Shown: positions 1 through 64,000 of the stretch, piece after piece
Position numbering within the stretch: position 1 is the stretch's first letter
Layout of the letters: each line of letters starts with the position of its first letter
Assembly (NCBI RefSeq): GCF_000244895.1
Contig: NZ_CM001441.1
Location: 2,190,226-2,254,225, forward strand
From: Desulfosporosinus youngiae DSM 17734
GTDB lineage: Bacteria; Bacillota; Desulfitobacteriia; Desulfitobacteriales; Desulfitobacteriaceae
DNA length: 64,000 nucleotides
Direction: 5' to 3'
Made by a program: the position numbers and the translations under genes
The notes under the pieces: model-generated
What the model was told of the DNA's origin: nothing
What the model saw: the letters and a program-made list of their open reading frames with translations, nothing else
Database searches by the model: none

Positions 1-7
1 TGGTACA

Positions 8-352
8 TTATTTTGGATTAATGATATTAATTTTTCGTCCCGACGGGAAATGCAGCATCTGAGATATAGTACTGGTTTCTTTTACTTTTCTTACAAATAC
101 GCCAGTCTCTTTGGTGATAATGGAAACGGTGTCAATATTGTTGTTGTCGTCGGTATTAACGGCTGTTTCAATTGAAATGGCATTAGCCTCCTGGTCATCA
201 TCTTCGACGACATAATTTTTGTCGTCCCCTGCGTCTTCGGATGACTTAAGTTCTAATTCTTCTTCATCTTTATAAAAAACTAAAATTTCTTCAATGTCAT
301 CTTCACCAGCCAGTGCATCATGAAGTGACTCCGGATAGTCTTCCTTGTGCAT
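8..352 (-). CDS. hypothetical acidic protein
   Basis: A 114-residue frame on the minus strand, with an AGGAAGGG ribosome site about 10 bases before the ATG. The protein is very acidic in its first two thirds, with runs of Asp and Glu and a short Asn-rich stretch. It becomes basic near residues 84-93 (VRKVKE) and ends with a possible beta-strand (KINIINP). There is no signal peptide, membrane segment or recognised motif. The stop lies at the left edge of the window, so downstream partners cannot be seen. The acidic, low-complexity composition fits a small soluble or regulatory protein, but no function can be assigned. Confidence 0.6.
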   Translation of the reverse strand: MHKEDYPESLHDALAGEDDIEEILVFYKDEEELELKSSEDAGDDKNYVVEDDDQEANAISIETAVNTDDNNNIDTVSIITKETGVFVRKVKETSTISQMLHFPSGRKINIINPK

Positions 353-533
353 AATTTAGCACCCTTCCTCAAACAAATTTTTTCTCATGACAATACATCT
401 TTACCTAATTAATTCTGTCAGATTAGAGATTTTTGTGTATTATATGAGTTATTCAAGCAAATGGTACTTTAATGCAATACTCAAGTATAATAAGGGAAAC
501 TCTAATCCTTTGAACTTAATGGGGGGCATAATC

Positions 534-725
534 TTGGAACTGAATGTCGAAGAAAGGCAAGAAACTTGTTCAATTGTCAGTAAAATTGTAAGGCTGAAGA
601 TTTACCGCAGAGCAGCAGAGGATGGCTCTTCCCAAGCAGGAGAAATAGTGGATTACGAATGCAACTCCTCAACTTCGAATTGTGAGTCCAGATGCCACTA
701 TCGATTACTAATCGATGATTTTTAA
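534..725 (+). CDS. possible small protein, 63 residues
   Basis: A TTG start lies 7 bases after a GGGGGG run and gives a 63-residue protein with four cysteines in its second half (ECNSSTSNCESRC) and a charged N-terminal helix-like part. The frame can be extended upstream to an ATG at 387, but that part has no ribosome site. It runs tail to tail into the D-aminoacylase gene, overlapping its stop by about 4 bases. No family is recognised. The ribosome site is purine-rich but not AGGAGG, so this may be a chance frame in a 370-base gap. Confidence 0.35.
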   Translation: MELNVEERQETCSIVSKIVRLKIYRRAAEDGSSQAGEIVDYECNSSTSNCESRCHYRLLIDDF

Positions 726-2353
726 GCCCGGTAAAGGGGAGGAGCATAAAGCCGACCGGCATTCGTTTGGAGAACCTTGCCGCCGGCAACGGCGATTTGA
801 CCGTTGACCAAAGTATAATCGATTCCCAAGGGGGCCTGGGCAGGATTATTGTAATCTTCCGGGGCAGCGATTTTTTCAGGATCAAATATCACTAAATCGG
901 CCAGATAGCCATTTTTCAGATATCCCCGCTTGGCTAAGTTTAACCTTTGGGCCGGATCTCCGGTAATTCGTTTAATACCTTCTGACCAGGTCAAAGCATT
1001 CTTAGCACGGACATATTCCCCCAAGAACTTAGGATAGGTGCCGTATAAACGGGGATGGGGCTTGCCGGTCGGAATACCATCCGAACCAATTTGACATAGG
1101 GGGTGCTTAAGCAAGGTAATAATATCTTCTTCAGCAAAAAGATTCTGTATAACCATAGAACAACGACAATCCTCACTAATCAGCAGTTCGGCCATTGAAT
1201 CGATGATATCGCTAAGGTCAGCCTGCTCAGAGCCGGTTTTCGAGCTTATCTGAGTTGCTGTCTGACCTTCCGCCCATTTGTTTTGGGGCTTCATAACCGA
1301 GCTGATCATGATATTGGACCAGCCAACCATACCTACAAAGTTATCCCAACCGGGATAATTCGGTCCGGGATCACTCAGATCCTCTTTTAGTTTAGCCCGG
1401 AGCTGCGGGTCTTTTAATCTGGCAATGATTTCCGTACTGCCGCCCTCTTTGGCCCAAGGGGGAAGAATTTGAGACAGCAGTGTACTGCCCGCCTGATAAG
1501 GGTGTTCGTCAAAGGTTACATCGACACCCTCGTTTCTAGCTTGTTCAACCATCTCCAGTAATTCTTCAGCTGTAATACCAAAATCCCGATTGGCGTAGGA
1601 ACGCATATGAGAAATCTGTAATTTGACCCCGGATTCTTTAGCGACGGCCAGAGCCTCGGCCATTCCCTCACGAACTTGGCGTGAATGGCTGCGGATATGG
1701 ATCATCATAAGGCCTTGATAATCAGCGACCACTTTACTTAAAGCGACGAGTTCCTGTTGCGGGGCAAACATCCCCGGTAAGTAGGCCAAGCCGTAGGATA
1801 TTCCTAAAGCCCCGTTAGACATAGCCTCCTCAACAATTCTACTCATGGCAGTGATTTCCTTTGCTGAAGGGAGAACATTATTTAAGCCTAAAACCTGAGC
1901 CCGAACAGCTCCATGGCCAATTAAAACACCTAAGTTGTTAGGCTTCTCCGCTTGATTTAACTCATTTAAAAACCTCGAAAAATCCGGCCAATTCCAGGTT
2001 AGCGGCCCTGGACCTAAGATAGGGGTAAGATAGCTGCGCCAATCTTCCATCCTCTCCAGGTGCGGAGCTGAGCCCAAACCGCATTGCCCGATTATTTCGG
2101 TGGTGACTCCTTGTTTAATCCTGCTTTCACGGACCGGACCAGACATAAACGGTACCAAGTCACAATGACTGTGGACATCGATAAACCCAGGAGTTACCAG
2201 TTTTTTGGCCGCATCTATGACAATATGGGCTTCTGTAGACAGATCTTTTCCTATTTCCGCAATTATGCCATCTTTAATTCCAACGTCACTCTGACGAGGT
2301 GTGTTCCCGGTTCCATCCACAATTAAGCCGCCAGTGATTAGTGTATCAAACAT
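722..2353 (-). CDS. N-acyl-D-amino-acid deacylase (D-aminoacylase), amidohydrolase family
   Basis: Hydrolyses N-acyl-D-amino acids to D-amino acids and a carboxylate; a cytoplasmic metal enzyme. The 543-residue product has the amidohydrolase layout: an N-terminal beta-sandwich piece (LITGGLIVDGTG), the metal-binding VHSHCD strand, a GQCGLG cysteine region typical of D-aminoacylases, KLQISHM, DEHPYQAG, and the GSDGIPTGKPHPRLYGT block with the catalytic Asp, ending in an ADLVIFDP strand of the composite sandwich. The start at 2353 is preferred over the upstream GTG/ATG options because AGGGAAAGGTC precedes it. A terminator for the upstream small gene separates the two, so this gene is probably transcribed on its own. 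Confidence 0.88.
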   Translation of the reverse strand: MFDTLITGGLIVDGTGNTPRQSDVGIKDGIIAEIGKDLSTEAHIVIDAAKKLVTPGFIDVHSHCDLVPFMSGPVRESRIKQGVTTEIIGQCGLGSAPHLERMEDWRSYLTPILGPGPLTWNWPDFSRFLNELNQAEKPNNLGVLIGHGAVRAQVLGLNNVLPSAKEITAMSRIVEEAMSNGALGISYGLAYLPGMFAPQQELVALSKVVADYQGLMMIHIRSHSRQVREGMAEALAVAKESGVKLQISHMRSYANRDFGITAEELLEMVEQARNEGVDVTFDEHPYQAGSTLLSQILPPWAKEGGSTEIIARLKDPQLRAKLKEDLSDPGPNYPGWDNFVGMVGWSNIMISSVMKPQNKWAEGQTATQISSKTGSEQADLSDIIDSMAELLISEDCRCSMVIQNLFAEEDIITLLKHPLCQIGSDGIPTGKPHPRLYGTYPKFLGEYVRAKNALTWSEGIKRITGDPAQRLNLAKRGYLKNGYLADLVIFDPEKIAAPEDYNNPAQAPLGIDYTLVNGQIAVAGGKVLQTNAGRLYAPPLYRA

Positions 2354-2404
2354 GTTAACAGACCTTTCCCTAATATTAAATAGCTGATCCAAGCTTCGGC
2401 ACAT

Positions 2405-2436
2405 AAAAAGAGTCCGTCTTATGTGAAGACGGGCTC
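2405..2436 (-). terminator. intrinsic terminator on the minus strand
   Basis: A near-perfect 10-11-bp stem (2410-2420 with 2426-2436, 5-base loop) is followed on the minus strand by TTTTTATG. It lies just after the small gene at 2468-2641 and before the D-aminoacylase start. Confidence 0.75.
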
Positions 2437-2467
2437 AAATTAAGGTCATCGGATAGAATAAGCACAA

Positions 2468-2641
2468 CTATTCTGCCTTCTTAAAAATAGACCAAGGGGT
2501 ATCTACGGCTAAACCATCTTCTAACATTTTCTGCACAGTTCCAGGGATATAGAATCCAGCGGTCTCTGTTTTGAATAAGCACTCTTCTAAGGTTATTTCC
2601 TCCCAAGTATCCTCGCCTTTTAACTGAGTAACAAATTTCAT
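2468..2641 (-). CDS. hypothetical small protein, 57 residues
   Basis: A short gene with a textbook GGAGG ribosome site 7-8 bases before its ATG and an intrinsic terminator 31 bases after its stop, so it looks like a complete single-gene transcript. The protein begins MKFVTQLKGEDTWEEITLEE and ends PWSIFKKAE, with acidic amphipathic helices and no membrane segment. It is not a family I recognise. The signals at both ends make it more credible than its length suggests. Confidence 0.65.
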   Translation of the reverse strand: MKFVTQLKGEDTWEEITLEECLFKTETAGFYIPGTVQKMLEDGLAVDTPWSIFKKAE

Positions 2642-2926
2642 TGGTATTCCTCCGTTAATGTAATGTAGTTTCTATGTTTTAGAGACAAGCTTATTATAGC
2701 AGGAAATACCTTTCAAGTGAACCATCTAAAGTGAAACGGGGGGACCGGTGTTTCTCAGGAGATTATAGGTAAGGCTTCTTGAGGGGAATGAGAAAATTTT
2801 CAATTTAATAAAGGTATTTAAAATTTTCTTGCAGAATGAAGAGTTTAACTATCGAATTTGTTAAGACATTAAGAACAGTAAAGCTCTGAAAATGAAAGGT
2901 GACTAAACTGTAAAGGAGATCAGTCA

Positions 2927-3769
2927 ATGAGTAAATTAAAAGTAACGATCTTAATAGAAAACACCGTAGGAGTTCCCTTAAATCTCTTAGCCGAGTGGGG
3001 ATTGTCAATGCTCTTGGATTTTGGCGATGAGCGGATTTTATTTGATGCAGGGGAGCAAGGTAATTTAGTAAGTAATGCGCAAGTATTGGGGTATGATCTG
3101 CGCTCAATTGATCGCGTCATCTTGAGTCACGGCCATTATGATCACACCGGGGGGCTTTTTAAGTTCCTTCAGTATCGGGGGAGGGTTCCGGTCTATGCAC
3201 ATCCGGATTTATTTAAAGGGCATTATGGGCGGGGAGTAAAAGGACAAGCAGACAGATATCTCGGTGTGCCCCACTGTCAGAAGCAGTTGGAGAGTGTCGG
3301 CGCTGAGTTTCATTGGCACAGTGAACCTTTGGAATTAAGTCCCGGATTTTGGCTAAGTGGTGAAATCCCGCGGGAAACATCCTTTGAACAACTTGACGAT
3401 GGATTGGTTGAGCATCAAGAAGGGATGATTGTTCAGGATAGTATACGGGATGATTTAAGCCTTTTCTATGTGACAGATCAAGGGTTGATTATTCTACTCG
3501 GGTGCGCACATTCGGGACTGGTAAACATCGTGGAACATGCTAAAAGGGTGACCGGTCAGCAAAAAGTAAGAGCAATTATCGGCGGAACTCATCTTGGCCC
3601 AGCTGCACCCCATCAAGTGCATCAAACCATAGACTACCTGAGAGAACTTGATTTAGAATGTCTGGCACCGAATCACTGTACAGGAATGGGTATGCTGACT
3701 CAGTTAGCTTCGGAATTCCCCAAAGCTTTCACTTGGGCGATGACCGGCAGCAGGTTAGAGTTTATTTAA
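2927..3769 (+). CDS. MBL-fold metallohydrolase (COG1237 type)
   Basis: A 280-residue metallo-beta-lactamase-fold protein. The metal-binding signature HGHYDHTGG is at about residues 68-76, a later metal-ligand segment reads LLGCAHSGLVNI, and a C-terminal APNHCTGM supplies the last histidine region. An AAGGAGATC ribosome site precedes the ATG. The sequence type matches COG1237, whose archaeal members include the beta-ribofuranosylaminobenzene 5'-phosphate/dihydropterin branch, but clostridial members have no established substrate, so only the fold and likely metal hydrolysis can be claimed. It stands alone between divergent and unrelated genes. Confidence 0.82.
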   Translation: MSKLKVTILIENTVGVPLNLLAEWGLSMLLDFGDERILFDAGEQGNLVSNAQVLGYDLRSIDRVILSHGHYDHTGGLFKFLQYRGRVPVYAHPDLFKGHYGRGVKGQADRYLGVPHCQKQLESVGAEFHWHSEPLELSPGFWLSGEIPRETSFEQLDDGLVEHQEGMIVQDSIRDDLSLFYVTDQGLIILLGCAHSGLVNIVEHAKRVTGQQKVRAIIGGTHLGPAAPHQVHQTIDYLRELDLECLAPNHCTGMGMLTQLASEFPKAFTWAMTGSRLEFI

Positions 3770-3931
3770 GCTTGTAGAATTCAGAGACAAGAATTTAGAC
3801 TATTTGTCTGTTGTCTAATGAAAATTCCTTAATTTGAGCATAATTACATGAAGCTAATTTTCAGAACCGAATTACCGCGGTGAGTGATTTATAGCATAAT
3901 AAATTGTTAAAGCTCATTTTATGGGTTTTAA

Positions 3932-3960
3932 TTGATTATTTAGGGTAGTTTATGTATAAT
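3932..3960 (+). promoter_or_regulatory. sigma-A-type promoter of the polyamine genes
   Basis: TTGATT, a 17-base spacer, then a perfect TATAAT, ending 33 bases before the ATG of the saccharopine-dehydrogenase-family gene at 3994. No other -10/-35 pair of similar quality is seen in this gap. Confidence 0.7.
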
Positions 3961-3993
3961 TTGCATTGTTGTAAAGTGATAGGAGGGTGTTAA

Positions 3994-5193
3994 ATGGGAA
4001 AAGCTTTGATTATCGGCGCTGGTGGAGTTGCTAGTGTTGCTATTCATAAATGCTGCCAAAATCCGGATGTATTTGAAGAGATTTGTATAGCGAGCAGAAC
4101 TGTCGAAAAATGTGAGGCAATCAAAAACCAATTGGCAGGAAGCCGCACCAAAATTCAAACGGCTCAGCTTGATGCCGATAATACCGATAGGGTTATTGAC
4201 TTAATTAAGAGCTTTAAGCCAGATATTGTTATCAACCTTGCCCTCCCTTATCAGGATCTGACAATCATGGATGCTTGCTTGGCAACGGGAGTGGATTACT
4301 TAGATACTGCGAATTATGAACCGCCGGATGTTGCTAAGTTCGAATATAAATGGCAGTGGGCATATCGGGAGAAATTCGCACAGGCAGGCATAACCGCCTT
4401 GTTAGGAAGCGGTTTTGACCCTGGGGTTACGGGTGTCTTCTGTGCTTATGCTCAAAAGCATTATTTTGATGAGATTCATTCTATTGACATCGTTGATGCC
4501 AATGCCGGTGATCACGGATATCCCTTTGCCACAAACTTTAATCCGGAAATTAATATTCGTGAAATCACTGCCAACGGAAGGTACTATGAAAATGGTTCAT
4601 GGGTTGAAACCGAGCCTCTGGCCATGAAGCAGATATACGACCTTCCGGAGATAGGACCAAAAAGTATTTATCTGATGTACCATGAGGAATTGGAGTCCCT
4701 GGCTATTAATATCAAGGGAGTTAAGCGGATCAGATTTTGGATGACCTTCTCTGACAATTATCTGAATCATTTGCGTGTCCTTGAAAATGTTGGTATGACA
4801 TCGATTGAGCCCATTGAATTTGAGGGGCAGCAGATTATTCCTTTGCAATTTCTGAAAGCTGTTCTTCCCGATCCGGCATCTCTCGGCCCGAGAACTAAAG
4901 GAAAAACAAATATCGGCTGCATTATTCAAGGGATTAAAGACGGAAAACCTCAAACCTATTATGTTTACAATGTGTGTGATCATCAGGAATGTTATGCCGA
5001 AGTAGGTTCCCAGGCAATTTCTTATACAACAGGGGTACCGGCGATGATCGGGGCCATGTTAATGCTCAAAGGTATTTGGAAAAAACCTGGTGTCTTCAAT
5101 GTTGAGGAATTTGATCCTGATCCGTTCATGGAAGCTTTAAATAAATGTGGTTTACCGTGGCAGGAAAGTTTCTCGCCTACTCTCCTTGATTGA
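3994..5193 (+). CDS. carboxynorspermidine/carboxyspermidine dehydrogenase (saccharopine dehydrogenase family)
   Basis: A 399-residue NAD(P)H enzyme that condenses aspartate semialdehyde with a diamine (1,3-diaminopropane or putrescine) to give carboxynorspermidine or carboxyspermidine. The N-terminus has a Rossmann dinucleotide loop (IIGAGGVASVA), followed by DTANYEPPD and LLGSGFDPGVTGVF, characteristic of this subgroup. The ATG follows AGGAGGG at good spacing. The decarboxylase for the next step starts 10 bases after the stop, which makes the polyamine assignment firm; which diamine is used cannot be read from sequence. The route bypasses S-adenosylmethionine decarboxylase. Confidence 0.88.
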   Translation: MGKALIIGAGGVASVAIHKCCQNPDVFEEICIASRTVEKCEAIKNQLAGSRTKIQTAQLDADNTDRVIDLIKSFKPDIVINLALPYQDLTIMDACLATGVDYLDTANYEPPDVAKFEYKWQWAYREKFAQAGITALLGSGFDPGVTGVFCAYAQKHYFDEIHSIDIVDANAGDHGYPFATNFNPEINIREITANGRYYENGSWVETEPLAMKQIYDLPEIGPKSIYLMYHEELESLAINIKGVKRIRFWMTFSDNYLNHLRVLENVGMTSIEPIEFEGQQIIPLQFLKAVLPDPASLGPRTKGKTNIGCIIQGIKDGKPQTYYVYNVCDHQECYAEVGSQAISYTTGVPAMIGAMLMLKGIWKKPGVFNVEEFDPDPFMEALNKCGLPWQESFSPTLLD

Positions 5194-5203
5194 GGTGTAT
5201 AAT

Positions 5204-6343
5204 TTGGACATTGATATCAGAGCCCTGCCGACACCCTGTTATCTGGTCGATGAACGACTTATTTTAAGGAATCTTGAAATCCTGCATTCCGTACAACAAC
5301 GTACGGGATGCAGAATTCTTCTTGCCTTAAAAGGGTTTTCAATGTATTCGGTATTTCCCCTGGTAGGCAGCTATCTTAAAGGTGTAACCTCCAGCTCGTT
5401 GTTCGAAGCCAGGCTGGGTCATGAAGAAATGGGAAAAGAAGTTCATATCTATGCCCCAGCTTACATTGATGAGGAATTTGAGGAGATCCTTGCTCATTGT
5501 GACCATATCACCTTTAATTCCTTTGACCAATGGAATCGGTTTAAAGACAAGGTCAAAAATACTAAGATCAAAAAGATTAGCTGCGGCATACGTATTAATC
5601 CGGAATATTCGGAAATAGAGACGCCGATTTATGATCCCTGTTACCAGTTTTCAAGACTGGGTGTGACCTTGAACAATTTTCGGCCTGAAGAGCTGGAAGG
5701 GATTGAGGGACTTCATTTTCATACCATGTGTGAGCAGAACTCTGATACCCTTGAACGAACAATTCAAGTTGTTGATCAAAAGTTTGGGAAATTCATTGGT
5801 TCTATGAAATGGCTCAATCTTGGCGGAGGGCATCATATTACCAGACCTGATTATGATATTGAAACCTTGGTGCGCTGTATAAACTTCTTTCAGGATAAAT
5901 ATGGAGTAGATATTTACCTGGAACCTGGTGAGGCAGTGGCCTTAAACACCGGGTATCTTGTGGCCAAAGTTCTTGATATCGTCGATAATGATATGAAAAT
6001 TGCCATCCTGGATACTTCGGCGGCTTGCCACATGCCGGACGTCCTTGAAATGCCCTACAGACCCAACATCATCGATGCCGGACAGCCGGGTGAATATCCT
6101 TTTACCTACAGACTAGGCGGACTTACTTGTCTTGCCGGGGATATTATTGGGGACTACTCTTTCAGACAGCCCTTAAAACCGGGGGACAGGCTTGTTTTTT
6201 GTGATATGGCCCACTATACTATGGTAAAAAATAATACGTTCAATGGTGTCAATCTCCCTTCGATTGCACGTTTTAATGAAGAGGAAGGGATTAAGCTCAT
6301 CAAACAGTTCGGTTATGAGGATTTTAAAACCCGTCTTTCTTAA
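5204..6343 (+). CDS. nspC: carboxynorspermidine/carboxyspermidine decarboxylase
   Basis: A PLP-dependent, alanine-racemase-fold decarboxylase that removes CO2 from carboxynorspermidine or carboxyspermidine to give norspermidine or spermidine. The 379-residue product starts with LPTPCYLVDE, has the PLP lysine in LALKGFSMY, a GLHFHTMCEQ segment, the glycine-rich LNLGGGHHIT phosphate loop and an LEPGEAVALNTG region, all usual for NspC. The TTG at 5204 is chosen because GAGGTG lies 6 bases before it; the longer frame back to 5147 overlaps the upstream gene without a ribosome site. It forms a two-gene operon with the dehydrogenase. Confidence 0.88.
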   Translation: MDIDIRALPTPCYLVDERLILRNLEILHSVQQRTGCRILLALKGFSMYSVFPLVGSYLKGVTSSSLFEARLGHEEMGKEVHIYAPAYIDEEFEEILAHCDHITFNSFDQWNRFKDKVKNTKIKKISCGIRINPEYSEIETPIYDPCYQFSRLGVTLNNFRPEELEGIEGLHFHTMCEQNSDTLERTIQVVDQKFGKFIGSMKWLNLGGGHHITRPDYDIETLVRCINFFQDKYGVDIYLEPGEAVALNTGYLVAKVLDIVDNDMKIAILDTSAACHMPDVLEMPYRPNIIDAGQPGEYPFTYRLGGLTCLAGDIIGDYSFRQPLKPGDRLVFCDMAHYTMVKNNTFNGVNLPSIARFNEEEGIKLIKQFGYEDFKTRLS

Positions 6344-6687
6344 AGGATTGCCGGACAATCTGCGTTCTGTCGTGAGGCAGTGCAGAGGCAAAACTAAAAG
6401 GTAACTCCAGGATTTCCGTTAAGGGATTTAGTTGTCATCAAGATGGATTATCCTGGAGTATACTGCTGGCGTTTAACATCAAAAAATATTGCCCAACTGG
6501 TTGGCATGACGTTTGTTCCTTTTTTAGCTTAGAAATCACAAATCTTTGAGTAAATCCTATCCATAAAAAGGATGGCTTGAATTTCTGCGATCACTGTTCA
6601 AAAAGCAGGAATTTGTCTATCCGCACAGAAATATATGTATGTTGTATACAAATTTTTTTGCCTATTGGTATTAAGAGGAGGTAAACC
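6344..6687. other. 344-base gap upstream of gap, with inverted repeats
   Basis: No convincing gene. It holds a 10-bp inverted repeat at 6404-6413 and 6450-6459 (ACTCCAGGAT and its complement, 36 bases apart), which could terminate or process the nspC transcript. A palindromic TTGTATACAA lies about 30 bases before the gap ATG and could be an operator or part of the promoter. A good ribosome site (GAGGAGG) begins about 14 bases before the gap start. Confidence 0.4.
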
Positions 6688-7695
6688 ATGATCCGCGTAG
6701 CAATTACTGGTTTCGGTAGAATCGGTCGTCTTACACTGCGTGCCGCCCTAAGTCAATCCCTGCCTTTCGAAGTGGTGGCCATTAATGATATGGGAAATCC
6801 CGATCAGCTAGCCCATTTGCTTAAGTACGATTCGGTCCACGGAACCCTTCCTAATAAAGTAGAAGTTGATGGCCGGGCATTGGTTATCGATGGAAAACGT
6901 ATTGAAATTGTGGCTGACAGAAACCCGCTAAATTTACCTTGGAGAGAACTCGGAGTAGACATAGTGCTGGAGTGCACCGGTAAATTCAGGAAACGTGATG
7001 AAGCAGCCCAGCACATTACCGCAGGAGCTAAAAAGGTTGTTATCACGGCTCCAGCCAAAGAAGAAGATATCACGATTGTGATGGGGGTAAATGACGAGCA
7101 ATATGATCCCCTCAAGCATCATGTGATTTCCAACGCTTCCTGCACGACTAACTGCCTGGCACCCGTTGCCAAAGTTTTAGTAGATTCCTTTGGGATTGAA
7201 CAAGGGATGATGACAACCATCCATTCAGTCACCAATGACCAGCGTACTGTGGACGTAAAACATAAAGACTGGCGCAGGTCCAGAGCCGCCTATCAATCAA
7301 TGATTCCGACAACGACGGGTGCGGCTAAAGCGGTTACCCTTGTTATACCGGAATTAGAAGGAAAAATGACCGGGCTGGCTGTCCGGGTTCCTACTCCAAA
7401 TGTCTCCTTAGTTGATTTTGTCGCTAATTTAACAAGACCTGCCACCAAAGAAGAAGTGAATAACGCTTTTCGCGAGGCGGCAGATGGCCGCATGAAAGGC
7501 TATCTCGAATATACGGAAATGCCTCTTGTTTCCCTGGATTATAATGGCAATCCTGCTAGTTCTATTCTGGATGGGCTGTCTACCATGATGATAGGAGATC
7601 GTATGGTAAAAGTATTAGTCTGGTATGATAACGAATGGGGTTACTCCTGCCGGGTTTTAGATTTAGTAAAGCTGATTGCAACGAAAGGGCTGTAG
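6688..7695 (+). CDS. gap: glyceraldehyde-3-phosphate dehydrogenase, type I
   Basis: Glycolytic enzyme converting glyceraldehyde 3-phosphate, NAD and phosphate to 1,3-bisphosphoglycerate. The 335-residue length is standard. Visible are the N-terminal Rossmann segment GFGRIGRL, the catalytic motif SNASCTTNCLAP with Cys152, the partner His179 in TTIHS, and the C-terminal WYDNEWGYSCRV. AGAGGAGG precedes the ATG. Pyruvate kinase follows 19 bases after the stop with its own strong ribosome site, and both end at one terminator, so the two lower-glycolysis genes form an operon. Confidence 0.96.
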   Translation: MIRVAITGFGRIGRLTLRAALSQSLPFEVVAINDMGNPDQLAHLLKYDSVHGTLPNKVEVDGRALVIDGKRIEIVADRNPLNLPWRELGVDIVLECTGKFRKRDEAAQHITAGAKKVVITAPAKEEDITIVMGVNDEQYDPLKHHVISNASCTTNCLAPVAKVLVDSFGIEQGMMTTIHSVTNDQRTVDVKHKDWRRSRAAYQSMIPTTTGAAKAVTLVIPELEGKMTGLAVRVPTPNVSLVDFVANLTRPATKEEVNNAFREAADGRMKGYLEYTEMPLVSLDYNGNPASSILDGLSTMMIGDRMVKVLVWYDNEWGYSCRVLDLVKLIATKGL

Positions 7696-7714
7696 TTTAG
7701 AAGGAGGGTACACC

Positions 7715-9451
7715 ATGAGGAGGACTAAAATTGTCTGCACTATTGGTCCGTCAAGTGAGTCCAAGGAACAGGTTCAAGCTCTTTTAGCGGCAGGTATGGA
7801 TGTTGCACGACTTAATTTTTCTCACGGAACCCATGAAGAACATGGACGCAGAATAGCAATCTTAAGAGAAGAAGCGTCCAAAGCAGGAAAACATCTGGGT
7901 ATTCTTCTCGATACCAAAGGGCCGGAAATACGTACTGGAAAAGTTCCGGAACAAGGGATTCCCCTTGAAAATGGGTCGGACTTTGTCCTCGATATAGATC
8001 TTGGCAGTCTTGGTGATCAAGGGCGGGTTGGTATTACCTATACTGACTTGTGGCGTAAAGTTAAGCCGGGCAGCCGTATACTGATTGATGATGGTCAAAT
8101 CGAATTGGAAGTAACGGACGTAGATCCTGAAATAATCCGGACGATAGTCAGAAACGGCGGGGTTCTTAAATCTCAAAAAGGGGTTAATATTCCCAGCGCG
8201 CTGATTGACTTACCCGCAGTTACTGAAAGAGATATAGAGGATATTCGCTTTGGTATTTCCCAGGGAATTGATTTTATCGCCGCTTCTTTTACCCGCAAGG
8301 CCCTGAATATTTTAGACGTACGCAGGGTTGTGGAAGAAATGGGAGCAGATGTTCATATTATTGCCAAGATCGAAAGCCGGGAAGGGCTGGATAATTTAGA
8401 TTCTATTCTTGAAGTTGCCGATGGCCTGATGGTCGCCCGGGGTGACTTAGGGGTAGAGATTCCCGTTGAAGAAGTTCCTATTCGCCAGAAGGAAATGATT
8501 CGTAAGTGTAATTTATTAGGCAAGCCTGTCATTGTAGCGACTCAGATGCTCGACTCCATGATGCGTCAGCCCAGACCTACCAGAGCAGAGGCCAGTGATG
8601 TCGCCAATGCAATTTTAGATGGTACGGATGCGATTATGTTGTCCGGCGAAACGGCTGCGGGGCTATATCCAATTGATGCTGTCCGGATGATGGATAGAAT
8701 AGCCAATCGTACTGAAATGAATTGTCTGGACAATCAAGCTTCCCGCCATCCTCATGTCAATGTTGCAGAGGCGATTAGCTTTGCAAGTTTTACCATAGCA
8801 AAGGACCTTCAAGCCGCGGCCATTCTTACCCCCACCCATTCGGGTTTAACTGCGCAGATGATCTCCAAGTACCGGCCTATTGCCTTGATTGTTGCAGCGA
8901 CTCCATTTGCTTCAACCGCCAGAAAACTGGCTTTGCAATGGGGTGTGCAATCAATCGTTGTTCATAAAAGTTCAGGCACGGATGAAATGGTTTCTGTTGC
9001 CGTAAATACCTCCTTAAGTGAAGGTTATATTCAGTCCGGTGATGTTGTGGTTATCACTGCGGGGGTTCCAATCGGTAAGGTTGGCTCTACGAACATGATC
9101 AAAGTTCAAGTCATGGGCAATATTTTGGCCAGAGGTATGGGTATCGGCCGCAAATCCTATTCCGGCCTTGCCCGCAGAGTCCAAACACCAAGCCAAGAGG
9201 ATTTCAACACCGGAGATATTCTAATCGCCCAGTCAACCGATGCCAGTTTCGTACCCTTAATTGCTCGGGCAGGGGCGTTAGTGGTTGAAGAAGCCGGTCT
9301 GACATCACATGCGGCTATTGTAGCCTTACAATTTGGCATCCCAACGATTGTCGGCGCTATCGACGCCTTTGCCAAGGTATCAGACGGTCAGTCTTTGACG
9401 GTCGATGCCCTGACGGGCTTGATGTATGAGGGTTCGGTCAGTATTCTCTAA
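7715..9451 (+). CDS. pyk: pyruvate kinase with C-terminal PEP-utiliser domain
   Basis: Makes pyruvate and ATP from phosphoenolpyruvate and ADP. The 578-residue protein has the barrel start RRTKIVCTIGPSS, the LNFSHGTHEEH phosphate site, IDFIAASFTRK, the IAKIESREG metal-binding helix, ATQMLDSMM and the alpha/beta C domain. About 100 extra residues at the end carry GALVVEEAGLTSHAAIVALQFGIPT, the swivelling phosphohistidine domain seen in PEP-utilising enzymes and in many Bacillus/Clostridium pyruvate kinases. The start at 7715 is set by AAGGAGGG; the longer frame overlapping gap has no such site. The histidine in TSHAA is present, so the extra domain is not obviously degenerate. Confidence 0.95.
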   Translation: MRRTKIVCTIGPSSESKEQVQALLAAGMDVARLNFSHGTHEEHGRRIAILREEASKAGKHLGILLDTKGPEIRTGKVPEQGIPLENGSDFVLDIDLGSLGDQGRVGITYTDLWRKVKPGSRILIDDGQIELEVTDVDPEIIRTIVRNGGVLKSQKGVNIPSALIDLPAVTERDIEDIRFGISQGIDFIAASFTRKALNILDVRRVVEEMGADVHIIAKIESREGLDNLDSILEVADGLMVARGDLGVEIPVEEVPIRQKEMIRKCNLLGKPVIVATQMLDSMMRQPRPTRAEASDVANAILDGTDAIMLSGETAAGLYPIDAVRMMDRIANRTEMNCLDNQASRHPHVNVAEAISFASFTIAKDLQAAAILTPTHSGLTAQMISKYRPIALIVAATPFASTARKLALQWGVQSIVVHKSSGTDEMVSVAVNTSLSEGYIQSGDVVVITAGVPIGKVGSTNMIKVQVMGNILARGMGIGRKSYSGLARRVQTPSQEDFNTGDILIAQSTDASFVPLIARAGALVVEEAGLTSHAAIVALQFGIPTIVGAIDAFAKVSDGQSLTVDALTGLMYEGSVSIL

Positions 9452-9503
9452 AGATGCAGGGACATGAGAGACAAAGACTCAAAACGATAGTTAGTATTTT
9501 AGT

Positions 9504-9539
9504 ATAGAAGGGTGGCAGTGCTATCCTTCTATTGTTTTT
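9504..9539 (+). terminator. intrinsic terminator after gap-pyk
   Basis: An 8-bp stem, ATAGAAGG at 9504-9511 with CCTTCTAT at 9525-9532, continues into an additional G-U and T-A pair, followed by TGTTTTTC. It lies 53 bases after the pyk stop. Confidence 0.75.
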
Positions 9540-9627
9540 CTTTACTTTAGTCGCGTAATAGTCGCGTAATCCAATTTGCCCCGCCTATATTCAGATGGCC
9601 TATAAGTAGCATAGGATTGAAGATTTA

Positions 9628-9636
9628 TGGTATAAT
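9628..9636 (+). promoter_or_regulatory. extended -10 promoter upstream of rlmN
   Basis: TGGTATAAT is a perfect extended -10 element. No good -35 is visible at 17 bases. Transcription would begin near 9643 and give a leader of about 130 bases. Confidence 0.5.
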
Positions 9637-9640
9637 TAAC

Positions 9641-9743
9641 CTGGTTTTATACATTGCTTAGCATAGATAAAACCGGAGTTCAAGCTAAGACAAGATCTGA
9701 ACCAAACAGGCCAGAGTCTTAACCAGAAGGTTAAGGACTCTGG
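9641..9743 (+). ncRNA. structured leader of rlmN: two consecutive hairpins
   Basis: The first hairpin pairs 9641-9650 with 9667-9676 (10 bp, one wobble) and has a small inner TGC/GCA pairing. The second pairs 9711-9724 with 9729-9743 around an AGAA loop, about 14 bp with one bulge, followed by ATTATTATAC. The second could end transcription weakly. No known riboswitch class is recognised. It ends 33 bases before the rlmN ATG. Confidence 0.45.
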
Positions 9744-9776
9744 CATTATTATACAATGGTTTAAGAGAGGTTAAGA

Positions 9777-10832
9777 ATGAAAAAAGAGTCCATTTATGGA
9801 TTGACCTTAGAACAACTGATAGAATGGCTGCAGGAGCAGGGGCATAAGAAATCCCGGGCTTTGCAAGTCTGGGATTGGCTTTATAGAAAACGGGTAACAA
9901 ATTTCTCGGAAATGACGGATGTCAGGCAAGAGTGCCGGGAATTATTAGCCGGTCATTTTGTCACCCAATCATTAACTGAACACATTAAGCAAGAATCGGC
10001 CGACGGAACCATTAAATACTTGTTCAAATTACAGGATGATAATCTGATTGAAACCGTCTTAATGAGACATAAATTCGGCTTATCCGTTTGTGTCACGACT
10101 CAAGTAGGCTGTAACATCGGTTGCAGCTTTTGTGCGAGTGGCTTATTAAGCAAACAACGTGACTTATCCAGCGGCGAAATCGTAGAGCAAATCATGAAAG
10201 TTCAGTTGGATATGGATAAGGGCCATAAAGGTGAAAAAGTAAGCCACGTGGTAGTCATGGGAATTGGCGAGCCTTTTGATAATTATGCTAATGTGACTGA
10301 TGCTTTGCGAATTATAACAGATCACAAAGGACTGGCTATACCCGGCAGGCACATCACAGTATCAACCAGCGGCTTGGCCGACAAAATTTATGAGTTTGCC
10401 GATAGTGATTTAAAGGTAAACCTGGCGATCTCTTTACATGCACCAACTAACCAACTGCGTGGGCAGATAATGAAAATTAACCGGGTCTTTCCCATAGAAA
10501 AATTGATCCGGGCTCTTGAGTATTATCTGAATAAAACCAAGCGCAGAGTAACCTTAGAATATATTCTAATTAAGGACCTGAATGATCAGAGGGAGCATGC
10601 CCTTCAACTATGTCAATTGACAGCGAATATGCGGCAGCTCATCAATGTTAATTTAATCCCCTATAATCCCGTCGATGAGCATCAGCAATATCAAAGAAGT
10701 GATCATGAAACAATGCTGGCCTTTTATGATGTTCTGAAAAAGCAGGGCATGAAATGCAGTATTCGTCTTGAACATGGAAGGGATATCGATGCAGCTTGCG
10801 GACAATTAAGAAGTAAGCAGCTCAAAGCATAA
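9777..10832 (+). CDS. rlmN: dual-specificity RNA methyltransferase RlmN
   Basis: Radical-SAM enzyme that adds a methyl group to C2 of adenine 2503 in 23S rRNA and, in many bacteria, of adenine 37 in some tRNAs. The 351-residue length is typical. The 4Fe-4S site reads [11 protein letters not shown] near residue 113, followed by [12 protein letters not shown], the NLAISLHAP segment, and a C-terminal region with [21 protein letters not shown] that carries the methyl-accepting cysteine. A GAGAGG ribosome site precedes the ATG. The gene sits alone behind a leader with two hairpins. Confidence 0.94.
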
Positions 10833-10879
10833 CCAGAAACACCTGATAAGAACATTATTAAAGGAGAATCAGCAATAAG

Positions 10880-11926
10880 ATGTATAGTTTTAAGGATGAT
10901 TACAGTGAGGGAGCACACCCCAGGATCTTAAACGCTTTAGTAGAATCAAACCTCGAACCATTGGACGGGTACGGAGAGGATAAATATACACTCCAGGCAA
11001 TAGAATTAATTAAACAAAGAATGAAGCGCAATGACCTTGATATCCATCTGCTCTCCGGAGGGACACAAACAAATCTGACAGTTATTTCGTCTTTTTTAAG
11101 GCCTCATGAAGCAGCGATTGCAGCCAACACGGGTCATATACTTGGTCATGAGACAGGAGCCATCGAAGCTACGGGACACAAAATCCTCTCTTGCGAAGTA
11201 AGCGATGGCAAGCTTGCCCCAGAGCATATTAAACCTGTCCTTGAGGCACACACGGACGAACATATGGTAAAACCAAAATTGGTTTACATCTCCAATCCTA
11301 CTGAAATAGGCTCGATTTATACAAAACCTGAACTCCAGCAGCTCAGCCGGTTCTGCCGGGAAAACAACCTGCTGCTCTATCTTGATGGAGCCCGGTTGGG
11401 TTCAGCTCTATGTTCGGAAGAGAATGACCTTCAGCTCTCTGATTTAGGTGGATTGGTTGATGCGTTCTATATTGGCGGAACTAAAAACGGTGCTCTGCTG
11501 GGTGAAGCGCTTGTGATCTGTACTGATTCACTTAAAGCGGATTTTCGGTATTACATTAAGCAAAAAGGAGGCCTGCTTGCTAAAGGAAGAGTTTTAGGCC
11601 TGCAATTCCTGGAGCTTTTCAAAGACGACCTCTATTTCGATCTGGCAAGACACGCTAATGCTATGGCCGGTTTGCTGAGAAATGAAATCAGCCGGGCCGG
11701 ATATTCATTTTTGACGCACTCGGCCTCCAACCAGATCTTCCCGATTTTACCTAATAGGCTGATTGCAAGGCTGCAGGAAAAATACTTGTTTTATGTTTGG
11801 GCAAAAATCGATGCCGATCATTCGGCTATCCGCATTGTAACCTCCTGGGCGACAAAGGAGGAGGCTGTCTCTGCTTTTATTAATGATTTAAGAGGAACGA
11901 GCAGGGACGAGGGGACAGGTTCCTAA
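10880..11926 (+). CDS. L-threonine aldolase / beta-eliminating lyase family
   Basis: PLP enzyme of fold type I that splits L-threonine or L-allo-threonine into glycine and acetaldehyde. The 348-residue protein has the N-terminal GAHPRIL segment, LSGGTQTNLTVI, HILGHETGAIEATGHK, LYLDGARLGSAL (the Asp that holds the pyridine nitrogen) and the PLP lysine in YIGGTKNGALLGEA. AAGGAG lies 13 bases before the ATG, a rather long spacing, but no better start is seen. Substrate preference between threonine isomers cannot be read. The next gene begins 63 bases later behind its own extended -10. Confidence 0.85.
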   Translation: MYSFKDDYSEGAHPRILNALVESNLEPLDGYGEDKYTLQAIELIKQRMKRNDLDIHLLSGGTQTNLTVISSFLRPHEAAIAANTGHILGHETGAIEATGHKILSCEVSDGKLAPEHIKPVLEAHTDEHMVKPKLVYISNPTEIGSIYTKPELQQLSRFCRENNLLLYLDGARLGSALCSEENDLQLSDLGGLVDAFYIGGTKNGALLGEALVICTDSLKADFRYYIKQKGGLLAKGRVLGLQFLELFKDDLYFDLARHANAMAGLLRNEISRAGYSFLTHSASNQIFPILPNRLIARLQEKYLFYVWAKIDADHSAIRIVTSWATKEEAVSAFINDLRGTSRDEGTGS

Positions 11927-11942
11927 CTGTTTGTGCAAAAAG

Positions 11943-11951
11943 TGGTATAAT
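11943..11951 (+). promoter_or_regulatory. extended -10 promoter
   Basis: TGGTATAAT, identical to the element before rlmN, lies 37 bases before the ATG of the membrane protein gene at 11989. No clear -35 at the right distance. Confidence 0.45.
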
Positions 11952-11988
11952 GGGAAGCATTGATAACCTTGGATTGAGGAGTTTAGTT

Positions 11989-13359
11989 ATGCCGGATCTT
12001 ATTTCTAAGCTGCGCAGTTTACTCACCTTTTGCATAGCGATTATTTTCTTAGGCAACCTGTTTATTAAGTCGAATCTGATCCAGAATCTCAATCTGATAA
12101 TCCTGCTTATGGTGATCGTGTTTAGTTTTATAGCAGCTGCAGGTACTACCTTGCTTATTGGTTCTATGTCATTTGGCCTGAGCATCATTCTTTTCCTCTA
12201 TTATCATGCTCCTCTGAGTGTTTGGCAGCAGGCTTTTCAAGAAAACATATACTTAGTTGTAATGTTTACCTTAGTGCCGCTTTTAGGTATTCCTATTCAG
12301 CATGGCGGCTATTTTGAGGCGCTGCAAGGTCTCTTTAAGCGTTATGTTTATAATGACAGCCGTTTTTATCTGCTGGTGAGCTTTGTTTCAGCCTTTGTGG
12401 GTGTATTGGTCAATTTGGCAGTCGTTCCCCTTGTTCTGCAAATCAGCCGGGCCAGTACTATAAGTTCAAATAAAAAGCTTTTAAGCTCTGCAATCGTCCG
12501 GGGGTTTGCGACCTGTACTATTTGGGCCCCTACAACCGCTGCCATTGCTTTAATCGTACAATTAAGCGGAGCAAGTTGGCCTTTGTTTTTTCCTTATGCG
12601 ATTTTATGCGGTATCATTTCCGGCCTGGTCGGGTATTTTATCACAATGAATGAAGAAAAAAGAGCCGGAAATCCGTTTGCTTCCCCTGATCAGGAACCTG
12701 ATGAGGAGTTTGATATGCAAAAGGTAATCGAGTTAAGTGTTTTCAGTATTAGCCTGATTGCTGCTATTGCCGGCGTTTCATTCATAACCGGAATTCCTAC
12801 GGTTATCGTTGTTTCTTTAGCATCCTTAATCTTCCCTGTGATTTGGCTGGGGTTCATTGGACGCTTGCAGATTCTGATCAGAGAGTTGACAGGTTATTTC
12901 AACGGTCTCCCCAAACTAAAAAATGAAATTATTCTTTTTATGGGCGCGGGATTGTTGGCCACAAGTATCAACTACTCCCACCTGGGAAATTATATAGCAT
13001 TGATTTTATCCTTCTTAGTTGGACAAAATGCTTTATTGCTTGCTGTTCTGATTATCCTTAGTATTTTAATACTGTCGGCTTTAGGGATTCACCCGATTAT
13101 TCCGGTGACTATTATTGGCGGAACCTTAAAAGCCGCTGCTTATGGAGTGACTCCGACTTATCTGGCCCTTATTTTGGCCATTAGCTGGTCAATGGGAATA
13201 TCTATATCCCCTTCTTCCGCTACAGTTATTGCTTTATCCGGATTGACAGGACTGTCTCCTATTCATGTAGGACCTCGTTGGAATGCCTTATACGTCTTAA
13301 TCGCCTCTGCGGTAATGCTTACCATCTTGACCTTTGCCCGGATAATAGGATGGTTATAA
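11989..13359 (+). CDS. polytopic membrane protein, putative transporter
   Basis: A 456-residue protein with about 12 hydrophobic segments and short loops; a polar loop near residue 225 (EEKRAGNPFASPDQEPDEEFD) divides two halves. Each half has a similar polar stretch inside the membrane region, GFATCTIWAPTTAAIALIV and ISPSSATVIALSGL, as in re-entrant hairpins of ion-transporter-superfamily carriers. The start at 11989 is chosen because GAGGAG lies 7 bases before it; the frame could begin at 11950 but that ATG overlaps the promoter. I do not recognise the exact family, and no substrate can be named. It appears to be a single-gene unit. Confidence 0.7.
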   Translation: MPDLISKLRSLLTFCIAIIFLGNLFIKSNLIQNLNLIILLMVIVFSFIAAAGTTLLIGSMSFGLSIILFLYYHAPLSVWQQAFQENIYLVVMFTLVPLLGIPIQHGGYFEALQGLFKRYVYNDSRFYLLVSFVSAFVGVLVNLAVVPLVLQISRASTISSNKKLLSSAIVRGFATCTIWAPTTAAIALIVQLSGASWPLFFPYAILCGIISGLVGYFITMNEEKRAGNPFASPDQEPDEEFDMQKVIELSVFSISLIAAIAGVSFITGIPTVIVVSLASLIFPVIWLGFIGRLQILIRELTGYFNGLPKLKNEIILFMGAGLLATSINYSHLGNYIALILSFLVGQNALLLAVLIILSILILSALGIHPIIPVTIIGGTLKAAAYGVTPTYLALILAISWSMGISISPSSATVIALSGLTGLSPIHVGPRWNALYVLIASAVMLTILTFARIIGWL

Positions 13360-13466
13360 ATGAATTGCCCCCCCACAAATAGTCGTTGAGCTGCGTATTA
13401 ATTTGTAAAAAGGAACTATGAAAGGTTCTAAACGGCAGCTGTCGGCTTAGTGCGGAGGGAGAAAAA

Positions 13467-13835
13467 ATGATAGGTTCACTTACCAGTAATACATATGCAG
13501 CTATGATGAGCGATCACCAAGAAACAAGAGATATTTGCTTAGTCCCTTACCATGTGACCTTTGCGTCTTTAAATAAGGTCAAGTTTTACCGGGACTTCAA
13601 CATGGAAGTAAATAGCGAATTTATCTCATATCTGGAGAGGGAAGCTCAATCAACCATTTCTAAGCTTAAAAACACGTCACTTTTTCGCAATGGAGTTATT
13701 GAAAATGTTACATCCGATATCAATGTATCGGAACGAATTATCTATTTCGATGTTATCTTAGCTTCAAAAGTAACCCATACTTCCTTTATTGAACTCTTAG
13801 GATACTTGAATAATTGTTTACAGAACAAACGATAA
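13467..13835 (+). CDS. hypothetical protein, 122 residues
   Basis: GGAGGGAG precedes the ATG at good spacing and an intrinsic terminator follows about 85 bases after the stop. The protein is soluble, mixed alpha/beta by appearance, with a helical stretch (SEFISYLEREAQSTISKLKNT) and a C-terminal FIELLGYLNNCLQNKR. No known domain is recognised. A hairpin (GGAAC/GGTTC) lies in the 107-base upstream gap. Confidence 0.65.
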   Translation: MIGSLTSNTYAAMMSDHQETRDICLVPYHVTFASLNKVKFYRDFNMEVNSEFISYLEREAQSTISKLKNTSLFRNGVIENVTSDINVSERIIYFDVILASKVTHTSFIELLGYLNNCLQNKR

Positions 13836-13920
13836 CCACCTTGATCAGAGTTTCTGGAATAGAATGATATCAAGAAGCTGATAAGTGATGAAAGGATAGG
13901 TTTGATTCTTCTCTTTATAA

Positions 13921-13955
13921 AAGGCATGGACAAGATTGTGTCCATGCCTTTTGCT
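13921..13955 (+). terminator. intrinsic terminator
   Basis: A 12-bp perfect stem (13921-13932 with 13939-13950) with a 6-base loop, followed by TTGCT. It ends the transcript of the hypothetical gene at 13467. Confidence 0.75.
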
Positions 13956-14022
13956 ATGGGGTATTCATCCCAAATTCCCGAAGTTCAGCTTTGCTGAACG
14001 AGTTGTGCTTCATTATGTAAGA

Positions 14023-14061
14023 CATCTCCATTAAACTAATTGATTTAGTTTAATGGAGATG
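14023..14061. repeat. 17-bp perfect hairpin
   Basis: CATCTCCATTAAACTAA at 14023-14039 pairs exactly with 14045-14061 across a 5-base loop. On the plus strand it is followed at some distance by GTTTTT. It lies downstream of the minus-strand small gene at 14109 and may be a backup terminator or a binding site. Confidence 0.55.
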
Positions 14062-14096
14062 CAAAAGCTTGTTTTTAGTAATTAAATTACTTAATT

Positions 14097-14122
14097 AAAA
14101 ACGGACGTCTATTTAACGTCCG
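14097..14122 (-). terminator. intrinsic terminator overlapping the stop of a small ORF
   Basis: On the minus strand CGGACGT (14122-14116) pairs with ACGTCCG (14108-14102) across a 7-base loop that contains the TAG stop of the 31-codon ORF, and is followed directly by TTTTT (14101-14097). Confidence 0.7.
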
Positions 14123-14204
14123 CTAGTGTTGTGTGTTCATCATAGGGCCAAAGCCAAGAACCAAAGTAAACCAGGAATCCCCAAAAAAACCTTATAGCAC
14201 GCAT
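14109..14204 (-). CDS. 31-residue hydrophobic peptide
   Basis: A 31-residue frame on the minus strand with GAGAGGAG about 8 bases before its ATG and a terminator built around its stop. The peptide has a basic start (MRAIR), a very aromatic middle (FFWGFLVYFGSWLWPY) and an acidic polar tail (DEHTTLADVK). That is the layout of small membrane peptides and, loosely, of AgrD-type autoinducer precursors with a serine in place of cysteine. No agrB or processing gene lies nearby, so the signal-peptide idea is only a suggestion. The expression signals at both ends support a real transcript. Confidence 0.5.
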   Translation of the reverse strand: MRAIRFFWGFLVYFGSWLWPYDEHTTLADVK

Positions 14205-14430
14205 ATATTTAGCTCCTCTCTATAGGTAATAAAAGGGTTGGGTACAAAATATTTGATAATTATTCCGTTACTTCATAATATCCCCGCACAGAATTTTTGT
14301 CAATTACAAATGAAGACGAAATGGTAATAATAGATAAATTTTATTGCAAAAATTAAATGCTTACTTAACTCCAGGCGATCGTGCGATTCCAGGGAATCCT
14401 TCAGTTGCTTGGCCGTTATACCTAAAAGAA

Positions 14431-14488
14431 GTACCGCTTACTTCCTCAAATTCGGATTCGAATCCGAATTTGAGGAAGTAAGCGGTAC
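14431..14488. repeat. 58-bp perfect palindrome
   Basis: Positions 14431-14459 are the exact reverse complement of 14460-14488, with no spacer. The outer ends are GTAC and the centre is GGATTCGAATCC. One arm is the end of a broken DUF3102-type coding frame, so the palindrome looks like an inverted duplication at a break point. Confidence 0.9.
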
Positions 14489-14611
14489 GGCTCCGTACTC
14501 TATGAAGATACGCATCAGTTTTTGGGCCCTGCTCTGGGAGAAATCCACGGACTCCTCCAGCCACTTGCCCCATTCTCCATGCTTGAGCAGGGTCTTGGCC
14601 TCCGTCAGCCT
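14438..14611 (-). pseudogene. fragment of a DUF3102-type protein gene
   Basis: The minus-strand frame reads LTEAKTLLKHGEWGKWLEES, followed by VDFSQSRAQKLMRIFIEYG. This is recognisable as the conserved helix of DUF3102 proteins, which occur in phage and mobile-element regions of Firmicutes. There is no start codon (a TGA precedes the frame) and the reading ends in the 58-bp palindrome after SNSDSNPNLRK. The bulk of the family's domain, on both sides, is missing. It is a relic, marking this region as once part of a prophage or mobile element. Confidence 0.6.
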
Positions 14612-14667
14612 TCATTTTGTTAATTTCCTGCTTTTAGGGATGTAAACAAACTAGCAATCCAATAATC

Positions 14668-15210
14668 CTATCGGTATGAAAACACCATTAATGGTACTCC
14701 TGATGTAGCGTCAACTACTACATTATATTCACCTTTTTGATACCCTGCAGGTACAGAACTATCTTGTGTTTCAGGGGGTTTTGTGCCAATGAGACTATGA
14801 ACAGGGATGAGCATATTTTCGTAGGAAATAATATAAACAGGTAAATGGTCAATCAATTTTTTTGTCTTTAAAACTGGATTCTTCTCCAGAGCTTCCTGAG
14901 AAAATGCGTTAAACTTAGGGACTGTTAACACTTGATATTCTACAGTGTAATCAGTTTTGCCATTTAACCCTGGATAAGTTACGCTTGCGTTTCTTATAGC
15001 CACATTGGGCGATATTATCGCTGGTTGGGCAGGTACATTAAATTGATAACCTATTTTACTTAAAGCAGCTAGATTTTGGCTTGTTATTGGCTCAACGCCA
15101 ACTAAATAAGTGGTAGTGGCACTGCTATTTCTTGGTTTAATTAAACTAATAGTCCCTAATAGGGATAGGGTAATCACAATAACGATACTAACTTTAATGA
15201 ACTTTATCAT
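14668..15210 (-). CDS. hypothetical exported or membrane-anchored protein
   Basis: A 180-residue protein with one N-terminal hydrophobic segment (residues 5-25, IKVSIVIVITLSLLGTIS) after a short basic start, consistent with a signal peptide or anchor; no lipobox cysteine. The rest is polar and beta-rich, with TTYLVGVEPITSQNL, YPGLNGKTDYTVEYQVL and a C-terminal GEYNVVVDATSGVPLMVFSYR, which has the look of a PepSY-like or cell-surface strand pattern but is not a clear match. AAGGAGG precedes the ATG. No operon partner; the flanks are a relic and a gene-poor stretch. Confidence 0.65.
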   Translation of the reverse strand: MIKFIKVSIVIVITLSLLGTISLIKPRNSSATTTYLVGVEPITSQNLAALSKIGYQFNVPAQPAIISPNVAIRNASVTYPGLNGKTDYTVEYQVLTVPKFNAFSQEALEKNPVLKTKKLIDHLPVYIISYENMLIPVHSLIGTKPPETQDSSVPAGYQKGEYNVVVDATSGVPLMVFSYR

Positions 15211-16114
15211 GTTTAGAACCTCCTTAAATTAGTTTCGGGTATCCCAATAATTAAACGACGCATTTGGGTTGCCAACAATATAACTATCTTTATATAGGAC
15301 ACCAACTGGGGATTGTTCTGCCCAATTTAGTGCTGGGTTAAGAGTCCAAACTTTAATACTAATAACGTATCAAAGGCTTATTTTCTGACGGTTATTATTC
15401 ACATTAATACAGCACACTTTTGGCGCCGTGTGGAACCGTCAACAATTGGAAGATCGGGAACGTGCCGATCACAGTACAGTTAACACCTTTGATTATCTTA
15501 GCAAGCAAAACCTTGTCAGCCGTTTTTCCGTATCCATAACGCGACAACTCCTACATAGGTTGAATAATGCTTTTAAACGTGTAAAATGTGATTATGGATT
15601 ATGTTGAAGGGCGATAAGAGATACCAATGACCGAAAGGGATACCGTTAAAAAGACGATCGTATTCTCGACAACGTTCTAAGAATCAAGGGGCTATTGCCG
15701 ATAAGTCACAGACCGAATTGATTATTTGAAATTCTTGAAAGAAACGTTAATCCGAAGTTGTATAACTACTAGATGGATCGACACCCGAATGAGATCGCCG
15801 CAAGCGAAAAAAGTCAAACATGAACAACCACGTAAAATAGTGAAAAGACGCATGGATTCGAGTTACCACGATACAAGATTCGAAACAAGCGTCTTTTTCG
15901 GCTTTTTACGGTATTGATTGACTACGGAACATTACGTATACCATGGGTAATTTCATAAATACATACTCGGAAATACAGAAAATTAAAAATGATGCAAAGA
16001 CGGTAAACATACGGACTAACGCTTATGCAATGTCAACACACCGTAAACGATCGACGGGATGAATAGCGCCAACCGTATAGTAGGATGAAAGGCAACGAAG
16101 GGAAGGTCATCTTA
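15211..16114. other. gene-poor stretch of about 900 bases with decayed sequence
   Basis: No intact gene is supported. A frame without a start runs at 15389-15607 (see separate entry). Around 15845-15902 a GACGC/GCGTC inverted repeat followed by TTTTTC looks like an intrinsic terminator of a lost gene. Base composition shifts around 15.6 kb toward the codon style of the two MORN genes (many CGA, GCG and ACG triplets), suggesting a junction with transferred DNA. Confidence 0.4.
15389..15607 (+). pseudogene. start-less reading frame, possible gene remnant
   Basis: An open frame of 72 codons between stops, without an ATG or ribosome site. It encodes a charged, helix-rich stretch (NRQQLEDRERADHS, LVSRFSVSITRQLLHRLNNA). 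It could be the decayed end of a mobile-element protein, but no family is recognised and it may be chance. Confidence 0.2.
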
Positions 16115-16927
16115 ATGCAGAAAAAAGTGAAGATCATCATGGGCGCGTTATCGGCGACCCTATTAATTAGCGGCGGCGTCGCATTAGCGAACACATATAG
16201 TAATCCCGCCACACAAACGCAAGTGTCAGTGGAAGACGTGATCGTTGAAAACCCAAGCGTCAAAGCGATCGACACAGTACCGAATGACACAACCGGGAAG
16301 TTGACGTTTCTAAGGGGCGAATATGTAGGCGAAACTAAGGACGGCATGGCGTCGGGTAAGGGAATCATAACGTACAATAATGGCGACACTTGGAAAGGCG
16401 ATTTTCTTTTCAATCAAGAAAGTGGTACGGGTATATTCACGGGAAGCGGGACAATCGGTTCGGTAGAATTGACGTATCCCGTCCCGACAGCCGCGCCTAA
16501 ATCAGAAGACGCAAGTCACAGAGTACCACCACCCGAAGGCGCTTATTATCCGAAGCCAGATCGACCAACCGGGATATACATTCATAAGATTACGTTCCAC
16601 GAAGGTTTTAGGACGCCGGGAATGAAGGCGGTCGATATTCACATTATGGCAAGAAGCAACAATAGTGAAAACGAATTAATTCAAGGACGCGACGAAATCG
16701 TTAGCATTACCGGAACGACCGGGAAGGTTTACGATATGACAGGAACCAAGCGAACAGGCATCAACACAAACGCGGCTTGGGAAAATTACCAAGAACAAGA
16801 GATTACGCAGTATCAAGATGTAAGCGTGAATGAAAAGGGTATCACTTCGATTGTAGTACGCCGGGACGGTCAGTTGATAACCGTCAAGCCCGACGAAAAT
16901 ACCAAATATGATACGACACATAGATAA
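16115..16927 (+). CDS. exported protein with MORN-type repeats
   Basis: A 270-residue protein with a basic start and hydrophobic segment (MQKKVKIIMGALSATLLISG, continuing GVALA) ending in a likely signal-peptidase site near ANT. Residues about 68-110 hold MORN-like units (GEYVGETKDGMASGKGIITYNNGDTWKG). The C-terminal half is a separate domain (TGIYIHKITFHEGFRTPGMK to the end) that is not recognised. The start at 16115 is preferred over 16085, whose upstream site is too close. Codon use (GCG, ACG, CGA, ATA) differs from the flanking core genes, suggesting acquisition. A second, smaller MORN protein follows 45 bases downstream. Confidence 0.65.
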   Translation: MQKKVKIIMGALSATLLISGGVALANTYSNPATQTQVSVEDVIVENPSVKAIDTVPNDTTGKLTFLRGEYVGETKDGMASGKGIITYNNGDTWKGDFLFNQESGTGIFTGSGTIGSVELTYPVPTAAPKSEDASHRVPPPEGAYYPKPDRPTGIYIHKITFHEGFRTPGMKAVDIHIMARSNNSENELIQGRDEIVSITGTTGKVYDMTGTKRTGINTNAAWENYQEQEITQYQDVSVNEKGITSIVVRRDGQLITVKPDENTKYDTTHR

Positions 16928-16972
16928 GAGAAACTCAACAATTAAGGGATACGAGAAGGGATGTATGTGTTC

Positions 16973-17491
16973 ATGCAAAAAAGAACTATCGTCACAGGCA
17001 TACTGGGCGCGGCTTTATTAATTGGCGGGGGTATTGGGGTTGTGTACGCTAATAAGCCAACCGAACCCGCTACCGTAGTGCAAGCTGACGCAACACAAGC
17101 GCCCGTTGTAGAACCGAAAGTTGAACCCCAAGCGCCGGTTGAAGAAAAGCAAGTTGAAGCAAAACCAGTTGAAACAAAAACCGAACCGATCGCCAAAGCG
17201 CCTGTCAAAAAAGTTGAGACACAGGCACCCGCTAAGACTACCACACCTGACCCAAACGCCGTAACAAAAGGTAAGTTGGTATTATATCTAGGCGGCGATC
17301 AAAACCTTGTGTATGACTATGTTGGTGAAACTAAGGACGGCAAAGCGAATGGTCACGGAACTATGACGTCAAGAAAGACGGGCGGCACTTGGACGGGGAA
17401 TTTTATGAATAATAGTCCGGCGGGCGAAGGGAAGTCCACCCGTATAGTTGACGGGGAGATTATCACGGAAACAATTTTTTGGGGAATCTAA
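16973..17491 (+). CDS. exported MORN-repeat protein with Pro/Glu/Lys-rich linker
   Basis: A 172-residue protein: signal-like N-terminus (MQKRTIVTGILGAALLIGGG), then a long low-complexity linker of about 70 residues rich in Pro, Glu, Val, Lys and Gln (EPKVEPQAPVEEKQVEAKPV), then a MORN-type end with YVGETKDGKANGHGTM and GGTWTGNF. The start is uncertain: ATG 16961 is too close to the AGAAGGG site, GTG 16967 has better spacing and ATG 16973 matches the family's MQK start. It shares the VGETKDG unit with its upstream neighbour, so the pair probably arose by duplication. A terminator follows the stop. Confidence 0.65.
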   Translation: MQKRTIVTGILGAALLIGGGIGVVYANKPTEPATVVQADATQAPVVEPKVEPQAPVEEKQVEAKPVETKTEPIAKAPVKKVETQAPAKTTTPDPNAVTKGKLVLYLGGDQNLVYDYVGETKDGKANGHGTMTSRKTGGTWTGNFMNNSPAGEGKSTRIVDGEIITETIFWGI

Positions 17492-17508
17492 ATTAAATAC
17501 GCAGTACA

Positions 17509-17545
17509 AAGGCGCTCCGGTCAATGACCAAAGCGTCTTTTTGTC
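17509..17545 (+). terminator. intrinsic terminator after the MORN genes
   Basis: GGCGCT/AGCGTC with an inner GGTCA/TGACC pairing, followed by TTTTTG, 18 bases after the stop of the second MORN gene. Confidence 0.6.
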
Positions 17546-17686
17546 GTCTTATTGAAGATGAATAAATTAGACGTATAATTCGTGAAAATTGTTTAAACGT
17601 GATAAAGATAGGAGTATGCTAACATACTAAGTAACAGTAAAACGGCGGGCGTAATAACCTGCCTAACTGAAAGGCAGAAGGTTATC

Positions 17687-18814
17687 ATGGAAAAAGGTAA
17701 ATTACGTTTCGACTGTATTGATATATTTAGGGGACTTACTATATCATTAATGCTTATATGTAGTAATCCGGGGAACATCACAAATATTCCTGCACAGTTA
17801 AGGCACGCGGATTGGAACGGTGCAACGATAGGCGATTTTGTTTTCCCGTTTTTTATATTTAGCATGGGCATTGTCGTTCCTATTGCCATTAATAGGAGAT
17901 TGGAAAAGGGGATAAGTCAAATGCGCATTATTATCAATGTGCTAAATCGTAGTATTGTTATGTTTCTATTAGGTTTAATTTTAAACGGGTTCCCGACCTT
18001 TGACCTTGCTATTATTAGGGTTCCGGGCGTTCTTCAACGAATAGCAATCGTATATTTTTGTTCGGCGCTTATTTACTTACTATTCAAGTCAATCGTTAAA
18101 AAAGACCTGGTGCAAATCGGTATTCTAACGCTTATAGCGGTTCTATTGCTTGCCATATACTATTGGTTATTAAAAGGCCTTCAGGTTCCCGGAATAGAAG
18201 GGCTTAAAGGCGGGCTTGTTTCCTATATCGACCTGAAATACCTTAAAGGGCATCTATACACGCCAACATTCGACCCGGAAGGTATTTTAAGTACAATCCC
18301 GGCGTTAAGTTCGGGGATTATCGGGGTTGTTGTTGGTATGATCTTTTTAAGACGGGATAGTCGCTTTGTAAAAATGACTATCTTCGTATGTAGCGGTATT
18401 TTATTGATAATCTTTGCCGAATGGTTTAATGCTTACTTTCCATATAATAAACAACTTTGGTCAAGTTCATTTGTCTTACTAACGTCGGGATTCGGTATCC
18501 TGGTATTAACTATTTTCTATTTGCTAACTGATATTTTGAAAATTGGTAGAACACTAACACCGTTCAAAGCTATTGGGGCAAGTCCAATTTTCGTTTACTT
18601 TATTTCCGAAATAATTGGAAGATCGTTATGGCAAATTCCTATAAAGGATTCTATCTCAGGTAACATTATGACCTTTAAATTCTGGATAACGGAAAGGTTT
18701 ATAAGTCCTTGGGCGCATGGATTAGATTCAGTATACTTTTCTGTTTCATATGCGCTGGTGTGGATGGCGATTATGGGTTTTCTTTATCATAAGAAGATAC
18801 ATATTCGCCTATAG
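17687..18814 (+). CDS. membrane acyltransferase, DUF5009/HGSNAT-like
   Basis: A 375-residue protein with about ten membrane helices. The first 70 residues carry the family signature: CIDIFRGLTISLMLI, then LRHADWNGATIGDFVFPFFI and FSMGIVVPIAI, as in COG4299 proteins related to heparan-alpha-glucosaminide N-acetyltransferase. The conserved HA and W-x-G in the first loop are present. Members are thought to move an acyl group across the membrane to a sugar, but the substrate in clostridia is unknown. AAGG lies 5 bases before the ATG and a TATAAT at 17573-17578 may be its promoter. It sits in the acquired region but has no partner gene. Confidence 0.75.
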   Translation: MEKGKLRFDCIDIFRGLTISLMLICSNPGNITNIPAQLRHADWNGATIGDFVFPFFIFSMGIVVPIAINRRLEKGISQMRIIINVLNRSIVMFLLGLILNGFPTFDLAIIRVPGVLQRIAIVYFCSALIYLLFKSIVKKDLVQIGILTLIAVLLLAIYYWLLKGLQVPGIEGLKGGLVSYIDLKYLKGHLYTPTFDPEGILSTIPALSSGIIGVVVGMIFLRRDSRFVKMTIFVCSGILLIIFAEWFNAYFPYNKQLWSSSFVLLTSGFGILVLTIFYLLTDILKIGRTLTPFKAIGASPIFVYFISEIIGRSLWQIPIKDSISGNIMTFKFWITERFISPWAHGLDSVYFSVSYALVWMAIMGFLYHKKIHIRL

Positions 18815-18863
18815 ATAACAACGCCGGGGCGAAATTACTCGTCGCATAATCTTATGTATTTAA

Positions 18864-19201
18864 AGAGTAGCCGCCCATGCCGCCTACGGCACCATCAGAT
18901 GATGAAATAGATCCTTTGGGTCGGGCGGCTTCGTCCACATCCGCTCACCGCAGCACTCCGAGGCTCGCCCACTCGCCGGTGCGGGACTCCGCCAAACCTC
19001 CGGGTAATACCTGAGGTGAACCCGTGGCTCCGTATCCCCGCACCGTCTTGTGGGCTTTTACCGCCTCTTCATGCAATGGGTTCGCTTCTGTGGACGAAGC
19101 TGCCCTGCTTAAGGGTCTGGGGATTCCTCTGCATGTCTTTAGGGTCTTTTTTCAGAGTAGCCTGCCATGCCGCTGTCGCAGCACCATCAGATGATGAAAA
19201 A
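18864..19201 (-). repeat. structured dispersed repeat, copy A
   Basis: Reverse-orientation copy of a GC-rich element seen also at 39.3 and 54.0 kb. It is bracketed by two roughly 45-bp direct repeats (18864-18908 and 19150-19201; in element orientation TTTTCATC, then CTGATGGTGC, a GC hairpin, GCATGG and CTACTCTGAAA). The core has an outer 16-base inverted repeat (19090-19105 with 18923-18938, one A-C mismatch) and inner stems GCCCAC/GTGGGC and GGTGCGGG/CCCGCACC. It ends directly where the IS110-type element begins. No protein frame is consistently supported. Confidence 0.85.
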
Positions 19202-19202
19202 T

Positions 19203-19403
19203 GTTAGATTGTGGCAAGGATATTCTTGTGGCTGGCGAAGATGGGTCGAGGGTTCTTGGTACTAAGAGTCCGAAGAGTAGTCTGACCTCAGTATCTCGGT
19301 GCACCACAGATTGTTGCTCCCTTTGGGAAGCACGCAGGGTAGATTGCTCTAATGCGAGTTGCTGCACCAGTCGCGATAATTAGCCACAGAAAGGGTTATC
19401 GAG
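19203..19403 (+). ncRNA. candidate IS110 bridge RNA region
   Basis: In IS110-family elements a non-coding RNA made from the end next to the recombinase gene specifies target and donor DNA. This 200-base stretch is in the right place, lacks an ORF in the transposase direction, and contains several short inverted repeats. The fold has not been computed, and the loops that would match target and donor have not been assigned. Confidence 0.4.
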
Positions 19404-20615
19404 TTGCAAATCATTCATCCAAGATGTTGCGGTATGGACATTCATAAGAAGTCAATAACCGCATGTTGCATCACTCCTAACGGCAAAGAGATTCGAACCT
19501 TTGGCACCATGACAGAAGATATTTTAGAACTAGCTCAATGGGTAAAGAGTAAAGGCTGTACCCAAGCAGCTATGGAAAGCACCGGCGTGTATTGGAAACC
19601 CATTTACAATGTTATGGAATTAGAAGAGATTCAAACGTTAGTGGTCAATGCGGCACATATTAAGGCGGTTCCAGGGCGTAAGACCGATGTTAAGGATGCA
19701 GAGTGGATTGCGGATTTATTAAGGCATGGACTTTTACAGGGCAGCTATATTCCTGACAAAGATCAGCGTGAACTACGCGAGTTAGTTCGTTATCGCAAGA
19801 GTTTGGTTAATGAGCGATCCCGTGAAGTCAATCGACTGGATAAGGTCCTTCAAGGTGCTAACATCAAGCTTTCTTCCGTAGCTACCGATATCATGGGCGT
19901 TTCCGGAAGAGCTATGCTTGAAGCAATGCTTAATGATGAGGAAGACACTAAAGTCCTCGCGGGCTTAGCCAAGGGAAAGCTTAAAAGTAAGATTAAAGAT
20001 CTTGAGCGGGCTCTTAAAGGAATCATCGGCAACCATCAGCGATTGCTCATTTCCACACAGCTCAAGCATATCGACTTTTTAACCCAACAGATTGAAAGTC
20101 TTAATCGGGAGATTGGTCAACGAATGCTCCCTTTTGAGGAAGACCTGGAGATATTGGATTCAATTCCCGGAATTGCTCGACGAGGTGCCGAAGAAATCCT
20201 TGCGGAAATTGGTACCGATATGAGCCGATTCCCATCGGCGGCCCATTTATCCTCGTGGGCTGGAATGTCTCCAGGTAATCACGAAAGTGCAGGAAAACGA
20301 AAGTCGGGAAGAACAAATAAAGGGAATAAAGCGTTACGAACTGCCTTAGTAGAAGCCGCGAATGCTGCATCGCATACCAAAGATACCTATTTATCCGCTA
20401 AATATCACCGCCTTGCTGCCCGAAGAGGCAAGAAACGTGCTGCCGTAGCTGTTGGACATTCTATTCTGGTTACCATTTACTATTTACTGAAAACACACCA
20501 AATGTATAAAGATTTAGGTGCCAACTATATCGATTATTCTAAAAAGCAAGCAACCATTAGGAGACATCTTAAATCACTAGAAAGTTTAGGGGTGAATGTT
20601 CAAATCGTTTCTTAA
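19404..20615 (+). CDS. IS110-family transposase (DEDD recombinase)
   Basis: A 403-residue recombinase. The N-terminal RuvC-like DEDD domain starts GMDIHKKSITACCI and has MESTGVYWKPIYN and VPGRKTDVKDAEWIADLL, holding the acidic residues. The C-terminal Transposase_20 domain has LDSIPGIARRGAEEILAEIG and LSSWAGMSPGNHESAGKRKS, with the catalytic serine region. The start is a TTG about 9 bases after AGAAAGGG; no earlier start is available in frame. The frame is complete, so the element may be active. Its left side holds the presumed guide RNA. Confidence 0.92.
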   Translation: MQIIHPRCCGMDIHKKSITACCITPNGKEIRTFGTMTEDILELAQWVKSKGCTQAAMESTGVYWKPIYNVMELEEIQTLVVNAAHIKAVPGRKTDVKDAEWIADLLRHGLLQGSYIPDKDQRELRELVRYRKSLVNERSREVNRLDKVLQGANIKLSSVATDIMGVSGRAMLEAMLNDEEDTKVLAGLAKGKLKSKIKDLERALKGIIGNHQRLLISTQLKHIDFLTQQIESLNREIGQRMLPFEEDLEILDSIPGIARRGAEEILAEIGTDMSRFPSAAHLSSWAGMSPGNHESAGKRKSGRTNKGNKALRTALVEAANAASHTKDTYLSAKYHRLAARRGKKRAAVAVGHSILVTIYYLLKTHQMYKDLGANYIDYSKKQATIRRHLKSLESLGVNVQIVS

Positions 20616-20698
20616 AAAGAGTTAAGAATATAACCAGGTTCCAAAAGTATATTTTTGGGGCTTTGGGAGGGCGTTTTTTTGTCTGTCAGGGTAATGCT

Positions 20699-20723
20699 TT
20701 CGGGTCTTTAATTTTTCAGGGTA
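20699..20723 (-). repeat. fragment of the dispersed repeat right of the IS
   Basis: The reverse complement of this stretch (CTACCCTGAAAAATTAAAGA, then CCC) is the same as the junction at about 39363-39383 in copy B. It shows that IS110 lies between pieces of the repeat family. Confidence 0.6.
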
Positions 20724-20731
20724 GTAATTGA

Positions 20732-20806
20732 CAAGCGTGGGCGCGACATACGAAAGGGGAACAAAAACTCGAAAGGTTAGAAAAGGAATGGGTAAGTGAA
20801 CGATAA
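20732..20806 (+). pseudogene. possible C-terminal gene remnant
   Basis: A frame between a stop and TAA encodes 24 charged residues (QAWARHTKGEQKLERLEKEW, then VSER) with coding-like composition but no start. A terminator follows 62 bases later at 20868. This pattern fits the tail of a gene whose front was removed by the IS or repeat insertion. Too short to identify. Confidence 0.25.
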
Positions 20807-20867
20807 CTATACTCAACGCTTCATAACAAAAGGATGGCTAATAAGAACCATATGCAAAATATTTCGT

Positions 20868-20902
20868 AACCGTGTGATTAAAACGTCACGCGGTTTTCTT
20901 TT
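20868..20902 (+). terminator. intrinsic terminator
   Basis: A 10-bp stem, AACCGTGTGA at 20868-20877 with 20886-20895 (one wobble), followed by TTCTTTT. It lies upstream of the hcp promoter and probably ended the truncated gene to its left. Confidence 0.65.
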
Positions 20903-20951
20903 ATGAGAAGCGAACGTCCGATTTTCTATTACCTATTATCACCTTTGAACC

Positions 20952-20965
20952 GTGACCTGAATCAC
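20952..20965 (+). promoter_or_regulatory. Crp/Fnr-type operator (HcpR-like) of hcp
   Basis: GTGACCTGAATCAC is a perfect GTGA-N6-TCAC dyad, the half-sites recognised by Crp/Fnr-family regulators including HcpR, which activates hcp in anaerobes. Its centre is 41-45 bases before the start expected from the -10 at 20991, the class II activator position. Confidence 0.65.
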
Positions 20966-20990
20966 ATATCAGCGTCGCTTACTCTGATAG

Positions 20991-20996
20991 TATAAA
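20991..20996 (+). promoter_or_regulatory. -10 element of the hcp promoter
   Basis: TATAAA, with no good -35, as expected of an activator-dependent promoter; the Crp/Fnr-type dyad occupies the -41 region. The leader is about 60 bases. Confidence 0.5.
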
Positions 20997-21063
20997 CGCA
21001 TAAGAAAAACGGACGCGGAAGTCATCAAGCGTCTGGAATAAATGGAAGAAAAGGGGTTGCCAA

Positions 21064-22707
21064 ATGAGTATGTTTTGTTATCAGTGTCAGGAAACTGCCA
21101 AAGGAACCGGTTGCACAATCAAAGGAGTCTGTGGAAAAACCGAAAATGTCGCTAATTTGCAAGATCTTCTGATCTACACATTAAAGGGAATCGCCGTTTA
21201 TGCAGTTCAGGCACGGCAACGCTATCTCATTCGTAAAGATGTTGAAAAATTCATCATGGAAAGCCTCTTTAGTACAATTACCAATGCCAACTTTGATAAA
21301 AACCGTTTTGAACAGCGTATCAAGGAAGGACTCCTGCTTCGTGAAGATCTTAAGCAAGCTCTCATTAGGGTGGGAGGTATAATTCCAGAAAACTTACCCG
21401 ATGCCGCTACATGGGTGGAACCTGCCTCTGGGTTTGAAAAGAAAGCTGCTGCCATCGGCATTTTAGCCACGGAAAATGAAGATATCCGGTCTCTCAGAGA
21501 GTTGCTCACCTACGGTCTGAAAGGTATGGCCGCCTATGCGGAACACGCCTATACCCTTGAGTACCAAGCCAGCGGTATCTTCGCTTTCATCGAAAAAGCT
21601 TTGGCCGCGACTCTGGATGATTCACTTGAAGTCGGTGATCTGGTAGCTTTAGTCCTGGAAGCCGGGAAATACGGTGTGGATGTCATGGCCCTTCTGGATC
21701 AAGCCAACACCACAACTTACGGAAACCCGGAACTCACTAAAGTTAACATCGGGGTCAGAAGTAATCCGGCTATCTTGATCAGCGGTCACGACCTGAAGGA
21801 TCTCGAAGAATTGCTCATTCAAACCGCGGGAACCGGCGTGGATGTTTATACCCACGGCGAAATGCTCCCGGCCCATTACTACCCGGCCTTTAAGAAGTAC
21901 GATCATTTTGTCGGCAACTACGGAAATGCCTGGTATAAACAAGACAAAGAATTCGACTCCTTTAACGGACCTATTTTCTTAACCACCAACTGCCTTGTTC
22001 CTCCTAAAGATTCCTATAAAGACCGTGTCTACACCACCGGAGTAGTGGGATTTGAAGGAGTGAAACACATCCCGGACCGTGCAGACGGCAAGGCCAAAGA
22101 TTTCTCCGCCCTGATTGCCCACGCCAAGAGCTGCCCGGCCCCAACGGAAATTGAAACCGGCGAAATCATCGGCGGATTTGCCCACAATCAAGTCCTGGCC
22201 CTTGCCGACAAAGTGGTGGATGCCGTAAAATCTGGAGCCATTAAGCGTTTCTTCGTTATGGCAGGGTGTGACGGCCGCATGAAGAGCAGAGACTATTACA
22301 CGGATTTTGCCAAAGCCCTTCCTCAGGACACGGTGATCCTGACAGCCGGATGTGCCAAATACAAATACAATAAACTAAACCTGGGCGACATCGGCGGCAT
22401 CCCCAGAGTGCTTGACGCGGGACAATGCAACGACTCCTACTCCTTAGCTGTAATCGCCTTGAAACTCAAAGAAGTCTTCGGACTCGATGATGTTAACAAG
22501 CTTCCCATTTCCTATAACATTGCCTGGTATGAGCAAAAAGCGGTTATCGTGCTGCTGGCCCTGCTTCACTTAGGCGTAAAAAATATTCATCTTGGACCAA
22601 CTCTTCCGGGCTTCTTATCCCCGAATGTGGTCAAAGTCTTAGTCGAAAACTTCGGCATCGGAGGCATCTCCAATGTTGAAGATGATCTCAAAATGTTCAT
22701 GGCATAA
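21064..22707 (+). CDS. hcp: hydroxylamine reductase / hybrid-cluster protein
   Basis: Cytoplasmic Fe-S protein with a 4Fe-4S (or 2Fe-2S) cluster and a hybrid Fe-S-O cluster; reduces hydroxylamine in vitro and acts against nitric oxide in several bacteria. The 547-residue product has the N-terminal cluster cysteines at 5, 8, 17 and 23 ([14 protein letters not shown]). Later come [55 protein letters not shown] and the hybrid-cluster ligands therein. Full length. A Crp/Fnr-type site upstream and a terminator downstream make it a single-gene unit, as is common for HcpR-controlled hcp. Confidence 0.96.
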
Positions 22708-22740
22708 GTAGAACGCTTACGAAGGTAAGCCGGCATAAGA

Positions 22741-22772
22741 GACTGCCTTCCATTCCGAAGGCAGTCACTTTA
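22741..22772 (+). terminator. intrinsic terminator after hcp
   Basis: GACTGCCTTC at 22741-22750 pairs perfectly with 22757-22766 across a 6-base loop, followed by ACTTTACT. It lies 33 bases after the hcp stop. Confidence 0.7.
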
Positions 22773-22858
22773 CTATAAGTTTTGATATTCAGTTAGTCGA
22801 GTTCTCCAGCGAAGTTAATCGCTGTGGCGTGTCGGAAATAAGTAGGAGGTGTTCGAAA

Positions 22859-25429
22859 ATGGAAATCAGGATTCCGAAGCTTTCCCGCCGGCAATTTCTT
22901 AAAGGGACAGCGGCTGCCGGAGCTTTCGCAGGGACGATCGGCACTGCTTCCCTGATTCAACGAGCAGGGGCTGCGCCCAAGCAAAGCGGCCCTCAGATAA
23001 ACTATGTGCGCACCACCTGTTCTCCCAACTGTACCGGGGCCTGTGGAATGAATGCCCTTGTCGAAGACGGTCAGGTTAAGTCAATTATTCAAGCCGCCGA
23101 TTATCCTGAGGCTGACTATAATCCGCGGGGGTGTCTGAAAGGGCTTTCCATGACGAACCTGATCTATGGTCCGGACCGGCTGCAGAAGCCCCTTATACTA
23201 AATGGAAAACCCGGTTCAGGTGATTTTAAGGAGACTTCCTGGCCTGAAGCCTTGGATTATACTGCCGGAAGATTGAAGGAAATTGCCGGCAAGTATGGTC
23301 CGGAATCCATCGGTGTGCTTTTTCAGGTGGGGGGGACCGGGTATGTGCAAAAAGGGGCAGTCAGCCGCTTAGCGACCTTAGCCGGCTGGACCTTGCATCA
23401 TGCCTACGATCAAAACGGAGACTTGCCCATGTTTTGGCCAATGACCTTTGGGGTCCAAAGTGAAGAACTTGAGCCTCGGGAATGGCATAACTCCCGCTAT
23501 GTCATGATTTTTGGCTCGAATATCTTAGCAACCCGGATACCTGATGCCCACTTTCTCCTTGAAGGGAGGAATCGCGGTGCCAAGATCTCGGTTTTTGATC
23601 CTAACTTCAGCCCTACAGCAGCAAAAGCGGATGAATGGATTAAGATTAAACCCAGCAGTGACGCTGCGGTTGCCTTAGGGTTGGCCCGGGTGCTGATCGA
23701 AGAGACTCTATACGATTCTGACTTCATTAAAACCTTCACAGATCTTCCGCTTCTTGTACGCGTCGATAATGGCAAACGTTTAAAGGCTGATGAGGTCAAA
23801 GGTCTTGTTAAACCATCTGATATTCCGGTTTACCGGGAAGCTTATGTTGCTTATAACGGACAGTTTATGGCAGTACATCCGGAAAGACTTGACCTGCCCG
23901 CAGATATAAGAATTGAGGGTGAACTGGATGTTGCTCTTAAAACAGGAGAAGTGGTAAAAGTCAAACCTGCCTTCCAATTACTAAGAGAAAGTCTCGCCCA
24001 ATACACTCCGGAAGAGATTGAAAAATTAACAGAGATCCCCAAAGATGATCTGGTCCGTATCGCTCGTGAAATGGCGGGAACGAAACCGCTTCATGTCATC
24101 TATGGAGCAGGTAATTATCAGTGGTATCATGGGGATCTAAAGGGGAGAGCTTTAGCTTTGCTGCCGGTTCTCACTGGAAATATCGGACAGCCCGGTGCGG
24201 GAATTTCTACATATGCAGGTCAGTACAGAATCCGCTTCAAGGTTGCAGAATGGTGGGTTCCGGAAGGCAAAAAGCAAAATTGGCTGCCATTTCTCTATGT
24301 TCTGCACGGTCCCACCAAAACCATGCAAGCCAAGTGGCCTGCTAATGGTATTAAAGCCCTGGTAATAGGGTGGGGAAATCCCATTGATCAGCACAACATG
24401 TCTAATAAGCTGCGTGAAATGGTAGAAAATGAGGATTTGGAATTGGTTGTGACCACAGATTTTCAAATGACTACGACCTGTCAGTATAGCCATGTGGTTT
24501 TACCTGCGGTGTCTTGGTATGAAAAAACGGATCTGGTGGCTACTCCGGTTCACCCCTACCTTCAACTCCAGCAGCCGGCGGTCGCCCCCCTTTATGAGGG
24601 AAAACCAGAGTTTTGGATTGTACGGGAACTGGCCAGACGTCTCAATCCGGATTTTGAAAAATACTTTTACCCGGACCTGGAGCCTAATCAGGCGGCGGAA
24701 AAGGTTATTGAGCTTTTACTCCATACAGGGGGACCTGAGGTCGCCGGTATTACTCTGGAACAACTTAAAAAAGGTCCGGTACGCTTGAAGTCCGAAGTCC
24801 CCGGAGGACGGCAGATACCCTTCTACGAACAGGTCCAGCATAAAAAGCCGTTTCCGCCGGTCAGTCTGCCCGCTAAACTTGAGCAAACCGCACAATTCGT
24901 GAAGAGCGGGAGGATAGAATTCTACAAAGACGAAGATCTCATGCTTCAGGCGGGTGAGGCCTTACCCGTGCATAAACCTCCCTTTGAGGAGAGTGAGTAT
25001 GCTTTAAATCCTGAAGTCCGGGCAAAGTATCAATTCTGCTACGTTACCCGGAATGCCATTTACCGGGTGCATTCCACACATTCTAATAATGTTTGGCTGA
25101 ATGAACTTCAAGAGGGAAAGCCGAGAGTTTGGCTTAATCCCGAAGATGGCCGGGAAAAGGGGATTCAAGAAGGGGATCAGGTCGAAATCTATAATGACCG
25201 CGGGACAGTTACGGCTTATGCGATTATCGATCCGGGGGTCGGCAGAAAACAAGCAGTCTTTGAGCAAGGATGGTGGAGCCGTTATTTAACCGGGGCATCC
25301 TACAACTCCTTAACCTATCCCTTTATTAAATCCACTCATGAACTATATTTTGTTCCGGGAATGTGGTCGCCAAACACGGCTTGGAATGAATGCCTTTGTG
25401 ATGTAAGAAAGGTGGGGGATAGTCAATGA
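22859..25429 (+). CDS. molybdopterin oxidoreductase, catalytic subunit (Tat-exported)
   Basis: An 856-residue molybdenum enzyme subunit of the DMSO reductase superfamily. The Tat signal SRRQFLKGTAAAGAF is at residues 9-23. The 4Fe-4S site has Cys54, Cys58, Cys62 and Cys92 (C-x3-C-x3-C-x29-C). The region YDQNGDLPMFW, then WHNSRYVMIFGSN and IPDAHFL resembles type II enzymes such as NarG, in which the Asp of a DLP motif binds Mo; here that would be Asp188. The molydopterin-binding C-terminal domain ends with SYNSLTYPFIKSTHEL and NTAWNECLCDV. AGGAGG supports the start. The stop overlaps the ferredoxin subunit by 4 bases (ATGA). Substrate unknown. Confidence 0.9.
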   Translation: MEIRIPKLSRRQFLKGTAAAGAFAGTIGTASLIQRAGAAPKQSGPQINYVRTTCSPNCTGACGMNALVEDGQVKSIIQAADYPEADYNPRGCLKGLSMTNLIYGPDRLQKPLILNGKPGSGDFKETSWPEALDYTAGRLKEIAGKYGPESIGVLFQVGGTGYVQKGAVSRLATLAGWTLHHAYDQNGDLPMFWPMTFGVQSEELEPREWHNSRYVMIFGSNILATRIPDAHFLLEGRNRGAKISVFDPNFSPTAAKADEWIKIKPSSDAAVALGLARVLIEETLYDSDFIKTFTDLPLLVRVDNGKRLKADEVKGLVKPSDIPVYREAYVAYNGQFMAVHPERLDLPADIRIEGELDVALKTGEVVKVKPAFQLLRESLAQYTPEEIEKLTEIPKDDLVRIAREMAGTKPLHVIYGAGNYQWYHGDLKGRALALLPVLTGNIGQPGAGISTYAGQYRIRFKVAEWWVPEGKKQNWLPFLYVLHGPTKTMQAKWPANGIKALVIGWGNPIDQHNMSNKLREMVENEDLELVVTTDFQMTTTCQYSHVVLPAVSWYEKTDLVATPVHPYLQLQQPAVAPLYEGKPEFWIVRELARRLNPDFEKYFYPDLEPNQAAEKVIELLLHTGGPEVAGITLEQLKKGPVRLKSEVPGGRQIPFYEQVQHKKPFPPVSLPAKLEQTAQFVKSGRIEFYKDEDLMLQAGEALPVHKPPFEESEYALNPEVRAKYQFCYVTRNAIYRVHSTHSNNVWLNELQEGKPRVWLNPEDGREKGIQEGDQVEIYNDRGTVTAYAIIDPGVGRKQAVFEQGWWSRYLTGASYNSLTYPFIKSTHELYFVPGMWSPNTAWNECLCDVRKVGDSQ

Positions 25430-26112
25430 GATTAGGAATGGTGATTGACTTAGACCGCTGTATCGGCTGCCGGTCCTGTGCGGTGGCCTGCAAATCCCAC
25501 AATGCTCAGCCGCCCGGGACTTGGTGGAATAGGGTTTTCACGCCTGGGGCTTCATTTCATCAAGCCGCCGTCGGAAAAAACGGAGCCATGCAAATGGACT
25601 ATCTGCCTGTTTCTTGTCAGATGTGCGATAATCCCGCCTGCCAAAAAGTTTGTCCATCAGGGGCTACCTATACGGATGAACGGGGTGTGGTGCTGATCGA
25701 TTATGAGCGCTGTATAGGGTGCCGGTACTGTATTGCAGCCTGTCCCTATGGAGTCCGCCAATATAACTGGGAAGATCCGAAAAAGGCCAAAAACAGGGTG
25801 GGATATAAAAAGGACTATGAATATGGCTACCCCGCTGATTTCCGGGATAAAGACGGCAGGCTGGTATTCACCCCGAATCGGCCGGTCGGAGTTGCAGAAA
25901 AATGTACCTTCTGTGCCCAATACACTTCCAGAGGGGAAGAACCGGCCTGTGTTCAGGGTTGTCCGGGGAAGGTTCGGATTTTTGGAGATCTTGATGATCC
26001 AGCCTCAGAGGTCAGTCAACTGATCAAAAAACGGCCAACCTTTCGCTTGAAAGAGGAATTGGGCACTTCGCCCAAAGTATTCTATCTGGCCCCCGCGAAA
26101 CCGATACGCTAA
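25426..26112 (+). CDS. 4Fe-4S ferredoxin subunit of the molybdoenzyme
   Basis: A 228-residue electron-transfer subunit (DmsB/PsrB/NrfC type) with cysteine groups for four 4Fe-4S clusters: CIGCRSCAVACKSHN, CQMCDNPACQKVCPSG, CIGCRYCIAACPYG and the pair CTFCAQ with CVQGCPG. It has no signal of its own, so it would be carried across the membrane with the Tat-bearing catalytic subunit. It passes electrons between the NrfD-type anchor and the Mo site. Its start overlaps the catalytic gene and its stop lies 13 bases before the anchor gene: a tight operon. Confidence 0.93.
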   Translation: MRLGMVIDLDRCIGCRSCAVACKSHNAQPPGTWWNRVFTPGASFHQAAVGKNGAMQMDYLPVSCQMCDNPACQKVCPSGATYTDERGVVLIDYERCIGCRYCIAACPYGVRQYNWEDPKKAKNRVGYKKDYEYGYPADFRDKDGRLVFTPNRPVGVAEKCTFCAQYTSRGEEPACVQGCPGKVRIFGDLDDPASEVSQLIKKRPTFRLKEELGTSPKVFYLAPAKPIR

Positions 26113-26125
26113 GGAGGTGGAGTCG

Positions 26126-27379
26126 ATGAAAAAGAGCAGTTTACTATTGGGCCTGGCCGCAGCCATCATTCTGGTGAGTCTTTCGGCTTGGATTTATCAA
26201 GTGAATAACGGTTTAATCGTCACAAATTTACGAAATTCATTCAGCTGGGGTTTATATATTGCAACCTTTGCCTTTTTTGTAGGGGTAGCGGCCGGGGGAC
26301 TAATTATATCCTCTTCGGTTTATCTCTTTAATATTGAAAAGCTTAAACCATTTACCCGCATCGCATCTCTCTCAGCCTTTGCCAGTATTCTGGGTGCCGG
26401 GGCCATGATTCTGCCGGATATGGGCCGGGTGGATCGGGTTTGGAATATCTTTGTTTACCCGAATTTTAAATCCCCTTTGGTTTGGGATGTTATTGTTATC
26501 TCAGCTTACCTTCTTATTACGTTCTTAAGCGTCTATGTTCAGCTTTTGCCGGATTGGAAAGAGGAGGGACGAGGGCTTCTCAATGGGTGGACTAAAACAC
26601 ACTCCCAAGACTATGTCAACCAGTTCTCCAAAAAATGGTCAAAGCGCGTAGCGCTGGTCGGCTTACCCGTGGCCATTTTAATTCACACAGTAACAGCGCT
26701 GATCTTTGCAACCCAGGCATCCCGTGGGTGGTGGAACACAGCGGTGCTGCCTCCGGACTTTGTTTCAGTGGCGGTTGCCTCCGGTACGGCCCTGGTTCTG
26801 GTAATTGCTCTGCTGGCCGTAGGAAAAGAACAGTTTGAAGAGTATAAGGGAGCGTTTCAAACCATGGCATTAATTATCTCAGGGTCCTTAGTGGTGCATT
26901 TTTTCTTCGTTTCTATGGATTTAATCACCCATGGCTGGTGGGGGAACCCTGAGGGAAGGGAAATCCTGTCTCTTCTTTTCGGGCACTACGGATTTCTCTA
27001 CGCCACAGAATTACTGCTGCCGGCCTTCACCATGATGTTCTTTTTTATCAAGAAGGATAAGTATAGTTACCGGTCCCTGATCATGGGAAGTCTGCTCCTG
27101 TTTATCGGAGTATTTGCCCACCGCTTGATGCTGATGTTCCCGGCTTTTAATGCTATTCCCCTTTCTTTAGCTATTCCGGGAGCGGGGATAGAAAGTTGGG
27201 CATATCCCGTGGCAGTTGGTCAGCTTCGGGAAGGCATGCCGGTCTTTGTAAGTTCATGGAACTACACTCCAACATTAATTGAATATGCCGTCGCCCTTTT
27301 ACCCTTCGGTTTAGTACTTTTTGTCGTCACAGCAGCCCTGAGGATGTATAATTTTTTACCGCAAAAACGGGTTATGTAA
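26126..27379 (+). CDS. NrfD-type membrane anchor subunit
   Basis: A 417-residue quinone-interacting membrane protein with about 9-10 helices, of the NrfD/PsrC family. After the first helix comes NSFSWGLYIATFAFFVGVAAGG, the usual conserved loop of this family; a polar insert after about residue 145 contains GWTKTHSQDYVNQFSKKW. AAGGAGG sets the ATG at 26126 rather than the GTG 9 bases earlier. It completes a complex iron-sulfur molybdoenzyme. A type II-like catalytic subunit usually pairs with a haem b gamma subunit, so an NrfD partner is unusual. Confidence 0.9.
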   Translation: MKKSSLLLGLAAAIILVSLSAWIYQVNNGLIVTNLRNSFSWGLYIATFAFFVGVAAGGLIISSSVYLFNIEKLKPFTRIASLSAFASILGAGAMILPDMGRVDRVWNIFVYPNFKSPLVWDVIVISAYLLITFLSVYVQLLPDWKEEGRGLLNGWTKTHSQDYVNQFSKKWSKRVALVGLPVAILIHTVTALIFATQASRGWWNTAVLPPDFVSVAVASGTALVLVIALLAVGKEQFEEYKGAFQTMALIISGSLVVHFFFVSMDLITHGWWGNPEGREILSLLFGHYGFLYATELLLPAFTMMFFFIKKDKYSYRSLIMGSLLLFIGVFAHRLMLMFPAFNAIPLSLAIPGAGIESWAYPVAVGQLREGMPVFVSSWNYTPTLIEYAVALLPFGLVLFVVTAALRMYNFLPQKRVM

Positions 27380-27484
27380 ACTCCGGGAACCTTTACCCCC
27401 TTCTTTTCAAAGAATTTTCACCTATGACCTTAGCTGGAATAAGATAGTTTATTACAGATTCTATGAATTGGAGGGGGTTGTATT

Positions 27485-28141
27485 ATGCAGTACTTAAGGG
27501 TTCCTATCGGACAGCACAGATTACCGGGATTACCTTATTCATACCAGGCGCTTCAGCCTGTTATCAGTGCCGGATTGCTGGAAATTCACCATAATCAGCA
27601 TCATAAATCCTATGTAGAAGGTCTGAATAAAGCGGAGCTTAAGCTCGCTGAAGCACGGCATAAAAGAGATTACAGCCTGATCAAGCATTGGGAGCGGGAA
27701 ATTGCTTTTCATGGTTCCGGTCATATTCTGCACAGCATTTATTGGACCTCAATGGCTCCCATGGGGAATCGCTGGGAAACTCCGGGGTCTCAGACTCATA
27801 AGTTTATCCTTGATTCGTTCGGCAGCTTTATTTCCTTTCAGGAACAGTTCAGTGAGGCTGCTATAAATGTGGAAGGGTCGGGCTGGAGTGTATTAGTTTG
27901 GCAGCCCGGCTGGGGACGCCTAGAAATCCTGGCTGTTGAGAAACATCAGAATTGCTTTCAGGCAGGCGGTATCCCGCTGCTGGTCATGGATGTCTGGGAG
28001 CATGCTTATTATCTGGATTATCTATGGAAACGTAAAGATTATGTATGGTCCTGGTGGCAGATTGTTAATTGGAGTGCAGTAGAAAGAAGGCTGGCCCTTG
28101 CTGTGTCAGGACAGATGCCCCTGGTAATTAGTCAGAGTTAG
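27485..28141 (+). CDS. superoxide dismutase, Fe/Mn type
   Basis: Converts superoxide to oxygen and hydrogen peroxide. The 218-residue protein shows the family's order: LPYSYQALQP at the start, IHHNQHHKSYV (first metal His), GHILHSIYW (second His), NVEGSGWSVLVW, and DVWEHAYYLDY (Asp and His ligands), then VNW near the end. Residues that normally separate Fe from Mn forms are ambiguous here, so the metal is not assigned. There is no signal peptide. GGAGGGG precedes the ATG. It lies downstream of the molybdoenzyme genes but has a 105-base gap and probably its own promoter. Confidence 0.92.
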   Translation: MQYLRVPIGQHRLPGLPYSYQALQPVISAGLLEIHHNQHHKSYVEGLNKAELKLAEARHKRDYSLIKHWEREIAFHGSGHILHSIYWTSMAPMGNRWETPGSQTHKFILDSFGSFISFQEQFSEAAINVEGSGWSVLVWQPGWGRLEILAVEKHQNCFQAGGIPLLVMDVWEHAYYLDYLWKRKDYVWSWWQIVNWSAVERRLALAVSGQMPLVISQS

Positions 28142-28227
28142 GTGCTTGCTTATACATAAAAAATGCCGCAAGTCAAATGCTATAGACTAAACAGTGAGCT
28201 GTTTTAAATTAGCGGAGGTGTTGACTT

Positions 28228-28407
28228 GTGAGAAAATGGGAAGATTTGACCAAGGATGAGCAAGAAATCATTACAACTATGAAAATGCAGGGGATCAGTC
28301 CTGATGAGCTAATTGAACGGATGCGCAGCTCCGGAAGAATGAGTCCGGAAGCAATCGAAGGTTTAAGAAAAGCCCTCGATGATGTAAGGGAGTTTTTGGT
28401 TCATTAA
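28228..28407 (+). CDS. small hypothetical protein, 59 residues
   Basis: GGAGGTG lies 7 bases before a GTG start. The product (MRKWEDLTKDEQEIITTMKM at the start, then SPDELIERMRSS and SPEAIEGLRKALDDVREFLVH) is highly charged and predicted all-helical, with two similar SP-E-I/L helices. No family is recognised. A 17-bp hairpin follows 65 bases after its stop. Good ribosome site and codon pattern support it. Confidence 0.65.
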   Translation: MRKWEDLTKDEQEIITTMKMQGISPDELIERMRSSGRMSPEAIEGLRKALDDVREFLVH

Positions 28408-28472
28408 ATCTAAACTTACAGACTCAGTTTTTAAAGTATCTAGGCAACTTTATTAATAATGTCAACCCATCA

Positions 28473-28515
28473 AATATGGAAGGAGTGTCTTACTCAGGGA
28501 CACTCCTTCCATATT
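28473..28515. terminator. 17-bp hairpin, likely terminator
   Basis: 28473-28489 pairs perfectly with 28499-28515 across 9 bases. The following sequence GTATTATG is only moderately T-rich. It probably ends the small gene at 28228. The rest of the 348-base gap (28408-28755) holds the promoter for the next gene and nothing else I can support. Confidence 0.6.
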
Positions 28516-28691
28516 GTATTATGATCCCCATAGCACTCTTCAGAATGGAATAGTTTTGCCGATTAATTTATTTCGACTGCTCTTAATAGGTTCATTATTC
28601 ACTTCCGCGCAGTTTACAATATTCCAGTTGCTTTATGGTTTTTGCGGTTAATATCTATAATTTTTACAAGCTAAATGGGGAAGCCTATTGA

Positions 28692-28720
28692 TTGTTAATA
28701 GATGGAATATCGACTATAAT
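28692..28720 (+). promoter_or_regulatory. sigma-A-type promoter
   Basis: TTGTTA, a 17-base spacer, and a perfect TATAAT, 35 bases before the YbjQ-family gene. Confidence 0.7.
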
Positions 28721-28755
28721 CAAAAAGAGTATTGAAAAAATAGGGGGTAAAAAAC

Positions 28756-29076
28756 ATGATCCTAACAACCACGCCGTCAATCGAGGGTCGAAAAATCACA
28801 TCCTATTTCGGTGTCATTACCGGGGAAGCTATTATGGGCGCTAACATTATGCGGGATATTTTTGCCAGTATTACGGATATTATTGGCGGGCGTTCCGGTG
28901 CGTATGAAGAAAAATTACAACAAGCCCGGCAAGTAGCTTTGCAGGAATTAGAGGAACGAGCCCTACGCTTAGGGGCTAACGCGGTCGTAGGAATTGATCT
29001 GGATTATGAGGTAGTCGGCCAAAGCGGCAGTATGTTAATGGTCAGTGCTTCAGGTACAGCAGTGCGCATAGAATAG
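28756..29076 (+). CDS. YbjQ/UPF0145 family protein
   Basis: A 106-residue member of the YbjQ (heavy-metal-binding-domain-like) family, with the hallmark beginning [22 protein letters not shown], the [11 protein letters not shown] loop, and the end [17 protein letters not shown] with a final strand [14 protein letters not shown]. These proteins form ring-shaped pentamers; a physiological role is not established. A promoter lies just upstream and a terminator just downstream, so it is a single-gene unit. Confidence 0.9.
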
Positions 29077-29125
29077 TACGTATGTTCAATAGGTTTTTAA
29101 GCGTGGCTTGATAACTAACTCCAGT

Positions 29126-29160
29126 GCCGGTTAAGGTCAATGATCATCTTAACCGGCTTT
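29126..29160 (+). terminator. intrinsic terminator after the YbjQ gene
   Basis: GCCGGTTAAG at 29126-29135 pairs perfectly with 29148-29157 across 12 bases, followed by TTTA. Confidence 0.65.
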
Positions 29161-29286
29161 ACAGAGTTCACACAGCTGGTTTTGCGAGCTCTGTAGGGTT
29201 AAAGGATCGGATCAGCTGCCCAGGCTCTTAAATGTTCCGGCAAATGCACTGCGTTCGCTGCAGGTTGTTAAGAATGGAGATGGATA

Positions 29287-30246
29287 ATGAGAAGACTTTT
29301 ATTGTTGCTTTGTATTATGATTGTATCCGGGCTGTCTCTATTTAATAATGAAACGTTCGTACCCCCTGACAAGGCCGCCAACTCACAAGCATCTTCCTAT
29401 AGTCTCGTTTTTGCAGTTATAGGAGATGTTCATGCCAATACGGACAGTCTTGAGAAAGCGATTAGAGATCTCCATACTATCAACCCGGAGTTGAATGCCC
29501 TGATATTCAATGGAGATACTGTCGATCAAGGGATTAAGAAGCAATATGATGCCCTGGAAAAGACGCTGCTTAAAACTAATTCCATGCTGCCGAAAACGAT
29601 CATCAAAAACATAGGAAATCATGAGTTTTTCAACTATGATATAGAAATAAACAGTCCTCAGGATGTCAGGGACTTTATAAACCGTTATCTGGAATTTGCT
29701 GATGTGGATAAGGTCTATCATGACACTTGGGTCAATGGATACCATTTCATATCTTTAGGGTCAGAAGATGGAAATTCTCAAACCCTTGATTCGATAAGAG
29801 CCTATATTTCTGATGAACAGCGGAAGTGGCTGACCGGAAAACTGGCTGAGAACTATGTACCGGGCAAGCCAATCTTTGTCTTTCTTCATCAGCCTCTGAA
29901 TAGTAATCCTAGCAGCGGGTGGGTTGGATCTGATCAGAGTGAAGAGATTAGAAAAATCTTAGCTCAATATCCGGAGGTTATACTATTCTCATCCCATACC
30001 CATGCTGATTTGACAGAGAAAAGTGTTGTCTTAAACCAGCCTTTTACCAAGGTTCATACAGGTGCCATACATTACACCATTGTACGGCACGCTCAAGAGC
30101 AGAGCAGAACGAGAGAGCCTTTTATAAAAGGCTTATATGTTGAAGTTATGGGAAACAAAGTTATTATAAAAGGAAGAAATATGAAAGATCAGTCATGGAT
30201 CTTTACCCAAGAGATTAATGGTGTGAGTGCCCAATCATCAGCATAG
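29287..30246 (+). CDS. exported metallophosphoesterase
   Basis: A 319-residue calcineurin-like phosphoesterase with a signal peptide (MRRLLLLLCIMIVSGLSLF). The metal-site blocks are all present in order: IGDVHANTDS, FNGDTVDQG, NIGNHEFF, VFLHQP and FSSHTHAD, so it should be active, outside the cytoplasm. The substrate could be a phosphodiester, nucleotide or cell-wall compound and cannot be chosen from sequence. The SGNH hydrolase starts 16 bases after its stop, so the two are likely co-transcribed. Confidence 0.88.
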   Translation: MRRLLLLLCIMIVSGLSLFNNETFVPPDKAANSQASSYSLVFAVIGDVHANTDSLEKAIRDLHTINPELNALIFNGDTVDQGIKKQYDALEKTLLKTNSMLPKTIIKNIGNHEFFNYDIEINSPQDVRDFINRYLEFADVDKVYHDTWVNGYHFISLGSEDGNSQTLDSIRAYISDEQRKWLTGKLAENYVPGKPIFVFLHQPLNSNPSSGWVGSDQSEEIRKILAQYPEVILFSSHTHADLTEKSVVLNQPFTKVHTGAIHYTIVRHAQEQSRTREPFIKGLYVEVMGNKVIIKGRNMKDQSWIFTQEINGVSAQSSA

Positions 30247-30261
30247 GGCTGGAAGGAGTCA

Positions 30262-30849
30262 ATGATCCGGACTATGAAAAGGACGACTAAACTAGTGGCC
30301 ATCGGGGATTCTATCACGGAGGGATTTCCCTATACAAAAAAGGAGTCCTGGGTGACCTATATCTCTCAGGAATTTCCCTTTCAGGTCATTAATAAAGGGA
30401 TAAACGGGGATTTAACACAGAACATACGTGATCGCTTCCGACGGGATGTAGTTTCCTTCAATCCAAGTCATGCTATTATCCTGGGAGGAACCAATGATGC
30501 CTATGCAAACTATCCATTACAAAGTGTCAGCCATAATTTCGAAGTGATGGTAAAAATATGCCGGGACGAGGGGATTACCCCCATCTTGGGCTTGCCCATT
30601 CCTCTCCTGGAGCCGGAAGAAGAAATGTATCTTTCGCAATATCGAAATTGGTTAATAGACTATGGGAAACTGAAAAACCTATTAACCATAGATTTCTATA
30701 CTCCGTTTCTGGAGTCCATTGAAGCCGGTGAGGAGGCCAGATTTTTTGCGGATGAAGCACACCCCAGTCTTGAAGGGTATAAATTAATGGCTCAGACGGC
30801 CCTGCATGATTTAAGGATCTTCCTAAAAATACCCTTTGAACAGGATTAA
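30262..30849 (+). CDS. SGNH/GDSL-family hydrolase
   Basis: A 195-residue esterase-type enzyme with block I GDSITEGFPY (nucleophile Ser), block II Gly near NKGINGDL, block III GGTNDAY, and block V DEAHPSLEGY with the catalytic Asp and His. Its size is that of TesA-like or short-chain acyl esterases. There is no signal peptide, so it is cytoplasmic. GGAAGGAG precedes the ATG. The likely operon partner is the upstream phosphoesterase; their joint role is unknown. Confidence 0.85.
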   Translation: MIRTMKRTTKLVAIGDSITEGFPYTKKESWVTYISQEFPFQVINKGINGDLTQNIRDRFRRDVVSFNPSHAIILGGTNDAYANYPLQSVSHNFEVMVKICRDEGITPILGLPIPLLEPEEEMYLSQYRNWLIDYGKLKNLLTIDFYTPFLESIEAGEEARFFADEAHPSLEGYKLMAQTALHDLRIFLKIPFEQD

Positions 30850-30923
30850 GCGTTAAGTGAATTAATCCTCATAACCCGGGGAATTATAATAAGCACCAGA
30901 GGTGAAAGGGGATTGAGGACTTT

Positions 30924-31835
30924 ATGCCTGAAGTTCCTGAAATGGAGATCTATAAGAACTATTTGAACCAGTGGGTTAAGGATAAACATATCAATAAGGT
31001 TAATGTTTTGCGGGCTAAAAGTGTTAACCTGGAAAGTTCGGAATTTTGCCGGGCAGTGATGGGTAAAAAAATCGACGGCATTTCACGGCGAGGTAAATAC
31101 CTCGTCTTTCATCTCAATGACGGTCACTTTCTCCTGACCCATATGATGCTGGATGGCAGACTCTTTCTCTTGACAACTGATTCAGAAACTATGTTGGAAC
31201 AAGAGAGTGACGTAAGCCAGCCCATGACATTACAGTCTGAGATTTTAGAAAGCAGTGCCGAGGATTTAAAACAGAAATTAAAAATGCTGCCGGGAAGGGC
31301 AAGCGTGGTTTTCGGTTTATCAGATGGTTCGGTGCTCTTTTTCTGCAGTCTTACACTTGGCTATTTGCACTACCTTGGACAGGAGCAGCTTGAGAGGAAA
31401 TTACGGGAATTAGGCAAAGATCCATTAGATTCAAAGGTTAGTGCCCAGGATTTTTCTCAATTACTTGAGAGAAAACGGGGAATGATCAAACCGTGGCTGA
31501 TGAATCCTAAAAATATCTCCGGAGTGGGAAATGCCTACTCTAATGAAGCATTATTTAGCGCGGGCGTTTTGCCGACGCGCTTGATTTCTCAACTAAGTTC
31601 TAATGAAAAAGTAACGCTCTTTAATTCCTTAGTGAGCATTATTAAAGATTCAATCCGCCTGGGCGGGGACATGGAAGAACCCTTTGCGGCCTGGGACGAT
31701 TTCACAGGGGGATATAATGCCTATTTCAAAGTATATGATCGGGCCGGGAAACCCTGTTTGGTTTGCCAAGAGACCATTCAAAAGACTGAAGTGGGGGGTA
31801 GAAACGCATTTTTTTGTCCGCACTGTCAACAGTGA
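30924..31835 (+). CDS. Fpg/Nei-family DNA glycosylase
   Basis: A 303-residue DNA base-excision glycosylase/AP lyase. The N-terminal catalytic Pro2-Glu3 is in MPEVPEMEIY, the conserved basic RRGKYLVFHL follows, then HFLLTHMMLDGRL, a helix-two-turn-helix (MIKPWLMNPKNISGVGNAYS) and a C-terminal zinc finger with CLVC and CPHC around GGRNAFF, which includes the conserved Arg. Longer than usual by about 25 residues because of an acidic insert at 90-125 (EQESDVSQPM). Whether it prefers oxidised purines (MutM) or pyrimidines (Nei) is not clear, so no symbol is given. Confidence 0.88.
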   Translation: MPEVPEMEIYKNYLNQWVKDKHINKVNVLRAKSVNLESSEFCRAVMGKKIDGISRRGKYLVFHLNDGHFLLTHMMLDGRLFLLTTDSETMLEQESDVSQPMTLQSEILESSAEDLKQKLKMLPGRASVVFGLSDGSVLFFCSLTLGYLHYLGQEQLERKLRELGKDPLDSKVSAQDFSQLLERKRGMIKPWLMNPKNISGVGNAYSNEALFSAGVLPTRLISQLSSNEKVTLFNSLVSIIKDSIRLGGDMEEPFAAWDDFTGGYNAYFKVYDRAGKPCLVCQETIQKTEVGGRNAFFCPHCQQ

Positions 31836-31909
31836 TAAATCAATAAGGGAGGCAAAGCCTAATCCATCCGCCGCTTATTCGATAGAAGTATGAGCAAGGG
31901 ACAAATAAG

Positions 31910-31950
31910 CGAGACAGAACCCTTTGTTAATAGGGCGCTGTCTCGTTTAG
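31910..31950 (+). terminator. intrinsic terminator
   Basis: CGAGACAG pairs with CTGTCTCG, with an inner CCCT/AGGG pairing, followed by TTTAGTTTG. It lies after the glycosylase gene and before the convergent LapA-type gene. Confidence 0.65.
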
Positions 31951-31973
31951 TTTGTCAATATTGATATTCCGGA

Positions 31974-32261
31974 TTAATCGTCTGATTGATTTGAGGCTGA
32001 AACGTTGGATTGGGCAGTAAGATCCTTTGTCAAAGGTTCATCCTTCGGGTGCTGCTTAGACCTGAGTTTTAGTCTTAGTTCCCGCCAGATGGCCAAGAGA
32101 AGCATGATTAAAGCTCCGGCAAAGGCAGATCCTAAGATTACCAGGACTAAAGGAACTTCTTTGGTAATCCAAAGAAGCTGGATCGTAACTAAAGTTGCAT
32201 TTTGTACAGCAAAGACTGCAATAAGAAGGGAACATATCAGTGACAAGATGAGTACAACCAC
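31974..32261 (-). CDS. LapA/DUF1049-family membrane protein
   Basis: A 95-residue protein with two hydrophobic segments (VVLILSLICSLLIAVFAVQN and EVPLVLVILGSAFAGALIML) and a basic then acidic cytoplasmic tail. The NATLVTIQLLW stretch between the helices is the DUF1049 signature. In Gram-negatives LapA-type proteins work with YciM in lipopolysaccharide control; in a Gram-positive-type cell the role is unknown. GGAGGA precedes the GTG start at 7-8 bases; an overlapping ATG frame is out of register and not supported. Confidence 0.78.
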   Translation of the reverse strand: MVVLILSLICSLLIAVFAVQNATLVTIQLLWITKEVPLVLVILGSAFAGALIMLLLAIWRELRLKLRSKQHPKDEPLTKDLTAQSNVSASNQSDD

Positions 32262-32448
32262 CTTGCATTCCTCCTTCGCTCATTTCAAAATCTATTCGAC
32301 TATCATCTGCAGGATTCCTGCCTAACCTTCACAGACTTTACTTTATTCTCATAATTAAACATAAGTTGTTTTTTTTAAGGTTTTATTGACTGGGTAATTA
32401 ATCTAAGAAGTGCTATACTAAGGCTAATAACCATAAGGAGGGGTAGCG

Positions 32449-33504
32449 TTGAAAAAGATACTTTTTGTTATAACCTTATTATTTACACTGATTCTTTTAA
32501 ATGGTTGTGCTAATAAGAAGGATAATAAACCACCGGTTGAGGATTTAAAACCACAAGAAACAGCGCAGCCACTCAGCATTCAGGATTATTCCTTTAAAGA
32601 GAACACAAACTATGTGTTTGCAGGGGAAGGGAATGAATATGCTTCTTACAACCTTTACGTTGATTACAGCGAAAATAATCGTGTTCAGATACGATCGAAT
32701 AACGGCGGAACTGAAATGGTGAAGGTGCTGGAAAACAAGGATGGGGAGCTGACCCTGTTATTTTCAAGGGAGGAAACCTATTTTCGCGAGAATCTGATCC
32801 AAAGCCCGGCTAATAAAAACGAAATTTTATTGAAGGAACCACTTACGGTAGGAACTTCCTGGACACTGACAGATGGCAGAAAACGGTCAATTACCAATGT
32901 TGAGGCAGACGTAAAAACTCCTTCAGGCACGTATAAAGCATTGGAGGTTACCACTGAAGGAAAAGACGATAAAACTCAGGATTATTATGCCCCAAATATT
33001 GGTCTCGTAAAATCTATTTTTACTTCAAACGGAATGGTTGTTACCTCTTCTTTAAGCAAAGTTGAGAACAATGTTCCCTTAACTCAAACCGTAAAATTCT
33101 TTTATCCCAATGTCAATGAGGATAAGCTCTATTATGTCGATAAGACCCTCTCTATGGGGACGAATGATCTGACCAAAGCTGTCGTTGAGAAAGCATTTAA
33201 GGAATTGCCTAAAGGAGACATATCGAAGGTGCTGGGTCCTGATGTTAAGATTAAAAGTTTATATTTGAATAAGGACAACATGGTCTATGTAGATTTTACC
33301 AAAGACTTTGTAAGCGAAATGAACGCCGGCTCCGGTTATGAGACCATGATTTTGCAGAGCATCACTAATACCCTGGGAAACTATTATGGGGTTGACAAGG
33401 TTTATATAACTATCGAAGGGGAGCCATACGCCTCCGGGCATTATATGATGAAAAAAGGTGAGTACTTCAAAGTAGACTTAAACAACAGTGCCGAGCTGCG
33501 TTGA
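32449..33504 (+). CDS. GerMN-domain lipoprotein
   Basis: A 351-residue lipoprotein: signal peptide ending in the lipobox LLNGC, so the mature protein starts at Cys20 anchored to the membrane. The central part (residues 45-205) is a beta-rich domain; the C-terminal third (KFFYPNVNEDKLYYVDKTL, then VYVDFTKDFVSEMNAGSG and TLGNYYGVDKVYITIEGEP) matches the GerMN domain of sporulation and spore-germination proteins such as GerM. The start is TTG after GGAGGGG. It probably acts in the spore or cell envelope. It ends 64 bases before the SbcD-like gene. Confidence 0.88.
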   Translation: MKKILFVITLLFTLILLNGCANKKDNKPPVEDLKPQETAQPLSIQDYSFKENTNYVFAGEGNEYASYNLYVDYSENNRVQIRSNNGGTEMVKVLENKDGELTLLFSREETYFRENLIQSPANKNEILLKEPLTVGTSWTLTDGRKRSITNVEADVKTPSGTYKALEVTTEGKDDKTQDYYAPNIGLVKSIFTSNGMVVTSSLSKVENNVPLTQTVKFFYPNVNEDKLYYVDKTLSMGTNDLTKAVVEKAFKELPKGDISKVLGPDVKIKSLYLNKDNMVYVDFTKDFVSEMNAGSGYETMILQSITNTLGNYYGVDKVYITIEGEPYASGHYMMKKGEYFKVDLNNSAELR

Positions 33505-33568
33505 GTCTATGTGTGATAGCGAAGGCTGGGGATTCAGCTTTGCTGAGAGTTGCGGATGAGGTGAAAAA

Positions 33569-34693
33569 GTGGCTTCGTGTGTACGTTTCTTACAATGTGC
33601 CGGCTTTCTCTTTGATAGTCCTGTGTGGGATGGACCGGCGGAGTGGACATCAATCCGAAATCAAGATTTGTGGCAGACCTTCCAAACCGTCCTCTCGCTC
33701 TGCCGAACGGAAAGGATTGATGTTCTCTTTATAACCGGTGATCTATTTGAACAAGACTATGTACGCAGAGAAACTGTCGAGCGGGTAGCGCAGTCATTAG
33801 GCCAATTGGAAGGTATCCGGATTTTTATTACTCCGGGTAAGCGGGATCCGCTGGTTATGACGTCTGCTTACCGCCTGACGGCTTGGCCGGGCAATGTGCA
33901 CATATTCTCCAGTGGGGTTAAAAGTGTCGGCATACCTGACCTTAATGCCACTGTTTCCGGTGCGGCATGGACAGCCTATCATCAGGCAACTCCTTTTTTG
34001 GATGATTTTCGGGCGCCGGATGATGGTGCTCTTCAGCTGTTGCTTCTCCATGCTGAAGCAGATACTGAGAAGAATATTGCGTTCAGCGGCTTGGATTACT
34101 TAGCTTTGGGACATGGTGATACTTGGAGCGGCATTCAAAAGAGCGGGGAAACCTACTGGGCGGATTGCGGTGCGGTTGAAGCCAGAAGTTTTCATCATGG
34201 CGGTTCCCATGGTGTGATAATAGGGGAAGTTAACAAAGATTCTTCTCAATTTGAATTTCGGGAATTGGGACAACGGTCTTATATTGAAATCGATTTAGCG
34301 GTCCAGCCTGAGGATACTATGGAGGGGATTCTCGAAAAATTACTGGCCGAAACCAGCCCGGAAGGACGTCAGAAGGATCTGTTCAGAGTCAATCTGACAG
34401 GAACCTTATTAAACCTGCAAGAGAATGCTCAATTTTTACAAAAACGTTTAAAGACTGAGTTTCGTTTCCTGGAAGTTCTCACCCTGGATGAGAAAACTCA
34501 CTCACTATTAAGATCACCGGGAGTAACGGCAAAAAAAGATTTGGGCTATCCTACTCAAGCTCAGATATTTATGGATAAATTACAAGAGCGCTTAGTGAAT
34601 GCCGATGATTCTGAGAGTAAGAAATACTGGGAGTTTGTGCAAAAAATCGGACTGACAGCGCTGGAGCAGGGACGGGTATTCGATGAGGATTGA
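33569..34693 (+). CDS. SbcD/YhaO-like phosphoesterase with degenerate active site
   Basis: A 374-residue protein aligned by eye with SbcD/YhaO nucleases of the Mre11 type. The usual first block HxADxHLDSP appears as FLQCAGFLFDSPV, so the Asp and second His are replaced by Gly and Leu. GDLFE is kept, GNHD is replaced by GKRD, and the last GHxH is GHGD. Most metal ligands are therefore missing and nuclease activity is unlikely. The fold, length and C-terminal cap region are preserved. GTG start after GAGGTG. It overlaps the SbcC-like gene by 11 bases, as active pairs do. Confidence 0.72.
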   Translation: MASCVRFLQCAGFLFDSPVWDGPAEWTSIRNQDLWQTFQTVLSLCRTERIDVLFITGDLFEQDYVRRETVERVAQSLGQLEGIRIFITPGKRDPLVMTSAYRLTAWPGNVHIFSSGVKSVGIPDLNATVSGAAWTAYHQATPFLDDFRAPDDGALQLLLLHAEADTEKNIAFSGLDYLALGHGDTWSGIQKSGETYWADCGAVEARSFHHGGSHGVIIGEVNKDSSQFEFRELGQRSYIEIDLAVQPEDTMEGILEKLLAETSPEGRQKDLFRVNLTGTLLNLQENAQFLQKRLKTEFRFLEVLTLDEKTHSLLRSPGVTAKKDLGYPTQAQIFMDKLQERLVNADDSESKKYWEFVQKIGLTALEQGRVFDED

Positions 34694-37124
34694 ACGCATC
34701 AGAATCAATAATTTATGGGGTCTGGGGGATGTCGACTGGATATTTCCCTCAGGCCCTGTGTTGCTTTTATTCCAGAACAAAAGCGATCAGAGGTTGTTTG
34801 GGGATGTACTGCTGACCCTATTTTATGATCAGGAATTGCCATTACCGAAGGAACAGATTCCAAAGGCTGCAGCCGAAGTGTGGCTAACCTGCCGGGGGGA
34901 CGGTCCTTTTGACACAGGTTATCATATCCGTCATGAAATCAGGAAAAGGAATCACGAATTAGAGCAGTTTACTACCCTAATCGATGAAACAGGCCAGATT
35001 GTTGGTCTGCCGGAAAGGATGAAGATTGGAGATTATTTATATAAAGCTCAGCTTCAGGCTTTTCAGCAAGGAGGGCTTGTGGAATGGCCTGAAATTGATC
35101 ATTATGATTCTCTTGTCCGGCGCATCCATAATTTGTCCCAAGGAGGGGATGAGGGACTTTCTTTTAAAAAAGTCCAGGCTTCTATTGCCGGGGCACAAAT
35201 GAAACTCCAGGACCAAAAGGAGAAAATGGCTCTGGTGAAGGCCGAGTATGATACTCTAAGGCTTAATTGGGAGACAGCTCACCGGCATCAGGATGATGAA
35301 CGTTTACTTCAGATTGAACTAAAAAACTTAAAAGAACAGGAACTAATTCTATCCGAAAAGATAGCTTCAGCTGCCAGCCTGCAGAAACGTTTAGAGCTGC
35401 TTTCGCAAAATCCTGATTACCGGGAGCTGCGCCAGCTTCAAGACGAGATAACCTGTCTGGAAGAACGTTTACAAAGCTTAGAAGCTAGTTTAACGGAGAT
35501 TTCCTCAGATACGGTTTTGGATAATGCGGTCATTGAGGGGTTACGTGAAGAGTGCCTGGAGTGGGGGTGCTTTCAGAAAAACTTAAGCTCCTCGGCGGCT
35601 AAAATTCAAGCGTGCTCAAGCCAAATACTTAACACTCAAAACCTGCTCCAAGCATCGGGATACGAGGGATTATCAGATAACGAGGATGTGCTGCTGAAGA
35701 GAGCGGAAGAAGAAAGAGACAAGGCTCAGGAGAAGCTGAATAAGCTTCTCGTTGAAAAAGGAGAACTTGACAAACTCAGAAATTTATACAATCAAGAACA
35801 ATCCCGTTTTGAAAATCTGGCTGTGATGGCTGGCGTAACAGAGGCCGATATGATCAGGATTGCTCAGAAAGAAAAGCAATTGGAAATGTGGCGGGACTCT
35901 AAAGTCGGCGGCACTTTAGACCGGACGCTGCGTAAGCGGTTAGGGGTTAAAAGTATCGCAGAGAGATTATCCTCTTATCTGCTTAATTACTATGAGCAGT
36001 ACCAGGTGAGGAACTACCAGGAGTTTACGAGTCAGCTTAAGCAATATGCTGACCAAAAAGAGAGCCTGGAAAGAATGAAGGATAAGCTAGAAAAACTGCA
36101 AAAAGAAGTGAGTCAAGAGAGTCATTTAATCCGGATTGTAAATTCGCGTAATGAACGCTTAAAACATGCTTTTAGTGCAGTTCAGGCGGCAGATTTATCG
36201 GAATGGCTAAACGGATGGCAAGATTATCAACGAAAAAAACAGCAGCTGACCGCGGAGCTTAATGAGTTAAATGCTGAACTGAAACAACAATCGATTCTGG
36301 AAGAAAAGCTTGCCGCCTGCTCGGAAGTATTGCGTGATAAATTAAAGAGTTGGGGGGTACTGGCCGAAGTCAGAGAGGAAGCGTTGGAAGCCGTTCTTAA
36401 AATTGCCCATCAACTTCAAGAAAGAGATGAGGCGAAAAAGGAAATCTCAGAGTTTACAGAGAGGTTTTATAGTTTGCTCGGTGATCGGGATATGGTACAA
36501 CTCAGCAATTCTTTAGAACCATTAGCGGAATTGGAACGTGAAAAACGCCTTACGGACGAAGAAAGGCTGGCTGAAATGTCGGCATGGGATAAAGAACAAG
36601 CGGAAATCCGGCAAAACTTAGTTGTTTTGAAACAACGTCTTCAGAACAACCGGAAAGGTACCTCCTTGTCTGTTCTCGAAAAAGAAATAGAGGATATGAA
36701 ACGTCAGTGGTTATCCTATGAAGATTTACGCCATGCCTTAGAGGATGTTCAGGTTATCTTAGAATTATCCTGGCAGGAATGGCAAACAAAACACGCAAAG
36801 AGACTTAGCGAAGAAAAACAGTGGATTTACGAGCAGTGTTTCTTGGTGCCAGCCCTAACTACAGACAGAGAGACGATCTCGAGAAGGGCCTATTTTTCCT
36901 ATCGTATGGCCGTAGCGCAATTAGCACTTCATGTCAACACGGAGGTGCCCTTGCTTTTCTCAGTGGGAAAAATAAAGGAAGAGGATCAAAGGTTTTGGTT
37001 AGAAGTGGCCGGCTATCTTCAGAAATTGTCACTTTCCAGACAAGTCGTCTTCAGCATCACGGATTCTAAGCTAAGTGAGAAGCTTTATAAAAACGGCTGG
37101 TCTCTTTTAGCTGTAGAATCTTAA
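34683..37124 (+). CDS. SbcC/YhaN-like coiled-coil protein lacking ATPase motifs
   Basis: An 813-residue Rad50/SbcC/YhaN-type protein: an N-terminal globular piece starting MRIERIRINNLWGLGDVDW, long coiled coils from about residue 160 to 680, and a C-terminal globular piece. At the place of the Walker A loop (usually GxNExGKST) it has LLFQNKSDQRLFGD, with no GK[ST]. The C-terminal signature (usually LSxGTxxQ) reads ISRRAYFSYRMAVAQ. The Walker B strand ending in DD/DE is PLLFSVGKIKEED. ATP binding and hydrolysis are thus unlikely. It overlaps the degenerate SbcD-like gene, which suggests a pair retained for DNA- or partner-binding only. Confidence 0.72.
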   Translation: MRIERIRINNLWGLGDVDWIFPSGPVLLLFQNKSDQRLFGDVLLTLFYDQELPLPKEQIPKAAAEVWLTCRGDGPFDTGYHIRHEIRKRNHELEQFTTLIDETGQIVGLPERMKIGDYLYKAQLQAFQQGGLVEWPEIDHYDSLVRRIHNLSQGGDEGLSFKKVQASIAGAQMKLQDQKEKMALVKAEYDTLRLNWETAHRHQDDERLLQIELKNLKEQELILSEKIASAASLQKRLELLSQNPDYRELRQLQDEITCLEERLQSLEASLTEISSDTVLDNAVIEGLREECLEWGCFQKNLSSSAAKIQACSSQILNTQNLLQASGYEGLSDNEDVLLKRAEEERDKAQEKLNKLLVEKGELDKLRNLYNQEQSRFENLAVMAGVTEADMIRIAQKEKQLEMWRDSKVGGTLDRTLRKRLGVKSIAERLSSYLLNYYEQYQVRNYQEFTSQLKQYADQKESLERMKDKLEKLQKEVSQESHLIRIVNSRNERLKHAFSAVQAADLSEWLNGWQDYQRKKQQLTAELNELNAELKQQSILEEKLAACSEVLRDKLKSWGVLAEVREEALEAVLKIAHQLQERDEAKKEISEFTERFYSLLGDRDMVQLSNSLEPLAELEREKRLTDEERLAEMSAWDKEQAEIRQNLVVLKQRLQNNRKGTSLSVLEKEIEDMKRQWLSYEDLRHALEDVQVILELSWQEWQTKHAKRLSEEKQWIYEQCFLVPALTTDRETISRRAYFSYRMAVAQLALHVNTEVPLLFSVGKIKEEDQRFWLEVAGYLQKLSLSRQVVFSITDSKLSEKLYKNGWSLLAVES

Positions 37125-37297
37125 AGAATGCTTAACACTGCCTATGATAACGAAATTATGTTTAGATTTCTTCATAAGGTTGACAACAATAGCAGAATAA
37201 TAGAAAATGATAGAGGATAAGCGCAAAAAAACACTTCTTTTTGGTTTGGTTCAAACAAAACTGGTTTATGAAAGAGATTAAATTTAAGGGGGGTTCT

Positions 37298-38725
37298 ATG
37301 AAAAAGGTTGGTCTACTCATGAAGGAATATCTCGAAATTCTAAAAGCTAAGATATTCACAAACAAGACTATGTCATGGAAATCTCCAAAAGTCATAGGTG
37401 GATCGATCGCACTTATGCTCTTGATGGGGAGTGGAATAGTTTATCTTAATTCGACAACCTCAGCTGTCTATGTTGTCGTAAACGGAGAAAAGATCGGACT
37501 AGTCGCCAGTAAAAACCAAGCAGTGGAGATGATCGATCAGATCCTTGCTGAAAAAGGGGCTCCATGGGGTATTGCAGCTAAGACCCATGATGGTATTACA
37601 TACTCCTCCATCCGAATTAAGAACTCAGAGTATCAGCCCCTTTCTAAGGAAGAGTTAGCAGAGGATATTTCTTACTATGCTGATGGGGTCATGTTAACGG
37701 TTAATAAAGAGCCGATCTTTGTTTTGGCTAAAGCAGAGGATGGGGAGAAATTACTCAAGGATTTTCAAGAGTTTTATGCCCAGCCTAGTGATAAAAATCA
37801 AGTAACATCGGTTAGATTTGAAGATGAGGTAGAAACTCAGCCGGTGGAAGTCCCGCTGGAACAAGCTCTTTCCTATGAGCAGGCTTTAGAAAAGCTAAAA
37901 CAGGGTAATTTGCATAAAATAGAATATACCATTCAGGAAAACGATTCTTGGTGGCTCATAGCGCGGAAAAACGATATGAAGACAAAAGAAGTCCTAGCCG
38001 GCAATCCGGGGACAAATGAAGATACAATTCTTAAACCTGGTGAAAAAATTATCTTAGAAAAGCTAGAGCCCTATATAACGGTGGTAAGTGAAGGTGTTCG
38101 CACAGAAACTGAAACGATTCCTTTTGATGTAGTCACGGAAACCGACACAAGTCTTCCCAGCGGACAATCGAAAGTTAAACAAGCGGGAAATGACGGACAA
38201 AAAGAAGTTCAATATTCATACGTCCAAAAGAATGATAAGATATTGTCTCAAACTGTTAAGGATGAAAAAATTTTAAAAAAGGCTGTTGACCAAGTAATTG
38301 CCAAAGGACCGCAGGCCAAGGTTACAGTTGCCTATTCCCGCGGAAGCGGCAGAATTGCTTCCGGGCTGTCCTGGCCATTAAGCGGAAGAATAAATTCTTA
38401 TTATGGTTATCGCGGTTCAGAATTCCATACAGGAATTGATATTGATGGTGATAAGGGTGATCCATACGTAGCCGCAGCTTCCGGTAAAGTTGTAAGTGCC
38501 GGCTATAACGGTAACTATGGATACGCAATTCTCATCGATCATGGCAATGGAATCATGACCCGCTATGCTCATTCCAGTAAACTTCTGGTTTCCGGCGGAC
38601 AAAGTGTGTCCAAAGGCCAGACGATTGGCTTAGTGGGATCGACGGGTCGCTCGACCGGGTCACATCTGCACTTTGAAGTGATTATCAATGGGGAAACTGT
38701 AAATCCTCTCAATTCACTAAGATAA
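37298..38725 (+). CDS. cell-wall M23 peptidase with LysM and G5-like domains
   Basis: A 475-residue envelope protein. A basic N-terminus is followed by one membrane segment (residues 33-53), a beta-rich region, a LysM domain (YTIQENDSWWLIARKNDMKT to KPGEKI) and a G5-like stretch (VVSEGVRTETETIPFDVVTE). The C-terminal M23 domain has FHTGIDIDGDKGD and SHLHFEVIINGE, keeping the zinc-binding H-x-x-x-D and HxH motifs; it should cut peptidoglycan cross-bridges or stems. The start at 37298 follows AAGGGGGG; the longer frame has no ribosome site. The architecture is typical of clostridial sporulation or cell-growth endopeptidases. Confidence 0.9.
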   Translation: MKKVGLLMKEYLEILKAKIFTNKTMSWKSPKVIGGSIALMLLMGSGIVYLNSTTSAVYVVVNGEKIGLVASKNQAVEMIDQILAEKGAPWGIAAKTHDGITYSSIRIKNSEYQPLSKEELAEDISYYADGVMLTVNKEPIFVLAKAEDGEKLLKDFQEFYAQPSDKNQVTSVRFEDEVETQPVEVPLEQALSYEQALEKLKQGNLHKIEYTIQENDSWWLIARKNDMKTKEVLAGNPGTNEDTILKPGEKIILEKLEPYITVVSEGVRTETETIPFDVVTETDTSLPSGQSKVKQAGNDGQKEVQYSYVQKNDKILSQTVKDEKILKKAVDQVIAKGPQAKVTVAYSRGSGRIASGLSWPLSGRINSYYGYRGSEFHTGIDIDGDKGDPYVAAASGKVVSAGYNGNYGYAILIDHGNGIMTRYAHSSKLLVSGGQSVSKGQTIGLVGSTGRSTGSHLHFEVIINGETVNPLNSLR

Positions 38726-38740
38726 AAACCCCGTCTAAAT

Positions 38741-38790
38741 TAAAAAGTCTTAGGCATTTTCATTGAAGAATGCCTAAGACTTTTTTTCTT
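38741..38790 (+). terminator. intrinsic terminator
   Basis: AAAAAGTCTTAGGCATT pairs with AATGCCTAAGACTTTTT across about 10 bases, ending in TTTTTTTCTTT. It ends the M23 peptidase transcript. Confidence 0.85.
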
Positions 38791-38804
38791 TGGGATAATT
38801 TTCG

Positions 38805-38855
38805 ATCTGTGGCTAATTATCGCGATTGGTGCAGCAAGCCGCATGAGAACAATCT
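38805..38855 (-). mobile_element. remnant of the IS110 left end
   Basis: About 50 bases match, with a few changes, the reverse complement of 19339-19389, the last part of the non-coding region before the IS110 transposase. The shared core includes GTGGCTAATTATCGCGA. No transposase sequence accompanies it, so it is a solo fragment. It joins directly onto sequence like the 3' end of a repeat unit (CTGAAAAAGA) and the direct repeat at 38877. Confidence 0.7.
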
Positions 38856-38876
38856 ATTCTGAAAAAGAAGACTCTC

Positions 38877-38932
38877 GTTTTCATCACCTGATGGTGCCGC
38901 AGCAGAGGCATGAAGGGCTACTACCCTGAAAA
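38877..38932 (+). repeat. bracketing direct repeat, stand-alone copy
   Basis: TTTTCATCACCTGATGGTGC followed by GCAGCAGAGGCATG and CTACTACCCTGAAAA. Same family as the units bracketing copies A, B and C. This one starts a tandem arrangement: direct repeat, structured element at 38983-39255, direct repeat at 39321, copy B core, direct repeat at 39622. Confidence 0.75.
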
Positions 38933-38982
38933 AAGCCTCCTGGGTTAGACAGGAGGTCGGTTCTACTGCCTGGCTCTGGGGC

Positions 38983-39255
38983 GGAGCGCTTGTCTGCTGT
39001 GTTAACCCGTGCGAAGACAGTGTCTTCGGTCTGCACGCGTCTGCGAGTTCCGCCGCTGGCTCGCTGGACGGTTCGCGAGCGCGTCCGAACCTCTGGGTAT
39101 TTCTGGCCGCATGCTATGCCATCCGTGGCGCATGCGGCACTAGGAACATCGTGTTCCGTCGCATGTGAACCTGCGGCGCGCTACGGGGACGCGAACCGTC
39201 TGCGCTCGCCTTAGCGCGGCTCCACTGACGCATCCGCTTAGCAGATAAGCGCTCC
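38983..39255. repeat. second GC-rich structured element
   Basis: Bounded by a 16-base inverted repeat (GGAGCGCTTGTCTGCT at 38983-38998, complement at 39240-39255, one G-T wobble). Inside are at least three further hairpins: GAAGACA/TGTCTTC, GCCGCATGC/GCATGCGGC and GGAACA/TGTTCC. The base composition is far more GC-rich than the surrounding genes. It differs in sequence from the three-copy core but sits between the same direct repeats. No protein frame is convincing. Confidence 0.65.
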
Positions 39256-39320
39256 TTCAGCCAGTTTGTTGGGAATGCAAGCAGAACTTTGGGGGGAGGC
39301 TGGTAAGGCTTCGTGGAATC

Positions 39321-39668
39321 TTTTTCATCTTCTGATGGTGCTGCGGCAGCAGCATAGGCGTCTACCCTGAAAAATTAAAGACCCTAAAGACATGCAGAAG
39401 AATCCCCAGACCCGTAAGCAGGGCAGATTCGCCCACAGAAGCGAACCCATGGCATGAAGAGGTGGTTAAAGCCCACAAGACGGTGCGGGGAGACGGAGCC
39501 ACGGGTTCACATCAGGTATTACCCGGAGGTTTGGCGGAGTCCCGCACCGGTGAGTGGGCGAGCCTCGGAATGCTGCGGTGAGCGGATGTGGGCGAATCTG
39601 CCCGACCCGGGAGCGACCCCATTTTCATCCTCCGCTGGTGCCGCGTCAGCAGCATGGGCGTCTACTTT
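39321..39668 (+). repeat. structured dispersed repeat, copy B
   Basis: Bracketed by direct repeats at 39321-39364 and 39622-39668. The core's outer stem pairs 39421-39436 with 39588-39603 perfectly over 16 bp. Inner stems are 39471-39476 with 39554-39559 (GCCCAC/GTGGGC) and 39482-39489 with 39541-39548 (GGTGCGGG/CCCGCACC). Compared with copy C, two outer-stem pairs are changed on both strands so pairing is kept (C-G to A-T and T-A to C-G). Confidence 0.88.
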
Positions 39669-39760
39669 TCATGCTTTTAAACCATGTAAGTTCTTAGCTG
39701 AAAAGGAACAAACATCATGTTGCGGGCCTTGGTATAGAGGTTATCCCAGAAGGATTTACC

Positions 39761-39790
39761 TTGACAGCCAGACAACTTATCTGTTATCAT
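39761..39790 (+). promoter_or_regulatory. strong promoter of the ABC transporter leader
   Basis: TTGACA, then TTATCA after 17 bases, or TATCAT after 18 with a TG extension (TGTTATCAT). Transcription would start near 39796, giving a leader of about 265 bases before the transporter genes. Confidence 0.7.
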
Positions 39791-39828
39791 TGGGTTGTCA
39801 GTAAAATATTGTTTGGCTTAAGGCTGAA

Positions 39829-39996
39829 TTTCCCAAAAGGAAAACGAGGGACCCGCTTACCTGTGGCCTATGCAGTGTTGGTAATCCTTGGGCGTGTCTC
39901 CCAACTTAGGCATATCGTAAACTTCGCAAGAGGTTTGAAACATCATCGTTACATTCGTTTTTTCTTTTGGGAACCCTAAAGGTTCTCTTTTGTTTT
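39829..39996 (+). ncRNA. candidate riboswitch/attenuator leader of the ABC transporter
   Basis: A long closing stem pairs about 39829-39846 (TTCCCAAAAGGAAAACG) with 39956-39973. The 3' strand of that stem overlaps the 5' arm of a terminator hairpin (GGGAACC at 39969-39975 with GGTTCTC at 39981-39987, then TTTTGTTTT). The two structures exclude each other, the layout of a transcription-control switch. Between them lies a second pairing (GCCTA/TAGGC with GTTGG/CCAAC). I checked for hallmarks of T-box, lysine, glycine, SAM, TPP, c-di-AMP, guanidine and cobalamin classes by eye and found none. Confidence 0.5.
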
Positions 39997-40061
39997 ACCC
40001 TTTTGCCATACTGTGCTCTTGGAAAGAGCAGAAAAAACATTTATTTTGGAAGGAGATTATG

Positions 40062-40937
40062 ATGAAACGATTTAAAGGATTTTTGGCTGTGCTGGTGACA
40101 TTGTCCATTTTAGGATTAGCCGGGTGCGGTGCAGCAGAGACGAACAGTGAGACTAAATCCACTTTGGCAACTGCTAAAGAAAGAGGGTATGTCGTTGTCG
40201 GATTTGCCAATGAAAAGCCCTATGCTTATCAAACCCCGGACGGACAGCTTACCGGAGAGGCGGTAGAGGTTGCCAGAACGGTCCTGAAAAATATGGGTAT
40301 CAACGAAATGAAAGGGGAATTAACAGAATTTGCTTCTCTGATTCCCGGACTTAAAGCTAAGCGCTTTGACATGATTACCGCGGGTATGTTTATTAATCCT
40401 GAGCGGGCTAAAGAAGTCGATTTTGCTAATCCTGAGTACCGCATTGGAGAAAGTATTGCTGTTAAAAAGGGAAATCCTTTGAATCTCCATAGCTACAAAG
40501 ATATTGCGGCTAATCCGGAAGCAACAATTGCAGTCCCCGGAGGAGCAATTGAGTATGATTATCTTCTGAAATCCGGAGTTCCGCTGAAGCAAATCATGAC
40601 TGTACCTGATATGCCTGCTGCTTTGTCAGCTCTCCAATCCGGACGGGCGGATGCCCTCACGGCCACCGGTCCTTCTGTCCAGGCCACTCTCGAAACAGCC
40701 AACAACCCGGATTTGGAACGAGTCATGGATTTTGCGCAACCGATGATCGACGGCAAAGAAGCTGTTGGTTATGGTGCAACAGCTTTCCGTAAAGAAGATA
40801 AGGATTTCCGCGAGGCCTTTAACACTGAACTCCAAAAACTCAAGGAGTCCGGTGAGCTGCTGAAGATCATCGCTCCCTTTGGATTTACAGAACAAGAGCT
40901 TCCAGGGGATAAAACAGCCGAAGAATTAAGTAAGTAG
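40062..40937 (+). CDS. ehuB: ABC transporter substrate-binding lipoprotein (ectoine/polar amino acid type)
   Basis: A 291-residue solute-binding lipoprotein: signal peptide with lipobox LAGC, then the SBP_bac_3 fold with KSTLATAKERGYVVVGFANE, YAYQTPDGQLTGEAVEVA, TEFASLIPGLKAKRFDMITAGMFI and ATIAVPGGAIEYDYL. This matches best the EhuB branch for ectoine/hydroxyectoine, close to polar amino acid binders. AAGGAG supports ATG 40062 (40059 is also possible). It is the first of four genes with two permeases and an ATPase, behind a leader with a terminator. Ligand assignment from sequence alone is tentative. Confidence 0.75.
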   Translation: MKRFKGFLAVLVTLSILGLAGCGAAETNSETKSTLATAKERGYVVVGFANEKPYAYQTPDGQLTGEAVEVARTVLKNMGINEMKGELTEFASLIPGLKAKRFDMITAGMFINPERAKEVDFANPEYRIGESIAVKKGNPLNLHSYKDIAANPEATIAVPGGAIEYDYLLKSGVPLKQIMTVPDMPAALSALQSGRADALTATGPSVQATLETANNPDLERVMDFAQPMIDGKEAVGYGATAFRKEDKDFREAFNTELQKLKESGELLKIIAPFGFTEQELPGDKTAEELSK

Positions 40938-41015
40938 TAAGCTAAATTTAAATTTATCAGCAAGTTCCGGTGATTAAAAATATAATACCTTTCCGAAAGG
41001 AGTCGATGTAAACCT

Positions 41016-41657
41016 ATGTGGTTTGATATTCTCCCTTCTTTCTGGGAGGGGGCCAAAATTACGATTGAATTAACCCTGTTTTCAGCTATTATCGCTTTTT
41101 TCCTTGCCTTTACGGCGGGGTTTGGCCGGCTATCCAAATATAGTGCAATCCGGTTCCTGGCTACTACCTATGTCGAGGTTTTTAGAGGGACATCATTGTT
41201 TGTACAACTCTTTTGGATCTACTTTGCCTTGCCCTTGTTCGGTATTATGCTGCCCAAAATGGTTGCAGGCGTACTGGCTTTGTCACTCAATGCCGGGGCC
41301 TATGGCTCTGAAATAGTCCGCAGTACAATTATCTCGGTGCCTAAAGGACAAACCGAAGCCGCAATTGCCCTTAATATGACCCCTTGGCAAAGAACTCGTC
41401 TTGTTATCTTGCCCCAGGCCTTAGTGATGATGCTTCCAGCCTTTGGGAATCTAATTATCGAGATGTTGAAAGGCACTGCACTCGTTTCCTTGGTAACACT
41501 TTCTGATTTGACATTTGTAGCGACGGTTCTCAATTCCTCAATTATGCGTCCCACAGAAATTTTTTCTGTGTTATTAATAATCTATTTCGTCATCTCCCTG
41601 CCCTTTACCCGAGGGATACGGTGGATTGAGCATAGGTTATCCGCGGGGAGGTATTAA
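41016..41657 (+). CDS. ehuC: amino acid/ectoine ABC transporter permease
   Basis: A 213-residue HisM/EhuC-type permease with about five helices. The family loop for contact with the ATPase is EAAIALNMTPWQRTRLVILPQAL, and the N-terminal FRGTSLFVQLFWIYFALP is characteristic. The start ATG at 41016 lies 15 bases after AAAGGAG, a long spacing, but the first residues MWFDILPSFWEGAKIT match the family's start. The next permease begins 1 base after the stop, so translation is probably coupled. Confidence 0.78.
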   Translation: MWFDILPSFWEGAKITIELTLFSAIIAFFLAFTAGFGRLSKYSAIRFLATTYVEVFRGTSLFVQLFWIYFALPLFGIMLPKMVAGVLALSLNAGAYGSEIVRSTIISVPKGQTEAAIALNMTPWQRTRLVILPQALVMMLPAFGNLIIEMLKGTALVSLVTLSDLTFVATVLNSSIMRPTEIFSVLLIIYFVISLPFTRGIRWIEHRLSAGRY

Positions 41658-41658
41658 T

Positions 41659-42315
41659 ATGTGGAGCTGGGATTATACGTTCATGATTTTGCCAGAGATT
41701 CTCTCTGCCTTAAAAATTACTGTCTCAGCTACATTTGTAGCTTTTGCTGTAGCATTAGTAGTAGGCTTGATTTTAACTCTCGCCCGCAGATCAAACTTTA
41801 AACCCCTATCTCTATTTGCCCAAGGATTCGTGGAGTTTGTTAGAAACACACCTCTTTTAGTCCAATTGTATTTTATTTTTTATGTTCTGCCTGAGCACGG
41901 TTTATCTCTGTCTCCATTTGTTGCTGGAGTTATTGGTTTAGGGCTGCACTACAGTACCTATCTGTCAGAGGTATACCGGGGCGGGATTGAGTCAATTCCG
42001 CCAGGGCAGTGGGAAGCTGCTAAAGCACTGAATTTTTCACCCCTTGATACTTGGCGGAAAATTATTCTGCCTCAATCAATTCCGCCAGTCATACCAGTAT
42101 TGGGAAACTATCTAATAACTATGTTCAAAGAAACTCCAGTACTCTCAGCGATCACACTTGTTGAGATAATGCAAACAGCTAAGATGCTTGGTTCCCACTC
42201 ATTCCGCTATTTAGAAGCGTTTACGATAGTTGGAGTGATGTTCTTGATACTAAGTTATTCATCCTCGCTTATGGTGAGGCGCTTAGAAGTTCGTCTGAAT
42301 CTCAAATCGGCTTAG
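41659..42315 (+). CDS. ehuD: amino acid/ectoine ABC transporter permease, second subunit
   Basis: A 218-residue permease of the same family as the preceding one, with VRNTPLLVQLYFIFYVLPEHG and the ATPase-contact loop EAAKALNFSPLDTWRKIILP. GGGGAGG lies before the ATG at 41659; the longer frame from 41626 overlaps the previous gene and lacks a ribosome site. The two permeases would form a heterodimer in the membrane. The ATPase gene follows after 29 bases. Confidence 0.78.
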   Translation: MWSWDYTFMILPEILSALKITVSATFVAFAVALVVGLILTLARRSNFKPLSLFAQGFVEFVRNTPLLVQLYFIFYVLPEHGLSLSPFVAGVIGLGLHYSTYLSEVYRGGIESIPPGQWEAAKALNFSPLDTWRKIILPQSIPPVIPVLGNYLITMFKETPVLSAITLVEIMQTAKMLGSHSFRYLEAFTIVGVMFLILSYSSSLMVRRLEVRLNLKSA

Positions 42316-42344
42316 ATTAAATAAATAATGAAGGGATTGATCGT

Positions 42345-43190
42345 GTGAGTGTACCGTTAAAATTAATCTATAATGAGGGGCCAACTAAAACAGTGAATAA
42401 AGATGTTCATAAGGCAACTGTAAAACCAATTGTTACCTATAATAATGTTTGCAAATCATACGGCGATCTTCACGTGTTGAAGAATATTGATCTTAATATT
42501 GCTCCTGGTGAAAAAGTCGCCCTTATTGGCCCCAGCGGCTCAGGAAAAACCACCTTGGCCCGTTTGCTCATGACCTTGGAAGAACCAACTGATGGTACAA
42601 TCGAAGTTAATGGGGAATTGTTGTGGCATCAAAGAGTAAATAATAAACTGGTTAAAGCCAATGAGAAGCACTTGCATCAAGTACGCGGGAATATCGGTAT
42701 GGTCTTTCAACACTTCAATCTTTTTCCCCATATGACAATTTTACGTAATGTCATGGAAGCACCGCGAAATGTACTGGGATTAAGTAAGGAAGAGGCTAAA
42801 GAACGGGCCATAACCATGTTGGAACGAGTCGGACTCGCAGAGAAAATTGATGCTTACCCCGCACAGTTGTCCGGAGGGCAGAAACAACGTGTAGCCATTG
42901 CCCGTGCTTTGGTTATGCGCCCCAAGGTGATGCTTTTTGATGAACCCACCTCAGCCCTGGACCCTGAGTTAGTTGGTGAAGTTCTGGAAGTAATAAAAGC
43001 TATTGCGGCAGAAGGGGAAATGGCTATGCTGCTAATTACTCATGAAATGGACTTTGCCAGAGATGTAGCAGACCGGGTTTTGTTCTTTGATCAGGGACGG
43101 ATTATTGAGCAAGGCCCGCCAAAGAAGATTTTTATAAATCCTGAAAGTGAACGGTTACAAACCTTCTTAAGCCGTTTTAATAAGCATTAA
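42345..43190 (+). CDS. ehuA: amino acid/ectoine ABC transporter ATP-binding protein
   Basis: A 281-residue ATPase with Walker A GPSGSGKTTLA, Q-loop VFQHFNLFPHMT, signature LSGGQKQRVAIARAL, Walker B VMLFDEPTSALDPE and the H-switch THEMDFARDVAD, all intact. The first 30 residues (up to KPIVTYNNVCKSYG) extend beyond the family core, as in EhuA-type ATPases. The GTG start lies after AAGGGATTGATC; a GTG two bases earlier is out of frame. It is the last gene of the operon and is followed at once by a strong terminator. Confidence 0.85.
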   Translation: MSVPLKLIYNEGPTKTVNKDVHKATVKPIVTYNNVCKSYGDLHVLKNIDLNIAPGEKVALIGPSGSGKTTLARLLMTLEEPTDGTIEVNGELLWHQRVNNKLVKANEKHLHQVRGNIGMVFQHFNLFPHMTILRNVMEAPRNVLGLSKEEAKERAITMLERVGLAEKIDAYPAQLSGGQKQRVAIARALVMRPKVMLFDEPTSALDPELVGEVLEVIKAIAAEGEMAMLLITHEMDFARDVADRVLFFDQGRIIEQGPPKKIFINPESERLQTFLSRFNKH

Positions 43191-43217
43191 AAAGGCGGGC
43201 CATAGGCCCGCTTTTTC
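43188..43217 (+). terminator. intrinsic terminator of the ABC transporter operon
   Basis: AAAAAGGCGGGCC pairs with GGCCCGCTTTTT across a 3-base loop, directly after the ATPase stop. Confidence 0.85.
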
Positions 43218-43482
43218 GTACTACCAGAAAGTATAAAACTTCGTTATTATACTTTCTAAGCATAAGCGCAACTAAGGCCGCCGCCGCGCCTGCGGCTTGG
43301 CTCCAGCCAAGTTTTCTTTATTCAGAATAGAAAGTAAGTTTTGGGGGTACCATAGGGTGCCTCTTTGCTTTGTGACAAAAGGACCGTTCCCCTTATCACC
43401 TCTCCAGAAATTGACTCTTGCAAATATCAATAATCTGTGATATGTATATAACTAGCATATACACACGGGGGGTATAGGGGGT

Positions 43483-44550
43483 ATGAAAATGAATGATAAT
43501 ATATCTCGCAGGACATTTTTTAAACGAACGACTGTAGCAGGCTTACTTGGGGCATTGGCAGCAACTGGTCTCGACAAGCCGGTTCAGGCTGCGGGGCTGA
43601 GTAGTGGAAAGTTAGGTACTTTGATTGATTTGACAAAATGTGACGGTTGTAAAGATTTTGAAACACCATATTGTGTTGGAGCATGCCGGATGCATAATCA
43701 GGAGCGTTTTCCTGAACCGGAAAAGCCCTTAAAAAAGTATTGGCCCCAGGATAAAGTGGAAGATTGGTCTGACAAACGAGGTCTGAAAAGCCGGCTGACA
43801 CCTTATAATTGGATGTTTGTTGATCATGTAAAAGTTCAGCATAATGGAACGGAACAAGAGGTCTATGTTCCAAGGCGCTGTATGCATTGTGATAATCCGA
43901 CTTGTGCAAAACTATGTCCTTTCAGTGCGATTACCAAGGACCCATCGGGAGCTGTGTCTATTGATGATGAAATATGCTTTGGCGGGGCAAAATGTCGTGA
44001 TGTCTGCCCTTGGGGTATTCCTCAGCGCCAAGCCGGAGTTGGACTTTATCTGGATGTTGCCCCGGATTTAGCCGGCGGCGGAGTTATGTATAAGTGTGAT
44101 TTGTGCGTTGATCTGTTGGCAGAGGGAAAAAAACCCGCTTGTGTAAGTGCTTGCCCCAAGGGGGCTATCTCGATTGGCCCAAGAGAAGAGGTGAGAACCC
44201 TGGCCTATCAAAAGGCGGAAGAGATCAAGGGCTATGTCTATGGGGATAAAGAAAATGGAGGAACTGCCACCATCTATGTGTCTGCAGTTCCGTTTGAGAT
44301 AATTGATGAAGGAATCAAAATGGATAAAACGAGTAAAAAGGATACCGCTCCAGGTCGGCCAGGTATGCCTGTAAATATCGAAAATTACCTTTCTACAGGA
44401 AAAGGAATGTTCCTGAGTGCGGTTATGGCTCCGTTTGCGGGAGCAGCAGTTGCCGGTTTGACGGCTTACAGAACAATGAAAGGTAAAAAAGCTAAACAAG
44501 TACAGAATGACGGGAACGAACAGGGAGGGGAGAATAACGATGGCAAATAA
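43483..44550 (+). CDS. Tat-exported 4Fe-4S ferredoxin subunit (FdhB/HybA-like)
   Basis: A 355-residue protein with a Tat signal (SRRTFFKRTTVAGLLGAL), cysteine groups for four 4Fe-4S clusters (CDGC with CVGAC; CMHCDNPTCAKLCPF; CFGGAKCRDVCPWG; CDLC with CVSACPKG) and a C-terminal membrane segment (MFLSAVMAPFAGAAVAGLTAY). This resembles the beta subunits of formate dehydrogenase or hydrogenase-2. The ATG at 43489 is an alternative start. Its partner, a cytochrome b, overlaps the 3' end. No molybdoenzyme or hydrogenase gene is next to the pair, so the catalytic partner is encoded elsewhere or the pair itself is the electron module. Confidence 0.85.
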   Translation: MKMNDNISRRTFFKRTTVAGLLGALAATGLDKPVQAAGLSSGKLGTLIDLTKCDGCKDFETPYCVGACRMHNQERFPEPEKPLKKYWPQDKVEDWSDKRGLKSRLTPYNWMFVDHVKVQHNGTEQEVYVPRRCMHCDNPTCAKLCPFSAITKDPSGAVSIDDEICFGGAKCRDVCPWGIPQRQAGVGLYLDVAPDLAGGGVMYKCDLCVDLLAEGKKPACVSACPKGAISIGPREEVRTLAYQKAEEIKGYVYGDKENGGTATIYVSAVPFEIIDEGIKMDKTSKKDTAPGRPGMPVNIENYLSTGKGMFLSAVMAPFAGAAVAGLTAYRTMKGKKAKQVQNDGNEQGGENNDGK

Positions 44551-45283
44551 TCCAAAGCAAAGTAAACTATTGAGACAAAACCTTGCTAATCGGTTTGTTC
44601 ACTGGACAACAGCTCTCTCGGTTTTGTTGCTTATTATCACGGGTTTGGGCCAGCTTCCTCTGTATACCCGGTATAATGTGACCAAATTACCCGGTGCGGA
44701 ATGGCTCGGCAATTACTTTATCACGATTGACCTTCATTATCTGGCTGCGCTTGCGCTCTTATTTGCCGTTTCATTTCATATTGTCAATGCCTTTGTCCGC
44801 AGGGAGTTTGATATTTTTCCGCGTAAGGGAGATATGAAAGAATCTTACCAGATCATTAAAGCTATGTTTACTAAGGGGAAAGAGCCTGCTTCGGATAAAT
44901 ACCTGGCTGAACAACGGGTTGCGTATCTGTTTATTGGGTTTAGTATCCTGCTATTGATTATCACCGGTTTGATTAAGACCCTGAAGAATGTTCCTGGCGT
45001 TGACCTGCCAAGCTCACTTTTATATTGGAATACTGCCTTGCATAATATTGGTACAGTTTTGATATTTTTTGGAGTTGTCGGACACCTGGCGGCCTTTTTG
45101 CTCAAAGAAAACCGTCCGCTTATTCCCGGGATGTTTACTGGATTAATTGACCGGGAGTATGTCAGACATCGCCACAGTCTTTGGTACGCCAAACTTGTCC
45201 GCAATGGCGATATCGACGAAAAAAATTCCAATGCATCTAATCCCCAAAAGCAAGCCGATATAGGTAAATCGACAGTTGTATAG
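44540..45283 (+). CDS. cytochrome b561-type membrane subunit (FdhC/HybB-like)
   Basis: A 247-residue di-haem b protein with four to five helices. The helix starting NRFVHWTTALSVLLLIITG and later HYLAALALLFAVSFHIVNAF and LHNIGTVLIFFGVVGHLAAF carry the His ligands expected for two haems. It would pass electrons between the quinone pool and the Tat-exported ferredoxin subunit. GGGAGGGG supports ATG 44540, inside the 3' end of the preceding gene. A 28-bp hairpin lies after the stop and separates it from the convergent enoyl-CoA hydratase gene. Confidence 0.85.
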   Translation: MANNPKQSKLLRQNLANRFVHWTTALSVLLLIITGLGQLPLYTRYNVTKLPGAEWLGNYFITIDLHYLAALALLFAVSFHIVNAFVRREFDIFPRKGDMKESYQIIKAMFTKGKEPASDKYLAEQRVAYLFIGFSILLLIITGLIKTLKNVPGVDLPSSLLYWNTALHNIGTVLIFFGVVGHLAAFLLKENRPLIPGMFTGLIDREYVRHRHSLWYAKLVRNGDIDEKNSNASNPQKQADIGKSTVV

Positions 45284-45319
45284 CCTTTAGTTAGGCAGAA
45301 AGAGCTCGTACTGAAAAAT

Positions 45320-45384
45320 GGAATGCTCCCCCTCAATAGGACAGATTAAATCATAAAATCTGTCCTATTGAGGGGGAGCATTCC
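45320..45384. terminator. 28-bp perfect hairpin between convergent genes
   Basis: 45320-45347 pairs exactly with 45357-45384 across 9 bases. On the minus strand it is followed by ATTTTTC, so it is a proper terminator for the enoyl-CoA hydratase gene. On the plus strand no T-run follows, but the stem may still protect the cytochrome transcript. Confidence 0.8.
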
Positions 45385-45449
45385 TATGTCTTGTGTAGGG
45401 AGTACTTTTATGTCGGAGCCATGCAGGGAGATGGCTTTGAGTATATTAG

Positions 45450-46232
45450 TTATCTCCCGTTGAAAACAGGTCTTCTTTTTTCGAGAAAGGCGGTAACCGC
45501 TTCACGTAAATCTTCAGTACCGCAGCAATAGGTTGATTGTGCCTGTTCAAATAGCAAGCCTGCTTCCACACTGCTTTCGTTCGCTAAATTTATCCCTTTC
45601 TTGGCAAAGCGTATTCCTGCCGGTGGGAAACCGGCCATTTTATTGGCAAGTTTCATGGCGCGTTCATTAAGTTCTTCTTTTTTAACCATTATTTCAACCA
45701 AACCAATCCGCAATGCTTCTTCTGCATCAATTTCTTCGCACCCCAGAATCAGCCGCTTTGCCTGCCCAATACCGACCAGATGAGTTAAGCGGGTGGTTCC
45801 TCCCATATCGGGTGCTAAACCAAACCGCACCTCAGGAATAGAAAACCTAGCGTTATCTGCCGCGATTCGAATATCACAGCCTAGAATCAGTTCTGTAGCG
45901 GAACCATAACAAAAGCCGTTTATGGCTGCAATTACGGGGATGGGCAGTTTTTGCCAGAAAGAGTAGAGGTTTTGCAGCCAGACAAGGTTATCCATTATAA
46001 ACTGAGAACTGACTCCCTTTAAAAATTTCAGGTCAATTCCGGCTGAGAAATGATCTCCATTGGCGTTTATCAGGACTCCGCCTAAATCCTGGTCAGCATT
46101 GATCTCCTTTTGGATCTCTTCCAACTCCTTAAGAAACTCAGTGCCAACTAAATTAAATCCTTTAGGATTATCCAGAGTTATGATACCGATCTTACCATCC
46201 TTGCTATAGGCCAGGTGTTTTCCATAGCTCAT
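45450..46232 (-). CDS. enoyl-CoA hydratase/isomerase family protein
   Basis: A 260-residue crotonase-fold enzyme with the oxyanion-hole segments HFSAGIDLKFLKG and AAINGFCYGSATELILGCDIRIA, and PDMGGTTRLTHLVG, where the first Glu of the active hydratase pair is replaced (usually EIGTxTRL or PGAGGTQRL). Because of this change it may be an isomerase or a relative acting on a different acyl-CoA. GGAGGAACTAAA precedes the ATG at 46232. Single gene, ending at a strong hairpin. Confidence 0.8.
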   Translation of the reverse strand: MSYGKHLAYSKDGKIGIITLDNPKGFNLVGTEFLKELEEIQKEINADQDLGGVLINANGDHFSAGIDLKFLKGVSSQFIMDNLVWLQNLYSFWQKLPIPVIAAINGFCYGSATELILGCDIRIAADNARFSIPEVRFGLAPDMGGTTRLTHLVGIGQAKRLILGCEEIDAEEALRIGLVEIMVKKEELNERAMKLANKMAGFPPAGIRFAKKGINLANESSVEAGLLFEQAQSTYCCGTEDLREAVTAFLEKRRPVFNGR

Positions 46233-46513
46233 TTTAGTTCCTCCAATCAACTTCATTGGTGTATACTTGTAATGTAATATATTTCTATTGGAAAATCTAT
46301 ACTAGTTACACCGTAAACTCTAAAAAAATGAATTAAAATTCATTATAATTAAATAGCATAATTAGGCTTCTTGATTTAGTGGTCTATAAATAATTAGTTC
46401 GCTTGTATATTTCAATGCTAAAGAGTAGAGTCTAGTTACGAATATAAACATCAACAAACGACGCCAGATTGATAAGCAGCGCTGATAGAAACGTATGAAA
46501 GTATGGGTGGAAT

Positions 46514-46852
46514 ATGAGAGTAATTATTGTAGAAGGAAAAACGGATAAAGAGCGGCTGCTCCAGCTTTTGGATGAACCTGTAGAGATTGTTTGCACGAAT
46601 GGCACCTTGGGATTAGAGAAGCTGGATGAGTTAATAGCAGCTTACAGTGAGGATGAAGTATGCGTTCTCTTGGATGCCGATGAAGCCGGCGATAAGGCCC
46701 GGCGCCTCTTTAAGCAAGAGTTTCCTAACGTTCGTCACTTATATACACACCGTATGTACCGTGAAGTGGCTACCACACCGCTGAATGTTTTGGCAAGAAT
46801 CCTCGAAGGGGCCTACTTTGCGGTGAAGGTACCAGATAGTGAAGACTTATAG
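46514..46852 (+). CDS. small toprim-domain protein
   Basis: A 112-residue toprim protein with the glutamate motif IVEGKTDKERL and the acidic motif VLLDADEAGDKARR, the metal-binding parts shared by primases, RNase M5 and topoisomerases. It lacks any other domain. Related small toprim proteins are common in Bacillus and clostridia with no settled role; RNase M5-like processing is possible but longer in true RnmV. The start ATG follows GGGTGGAAT, a modest ribosome site. A terminator lies downstream. Confidence 0.8.
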   Translation: MRVIIVEGKTDKERLLQLLDEPVEIVCTNGTLGLEKLDELIAAYSEDEVCVLLDADEAGDKARRLFKQEFPNVRHLYTHRMYREVATTPLNVLARILEGAYFAVKVPDSEDL

Positions 46853-46898
46853 AGGTACAGTCTTGGAGTGGAAAATTAAAAATCCCAATATTAACACA

Positions 46899-46940
46899 AA
46901 AATAGCCGATTTTAGCATTGCTAAATCGGCTATTTTAAAA
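46899..46940 (+). terminator. intrinsic terminator
   Basis: AAAATAGCCGATTT pairs with AAATCGGCTATTTT around a short loop, ending in T/A-rich sequence. It serves the toprim gene and, in reverse, possibly the convergent flavodoxin-family gene. Confidence 0.75.
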
Positions 46941-47004
46941 AATTAAATAACAACCAGAGATGGTTTTAAAAATGTTTATAACGTAATATCAGAATTCTTA
47001 GTGT

Positions 47005-47541
47005 TTATAGTTCCATGCCCAAGTCTCTTGCCAGCTTAGGGTAATCACTGTCCTTCAGGTCTTCTCTGGTGTATGCACCGATAGCGAGAACCTTTCCTCC
47101 TTCTTGCCAATTCAGGTAACGGCATAAGGTTTGATAATGAATTACTAAGGCATCCATAGCCCAGTCATCCTTATCACCACAGGCAGCAATTAAATAAAGT
47201 CGTTTGGGGGTTTTGCGCAGCAGCGGATTAATAGCGAAAAAACGGTCAATGACACGTTTCAGTTGTGCTGTCATGCCAAAATAATAGAGTGGTGTTACTA
47301 ACACTACCGCATCCGCCGTCAAGATATGTGGGTATATTTGCGTCATATCATCATCGTAGACACATCGCCCATCGTTATCACGACAATGATAGCAACCGAG
47401 ACATGGGTGTACATTTAATTTTGCAGTTTCAATTCGAATAACTTCGTGACCAGTATCTTTCGCGCCTACACATACCTCATCTGCCAGCAAGGCCGTGGTT
47501 CCCCGCGAATGGGGGCTTCCAGTAAGAATTAATACCTTCAT
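47005..47541 (-). CDS. flavodoxin-fold NAD(P)H-dependent oxidoreductase
   Basis: A 178-residue FMN reductase-like protein (iron-sulfur flavoprotein relative): phosphate-binding start LILTGSPHSRGTTALLAD, the CLGCYHCRDNDGRC cysteine cluster that in some relatives binds an Fe-S cluster or zinc, and VLVTPLYYFGMTAQLK for flavin binding. Cytoplasmic. AGGAGG precedes the ATG. A MerR-type promoter 330 bases upstream on the same strand may drive it together with a 39-codon ORF. Confidence 0.85.
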   Translation of the reverse strand: MKVLILTGSPHSRGTTALLADEVCVGAKDTGHEVIRIETAKLNVHPCLGCYHCRDNDGRCVYDDDMTQIYPHILTADAVVLVTPLYYFGMTAQLKRVIDRFFAINPLLRKTPKRLYLIAACGDKDDWAMDALVIHYQTLCRYLNWQEGGKVLAIGAYTREDLKDSDYPKLARDLGMEL

Positions 47542-47733
47542 TATTAAGCCTCCTAATTATGTTTTTAGTTCGCAAATATCCTTTAAAGGTGTAAGTTATA
47601 GCCAAAGTTAAATCTTCCGGTTCTAAACTGATTCAAGATGAAATTACCAATTTTTATAGCAATAGTTTAGCATATTTTTAACATGTTAAATTGCCTATTT
47701 TTTAGCAAAGTTTTTCTGAAGAACTATATAATT

Positions 47734-47853
47734 TTATTGTTGGGATTCCTTTATACTTGCCGTCATGACAAAAGAATACTTTGGAACAGCACACTGATCT
47801 CCTGGTTCGCCTTGGCAACTTCCTATCTTCACAATAATCTTTTCCTCAGACAT
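47734..47853 (-). CDS. possible small protein, 39 residues
   Basis: A frame of 39 codons beginning MSEEKIIVKIGSCQGEPGDQ with a CAVPKYSF segment. It starts only about 10 bases after the expected transcription start of a MerR-type promoter and has no clear ribosome site, so it may be leaderless, or the front of a decayed gene. Codon use looks coding-like. No family recognised. Confidence 0.3.
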   Translation of the reverse strand: MSEEKIIVKIGSCQGEPGDQCAVPKYSFVMTASIKESQQ

Positions 47854-47869
47854 TATGGTTGATGCTCTC

Positions 47870-47899
47870 AATATAGTGCTCCCCTTACGGGAGAGTCAA
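47870..47899 (-). promoter_or_regulatory. MerR-type promoter with dyad in the spacer
   Basis: On the minus strand TTGACT (47899-47894) and TATATT (47875-47870) are 18 bases apart and the spacer holds the dyad CTCCCGTAAGGGGAG (47893-47879). MerR-family regulators bind such dyads between -35 and -10, usually with a 19-base spacer. No MerR gene is visible in the window. The rest of the 635-base gap 47542-48176 holds nothing else I can support. Confidence 0.45.
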
Positions 47900-48176
47900 G
47901 AGACGGAATAGTTAATACTTTGTTAATAAACTGTTTATGAAAAAGCAATAGCCATAGTCTAGAATATAGGTTAGGAAGCTCTAGAGAATTTTGTCGAAGT
48001 ATATCGGTAAATCGTTAATACAAAAACTACAAAATTTGACCAGGTTATGAAGTGTGAGATCAATAGTTTACGTCTAATATAGTAGAATTAATTTGGTTGC
48101 AGCTCTTAATAATTGCTTTTGGCAACGATAAGAGTCTGTTTGTTATGGCCAATTTTAGAATAGTTGAGGTGTTAAA

Positions 48177-48854
48177 GTGGAGCCAGTTATCGAAACAGTG
48201 GATTTATGGAAGGCATATAAGCTGGGAACTGTCGATGTGGAAGTTTTAAAGGATGTTAATGTACATATTCACAAGGAAGAGTTTGTTTCAATTATGGGAC
48301 CCTCAGGTTCTGGGAAAAGTACACTTTTATATTTGATAGGCGGGCTTGACAAGCCAACCTCCGGCTGCATTAAAGTCAATGGCAAAGAGATTTCAAAGAT
48401 GAAGGATAAAGACGAAAGTGCCATGCGCAGAAAAGAAATAGGGTTTGTCTTTCAATTTTATAATCTCATCCCCAATTTGAGTGTAGAAGAAAATATTTTG
48501 CTGCCGATTTTATTAGACGGAAAGAAAATTAATAGCTATAAGGACAAGCTTAATGAAATTTTAACGATTGTAGGTCTTTCCGATAGACGGAACCATACTC
48601 CCAAGGAATTATCAGGCGGTCAGCAGCAGAGGGTAGCCATTGCCAGGGCACTTATAAATGAGCCGGAAATTATTTTAGCAGATGAGCCTATCGGAAATCT
48701 CGATTCCAAAACGGGAACAGAGGTCATGGAATTGCTAAAGACCATCAATACACAAAGAGGAAGAACGATTGTACAGGTTACCCACTCGAAGGAAGCGGCA
48801 GATTATGGACAACGAATCATTAACTTAAAAGACGGGAAGGTATGTCAGCTATGA
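48177..48854 (+). CDS. ABC transporter ATP-binding protein (MacB/LolD type)
   Basis: A 225-residue ATPase with Walker A GPSGSGKSTLL, Q-loop VFQFYNLIPNLS, signature LSGGQQQRVAIARAL, Walker B IILADEPIGNLD and H-switch THSKEAAD. The SVEENILLPIL stretch after the Q-loop marks the MacB/LolD/FtsE-like group that works with FtsX-type permeases. GTG start after GAGGTG. Its stop overlaps the adaptor gene by 4 bases (ATGA). With the next two genes it forms a complete efflux or antimicrobial-peptide-type export system. Confidence 0.9.
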   Translation: MEPVIETVDLWKAYKLGTVDVEVLKDVNVHIHKEEFVSIMGPSGSGKSTLLYLIGGLDKPTSGCIKVNGKEISKMKDKDESAMRRKEIGFVFQFYNLIPNLSVEENILLPILLDGKKINSYKDKLNEILTIVGLSDRRNHTPKELSGGQQQRVAIARALINEPEIILADEPIGNLDSKTGTEVMELLKTINTQRGRTIVQVTHSKEAADYGQRIINLKDGKVCQL

Positions 48855-49927
48855 AAAAGATGTTGAGAATAGGGCTTATGGGGCTATTGATTTTAACGAT
48901 AGCAGGGTGTGGTAAAGAACCTGTAAAAAGTGAAGAGGAAAGCGTGGCTAAGGTAGAAACTAAGCAGGTCATAGAGGCCTTCGGGACAGTTAAGTCTACA
49001 GAGGTGAAAACCATAATCCTCGATTTCCCGGCAGTCATCTCCAAAATAAACGTGGTTGAAGGGCAGAAAGCATCGAAGGGAGATGTGTTAGTCAGCTTAG
49101 ACTCTCAAATCTATCGGACACAAATCCGAAACAAGGAATTTGAATTAAAGACTTTGCAAAGTGAATTATCCGGTTTAGATAGGGATTACAAGACGAAACA
49201 GACTAGTCTCAACAATAACAGTGACCCCGAGATTATGAGATATATCAATGATAAGAAACATGCGGAAGCTTTATTTAATCAAGCTCTGGAGGATTTAAAG
49301 GACAGAGAAACATTGTATAAAGCGGGTGCGTTATCCTTAAGTGAACTTAATGAGTTCAAGAAAACAGTCAATGAAAAGGAAAAGGCCGTTGCGGATGCGG
49401 TCTTTTCCGAAGAAAACACCCGGAAAAAAATTCAGCAAGAGCTGGACCAGCTGCAATCCTCTATTGATCAGAAAAGCCCCCAGGTTGCCGCCAAGGAGTT
49501 TGAGCTCAAAGCTATGCAGGAAAAGATGAACAAAAGTTACATACAAGGCGATGACATTATCGTTGATGTTCCCAATGGAGTAGTCACTGACCTTAGCTGT
49601 GTCCAGGGGGATATCATATCATCTGAAGGGAAAAAACTTTTAAGTGTCCTTAATAAGGACAGTGTGGAAATAGAAGCAAACGTGGCGGAAGAATTTATTA
49701 AAGATGTTAAGCCGGGAGCGGAGGTTATCATAAATCCTCAAGCGGATAAATCACGGACGTACAAAGGGAAGGTCTTATTCATTGCTGAAAAAGCAGTCCT
49801 GAAGAACAATGAGACAATTATTCCGGTTCGAATATCCATTGAAAATCTTGATAGCTTTTTACTTCCGGAATTTAATGTCGATGTTAAGATCGATTTTGAA
49901 ACTGAAAAGCAGGATAAAGCAGAATAA
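48851..49927 (+). CDS. HlyD/MacA-like adaptor lipoprotein
   Basis: A 358-residue adaptor: lipobox TIAGC near residue 20, a biotinyl-lipoyl-like half (VISKINVVEGQKASKGDVLVSL), a long helical hairpin of about 150 residues, and a beta-barrel/membrane-proximal part ending in FNVDVKIDFETEK. It would couple the MacB-like permease to extracytoplasmic delivery of substrate in a cell with a single membrane. ATG 48851 overlaps the ATPase stop; an ATG at 48842 is too close to its GGGAAGG site. The permease gene follows after 46 bases. Confidence 0.85.
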   Translation: MKKMLRIGLMGLLILTIAGCGKEPVKSEEESVAKVETKQVIEAFGTVKSTEVKTIILDFPAVISKINVVEGQKASKGDVLVSLDSQIYRTQIRNKEFELKTLQSELSGLDRDYKTKQTSLNNNSDPEIMRYINDKKHAEALFNQALEDLKDRETLYKAGALSLSELNEFKKTVNEKEKAVADAVFSEENTRKKIQQELDQLQSSIDQKSPQVAAKEFELKAMQEKMNKSYIQGDDIIVDVPNGVVTDLSCVQGDIISSEGKKLLSVLNKDSVEIEANVAEEFIKDVKPGAEVIINPQADKSRTYKGKVLFIAEKAVLKNNETIIPVRISIENLDSFLLPEFNVDVKIDFETEKQDKAE

Positions 49928-49973
49928 GCAGTTTCTGATCTTGGACTTGGGAGTTACTTTAGGAGTGATAAGA

Positions 49974-52478
49974 TTGGGCATCATTACCAAGTTTATAGTC
50001 AAAAGTATTCTTGAAAAGAAGTTACGAACATTTCTGATCATTTTAGCTATTGTTTTATCTTCGGGCGTATTTTTTGCTTCGATCGCTATTTCCGGGAGTC
50101 TGGAGGAAATGATTATCAAAGGAATCAGAGATTCCATTGGGGATGCGGATATTGTAATCACACCCACGGAAAAATCATCTTCTCCGTACTTTTATATGAA
50201 TAAAGCGGAACTTTATAAAGACCGTACGGAATATATCATAGGTGAGATTCAGAAAAATGCGGTATATAAACCCAGCGGGAATGAAGAAGTCAGCATTAAC
50301 CTGACCGGTGCGGCTATTGAAGACGTTCAAACAATGAATCCGTTTACGATTGAGCAGCAGCATAATTTGTATCCTTTTGAGGGCAGAAAAATCGTCATTG
50401 GTAAATCCGCTGCAGAAAAGTATCAGTTGAAAGTAGGCGACAGCCTGGAACTAGAATTAGGAGAAGGCCAGGAAATCTCCAGACAAAAGTTTACGATCTG
50501 TGGAATAGGATCTTCAACAGGATTATTTAAAGGGGCTTCCAAATCAATCGCGGCAGTAGTACCCAGGGATTTTTTAAGTAATATGAATAATGCACGCGGT
50601 AAGGTGGGGGCTGTCTACATAAAGCTGATTCAGCCGGAAGAGAAACAGGAAATGATTCAGTTGTTGTCAGATGAGTATAAGGACTATAGGGTGTTTGAGC
50701 TTTTTCCTCTTGAGGAAATTAAGCAGGAAACCTTAATGATCTCCGCAATATTTCTGATGTTGTCATCCATCGTTTTTTTTATGAGCATCTTCATTATTTA
50801 CTCCTCCTTTAAGGTGATTACGACAGAAAAACTTCCGATCATAGGGACCTTTAGAAGTATTGGGGCCACTAAAAGAATGACAAACTATTTACTATTAGGA
50901 GAGAGTATTTTATATGGAATTGTCGGAGGCATTTTAGGGTGTGGAGTAGGAGTAGGAATCTTATATCTAATGTCTCAGGCCTTAAGCAAAATGGTAAATG
51001 GTTCTGATGGAATGGAATTCAAAGCCGTAATTCAATTTTCAGGAGCAAATTTTGTTTTGGCTTTCTTGATGGCAGTCATTCTTTGTTTTGTCAGTTCAAT
51101 CATCCCCATATTAAAGGTATCTAAAATTCCGATCAAGGACATCGTTTTAAACTCCGGGCCAAAGAATACTAAACGCAGAAAGTTATGGATGATCCTAGGC
51201 ATCGTTTTCCTGGTCATCGCTTTTGCTTCCTCTTTTATAACTTCGAATGATTTAAGGCCTATCTTAGGAAGCGCGGGGATGCTTCTTACTCTTACAGCCA
51301 TCGTAATGCTTGTGCCCAATATCACTTCAATTTTCGTAAAGATCTTTGAAACGTTGTATGTTTTTATCTTTGGGAACATAGGTATTCTGGCTGCTAAGAA
51401 TTTGAGAGAGAATCAAAACATTATTAATAATATCTCGATGCTGGCCATAGGGATAGCCTGCTTGCTTCTGATCAATACAGCCAGCTATGATAATGTCATA
51501 AGCATAACAGATCAGTTCAGAAATTCCTTATATGATATAGAAATGTATACCCAGAAGGGCGATCGGAATATCGAGAAGCGGTTGCTTAGTATTGAGGGCG
51601 TGCAAGAAGTGTATGGAGATTATGAGACTTATGGAGTGGAATTGGCAGATAGAAATGACAGGATATCTCGGATTAAAGGGATTGATAAAAGCAAGATCTT
51701 AAATTTCTGGAATATCGAGATGAATAAAGATAGTCAAGATATGTTTGAACGGCTTGATGAAGGACGAAATATTTTAATAACTAATACTTTAAAGGAAAAG
51801 CTGAATCTAAAAGAAGGGGATTTGCTAAAGCTAAAATTAAAAAGTGGTGAAAAGGAATATAAGGTGATTGGATTTTTTGAGGATTTTGCTAAGAACAAAA
51901 ATATTGGCCTTATATCACAACGCTTCTTTAAAGCAGATACCCAATCTAAGTATTATTCAACCATTTATATAAAGACATCCCAAAATCCTGAAAATGTACT
52001 TAAGAAAATCGAAGCAGAATTTATAAGGCTAAAACCCTACTTACAGACCAAGAGTAAGCTGCAAGAAGAGTATATGAATTCTAATCAACAAGTAACACTG
52101 CTCATGTCAGGTTTTTCAATTCTGGCGATCATTATCGGAGTTTTTGGAGTGTTAAACAATCTCTTAATAAGCTTCCTGGTTCGTAAGCGTGCCCTCGCCG
52201 TTTTCAAGTCGATAGGTATGAGCAAGGTTCAGACAGTTAAGATGATTTTCATTGAAGCCCTCACTGGAGGAGCGATAGGCGGGTTATTAGGCGTTATGGC
52301 AGGAACCTTAATGATCGTTATTTTGGCGGGAACGAGCAATTCAAAGGATATACACTTCCCCATAAGCTCTTATTTACTCTATGTTGTCGCAGGTGTTCTC
52401 CTAATGCTTATAGCATCAATAATTCCGGCCCTAAAATCCTCAAAACTTGATATAGTTTCATCCATAAAGCTTGAATAA
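49974..52478 (+). CDS. FtsX-type ABC permease, two-domain
   Basis: An 834-residue MacB/FtsX-family permease: an N-terminal helix (VKSILEKKLRTFLIILAIVLSSG), a large extracytoplasmic domain, three helices (ISAIFLMLSSIVFFMSIF and following), then a repeat of the same plan in the second half, ending with FtsX helices (LLISFLVRKRALAVFKSIGM and VVAGVLLMLIASIIPAL). The TTG at 49974 is chosen because AGGAG lies 8 bases before it; the longer frame overlaps the adaptor gene without a ribosome site. Substrate unknown: lipids, peptides or antibiotics are all possible for this type. Confidence 0.86.
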   Translation: MGIITKFIVKSILEKKLRTFLIILAIVLSSGVFFASIAISGSLEEMIIKGIRDSIGDADIVITPTEKSSSPYFYMNKAELYKDRTEYIIGEIQKNAVYKPSGNEEVSINLTGAAIEDVQTMNPFTIEQQHNLYPFEGRKIVIGKSAAEKYQLKVGDSLELELGEGQEISRQKFTICGIGSSTGLFKGASKSIAAVVPRDFLSNMNNARGKVGAVYIKLIQPEEKQEMIQLLSDEYKDYRVFELFPLEEIKQETLMISAIFLMLSSIVFFMSIFIIYSSFKVITTEKLPIIGTFRSIGATKRMTNYLLLGESILYGIVGGILGCGVGVGILYLMSQALSKMVNGSDGMEFKAVIQFSGANFVLAFLMAVILCFVSSIIPILKVSKIPIKDIVLNSGPKNTKRRKLWMILGIVFLVIAFASSFITSNDLRPILGSAGMLLTLTAIVMLVPNITSIFVKIFETLYVFIFGNIGILAAKNLRENQNIINNISMLAIGIACLLLINTASYDNVISITDQFRNSLYDIEMYTQKGDRNIEKRLLSIEGVQEVYGDYETYGVELADRNDRISRIKGIDKSKILNFWNIEMNKDSQDMFERLDEGRNILITNTLKEKLNLKEGDLLKLKLKSGEKEYKVIGFFEDFAKNKNIGLISQRFFKADTQSKYYSTIYIKTSQNPENVLKKIEAEFIRLKPYLQTKSKLQEEYMNSNQQVTLLMSGFSILAIIIGVFGVLNNLLISFLVRKRALAVFKSIGMSKVQTVKMIFIEALTGGAIGGLLGVMAGTLMIVILAGTSNSKDIHFPISSYLLYVVAGVLLMLIASIIPALKSSKLDIVSSIKLE

Positions 52479-52817
52479 AGGGGTAGTAAGGATAAAAATA
52501 GCAAACGGATGATTACGCATAGTGGATTTTAACAACGTCGGCAAGAAGCCTCCAGCCGCTAAGCTACCTTGCTCACGATAGTGAGTGCATAGGGCGGGAG
52601 ATGAATTGCCGCCTTTTTTCCAATAGGTATTACTAATCACCTATAGACTGATAAAATGTAATCAGTCTTAGAATTTGATGGATTAATCGACTATGAGCAG
52701 AATTTCCCCCAGTCTAAATCAGGAGTTTGCGAATAATAATTATTATTCTGAATAGTAGGAATATGATTATTTACGTAGAACTACTACTTAATGAACTATT
52801 AAGGAGGGGGAAATCTT
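52479..52817. other. 339-base gap with hairpin and terminator
   Basis: CTCAC/GTGAG hairpin at 52572-52585 and GGCGG at 52593-52597 with CCGCC at 52609-52613 followed by TTTTTT, an intrinsic terminator. The segment 52530-52620 has the look of the non-coding end of an IS200/IS605-type element, but no gene of such an element is present. Nothing else is supported. A GGAGGGGG ribosome site lies before the next gene. Confidence 0.45.
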
Positions 52818-53288
52818 ATGAATGAAGAACTAGCTCTGGAGGCCCGTAATCGTGCGGGTAATAAATTTAAGATGGGTCTGAATTGTTCTGAAGCAATTGT
52901 GCAGACCTTTAATGAAATGTTGAATAACCCTTTGAACTCAGATGCCTTAAAAATGGCGACTGGCTTTGGAGGCGGATTAGGGCATGCCGGTTGTATGTGT
53001 GGAGCATTAACCGGGTCGGTCATGGCGTTAGGACTTTTTAAGGGCCGCTTTGATCCCGCAGAATCCAGAGAACCTGCCTATAATCTGGCTCATGACTTTC
53101 ATGATCGTTTTCTTAATCAATACGAAGCAACTTGCTGCCGGGTGTTAAACCCTCATGAGTTTGATTCTCAAGACCATTTACGCCGATGTCTGAAATTAAC
53201 TGGGGGGACAGCTAAGTTGCTAATGGAGTTCCTTCAAGAAAAGAAATTAGTGGATGATGAATTCACATGGCCTGATATGGCTCAGTGA
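52818..53288 (+). CDS. C_GCAxxG_C_C family protein
   Basis: A 156-residue member of the C_GCAxxG_C_C family named after its cysteine pattern: NCSEAIVQTF, then GGLGHAGCMCGALTGSVMALG, a TCCRVLNPHEF pair and a final RCLKLTGGTAKLL cysteine. The family is common in anaerobes and seems suited to redox or metal-cluster chemistry, with no proven function. GGAGGGGG precedes the ATG. It is a single gene with its own terminator. Confidence 0.85.
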   Translation: MNEELALEARNRAGNKFKMGLNCSEAIVQTFNEMLNNPLNSDALKMATGFGGGLGHAGCMCGALTGSVMALGLFKGRFDPAESREPAYNLAHDFHDRFLNQYEATCCRVLNPHEFDSQDHLRRCLKLTGGTAKLLMEFLQEKKLVDDEFTWPDMAQ

Positions 53289-53311
53289 GACTTCAAATTA
53301 TTGAAGCAATA

Positions 53312-53360
53312 AAGGGGCTGATGCTTTACGAATAGAGTCGTAAAGCATCAGCCCCTTATT
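53312..53360 (+). terminator. intrinsic terminator
   Basis: AAGGGGCTGATGCTTTACGA pairs perfectly (20 bp) with its complement across a 6-base loop, followed by ATTACAT. It ends the C_GCAxxG_C_C gene. Confidence 0.8.
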
Positions 53361-53460
53361 ACATAAAAAATAGCTGCGGACATAAGAACCCTCTTAGGGT
53401 CACAAAAAAGCGAAAAGGGTATTCCAACTACATTTTAAAGTGGTTCTGCACCCCCTTTTT

Positions 53461-53934
53461 TTAAATTTGACGAACTACAACACGCGAACCTTCCACAGCG
53501 ATTACTTTGATCTTTGCGCCACTCATTACGAATGCCCCTTCTGTTACAACATCAAGTCGTTCACCGCTAAAATCAGCCGTTCCAGCCGGGCGCAACTGAC
53601 AGAGCGCGATCCCTTGTTTATTCAAATAAATCTCGTAGTTGCGACCAGGGGTTAGATAACCCTCTTTTGGAGTTTGGCAGGTTTTTAAAGAGAATCGTTC
53701 CCAAATAAAACGGGTTTGGGGCAAGCGAAAACTTAAGGCGAATAACCCGGTTAGAGTCAATAGTAATAAACTTATGAAAAAAACCCTTTGGGCAAAGGAA
53801 TCAACACTTAAAACGATCCCAGTGATGAGGGCAGCGACGCCAAATAAGCCAAGTATTCCTCCGGGAACAAAAATCTCTAAAAACAAGAGAGCGATTCCGA
53901 GTATAAATAAGGCAACGATAAATCCTGTCCCCAC
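53461..53934 (-). CDS. NfeD-like membrane protein
   Basis: A 157-residue protein with three or four N-terminal helices (MGTGFIVALFILGIALLFLE, VPGGILGLFGVAALITGIVL, VFFISLLLLTLTGLFAL) and a C-terminal OB-fold-like beta domain (GIALCQLRPAGTADFSGERL, then VDVVTEGAFVMSGAKIKVIAVEG type strands), as in NfeD proteins that accompany stomatin/SPFH proteins. No stomatin gene is next to it. GGTGGGAG precedes the GTG start. Copy C of the dispersed repeat begins 72 bases upstream of its start. Confidence 0.82.
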   Translation of the reverse strand: MGTGFIVALFILGIALLFLEIFVPGGILGLFGVAALITGIVLSVDSFAQRVFFISLLLLTLTGLFALSFRLPQTRFIWERFSLKTCQTPKEGYLTPGRNYEIYLNKQGIALCQLRPAGTADFSGERLDVVTEGAFVMSGAKIKVIAVEGSRVVVRQI

Positions 53935-54005
53935 GTTTCTCCCACCTTTAAAGAACCTTTACATAGATATAACACGTTCCGCTTCCCTAAGCAATCCTTT
54001 CTGCA

Positions 54006-54402
54006 TTTTTCATCCCCCGCTGGTGCCGCTTTAGCGGCATGGGGGTCTACACTGAAAGAAGACTCGTCAGAATCCTCTGGTTGTCCAAATTGTCCTGCGC
54101 AGGCCAATTTGGGACAACCATATTACAAACTATTGAATCCCCAGACCCGCAAGCAGGGCAGCTTCGTCCACAGAAGCGAACCCATTGCATGGAGAGGCGT
54201 TACAAGCCCACAAGACGGTGCGGGGATACGGAGCCACGGGTTCACCTCAGGTATTACCCGGAGGTTTGGCGGAGTCCCGCACTGGCGAGTGGGCCAGCCT
54301 CGGAGTGCTGCGGTGAGCGGATGTGGACGAAGCTGCCCGACCCGGGAGTACTCTCGTTTTCATCCTCTGCTGGTGCAGCGGCATGGACGATTACTCTGAA
54401 AA
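54006..54402 (+). repeat. structured dispersed repeat, copy C
   Basis: Bracketed by direct repeats at 54006-54057 and 54357-54402. The outer stem pairs 54156-54171 (GGGCAGCTTCGTCCAC) with 54323-54338 perfectly over 16 bp. Inner stems are as in copy B, except one G-T pair in GGTGCGGG/CCCGCACT. The left part (54058-54135) differs from A and B and contains another imperfect palindrome (TGTCCAAATTG/CAATTTGGGACA). It lies between a minus-strand and a plus-strand gene. Confidence 0.88.
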
Positions 54403-54517
54403 TCAAAGACCCGAAAAATATAAAGCCCCCAAAGAAGGGGCTATTTATATTTTCAGGGTGGAAAGTTATGAGACAGGCCCGCATATATTTAATAAGCTTT
54501 AGTGGGGAGGAATGATT

Positions 54518-55243
54518 TTGGAATTAATGTATACGTTTCCAGCAGTTATCGGCTTAGGAGCACTTCATTCTTTAGAACCGGGGCATGGTAAAGGAGTTAT
54601 CACAGCTTATTTAATCTCTTCAGGTGCCAAAATTAAAGATGCAATTATGATTGGCCTAATCTCGGCATTAGCTCATACGCTTTCGATTACCTTACTGGCG
54701 ATTTCAACTTCGACCGCTATTAAAGTACTTGTTCCGGAAAATCTGATCCATTGGCTTCAGCTTGTTTCAGGAATTGTGGTTATTTATATCGGCCTAAGTA
54801 TAATTACACAGAGAATTTTTGATTATTATGAAGAAAAACAAAAACCTCGCCATAGTGCTCATGGCCATAGTTGCGGCGGTCATTGCAGTCATAACCATAC
54901 TAAGCCAATGTCTCATCCGACTAACCGTTTCAATTTGTTTCTGACAGGCTTTTTTACTGGAATAGTTCCCTGTCCAAGTGCCCTGGCGATCCTGCTGGCG
55001 GCAGTATCGGCGGATCAGATTCCTTTAGGATTAGGGCTGGTGGGAGCATTTTCTATTGGAGGGGCTATCACGATGGTGGCAATTGCTGTAGTTGTTGTTC
55101 GGGCCGGCCACACAATAAAGAAATTAGAACGATGGCAGGTAGTAAACCGTTTAGCACTGGTTTCTTCTTGTTTGATCATATTTTTGGGTGGAGCAGTGAT
55201 TTTTCAATCATTAGGCCGAATTGGGATATCTTCCGGGTTTTAG
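54518..55243 (+). CDS. NicO/RcnA-type nickel/cobalt exporter
   Basis: A 241-residue transporter with six or more helices. The first helix holds the family motif ALHSLEPGHGKGVI; a His-rich cytoplasmic loop (RHSAHGHSCGGHCSHNHTKP) follows the third helix, then the second motif GFFTGIVPCPSALAILLAA. This matches NicO/RcnA-type nickel or cobalt exporters rather than NixA-type importers. The start is taken as TTG 54518 (7 bases after GGGGAGG); ATG 54512 is too close to that site. It has no partner gene. Confidence 0.82.
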   Translation: MELMYTFPAVIGLGALHSLEPGHGKGVITAYLISSGAKIKDAIMIGLISALAHTLSITLLAISTSTAIKVLVPENLIHWLQLVSGIVVIYIGLSIITQRIFDYYEEKQKPRHSAHGHSCGGHCSHNHTKPMSHPTNRFNLFLTGFFTGIVPCPSALAILLAAVSADQIPLGLGLVGAFSIGGAITMVAIAVVVVRAGHTIKKLERWQVVNRLALVSSCLIIFLGGAVIFQSLGRIGISSGF

Positions 55244-55251
55244 ACGCCAGG

Positions 55252-55731
55252 TTAAGATTTAGCGCCCTTTAAATCAGGAGTTAAGTAAATATCAACGTCA
55301 TGTCCGGTAGCTCTATGACAGTCTAAACATGATTGGGATTGCTTTATAGTCGCGAAGTGGTTTACCTTAGATGTGTTCTTTAGCCGTACAGTTTCCGGAT
55401 AGTGCTTTCTGTCCTTTAAATGGCATATGAGACAATTCTGATCATAAACAATGGCTTGGGTAGGAATGGTATAGTCACCGCTATAATGTTGGAATACGTA
55501 GTTTAACCCTCTGGCTTTAGCATGAATTTTACCTAGCTCCCCTCTTGGCTGATGGCACTCCAGACAGTTAATATCCTTATGTGCAGAAGTTTGCCAGGAT
55601 GTAACGTATTTTTCAACCTCATGGCACTTGGCGCAAAAATCAGGCCCGGAGGTGGCTGTATACCCTATTTGAAACAGAATGTATAAAACAATAATTACGG
55701 TCAAGCTTCCAATGATTGACTTCTTCCACAT
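55252..55731 (-). CDS. NapC/NirT-type tetrahaem cytochrome c
   Basis: A 159-residue membrane-anchored cytochrome: one N-terminal helix (GSLTVIIVLYILFQIGYTAT) and four CxxCH haem sites (CAKCH, CLECH, CLICH, CLDCH). Proteins of this NapC/NrfH group take electrons from quinol and hand them to an extracytoplasmic reductase. The family's Lys/Met axial ligand for the first haem cannot be assigned with certainty. No reductase gene adjoins it, so its partner is elsewhere. The gene ends 8 bases after the NicO stop on the opposite strand. Confidence 0.85.
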   Translation of the reverse strand: MWKKSIIGSLTVIIVLYILFQIGYTATSGPDFCAKCHEVEKYVTSWQTSAHKDINCLECHQPRGELGKIHAKARGLNYVFQHYSGDYTIPTQAIVYDQNCLICHLKDRKHYPETVRLKNTSKVNHFATIKQSQSCLDCHRATGHDVDIYLTPDLKGAKS

Positions 55732-55810
55732 AATGAAGCCTTATAAATATGAAAAATAGTATATGCATTTCTGTAAATTTTAACTAATGCTTTCATAAAT
55801 TAGTTTACAA

Positions 55811-55857
55811 CTAAGACCTGATTCCTAAATTCCATTGGAGTCAGGTCTTTAGTTTTT
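55811..55857 (+). terminator. intrinsic terminator, plus-strand orientation
   Basis: CTAAGACCTGA pairs with TCAGGTCTTTAG across about 18 bases, followed by TTTTT. It lies upstream of the carbonic anhydrase gene with no plus-strand gene immediately before it except NicO at 55243, so it may stop read-through antisense to the cytochrome. Confidence 0.6.
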
Positions 55858-55951
55858 ACATTTTTTAGTTTGGATAGGTCTAAGATGCCCCACATATTGG
55901 TAAAATGTAGATATAATTCTATCTCGACAGAATATAGAAGGGAGAAATTTT

Positions 55952-56731
55952 GTGAGAAGACGATTTACTTATCTTAGCTGCCTATTCCTTACATTAGCTA
56001 TCTTACTCAATGGCTGTGGAAGTGATATTTCACGTATTGCCGGTGACCAAAATACTGAGGCGGAGAATCCTGCTGTACAGGAGGCGTTAGCTGCTTCTCC
56101 AGTCTATCAACGAATAGAAATAATCTCCTCTCCTGAGGAAGCAAAACAACTCTTAATTGAAGGAAACCAACGTTTTGCCACGGGTAAACTGTTGAGTAAG
56201 GATTTGAGTTCCGCAAGACGAAGGGAGTTGATGGAAAATGGTCAACATCCCTTTGCAGTCATTGTGAGTTGCTCGGATTCGAGAGTTCCTCCCGAACTTT
56301 TGTTTGATCAAGCCCTTGGAGATTTATTTGTAGTCCGTGTCGCTGGAAATGTAGTTAGTCCGGTTGAATTAGGAAGCATAGAGTATGCAGTGGATCACTT
56401 GAAAACCCCCTTAGTTGTGGTGCTTGGTCATGAGGCATGTGGAGCGGTTACGGCCGCTGTCCAGGGCGGAGAAACACACGGGAGTATTAGCTCAATCATT
56501 GAAAAGATTAAGCCTGCAGTTGACGGAGCCAAGGCGCTGAGCTTCGGCATAACAACGAATAAAGATTTAATCGATAAAAGCACTGAACTAAATATCCAAA
56601 ACACCATCAAAGAAATCTTAAAGAGCCCAATTATCGAAGAGGGTGCAGCAACGAAAAAAGTGGATATCACAGGTATTAAATATGATCTGGATGAGGGTGT
56701 TTTAGAGTTCATTAATTTAGAAGCCAACTGA
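55952..56731 (+). CDS. lipoprotein beta-carbonic anhydrase
   Basis: A 259-residue beta-class carbonic anhydrase, exported: signal peptide with lipobox LLNGC at about residue 22. The zinc site is complete: Cys and Asp-Arg in VSCSDSRVPPELLFD, then LGHEACGAVTAAV with the His and Cys ligands. Interconverts CO2 and bicarbonate, here outside the membrane. Most bacterial beta enzymes are cytoplasmic, so a lipoprotein form is unusual, though reported in some clostridia. GTG start after GAAGGGAG. No partner gene. Confidence 0.88.
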   Translation: MRRRFTYLSCLFLTLAILLNGCGSDISRIAGDQNTEAENPAVQEALAASPVYQRIEIISSPEEAKQLLIEGNQRFATGKLLSKDLSSARRRELMENGQHPFAVIVSCSDSRVPPELLFDQALGDLFVVRVAGNVVSPVELGSIEYAVDHLKTPLVVVLGHEACGAVTAAVQGGETHGSISSIIEKIKPAVDGAKALSFGITTNKDLIDKSTELNIQNTIKEILKSPIIEEGAATKKVDITGIKYDLDEGVLEFINLEAN

Positions 56732-56995
56732 GACGCGAATATTGACGAAGAGTGCAACGACCTTTGTCAAATGGGCAGAACTTAAAATGTTAGTATGGAA
56801 GGCTCCTTGTATCATATATTAAGGGGTCTTTTCCTGTATCAGAGAATAAAAGATACAACTATTAGAAAAAAAGAGAGGTTTGAGATTAGATAAATTATGA
56901 TCTCAATAAAGGACTTTCAAGGAAGGTTGTCGAATAAGAATCTTTTGCAGATATGCATCTGAGTGAAATGAAAAATTTTATTTAAAGGAGTTATT

Positions 56996-57637
56996 ATGGA
57001 ATTAATCACCGGACTCATCGATTTTATTCTCCATATTGATCTATACTTAGTTGAAATTATTAAGAACTATGGAACTTGGACCTATTTGATTCTTTTCATG
57101 ATTATCTTTAGTGAAACGGGCTTTGTTGTTACCCCTTTTCTTCCGGGAGACTCCCTGTTATTTGTCATTGGGGCTTTAGGAGCTAAGGGTAGCTTAGATT
57201 TCAACATGGCTCTCATGCTTCTCTTTTTGGCCGCGATTGGAGGCAACACATTAAACTACTTTATCGGCAAAATGATTGGGCATAAATTACTGGCAATGAA
57301 AAATTCCCGCATTATTAAGAAAGAGTATCTGGATAAGACCCATGCCTTTTATCAAAAACATGGAGGTAAGGCTATAATATTCTCTAGATTTATTCCAATC
57401 ATCCGTACGTTTGCTCCTTTTGTGGCTGGTCTTGGCAAGATGAGCTTTATGAGATATAGTATATATAATGTTATCGGCGGTGTTTCCTGGGTCTTGTTGT
57501 TTATGTTTGCCGGATTTTTCTTTGGTAATATTCCCGCGGTCAAACATAATTTTACCTATGTAATATTTGCCATAATCTTTGTTTCTTTGCTGCCCACAAT
57601 TGTCCCTTACATTAAAAGTAAACGGAGTAGGAGATAG
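56996..57637 (+). CDS. DedA-family membrane protein
   Basis: A 213-residue DedA/SNARE-associated-type protein. It has the N-terminal re-entrant stretch FSETGFVVTPFLPGDSLLF, the helix NTLNYFIGKMIGHKL, then the signature FSRFIPIIRTFAPFVAGLGKMS and GGVSWVLLFMFAGFFFG. Recent work shows DedA members act as flippases of undecaprenyl phosphate or phosphatidylethanolamine; which applies here is not known. AAAGGAG precedes the ATG. A 13-bp hairpin follows it. Confidence 0.9.
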   Translation: MELITGLIDFILHIDLYLVEIIKNYGTWTYLILFMIIFSETGFVVTPFLPGDSLLFVIGALGAKGSLDFNMALMLLFLAAIGGNTLNYFIGKMIGHKLLAMKNSRIIKKEYLDKTHAFYQKHGGKAIIFSRFIPIIRTFAPFVAGLGKMSFMRYSIYNVIGGVSWVLLFMFAGFFFGNIPAVKHNFTYVIFAIIFVSLLPTIVPYIKSKRSRR

Positions 57638-57673
57638 GTTAATAATCTGGATTTTTAATATAATCTTGTTTAG

Positions 57674-57713
57674 AAAGCTCAACATATCACTGATAGTGAC
57701 TATGTTGAGCTTT
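57674..57713 (+). terminator. hairpin after dedA
   Basis: AAAGCTCAACATA pairs with TATGTTGAGCTTT and an inner TCACT/AGTGA pairing lies inside, with no T-run after it. Probably a terminator or 3' stabiliser. Confidence 0.55.
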
Positions 57714-57875
57714 AGACTAATGTTTGAAAACTTTGCAAAAAATCAGAGGATATCCATTACTCCATTCTAAAATTAAATAGGCGGGAAAATCATTGATAGC
57801 CAGGGTTATGAAGTAGTTTACTTTTTTTGCTAATGAAGGGGCTAATAGAAAATGGAAGGAAGGTTAAGAAGAGAA

Positions 57876-58292
57876 ATGTCGAGAAAGATTCATATCACAT
57901 CTGTAGACAGAGACCGCTTATTAAAGCTGATAGGAAAAGAAAGAGAGTTTAATAGCGTTATTAGTAAGCAGTATTTGAAAAATCTGGAGGAAGAACTGAC
58001 CAATGCGCAAATTTTAACCTCTGAAGAGATCCCTAAGGATGTTATTACAATGAACTCCAAAATTCTTCTGCGGGATATGGATGCGAACGAGGAAATGGTT
58101 TATACGTTAGTTTACCCTGCGGAGGCAAATTTGGCAGAGGATAAAATTTCTGTCCTTGCTCCGGTGGGAACAGCTATCTTAGGGTACCGGGAGGGAGACA
58201 TCATTGAATGGAAGGTGCCTGACGGTATCATTAATCTGAAGGTTGAAAAGATTCTATACCAGCCGGAAGCTGCCGGCGATTATCATCTTTAA
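57876..58292 (+). CDS. GreA/Rnk-type transcription factor
   Basis: A 138-residue protein of the nucleoside diphosphate kinase regulator (Rnk)/GreA-C-terminal family: KIHITSVDRDRLLKLIG at the start, a helical stretch, then the FKBP-like C-terminal domain ending LGYREGDIIEWKVPDG, the usual GreA-like finish. Members lacking the GreA coiled coil bind RNA polymerase without cutting transcripts. Two starts are possible: ATG 57852 or 57876; the latter matches the family's start. It is followed by a strong terminator. Confidence 0.82.
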   Translation: MSRKIHITSVDRDRLLKLIGKEREFNSVISKQYLKNLEEELTNAQILTSEEIPKDVITMNSKILLRDMDANEEMVYTLVYPAEANLAEDKISVLAPVGTAILGYREGDIIEWKVPDGIINLKVEKILYQPEAAGDYHL

Positions 58293-58344
58293 ATAACTTT
58301 AGGTCCAATCGGTTGGGACAAACTATTTGGTAATGTTCTAAGAA

Positions 58345-58400
58345 AAATAGTTGTTAAAGAGGATGCTACGGGCATCTTTTTCCTTAACAACTATTTTTTT
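58345..58400 (+). terminator. nested intrinsic terminator
   Basis: AAATAGTTGTTAA pairs with TTAACAACTATTT around an inner GATGC/GCATC hairpin, ending in TTTTTTT. It separates the Rnk-like gene from the XRE-led gene cluster. Confidence 0.8.
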
Positions 58401-58471
58401 ATTATAAGGATTATGCTATACCAAAACGGACACAAATAGTGTAATATTACACTAAAGAGGTGTGAGAGCCG

Positions 58472-58930
58472 ATGACAAGAACAGAGTTCATCCTAAAAGT
58501 CTCAGATAAACTGAAACTAATCCGGATTGAAAGGGATTATACTCAAGATAAGATGGCCGAAGTACTGGGAATATCCAAGAAAACGTTAGTTCAGATTGAA
58601 AAAGGCCGATCTGTTCTTAGCTGGGCAGGTGCTGTAACCTTGTGCACAATTTTCAGAGACAGCGAAGTCCTGGAGATGACATTTGGCGGGAATCCTCAAG
58701 ATATCATTCTTTCGTTAGCCTTTACTGATTATGAACGTAATGAAAAAACCATGGGTGGAAAAGTGTGGTGGAATAATATTGAATGTACGGAGTACTATCG
58801 AATCCAGCAAAATATTATTTCCAGGCACTTTCGAATCCTTGATAGTCAGGACCGAAGGATTTGCTCTTCCTTTGATGATAAATATATTTGGAAAAGGTTT
58901 CGGGAGCTTTCAGGAGAGGGCGGGGCATAG
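58472..58930 (+). CDS. XRE-family transcriptional regulator
   Basis: A 152-residue protein with an N-terminal helix-turn-helix of the XRE/Cro type (LKLIRIERDYTQDKMAEVLG, then ISKKTLVQIEKGRS). The rest (VWWNNIECTEYYRIQQNIIS and following) is an uncharacterised domain that may sense a ligand. GAGGTGTGAG precedes the ATG. The UbiA gene begins 3 bases after its stop, so it is transcribed with the lipid-type cluster and probably controls it. Confidence 0.82.
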   Translation: MTRTEFILKVSDKLKLIRIERDYTQDKMAEVLGISKKTLVQIEKGRSVLSWAGAVTLCTIFRDSEVLEMTFGGNPQDIILSLAFTDYERNEKTMGGKVWWNNIECTEYYRIQQNIISRHFRILDSQDRRICSSFDDKYIWKRFRELSGEGGA

Positions 58931-58933
58931 GAT

Positions 58934-59914
58934 GTGTTGTATTTTATAAAGGCCTATATAAAATCTATGAGGCTCTATTACGCTTTTGTAACGGGGATCG
59001 CGGGTTGGATTGGGATGTCGTTTTATGAATATATCGCCGAGTCTCCTTTTCAGACGACGGAACTGGTTCCCGGCACTGAAAAAAAGGCAGTGATACTGAT
59101 CCTGCTTTTTCTCAGTTGGGGTATCAACCAGATTATCAATGACTATCTGGGCTTGCCGGAGGACCGGGTTAATGCCCCGCACCGCCCTATGGTTACGGGT
59201 GAGCTAAATCCCCAAAAAGCCTTAATCTTAACGGGGATACTCCTGATTATCACTCTAATGGTTACTTATTTCTATCTGGAGCCCATTGCTCTGGTACCTG
59301 CAATTTTGGGAATCCTTTTAAATGTTCTCTATGAATACGCTAAGGGACATGGTATTTTCGGTAATATCATCTTCGGGCTGATGATTTCCACCTGTACCGC
59401 CTTTGGGTTTCTGGCAGCCGGTCCCACAGAGTCTCCCTATTTTACTTATAGCCGTGTCTCAGTGCTGATTCTGGTGGCTGTTATGAATGGTTTAATGACC
59501 TTTTACACCTATTTCAAAGACTATGAGGGGGATAAAGCTGCCGGTAAACGGACAATCATCGTTCGCTTAGGAGTAGAAAAATCCAGATATCTGGCAGCTG
59601 TCACCTCCTTGCTGCCTGCAGCATTCTTTTTGCTGATCTATCTTAATAATTTTATCGAAGCCAGGGTCGATAATAGTTTTCTCATTCTGGCAGGATTGAC
59701 ACTTTTTCTGGAACTGCGGACAGGTTATCTCTACTTTAGAAATCCCCGCGGGGAGAGAACTTATTATTCTCTGGTCGCAAATTTTCGGGCATGTATCTGC
59801 GGCCAGGCAACTCTGATTGCGTTATTTAATACGGAGCTGGCTATGCTTTTGTTTTTAGTATCTTATATGTTTGTCGGTTTTTTATTTGACTTGCACAAAG
59901 ATCCAAAATCCTAG
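58934..59914 (+). CDS. UbiA-family prenyltransferase
   Basis: A 326-residue membrane prenyltransferase with about nine helices. The first diphosphate motif is NQIINDYLGLPEDRVNAPHR (N-D-x-x-x-x-x-x-D), followed by PMVTGEL; the second is YFKDYEGDKAAGKRT (D-x-x-x-D). Transfers a polyprenyl chain to an aromatic or other acceptor, at the membrane. The start GTG lies after GGGCGGGGCATAGGAT; TTG 3 bases on is also possible. The acceptor is not known; UbiA relatives make quinones, hemes, archaeal-type lipids and other products. First enzyme of the gene run. Confidence 0.85.
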   Translation: MLYFIKAYIKSMRLYYAFVTGIAGWIGMSFYEYIAESPFQTTELVPGTEKKAVILILLFLSWGINQIINDYLGLPEDRVNAPHRPMVTGELNPQKALILTGILLIITLMVTYFYLEPIALVPAILGILLNVLYEYAKGHGIFGNIIFGLMISTCTAFGFLAAGPTESPYFTYSRVSVLILVAVMNGLMTFYTYFKDYEGDKAAGKRTIIVRLGVEKSRYLAAVTSLLPAAFFLLIYLNNFIEARVDNSFLILAGLTLFLELRTGYLYFRNPRGERTYYSLVANFRACICGQATLIALFNTELAMLLFLVSYMFVGFLFDLHKDPKS

Positions 59915-59965
59915 AATGCCCCAGGCTTAGTCTAAAGGAATTTTGCTGATTTAGCGGAGGTTATC

Positions 59966-61171
59966 ATGAAGTTGTTCGAACCGGCTGAAATAGGTCCATG
60001 CAGTTTAAAAAACAGGATCATTCGTTCAGCGACCTTTGAAGGAATGTGTGACTCCCAGGGCCACCCGTCCCCCGAATACCACCTGCTCTATAAACAACTA
60101 GCTTCCGGAGGGGTAGGGGGGATCATTACAGGCTTTGCCTATATCTCCTCTGAAGGAAAAGCAATGCAGCCAGGTCAGGCCGGCATGCACTGTGAGGAAA
60201 TAGTAAACTATTTTTTGTCCGTTACAGAGGGGGTACACCAGCATGACTGCAAAATCTTCATGCAGTTAGCTCACACGGGCAGGCAGACGAGGAAAAAGGA
60301 AACCCGACAAGAGGTTTGGGGGGTGTCTCATAAACCATCCCTGTATTTTGGCGGATCTCCCCGGAAGTTAAATACTGAACAAGTGTATTCACTGGCTAAG
60401 CAATTCGGAAAAGCGGCCGGATATGCTAAGGCTGCCGGATTCGACGGTGTACAGGTCCATGCGGCCCATGGCTACCTGATCCACCAGTTTATTTTGCCCT
60501 CCGTTAATCATCGCAAGGATGAATTTGGGATTAGTGACAAAAGCAAGATAGGAACAAAATTTCTGGAGTTGGTTCTTGAAGAAATCAGAAGAGAGTGTGG
60601 TCAGGATTTTGCTCTCTTAGTTAAGGTAAGCGGCGGCGATGATTATTTTACAAGGTTTTCAAATGAGCAGTTTTCGAACCTCATCAGATTTCTCGATGCT
60701 CAGAAAGTTGATGGGATAGAGATTAGTTATGGGACCATGGATAATGCTCTGAATATCTTTCGCGGCGATATCCCGCTTACAGTCATTTTAATGCATAATC
60801 CTGTCTTTAAAATCAGTAAAGACAAGCATGCTATCCCCAGACTTCTGTATAACACCCTTCTGTACTGCGGGATGAGGGTAAAGCTAAAACCTTTTACGCC
60901 GACGTACAATCTTGGTTATGCTAAAATTGCCAAAGCCTTAACGGACATCCCAATTATCAGCGTCGGCGGGTTCAGAAAGGGAGCAGAAATGCGCAGCTGC
61001 CTGGAAGACGGCTTGGCGGACTTCGTCAGTTTGAGCAGACCGCTGATTTGTGAACCGGACTTTGTGCATAAACTCCGGCAAGACAGGAATTATACCTCCC
61101 AATGCAGCAATTGCAATATCTGTGCTGTTATGTGTGATTCTAATCAGTCAACCAGGTGTTACAGTAGATAA
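59966..61171 (+). CDS. OYE-type flavin oxidoreductase
   Basis: A 401-residue Old Yellow Enzyme-family protein: LFEPAEIGPCSLKNRIIRSA at the start, FMQLAHTGRQT, the GFDGVQVHAAHGYLIHQFIL segment with active-site His, the LVKVSGGDD strand, and the C-terminal CSNCNICAVMCDSNQSTRCY cysteine cluster for a 4Fe-4S site. It ends there and lacks the FAD/NAD module that fused relatives carry, so an outside donor is needed. It probably reduces an activated C=C bond in the product of the cluster. GGAGG before the ATG. Confidence 0.85.
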   Translation: MKLFEPAEIGPCSLKNRIIRSATFEGMCDSQGHPSPEYHLLYKQLASGGVGGIITGFAYISSEGKAMQPGQAGMHCEEIVNYFLSVTEGVHQHDCKIFMQLAHTGRQTRKKETRQEVWGVSHKPSLYFGGSPRKLNTEQVYSLAKQFGKAAGYAKAAGFDGVQVHAAHGYLIHQFILPSVNHRKDEFGISDKSKIGTKFLELVLEEIRRECGQDFALLVKVSGGDDYFTRFSNEQFSNLIRFLDAQKVDGIEISYGTMDNALNIFRGDIPLTVILMHNPVFKISKDKHAIPRLLYNTLLYCGMRVKLKPFTPTYNLGYAKIAKALTDIPIISVGGFRKGAEMRSCLEDGLADFVSLSRPLICEPDFVHKLRQDRNYTSQCSNCNICAVMCDSNQSTRCYSR

Positions 61172-61228
61172 GTTTTCGGTTAACGTTCAAATTAGAGAGC
61201 AGCTCAGGAAGGAAAGGGAGGATTTGAA

Positions 61229-61465
61229 ATGAAACTGGAGGATAGGATTATTAAGACCATACAAAGCGTACTGGATAAACGTCCCGAAATAACCCTGAAG
61301 AGTCGTTTGGTCGAGGATCTCCAGGTGGACTCTTTAGACAAGCTGATGATTCTTTCTGCTTTGGAGGATGAATTTTCAATAGCTATTGCTGAAGAGGATT
61401 TTACTGAGGTGGTTACTGTCAGGGATACAGTCGAGAAACTTGAGGCACAAGGTTTTGGAGATTAG
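61229..61465 (+). CDS. acyl carrier protein
   Basis: A 78-residue acyl carrier protein with the phosphopantetheine attachment serine in QVDSLDKLMI and acidic helices (LVEDLQ, EDEFSIAIAEEDF). The active-site motif differs from the fatty-acid ACP's DSLDxVE by DSLDKLM, typical of specialised carriers. GGGAGG precedes the ATG. The alpha-oxoamine synthase begins 9 bases later, so this is a dedicated carrier for that enzyme. Confidence 0.9.
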   Translation: MKLEDRIIKTIQSVLDKRPEITLKSRLVEDLQVDSLDKLMILSALEDEFSIAIAEEDFTEVVTVRDTVEKLEAQGFGD

Positions 61466-61473
61466 GAGGAATT

Positions 61474-62649
61474 ATGGCTCTAAGAGATTTTTATGAGAGA
61501 CTGAGAGTGGATGAGAGTCTTGCCAAAGATACGGACTTCAACCCTTATTACCTGACCTTAAACTCTGGTCTGTCTGAAAAGATTTATGTCAACGGATGTG
61601 AAATGATTGACCTAGCCTCCAATAACTATTTGGGCTTGGCAGACGATATTCGCGTCAAACAAGCTGCAGTGGATGCTATTTATGAATATGGGACCTCTCT
61701 TTGCGGGACTCCCATCGCTACCGGGTATATCGATTTATACCAAAAGTTAGAAAGGGAGCTATCGAGCTTTGTTGGGTTGGAAGAGACGATTATTCTGCCT
61801 TCTTGCTACCAAGCTAATAATGGACTTTTCAATTGCATTGCCGGCAGCCAGGATTTGATAGTCGTGGATCGGTTAGCCCATTCATCCTTAATTCAAGGAA
61901 TTAAAGCGTCAGGAAGTAAAATCAGACCTTTTCTACATAATAATCTGGAACATTTGGACGATATCCTGCAGCGATCCCGGGATTACAGGCAAGTTTTTGT
62001 AGTGACAGAATCTGTCTTTTCGACAGAGGGCAGTATTGCCCCCTGTAAAGAGATCGTTCAATTGTGTGAGAAGTACCAGGCTATACCCATAATCGATGAT
62101 TCCCATGGCCTTGGAGTGTTAGGCAAATCGGGACAAGGAATTCTTGAAGAGCAGAAGATTGAAGGATATAAGGGAATTTACACCGCTTCTTTAGGAAAGG
62201 CAATCTCTAATTCGGGCGGGATGATCAGCGGCGCAAAAAGCCTGATAAACTATCTCAGGTACTATTGCTCTCATCTTGTTTACTCTACAGCGCTTACCCC
62301 AGCCGCCCTGGCAGGGATAAGTGCAGTTCTGGATATCATTCATTCTGAATTTCCCGGGATTAAGAAACGTCTTGTATCCCATCAACGCCGGATCTATGAA
62401 GCCCTTATGGAGGGGGGATTTAAGGTGGTTTCCGGCGAGGCTCCCATCAATTCTATTCAAACCGGCAGTAAAGAAGAGACCTTTATCCTTGCCAAAAAAC
62501 TCTATGCCAAGGGGATTCTTTCCACACCTTTTATTGAACCCGCCGTTCCCATCAATGAAGGACGGGTAAGGCTGATCGCCGGTGCCGGCCTTAGCTCGGA
62601 TACCATCTCTGAAGCTGTGGAAATCATCAAAAGGATAGGGTTCTCATGA
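61474..62649 (+). CDS. alpha-oxoamine synthase family PLP enzyme
   Basis: A 391-residue PLP enzyme of the BioF/KBL/serine palmitoyltransferase group: MIDLASNNYLGLADD near the start, LPSCYQANNGLF, the DDSHGLGVLGKSG cofactor Asp segment and the PLP lysine in YTASLGKAISNSGG. These enzymes condense an acyl thioester with an amino acid, with loss of CO2, giving a 2-amino ketone. Since its neighbour is an ACP rather than biotin or threonine genes, an acyl-ACP substrate is likely, as in bacterial serine palmitoyltransferases and prodigiosin-type pathways. AGGAGG start. Stop overlaps the kinase gene by 4 bases. Confidence 0.85.
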   Translation: MALRDFYERLRVDESLAKDTDFNPYYLTLNSGLSEKIYVNGCEMIDLASNNYLGLADDIRVKQAAVDAIYEYGTSLCGTPIATGYIDLYQKLERELSSFVGLEETIILPSCYQANNGLFNCIAGSQDLIVVDRLAHSSLIQGIKASGSKIRPFLHNNLEHLDDILQRSRDYRQVFVVTESVFSTEGSIAPCKEIVQLCEKYQAIPIIDDSHGLGVLGKSGQGILEEQKIEGYKGIYTASLGKAISNSGGMISGAKSLINYLRYYCSHLVYSTALTPAALAGISAVLDIIHSEFPGIKKRLVSHQRRIYEALMEGGFKVVSGEAPINSIQTGSKEETFILAKKLYAKGILSTPFIEPAVPINEGRVRLIAGAGLSSDTISEAVEIIKRIGFS

Positions 62650-63644
62650 GATATTTGTTGATTTTAAACCCCGGGTCCCGAGGGGGAAAAAGCCAGGCAA
62701 ACTTTGAACGAATTTTTTCGTTTCTGCAGGCTCATAGGGCAGAGTTTGACTATAAGCTGACCAAAACCCCGGAAGATGCTTATACCTTCTCGGCAGAAGG
62801 TAATAAAAAGGGTTATGATGTTATCGTTGCTGTGGGGGGAGACGGAACGATTAATAGGGTGTTGAATGGCTTTTATGATAGCAAGGGCAACAGGATTTCC
62901 AAGGCTAAGCTGGCAGTCATTCATACGGGTACCAGCCCTGATTTTTGCAAAAGCTATGGTTTACCCCTGGAAATCCCTCAAGCTCTTAGGGCAGTTCTTG
63001 AGGGAAACAGTATAAAGATACCGGTGGGCAAGATTATGCATATGGGCGAGTATGACAAGAGGCTGGACGGTCGTCCGCTCAGCCTGGATCATGTGCATCT
63101 GCAAACGAGTTATTTCGCCTGCTGTGCTAATATCGGACTGGGTGCCTCAGTAGCCAGGGGGGCCAACAGTGGAATCAGAGATTCTATCGGAGATCTGGCA
63201 GGGACATTTGTTTCCCTGATTAAGAATTTGTTTGCCTATCAACCTGTTGACGTTTCAGTTTGTATTGACGGAAAAAAACAGGTTTATGAGCAGGTTTACA
63301 ATATCTTTATCGGCAAAACCACCTATATAGCCTCGGGGATTAAGATCAAAAACAAACTATTACTAAATGATGACCGGTTTTATACCTTAGTCATAAAAAA
63401 CATTAGCCCCACAAATTGGCTCAGGGTTTTAAGAAAATTATATAGGGCGGAAGAGTTTGTTAATAACAAGATAATGTCCCTGCAGTACGTTCAGAAAATC
63501 GAAGTATACGGAAACTGCAAAAATAATGAATTGGAATTTGACGGTGATCCAAGGGGCTTTCTGCCTTGTATGATTGAATCAGCCCGCGATCCTTTAGACG
63601 TAATAAGCTGGGCAGGTGGGAATAAGTTAGACAGGCGGGAATAA
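62646..63644 (+). CDS. diacylglycerol/lipid kinase family protein
   Basis: A 332-residue member of the DAGK/sphingosine-kinase-like family: LILNPGSRGGK at the start (phosphate-binding region), VAVGGDGTINRVLNGF (nucleotide-binding GGDGT), and a C-terminal beta domain ending NELEFDGDPRGFLP. The loop usually GTGNDFAR reads GTSPDFCKS, a change near the lipid site. It should phosphorylate a lipid alcohol. ATG overlaps the preceding stop (ATGA). Placement after an alpha-oxoamine synthase suggests it acts on the amino-alcohol product, which is an inference. Confidence 0.83.
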   Translation: MRYLLILNPGSRGGKSQANFERIFSFLQAHRAEFDYKLTKTPEDAYTFSAEGNKKGYDVIVAVGGDGTINRVLNGFYDSKGNRISKAKLAVIHTGTSPDFCKSYGLPLEIPQALRAVLEGNSIKIPVGKIMHMGEYDKRLDGRPLSLDHVHLQTSYFACCANIGLGASVARGANSGIRDSIGDLAGTFVSLIKNLFAYQPVDVSVCIDGKKQVYEQVYNIFIGKTTYIASGIKIKNKLLLNDDRFYTLVIKNISPTNWLRVLRKLYRAEEFVNNKIMSLQYVQKIEVYGNCKNNELEFDGDPRGFLPCMIESARDPLDVISWAGGNKLDRRE

Positions 63645-63652
63645 GGAAACCT

Positions 63653-64000
63653 ATGAATAGAGAAAGAGAACTAATCGAACTAATTAATAAACATATGCCT
63701 AGAAGTTCGAGCCAACTTAATACTATTTTTGAGTCAGACTCTGAAATCCTCATGTTCCAGGGGAAAGGGCTTGTTTATAATATTGATGAGTTTTCGGAAA
63801 CCGATTTATTGCGGGAAGATGACCCTTACGCCCTTGGCTGGAATATGGCGGCAGGCAGTATTAGTGACATTCTGGCCTCAGGGGGCAGGCCTAAATTTTA
63901 TGCGCACAGTATGGTTGTCCGGGATTCCTGGACCATGGACTTTGTCGAAAAACTGGCTCAGGGAATTGCCGGAGTGCTTAAAGAAGCAGGGGCAGCTTTC
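63653..64000 (+). CDS. PurM/ThiL-like (AIR synthase-related) protein, partial
   Basis: The N-terminal 116 residues of a protein cut by the window edge. GWNMAAGSISDILASGGRPK is the family's ATP/phosphate-binding helix (compare LAAxxLSDIAAMGG in ThiL), and ETDLLREDDPYALG comes before it. The start ATG lies 8 bases after the lipid kinase stop. Family members make or use phosphorylated intermediates with ATP (ThiL, PurM, HypE, SelD); the substrate in this cluster is unknown. Confidence 0.7.
   Translation, partial: MNRERELIELINKHMPRSSSQLNTIFESDSEILMFQGKGLVYNIDEFSETDLLREDDPYALGWNMAAGSISDILASGGRPKFYAHSMVVRDSWTMDFVEKLAQGIAGVLKEAGAAF

Follow-up and report, generated by a model that had tools for sequence, protein, structure and literature searches.

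The gene pair and its assignment

Two adjacent genes on the forward strand of the window (the whole stretch of DNA that was analysed, 64,000 nucleotides from Desulfosporosinus youngiae DSM 17734) encode the proteins here called D and C (Table 1). Both reading frames are long and intact and overlap as first described.

Table 1. Features of the D-C locus, in window positions; identities are mean pairwise values over 24 split orthologues.
Feature	Position	Strand	Details
D, nuclease-dead YhaO/SbcF-type (Mre11-fold) protein	33569..34693	+	374 aa, GTG start
C, ATPase-dead YhaN/SbcE-type (Rad50-fold) coiled-coil protein	34683..37124	+	813 aa
D end/C start overlap	34683..34693	+	11 bases
C, degenerate ATPase N-lobe, residues 1-123	34683..35051	+	identity 0.40
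C, coil base, residues 124-212	35052..35318	+	identity 0.587
C, coil joint, outgoing strand, residues 242-250	35406..35432	+	QNPDYRELR, conserved DYxEL
C, coil joint, returning strand, residues 611-620	36513..36542	+	LEPLAELERE, conserved LEPLxxLE
C, degenerate ATPase C-lobe, residues 718-813	36834..37121	+	signature and Walker B gone

The pair had been described as SbcD/SbcC-like, an identity that is corrected here, the closest active family being the YhaO/YhaN type (SbcF/SbcE); these labels were assigned through Metallophos and AAA_27 matches. A search with the window D matched the YhaO-type D of B. nakamurai (E 4e-9) and not the SbcD of its own genome at E 1e-4, and the NCBIfam sbcd/mre11 models stayed below their cut-offs for D (TIGR00583, 26.3 bits vs 434.6; TIGR00619, 16.5 vs 77.65). 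Despite the loss of motifs, an ABC-head fold is still predicted for C. In the Foldseek/VIA comparison, which covers the listed folds and leaves others possible, the predicted structure of C resembled the Rad50 head (VIA Z 18.6, rmsd 3.4, 247 aligned), and that of a D orthologue (L018), about 51-54% identical to the window D, the Mre11/SbcD fold (VIA Z 25.4, rmsd 2.8, 282 aligned), the pTM of both models being 0.44-0.47.

A defence or phage gene was considered and rejected, since PADLOC returned weak matches only (0.0078 for D; 7e-4 to LmuB and 0.0018 to JetC for C), probably caused by the coiled coil, and PHROGs gave zero matches for either protein. Promoter-like and terminator-like sites at the locus showed no excess over shuffles. 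Within 400 bases upstream, a LexA box with at most two mismatches to the consensus was missing in 20/21 dead loci, L112 having one. Among six active loci, B. nakamurai alone carries a box; since the other five also lack a good one, the difference is weak and fails to distinguish dead from active loci, and SOS control was discarded as a special feature of the clade.

Loss of the metal site and the ATPase motifs

Alignment to active YhaO-type proteins and SbcD showed that the window D retains three of the eight Mre11 ligand or catalytic positions (D49, H173, H206), with D8, H10, N84, H85 and H208 gone (Pyrococcus Mre11 numbering), and the replacements first read from the letters, HxADxH by QCAGFL, GNHD by GKRD and GHxH by GHGD, proved exact. 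The lack of most metal ligands extends to the orthologues: in an alignment of 101 D rows, all 37 dead-clade rows retain 0-4/8 positions, and 51 of the 64 other rows have 8/8. The motif I aspartate (D8) is glycine in 37/37, N84, H85 and H208 are retained in none, and D49, H173 and H206 persist in 22, 31 and 28 of the 37 rows, respectively; with some ligands retained, many members may still bind one metal weakly. That the active-site residues of D might be present at shifted positions was ruled out by the same 101 rows, which show none shifted.

In the window C, Walker A occurs nowhere, and the signature and Walker B are missing at the aligned positions, so that these residues too were not merely shifted. 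The absence of all three motifs, first claimed for this protein, holds at the aligned sites of 34/34 orthologous C, off-site pattern matches occurring in G002, G006, G012 and G052. Where the dead C-lobe lost its signature and Walker B, active YhaN-type C-termini carry LSGGT...LFLDD or similar. Among the 34 C, the N-lobe is missing from five and both lobes from two more; the 563-571-aa forms without either lobe (G048, G052) still contain QNPDYRELR and LEPL. Recurrence of the same losses in 37/37 D and 34/34 C shows that neither chance nor the decay of one copy accounts for them.

SbcCD is marked by a CxxC zinc hook in its C protein, a motif found in neither the 34 dead C nor the 17 active YhaN-type proteins. 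A hydrophobic mid-protein stretch, called by Kyte-Doolittle only, is present in 16/17 active proteins and 0/34 dead C, G020 being the sole dead member with a hydrophobic stretch (N-terminal); such a mid-coil stretch is thus common in the active set used here.

Orthologues, selection and the coil joint

Of 82 genomes in the class, 43 gave a match to D; two of the matches were active forms and 41 were orthologues, motifs being read in 36 of these 41 and, in total, in 37 D and 34 C. Among 60 relatives, 40 genomes matched, 38 with a dead and 2 with an active form and none with both, and C accompanied the orthologous D in 37/38 genomes, the exception being 79% complete. Three of 29 genus members had no match (67, 85 and 98% complete), so that at least one of them can probably do without the pair. 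In the tree, 36 dead-clade D rows form one clade (support 100/100), on a stem of 1.1 changes per column followed by shorter branches, and the clade lies among YhaO-type rows beside L142-L144, with a weak join (86/48). A PF13514 search matched 53/60 relatives, mostly through other ATPases, YhaN not being separated, and pointed to G038 and G040. Two other YhaO/YhaN-type lineages are also eroding, the nuclease first and the ATPase second where stages are visible.

The two genes are tightly coupled: the 11-base overlap was present in 12/12 split pairs measured, and D is fused to C in six orthologues, five of which have no ATPase N-lobe (G055, G057, G059, G056, identical with L017, and L018, identical with G072) and one of which retains part of it (G019, identical with L011). 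Frames are open in nearly all orthologues read, across several genera, and the sole broken one seen is the C of G037, split into two frames (413 and 340 aa) by decay or sequencing error. Values of dN/dS were 0.142-0.277 for D (20 pairs) and 0.153-0.264 for C (9 pairs). A high dN/dS, indicating pseudogenes, would have told against a functional pair; at 0.14-0.28, a pseudogene was rejected. In three close genomes D and C gave 0.146-0.253 vs 0.025-0.178 for six neighbouring genes, at or above the neighbour range, so that constraint is only moderate. Purifying selection on the pair thus persists, looser than in most neighbours.

In Mre11-Rad50, the C-terminal helices of Mre11 bind the coil base of Rad50. 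When the dead C was divided into eight segments, with limits chosen by us, the coil base ranked first in conservation, other identities being 0.570 for residues 661-717, 0.539 for residues 213-290 and 0.43 for the C-lobe; at 0.40-0.42 the mid-coil shows no more conservation than the lobes. Constraint is inverted, since in active YhaN-type proteins the lobes (0.35 and 0.41) exceed the coil (0.16-0.29), whereas the dead clade favours the coil base and a joint in the coil. Of the joint motifs, which were picked after viewing the alignment, DYxEL on the outgoing strand occurs in 32/34 orthologues and LEPLxxLE on the returning strand in 30/34, both in 0/17 active YhaN-type proteins (LEPL alone, 1/17); a stricter first pattern matched 25/34, being too strict because P varies. 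The predicted helix of C has a low-confidence break at residues 241-244, and further low-confidence stretches lie at residues 608-610 and 612-619. Pfam gave weak matches only, and a known domain in the joint was discarded.

A probable scaffold derived from SbcEF, and its alternatives

Taken together, the loss of the catalytic motifs and the movement of constraint to the coil base and joint point to a scaffold that was inherited, descends from SbcEF and has neither nuclease nor ATPase. We consider it probable (about 0.72) that the pair is a YhaO/YhaN-type complex in which both catalytic functions were lost ancestrally and which selection has kept as a D-C scaffold. Both enzyme centres are lost clade-wide and shape, pairing and joint are kept, which makes a scaffold probable instead of a nuclease; the original prediction of a non-catalytic, structural or regulatory role hence remains the best reading, frames, fold and gene coupling being preserved although both partners lost their catalytic motifs.

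Under this reading, the loss of nuclease and ATPase would date back to the shared ancestor of a clade centred on Desulfosporosinus. D would no longer hold two metals, its pocket positions often being Arg, Glu or Lys, and C would no longer open and close with ATP; with metal and ATP cycling gone, the complex may stay in one state and work by gripping a cargo at two places, the head of D and the conserved joint some 105-120 residues along the coil. From descent, this cargo would most likely be DNA ends, or else a protein of DNA repair or recombination, a tether of DNA or of a repair protein being our best guess.

Two alternatives are improbable to a similar degree. In the first, a dispensable SbcEF is decaying, both genes drifting to loss with their conserved parts not yet erased. 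The faster evolution of D and C than of most neighbours, the ATPase lobes missing in some lineages, the broken C and the genus members without a match would fit such a remnant, but frames that are open nearly throughout, across several genera, at the dN/dS given above, a conserved overlap, a joint motif missing from active relatives and a tree whose long stem gives way to shorter branches speak against it. In the second, the pair regulates the SbcCD of its own genome, a dead D acting with a live SbcD, or a dead C with a live SbcC, as a dominant-negative or targeting subunit. Mre11-type proteins dimerise, and the search for SbcCD, which covered the window's genome only, did find the intact pair whose presence had been put forward as a check (SbcD with 8/8 ligands, and SbcC); yet D and C are inherited together and, in the fused orthologues, joined to one another, and the SbcD in question lies far off in the D tree (end branch 2.43).

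We regard as less probable still that the remodelled pocket of D (Gly8, Arg10, Glu84, Arg/Lys85, Glu208) serves a new enzyme as its active site. Gly8 is fixed and charged residues recur (R10 in 28/37, E84 in 24/37, R or K85 in 30/37, E208 in 21/37), but positions other than Gly8 vary, unlike a catalytic site, with nine different residues at 208, and the window D itself has Leu10, Lys84 and Asp208. Least probable of all is an envelope or sporulation complex with GerMN and M23, a link raised from the neighbouring genes that did not hold up: in the window and in L009, L010, L125 and L126 the pair has both as neighbours, and an interaction of B. subtilis SbcE with YabT/SpoIIE is reported (PMC4205851), but L014 has GerMN only, L012 M23 only, the remaining loci that were read have different neighbours (for example a molybdopterin oxidoreductase, gamma-glutamyltranspeptidase, MutY-type glycosylase, sigma-54 activator, TPR protein or methyltransferase), and the hydrophobic mid-protein stretch is gone.

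The contributions of nuclease, ATP cycling and coiled coil to Mre11-Rad50 are hard to separate. If the D-C scaffold reading is right, evolution has stripped away nuclease and ATP cycling, some lineages having lost the ATPase lobes as well, and left the remainder under selection. The dead pair would then supply natural separation-of-function proteins, on which the idea that coil and joint have a function of their own could be tested. More tentatively, an Mre11-Rad50-type complex might survive as an ATP-independent, coil-based tether without nuclease or ATPase, its new joint lying about 105-120 residues away from the head. That at least two other YhaO/YhaN-type lineages are eroding in a similar way would imply a coil-based function of the family that needs no catalysis, which may hold more widely among SbcEF complexes, a family little studied so far.

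Literature searches, with subscription papers mostly outside and bioRxiv outside their reach, returned no paper on a dead SbcEF and no experiment on the pair. The nearest relative in the tree is SbcEF (YhaN/YhaO) of B. subtilis and other Firmicutes, which likewise has the D-then-C order, no CxxC hook and, as predicted here, an Mre11 fold with a Rad50-type coiled-coil ATPase fold; its SbcE reportedly has a role in double-strand-break repair. In contrast to SbcEF, the dead pair lacks nuclease ligands, ATPase motifs and the hydrophobic mid-protein stretch, and has a clade-specific coil joint and D-C fusions. In B. pumilus, yhaO and yhaN are listed under LexA/SOS (PMC3896406), a weak contrast with the lack of a LexA box upstream of the dead pair. 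SbcCD and Mre11-Rad50 share the predicted folds (Z 25 and 18.6) and the adjacency of the D and C genes, and differ from the dead pair in having ligands, ATP motifs and zinc hook. Comparable inactivation of DNA enzymes, kept over a clade with a proposed structural role, is described both for archaeal B-family polymerases and for the dead calcineurin-like domain of eukaryotic polymerase small subunits (PMC2527604); there, one protein is inactivated, whereas in the dead pair both partners of a two-enzyme complex are without their motifs.

The gene pair and its active sites

The two adjacent genes in the window encode an SbcD/YhaO(SbcF)-like protein of the Mre11 fold (D) and an SbcC/YhaN(SbcE)-like coiled-coil protein of the Rad50 type (C), within a genome of 5.66 Mb in one contig. 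Both are scarcely detected by family libraries, D scoring 14.9 bits against Metallophos (cut-off 21.5) and 26.3 bits against the mre11 model (cut-off 434.6), and C showing no relevant match in the library. The fold of D was modelled with AlphaFold2 on a fused orthologue (L018; pLDDT 82.9, pTM 0.47), about 51-54% identical to window D and not window D itself, and the best matches were Mre11 and SbcD (Foldseek E 6e-12; VIA Z 25.4, rmsd 2.8, 282 aligned). For window C (pLDDT 81.8, pTM 0.44), the top VIA matches were Rad50 heads (Z 18.6, rmsd 3.4, 247 aligned).

Coordinates of the window pair and of a phage-type pair in the same genome
Feature	Position	Description
D frame	33569-34693	374 aa
C frame	34683-37124	813 aa
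Phage-type SbcD/SbcC-like pair, intact	G000:C1:1092346-1095800 (genes at 1092346 and 1093512; L111 4347-7804)	PHROG 100 and 77

The original prediction that D had lost its nuclease site was borne out across the whole group of orthologues (dead clade), since each of the 37 orthologous D proteins scored at eight active-site positions, numbered after Pyrococcus Mre11, retained 0-4 ligands. The motif I Asp was replaced by Gly in 37/37, the His that follows it was retained in one, and neither the Asn or His of GNHD nor the second His of GHxH was kept in any. The surviving ligands were D49 (22), H173 (31), and H206 (28). Charged substitutes were Arg10 (28), Glu84 (24), Arg or Lys85 (30), and Glu208 (21), which might form salt bridges at the former metal sites. 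Among the 64 remaining D rows of the common alignment, 51 scored 8, two scored 7, ten scored 2-6, and one was incomplete.

The loss of Walker A, signature, and Walker B proposed for C was likewise confirmed. Walker A was found nowhere in the whole protein in 34/34 orthologues (five without the N-lobe and two more without both lobes), and all 32 having a C-lobe carry changes where the signature and Walker B align; loose pattern matches in G002, G006, G012, and G052 sit off the aligned sites. The 17 comparison C proteins termed active, seven of which (L167-L172, L026) have a partly eroded partner D, all carry Walker A and Walker B, and 15 the signature by pattern.

Selection, gene fusion, and surroundings

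Had the frames been pseudogenes, a high dN/dS would be expected among orthologues; by the Nei-Gojobori method it was 0.142-0.277 for D (20 pairs above 68% identity) and 0.153-0.264 for C (nine pairs). Among three close genomes, D and C gave 0.146-0.253, compared with 0.025-0.178 for six neighbouring genes. The pair is therefore under purifying selection, looser than for most neighbours.

The overlap between D and C was 11 bases in all 12 split pairs measured. Single D-C frames were found in one Desulfosporosinus (L011/G019; 1165 aa, part of the N-lobe retained) and, at 1061-1079 aa, in G055, G057, G059, G056/L017, and L018, the latter set having no counterpart to C residues 1 to about 123-134. 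The split members G039 and G044 still carry a remnant N-lobe and are nested among fused members in the D tree, so that fusion accompanied by loss of the lobe probably occurred more than once. Forms of 563 and 571 aa (G048 and G052), comprising D residues 1 to about 236 and two coil pieces, are provisional, both lying near contig ends. In G037 only (L114 6150-8415), C is split into two adjacent frames, although the D frame there is unbroken and its product shares 97% identity with the D of G039.

The GerMN and M23 neighbourhood noted in the original prediction flanks the pair in the window and at four further loci (L009, L010, L125, and L126); at the other loci examined the neighbours are different. 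Several loci, not all, have a DNA glycosylase of Fpg type or MutY type in the vicinity of the pair (window 30924-31835, L123 8913-10028, L124 4499-5653). CGAACN4GTTCG sites with up to two mismatches were rarer in the window (1-64000) than in shuffled sequence (7 vs a mean of 16). Elsewhere in the genome, an intact SbcD and SbcC are present at C1:199311 and 200612.

Distribution and erosion in related lineages

A search of the class with D at E 1e-8 matched 43/82 genomes, two with active copies (G038 and G040) and 41 with orthologues, of which 36 had their motifs examined and five (G005, G010, G054, G064, and G070) were counted by similarity alone. Among 60 relatives, D was matched in 40 genomes (38 orthologous, two active) and C in 37; none of the 40 had both an orthologous D and an active copy, in a search that a too-distant active copy could escape. 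In the phylum sample, 32/398 genomes matched at E 1e-15. In the tree of 98 D rows, the dead clade formed a single group (support 100/100) whose stem measured 1.1 changes per column, and the nearest active rows, L142-L144, were weakly joined (86/48). The YhaO/YhaN label is based on this tree and on a Bacillus nakamurai D matched at E 4e-9 whose adjoining gene matches AAA_27, a pair that we take to be yhaO and yhaN.

Partial loss was also observed in other YhaO/YhaN-type lineages. In family f12 and its kin (L152, L153, L155, L157, L158, and L026), D retains 2-5 of 8 ligands and ATP motifs are present in all five C examined; L146 and L147 combine a D at 6 of 8 with an intact C. Near the f12 loci L152, L153, L155, and L158 (C in L167-L170) there is a gene that was identified as MreB-like by eye. 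In family f84, where D is at 8 of 8 in 18/20 loci examined, a separate lineage shows stepwise erosion. In G503, D is at 5 of 8 and C retains Walker A and B without the signature; in the related G296, D is at 4 of 8 and C is missing Walker A and the signature together with one of the Walker B acidic residues. Each of these two genomes also encodes another pair, whose D is at 8 of 8. The D tree, read without a formal count, suggests that erosion started at least three times, the nuclease being lost first wherever stages are visible. The eroded f84 loci are L166 and L210 (G296 and G503), and two hydrophobic mid-protein stretches were seen by eye in the C of G296.

Constraint along the coil and a proposed complex

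Conservation, taken as mean pairwise identity, was compared between 24 split dead C and the 17 active C. In the former it was highest at the coil base (residues 124-212; 0.587), 661-717 (0.570), and 213-290 (0.539), with 0.40-0.47 in the remaining coil and values of 0.40 and 0.43 for the N-lobe and C-lobe; in the latter, the lobes reached 0.35 and 0.41 and the coil 0.16-0.29, an order repeated in two closer active sets (three and six proteins). Judged from these alignments, constraint is inverted in dead C. The dead clade has a coil joint made up of QNPDYRELR (outgoing strand) and LEPLAELERE (returning strand); these lie 119 and 106 residues from the head-side coil limits as set here, and therefore roughly opposite each other. 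DYxEL occurs in 32/34 dead C and LEPLxxLE in 30/34, those without the exact motifs carrying near variants, and both are absent from the 17 active C. A hydrophobic mid-protein stretch is present in 16/17 active C and in no dead C.

In Mre11-Rad50, the coil base is the docking place for the D-type partner. D and C would form one complex without metal-dependent cutting or ATP-driven opening, in which selection would now act on the D fold, on the coil base as the expected docking site of D, and on the joint. We infer a fixed clamp or tether for a putative cargo. As for the known relatives, SbcEF is described as implicated in double-strand-break repair and poorly characterised (PMC6452273) and, in replisome-nick experiments, as among the factors not essential for viability (PMC12748557), and yhaO and yhaN of B. 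pumilus are listed under LexA/SOS (PMC3896406).
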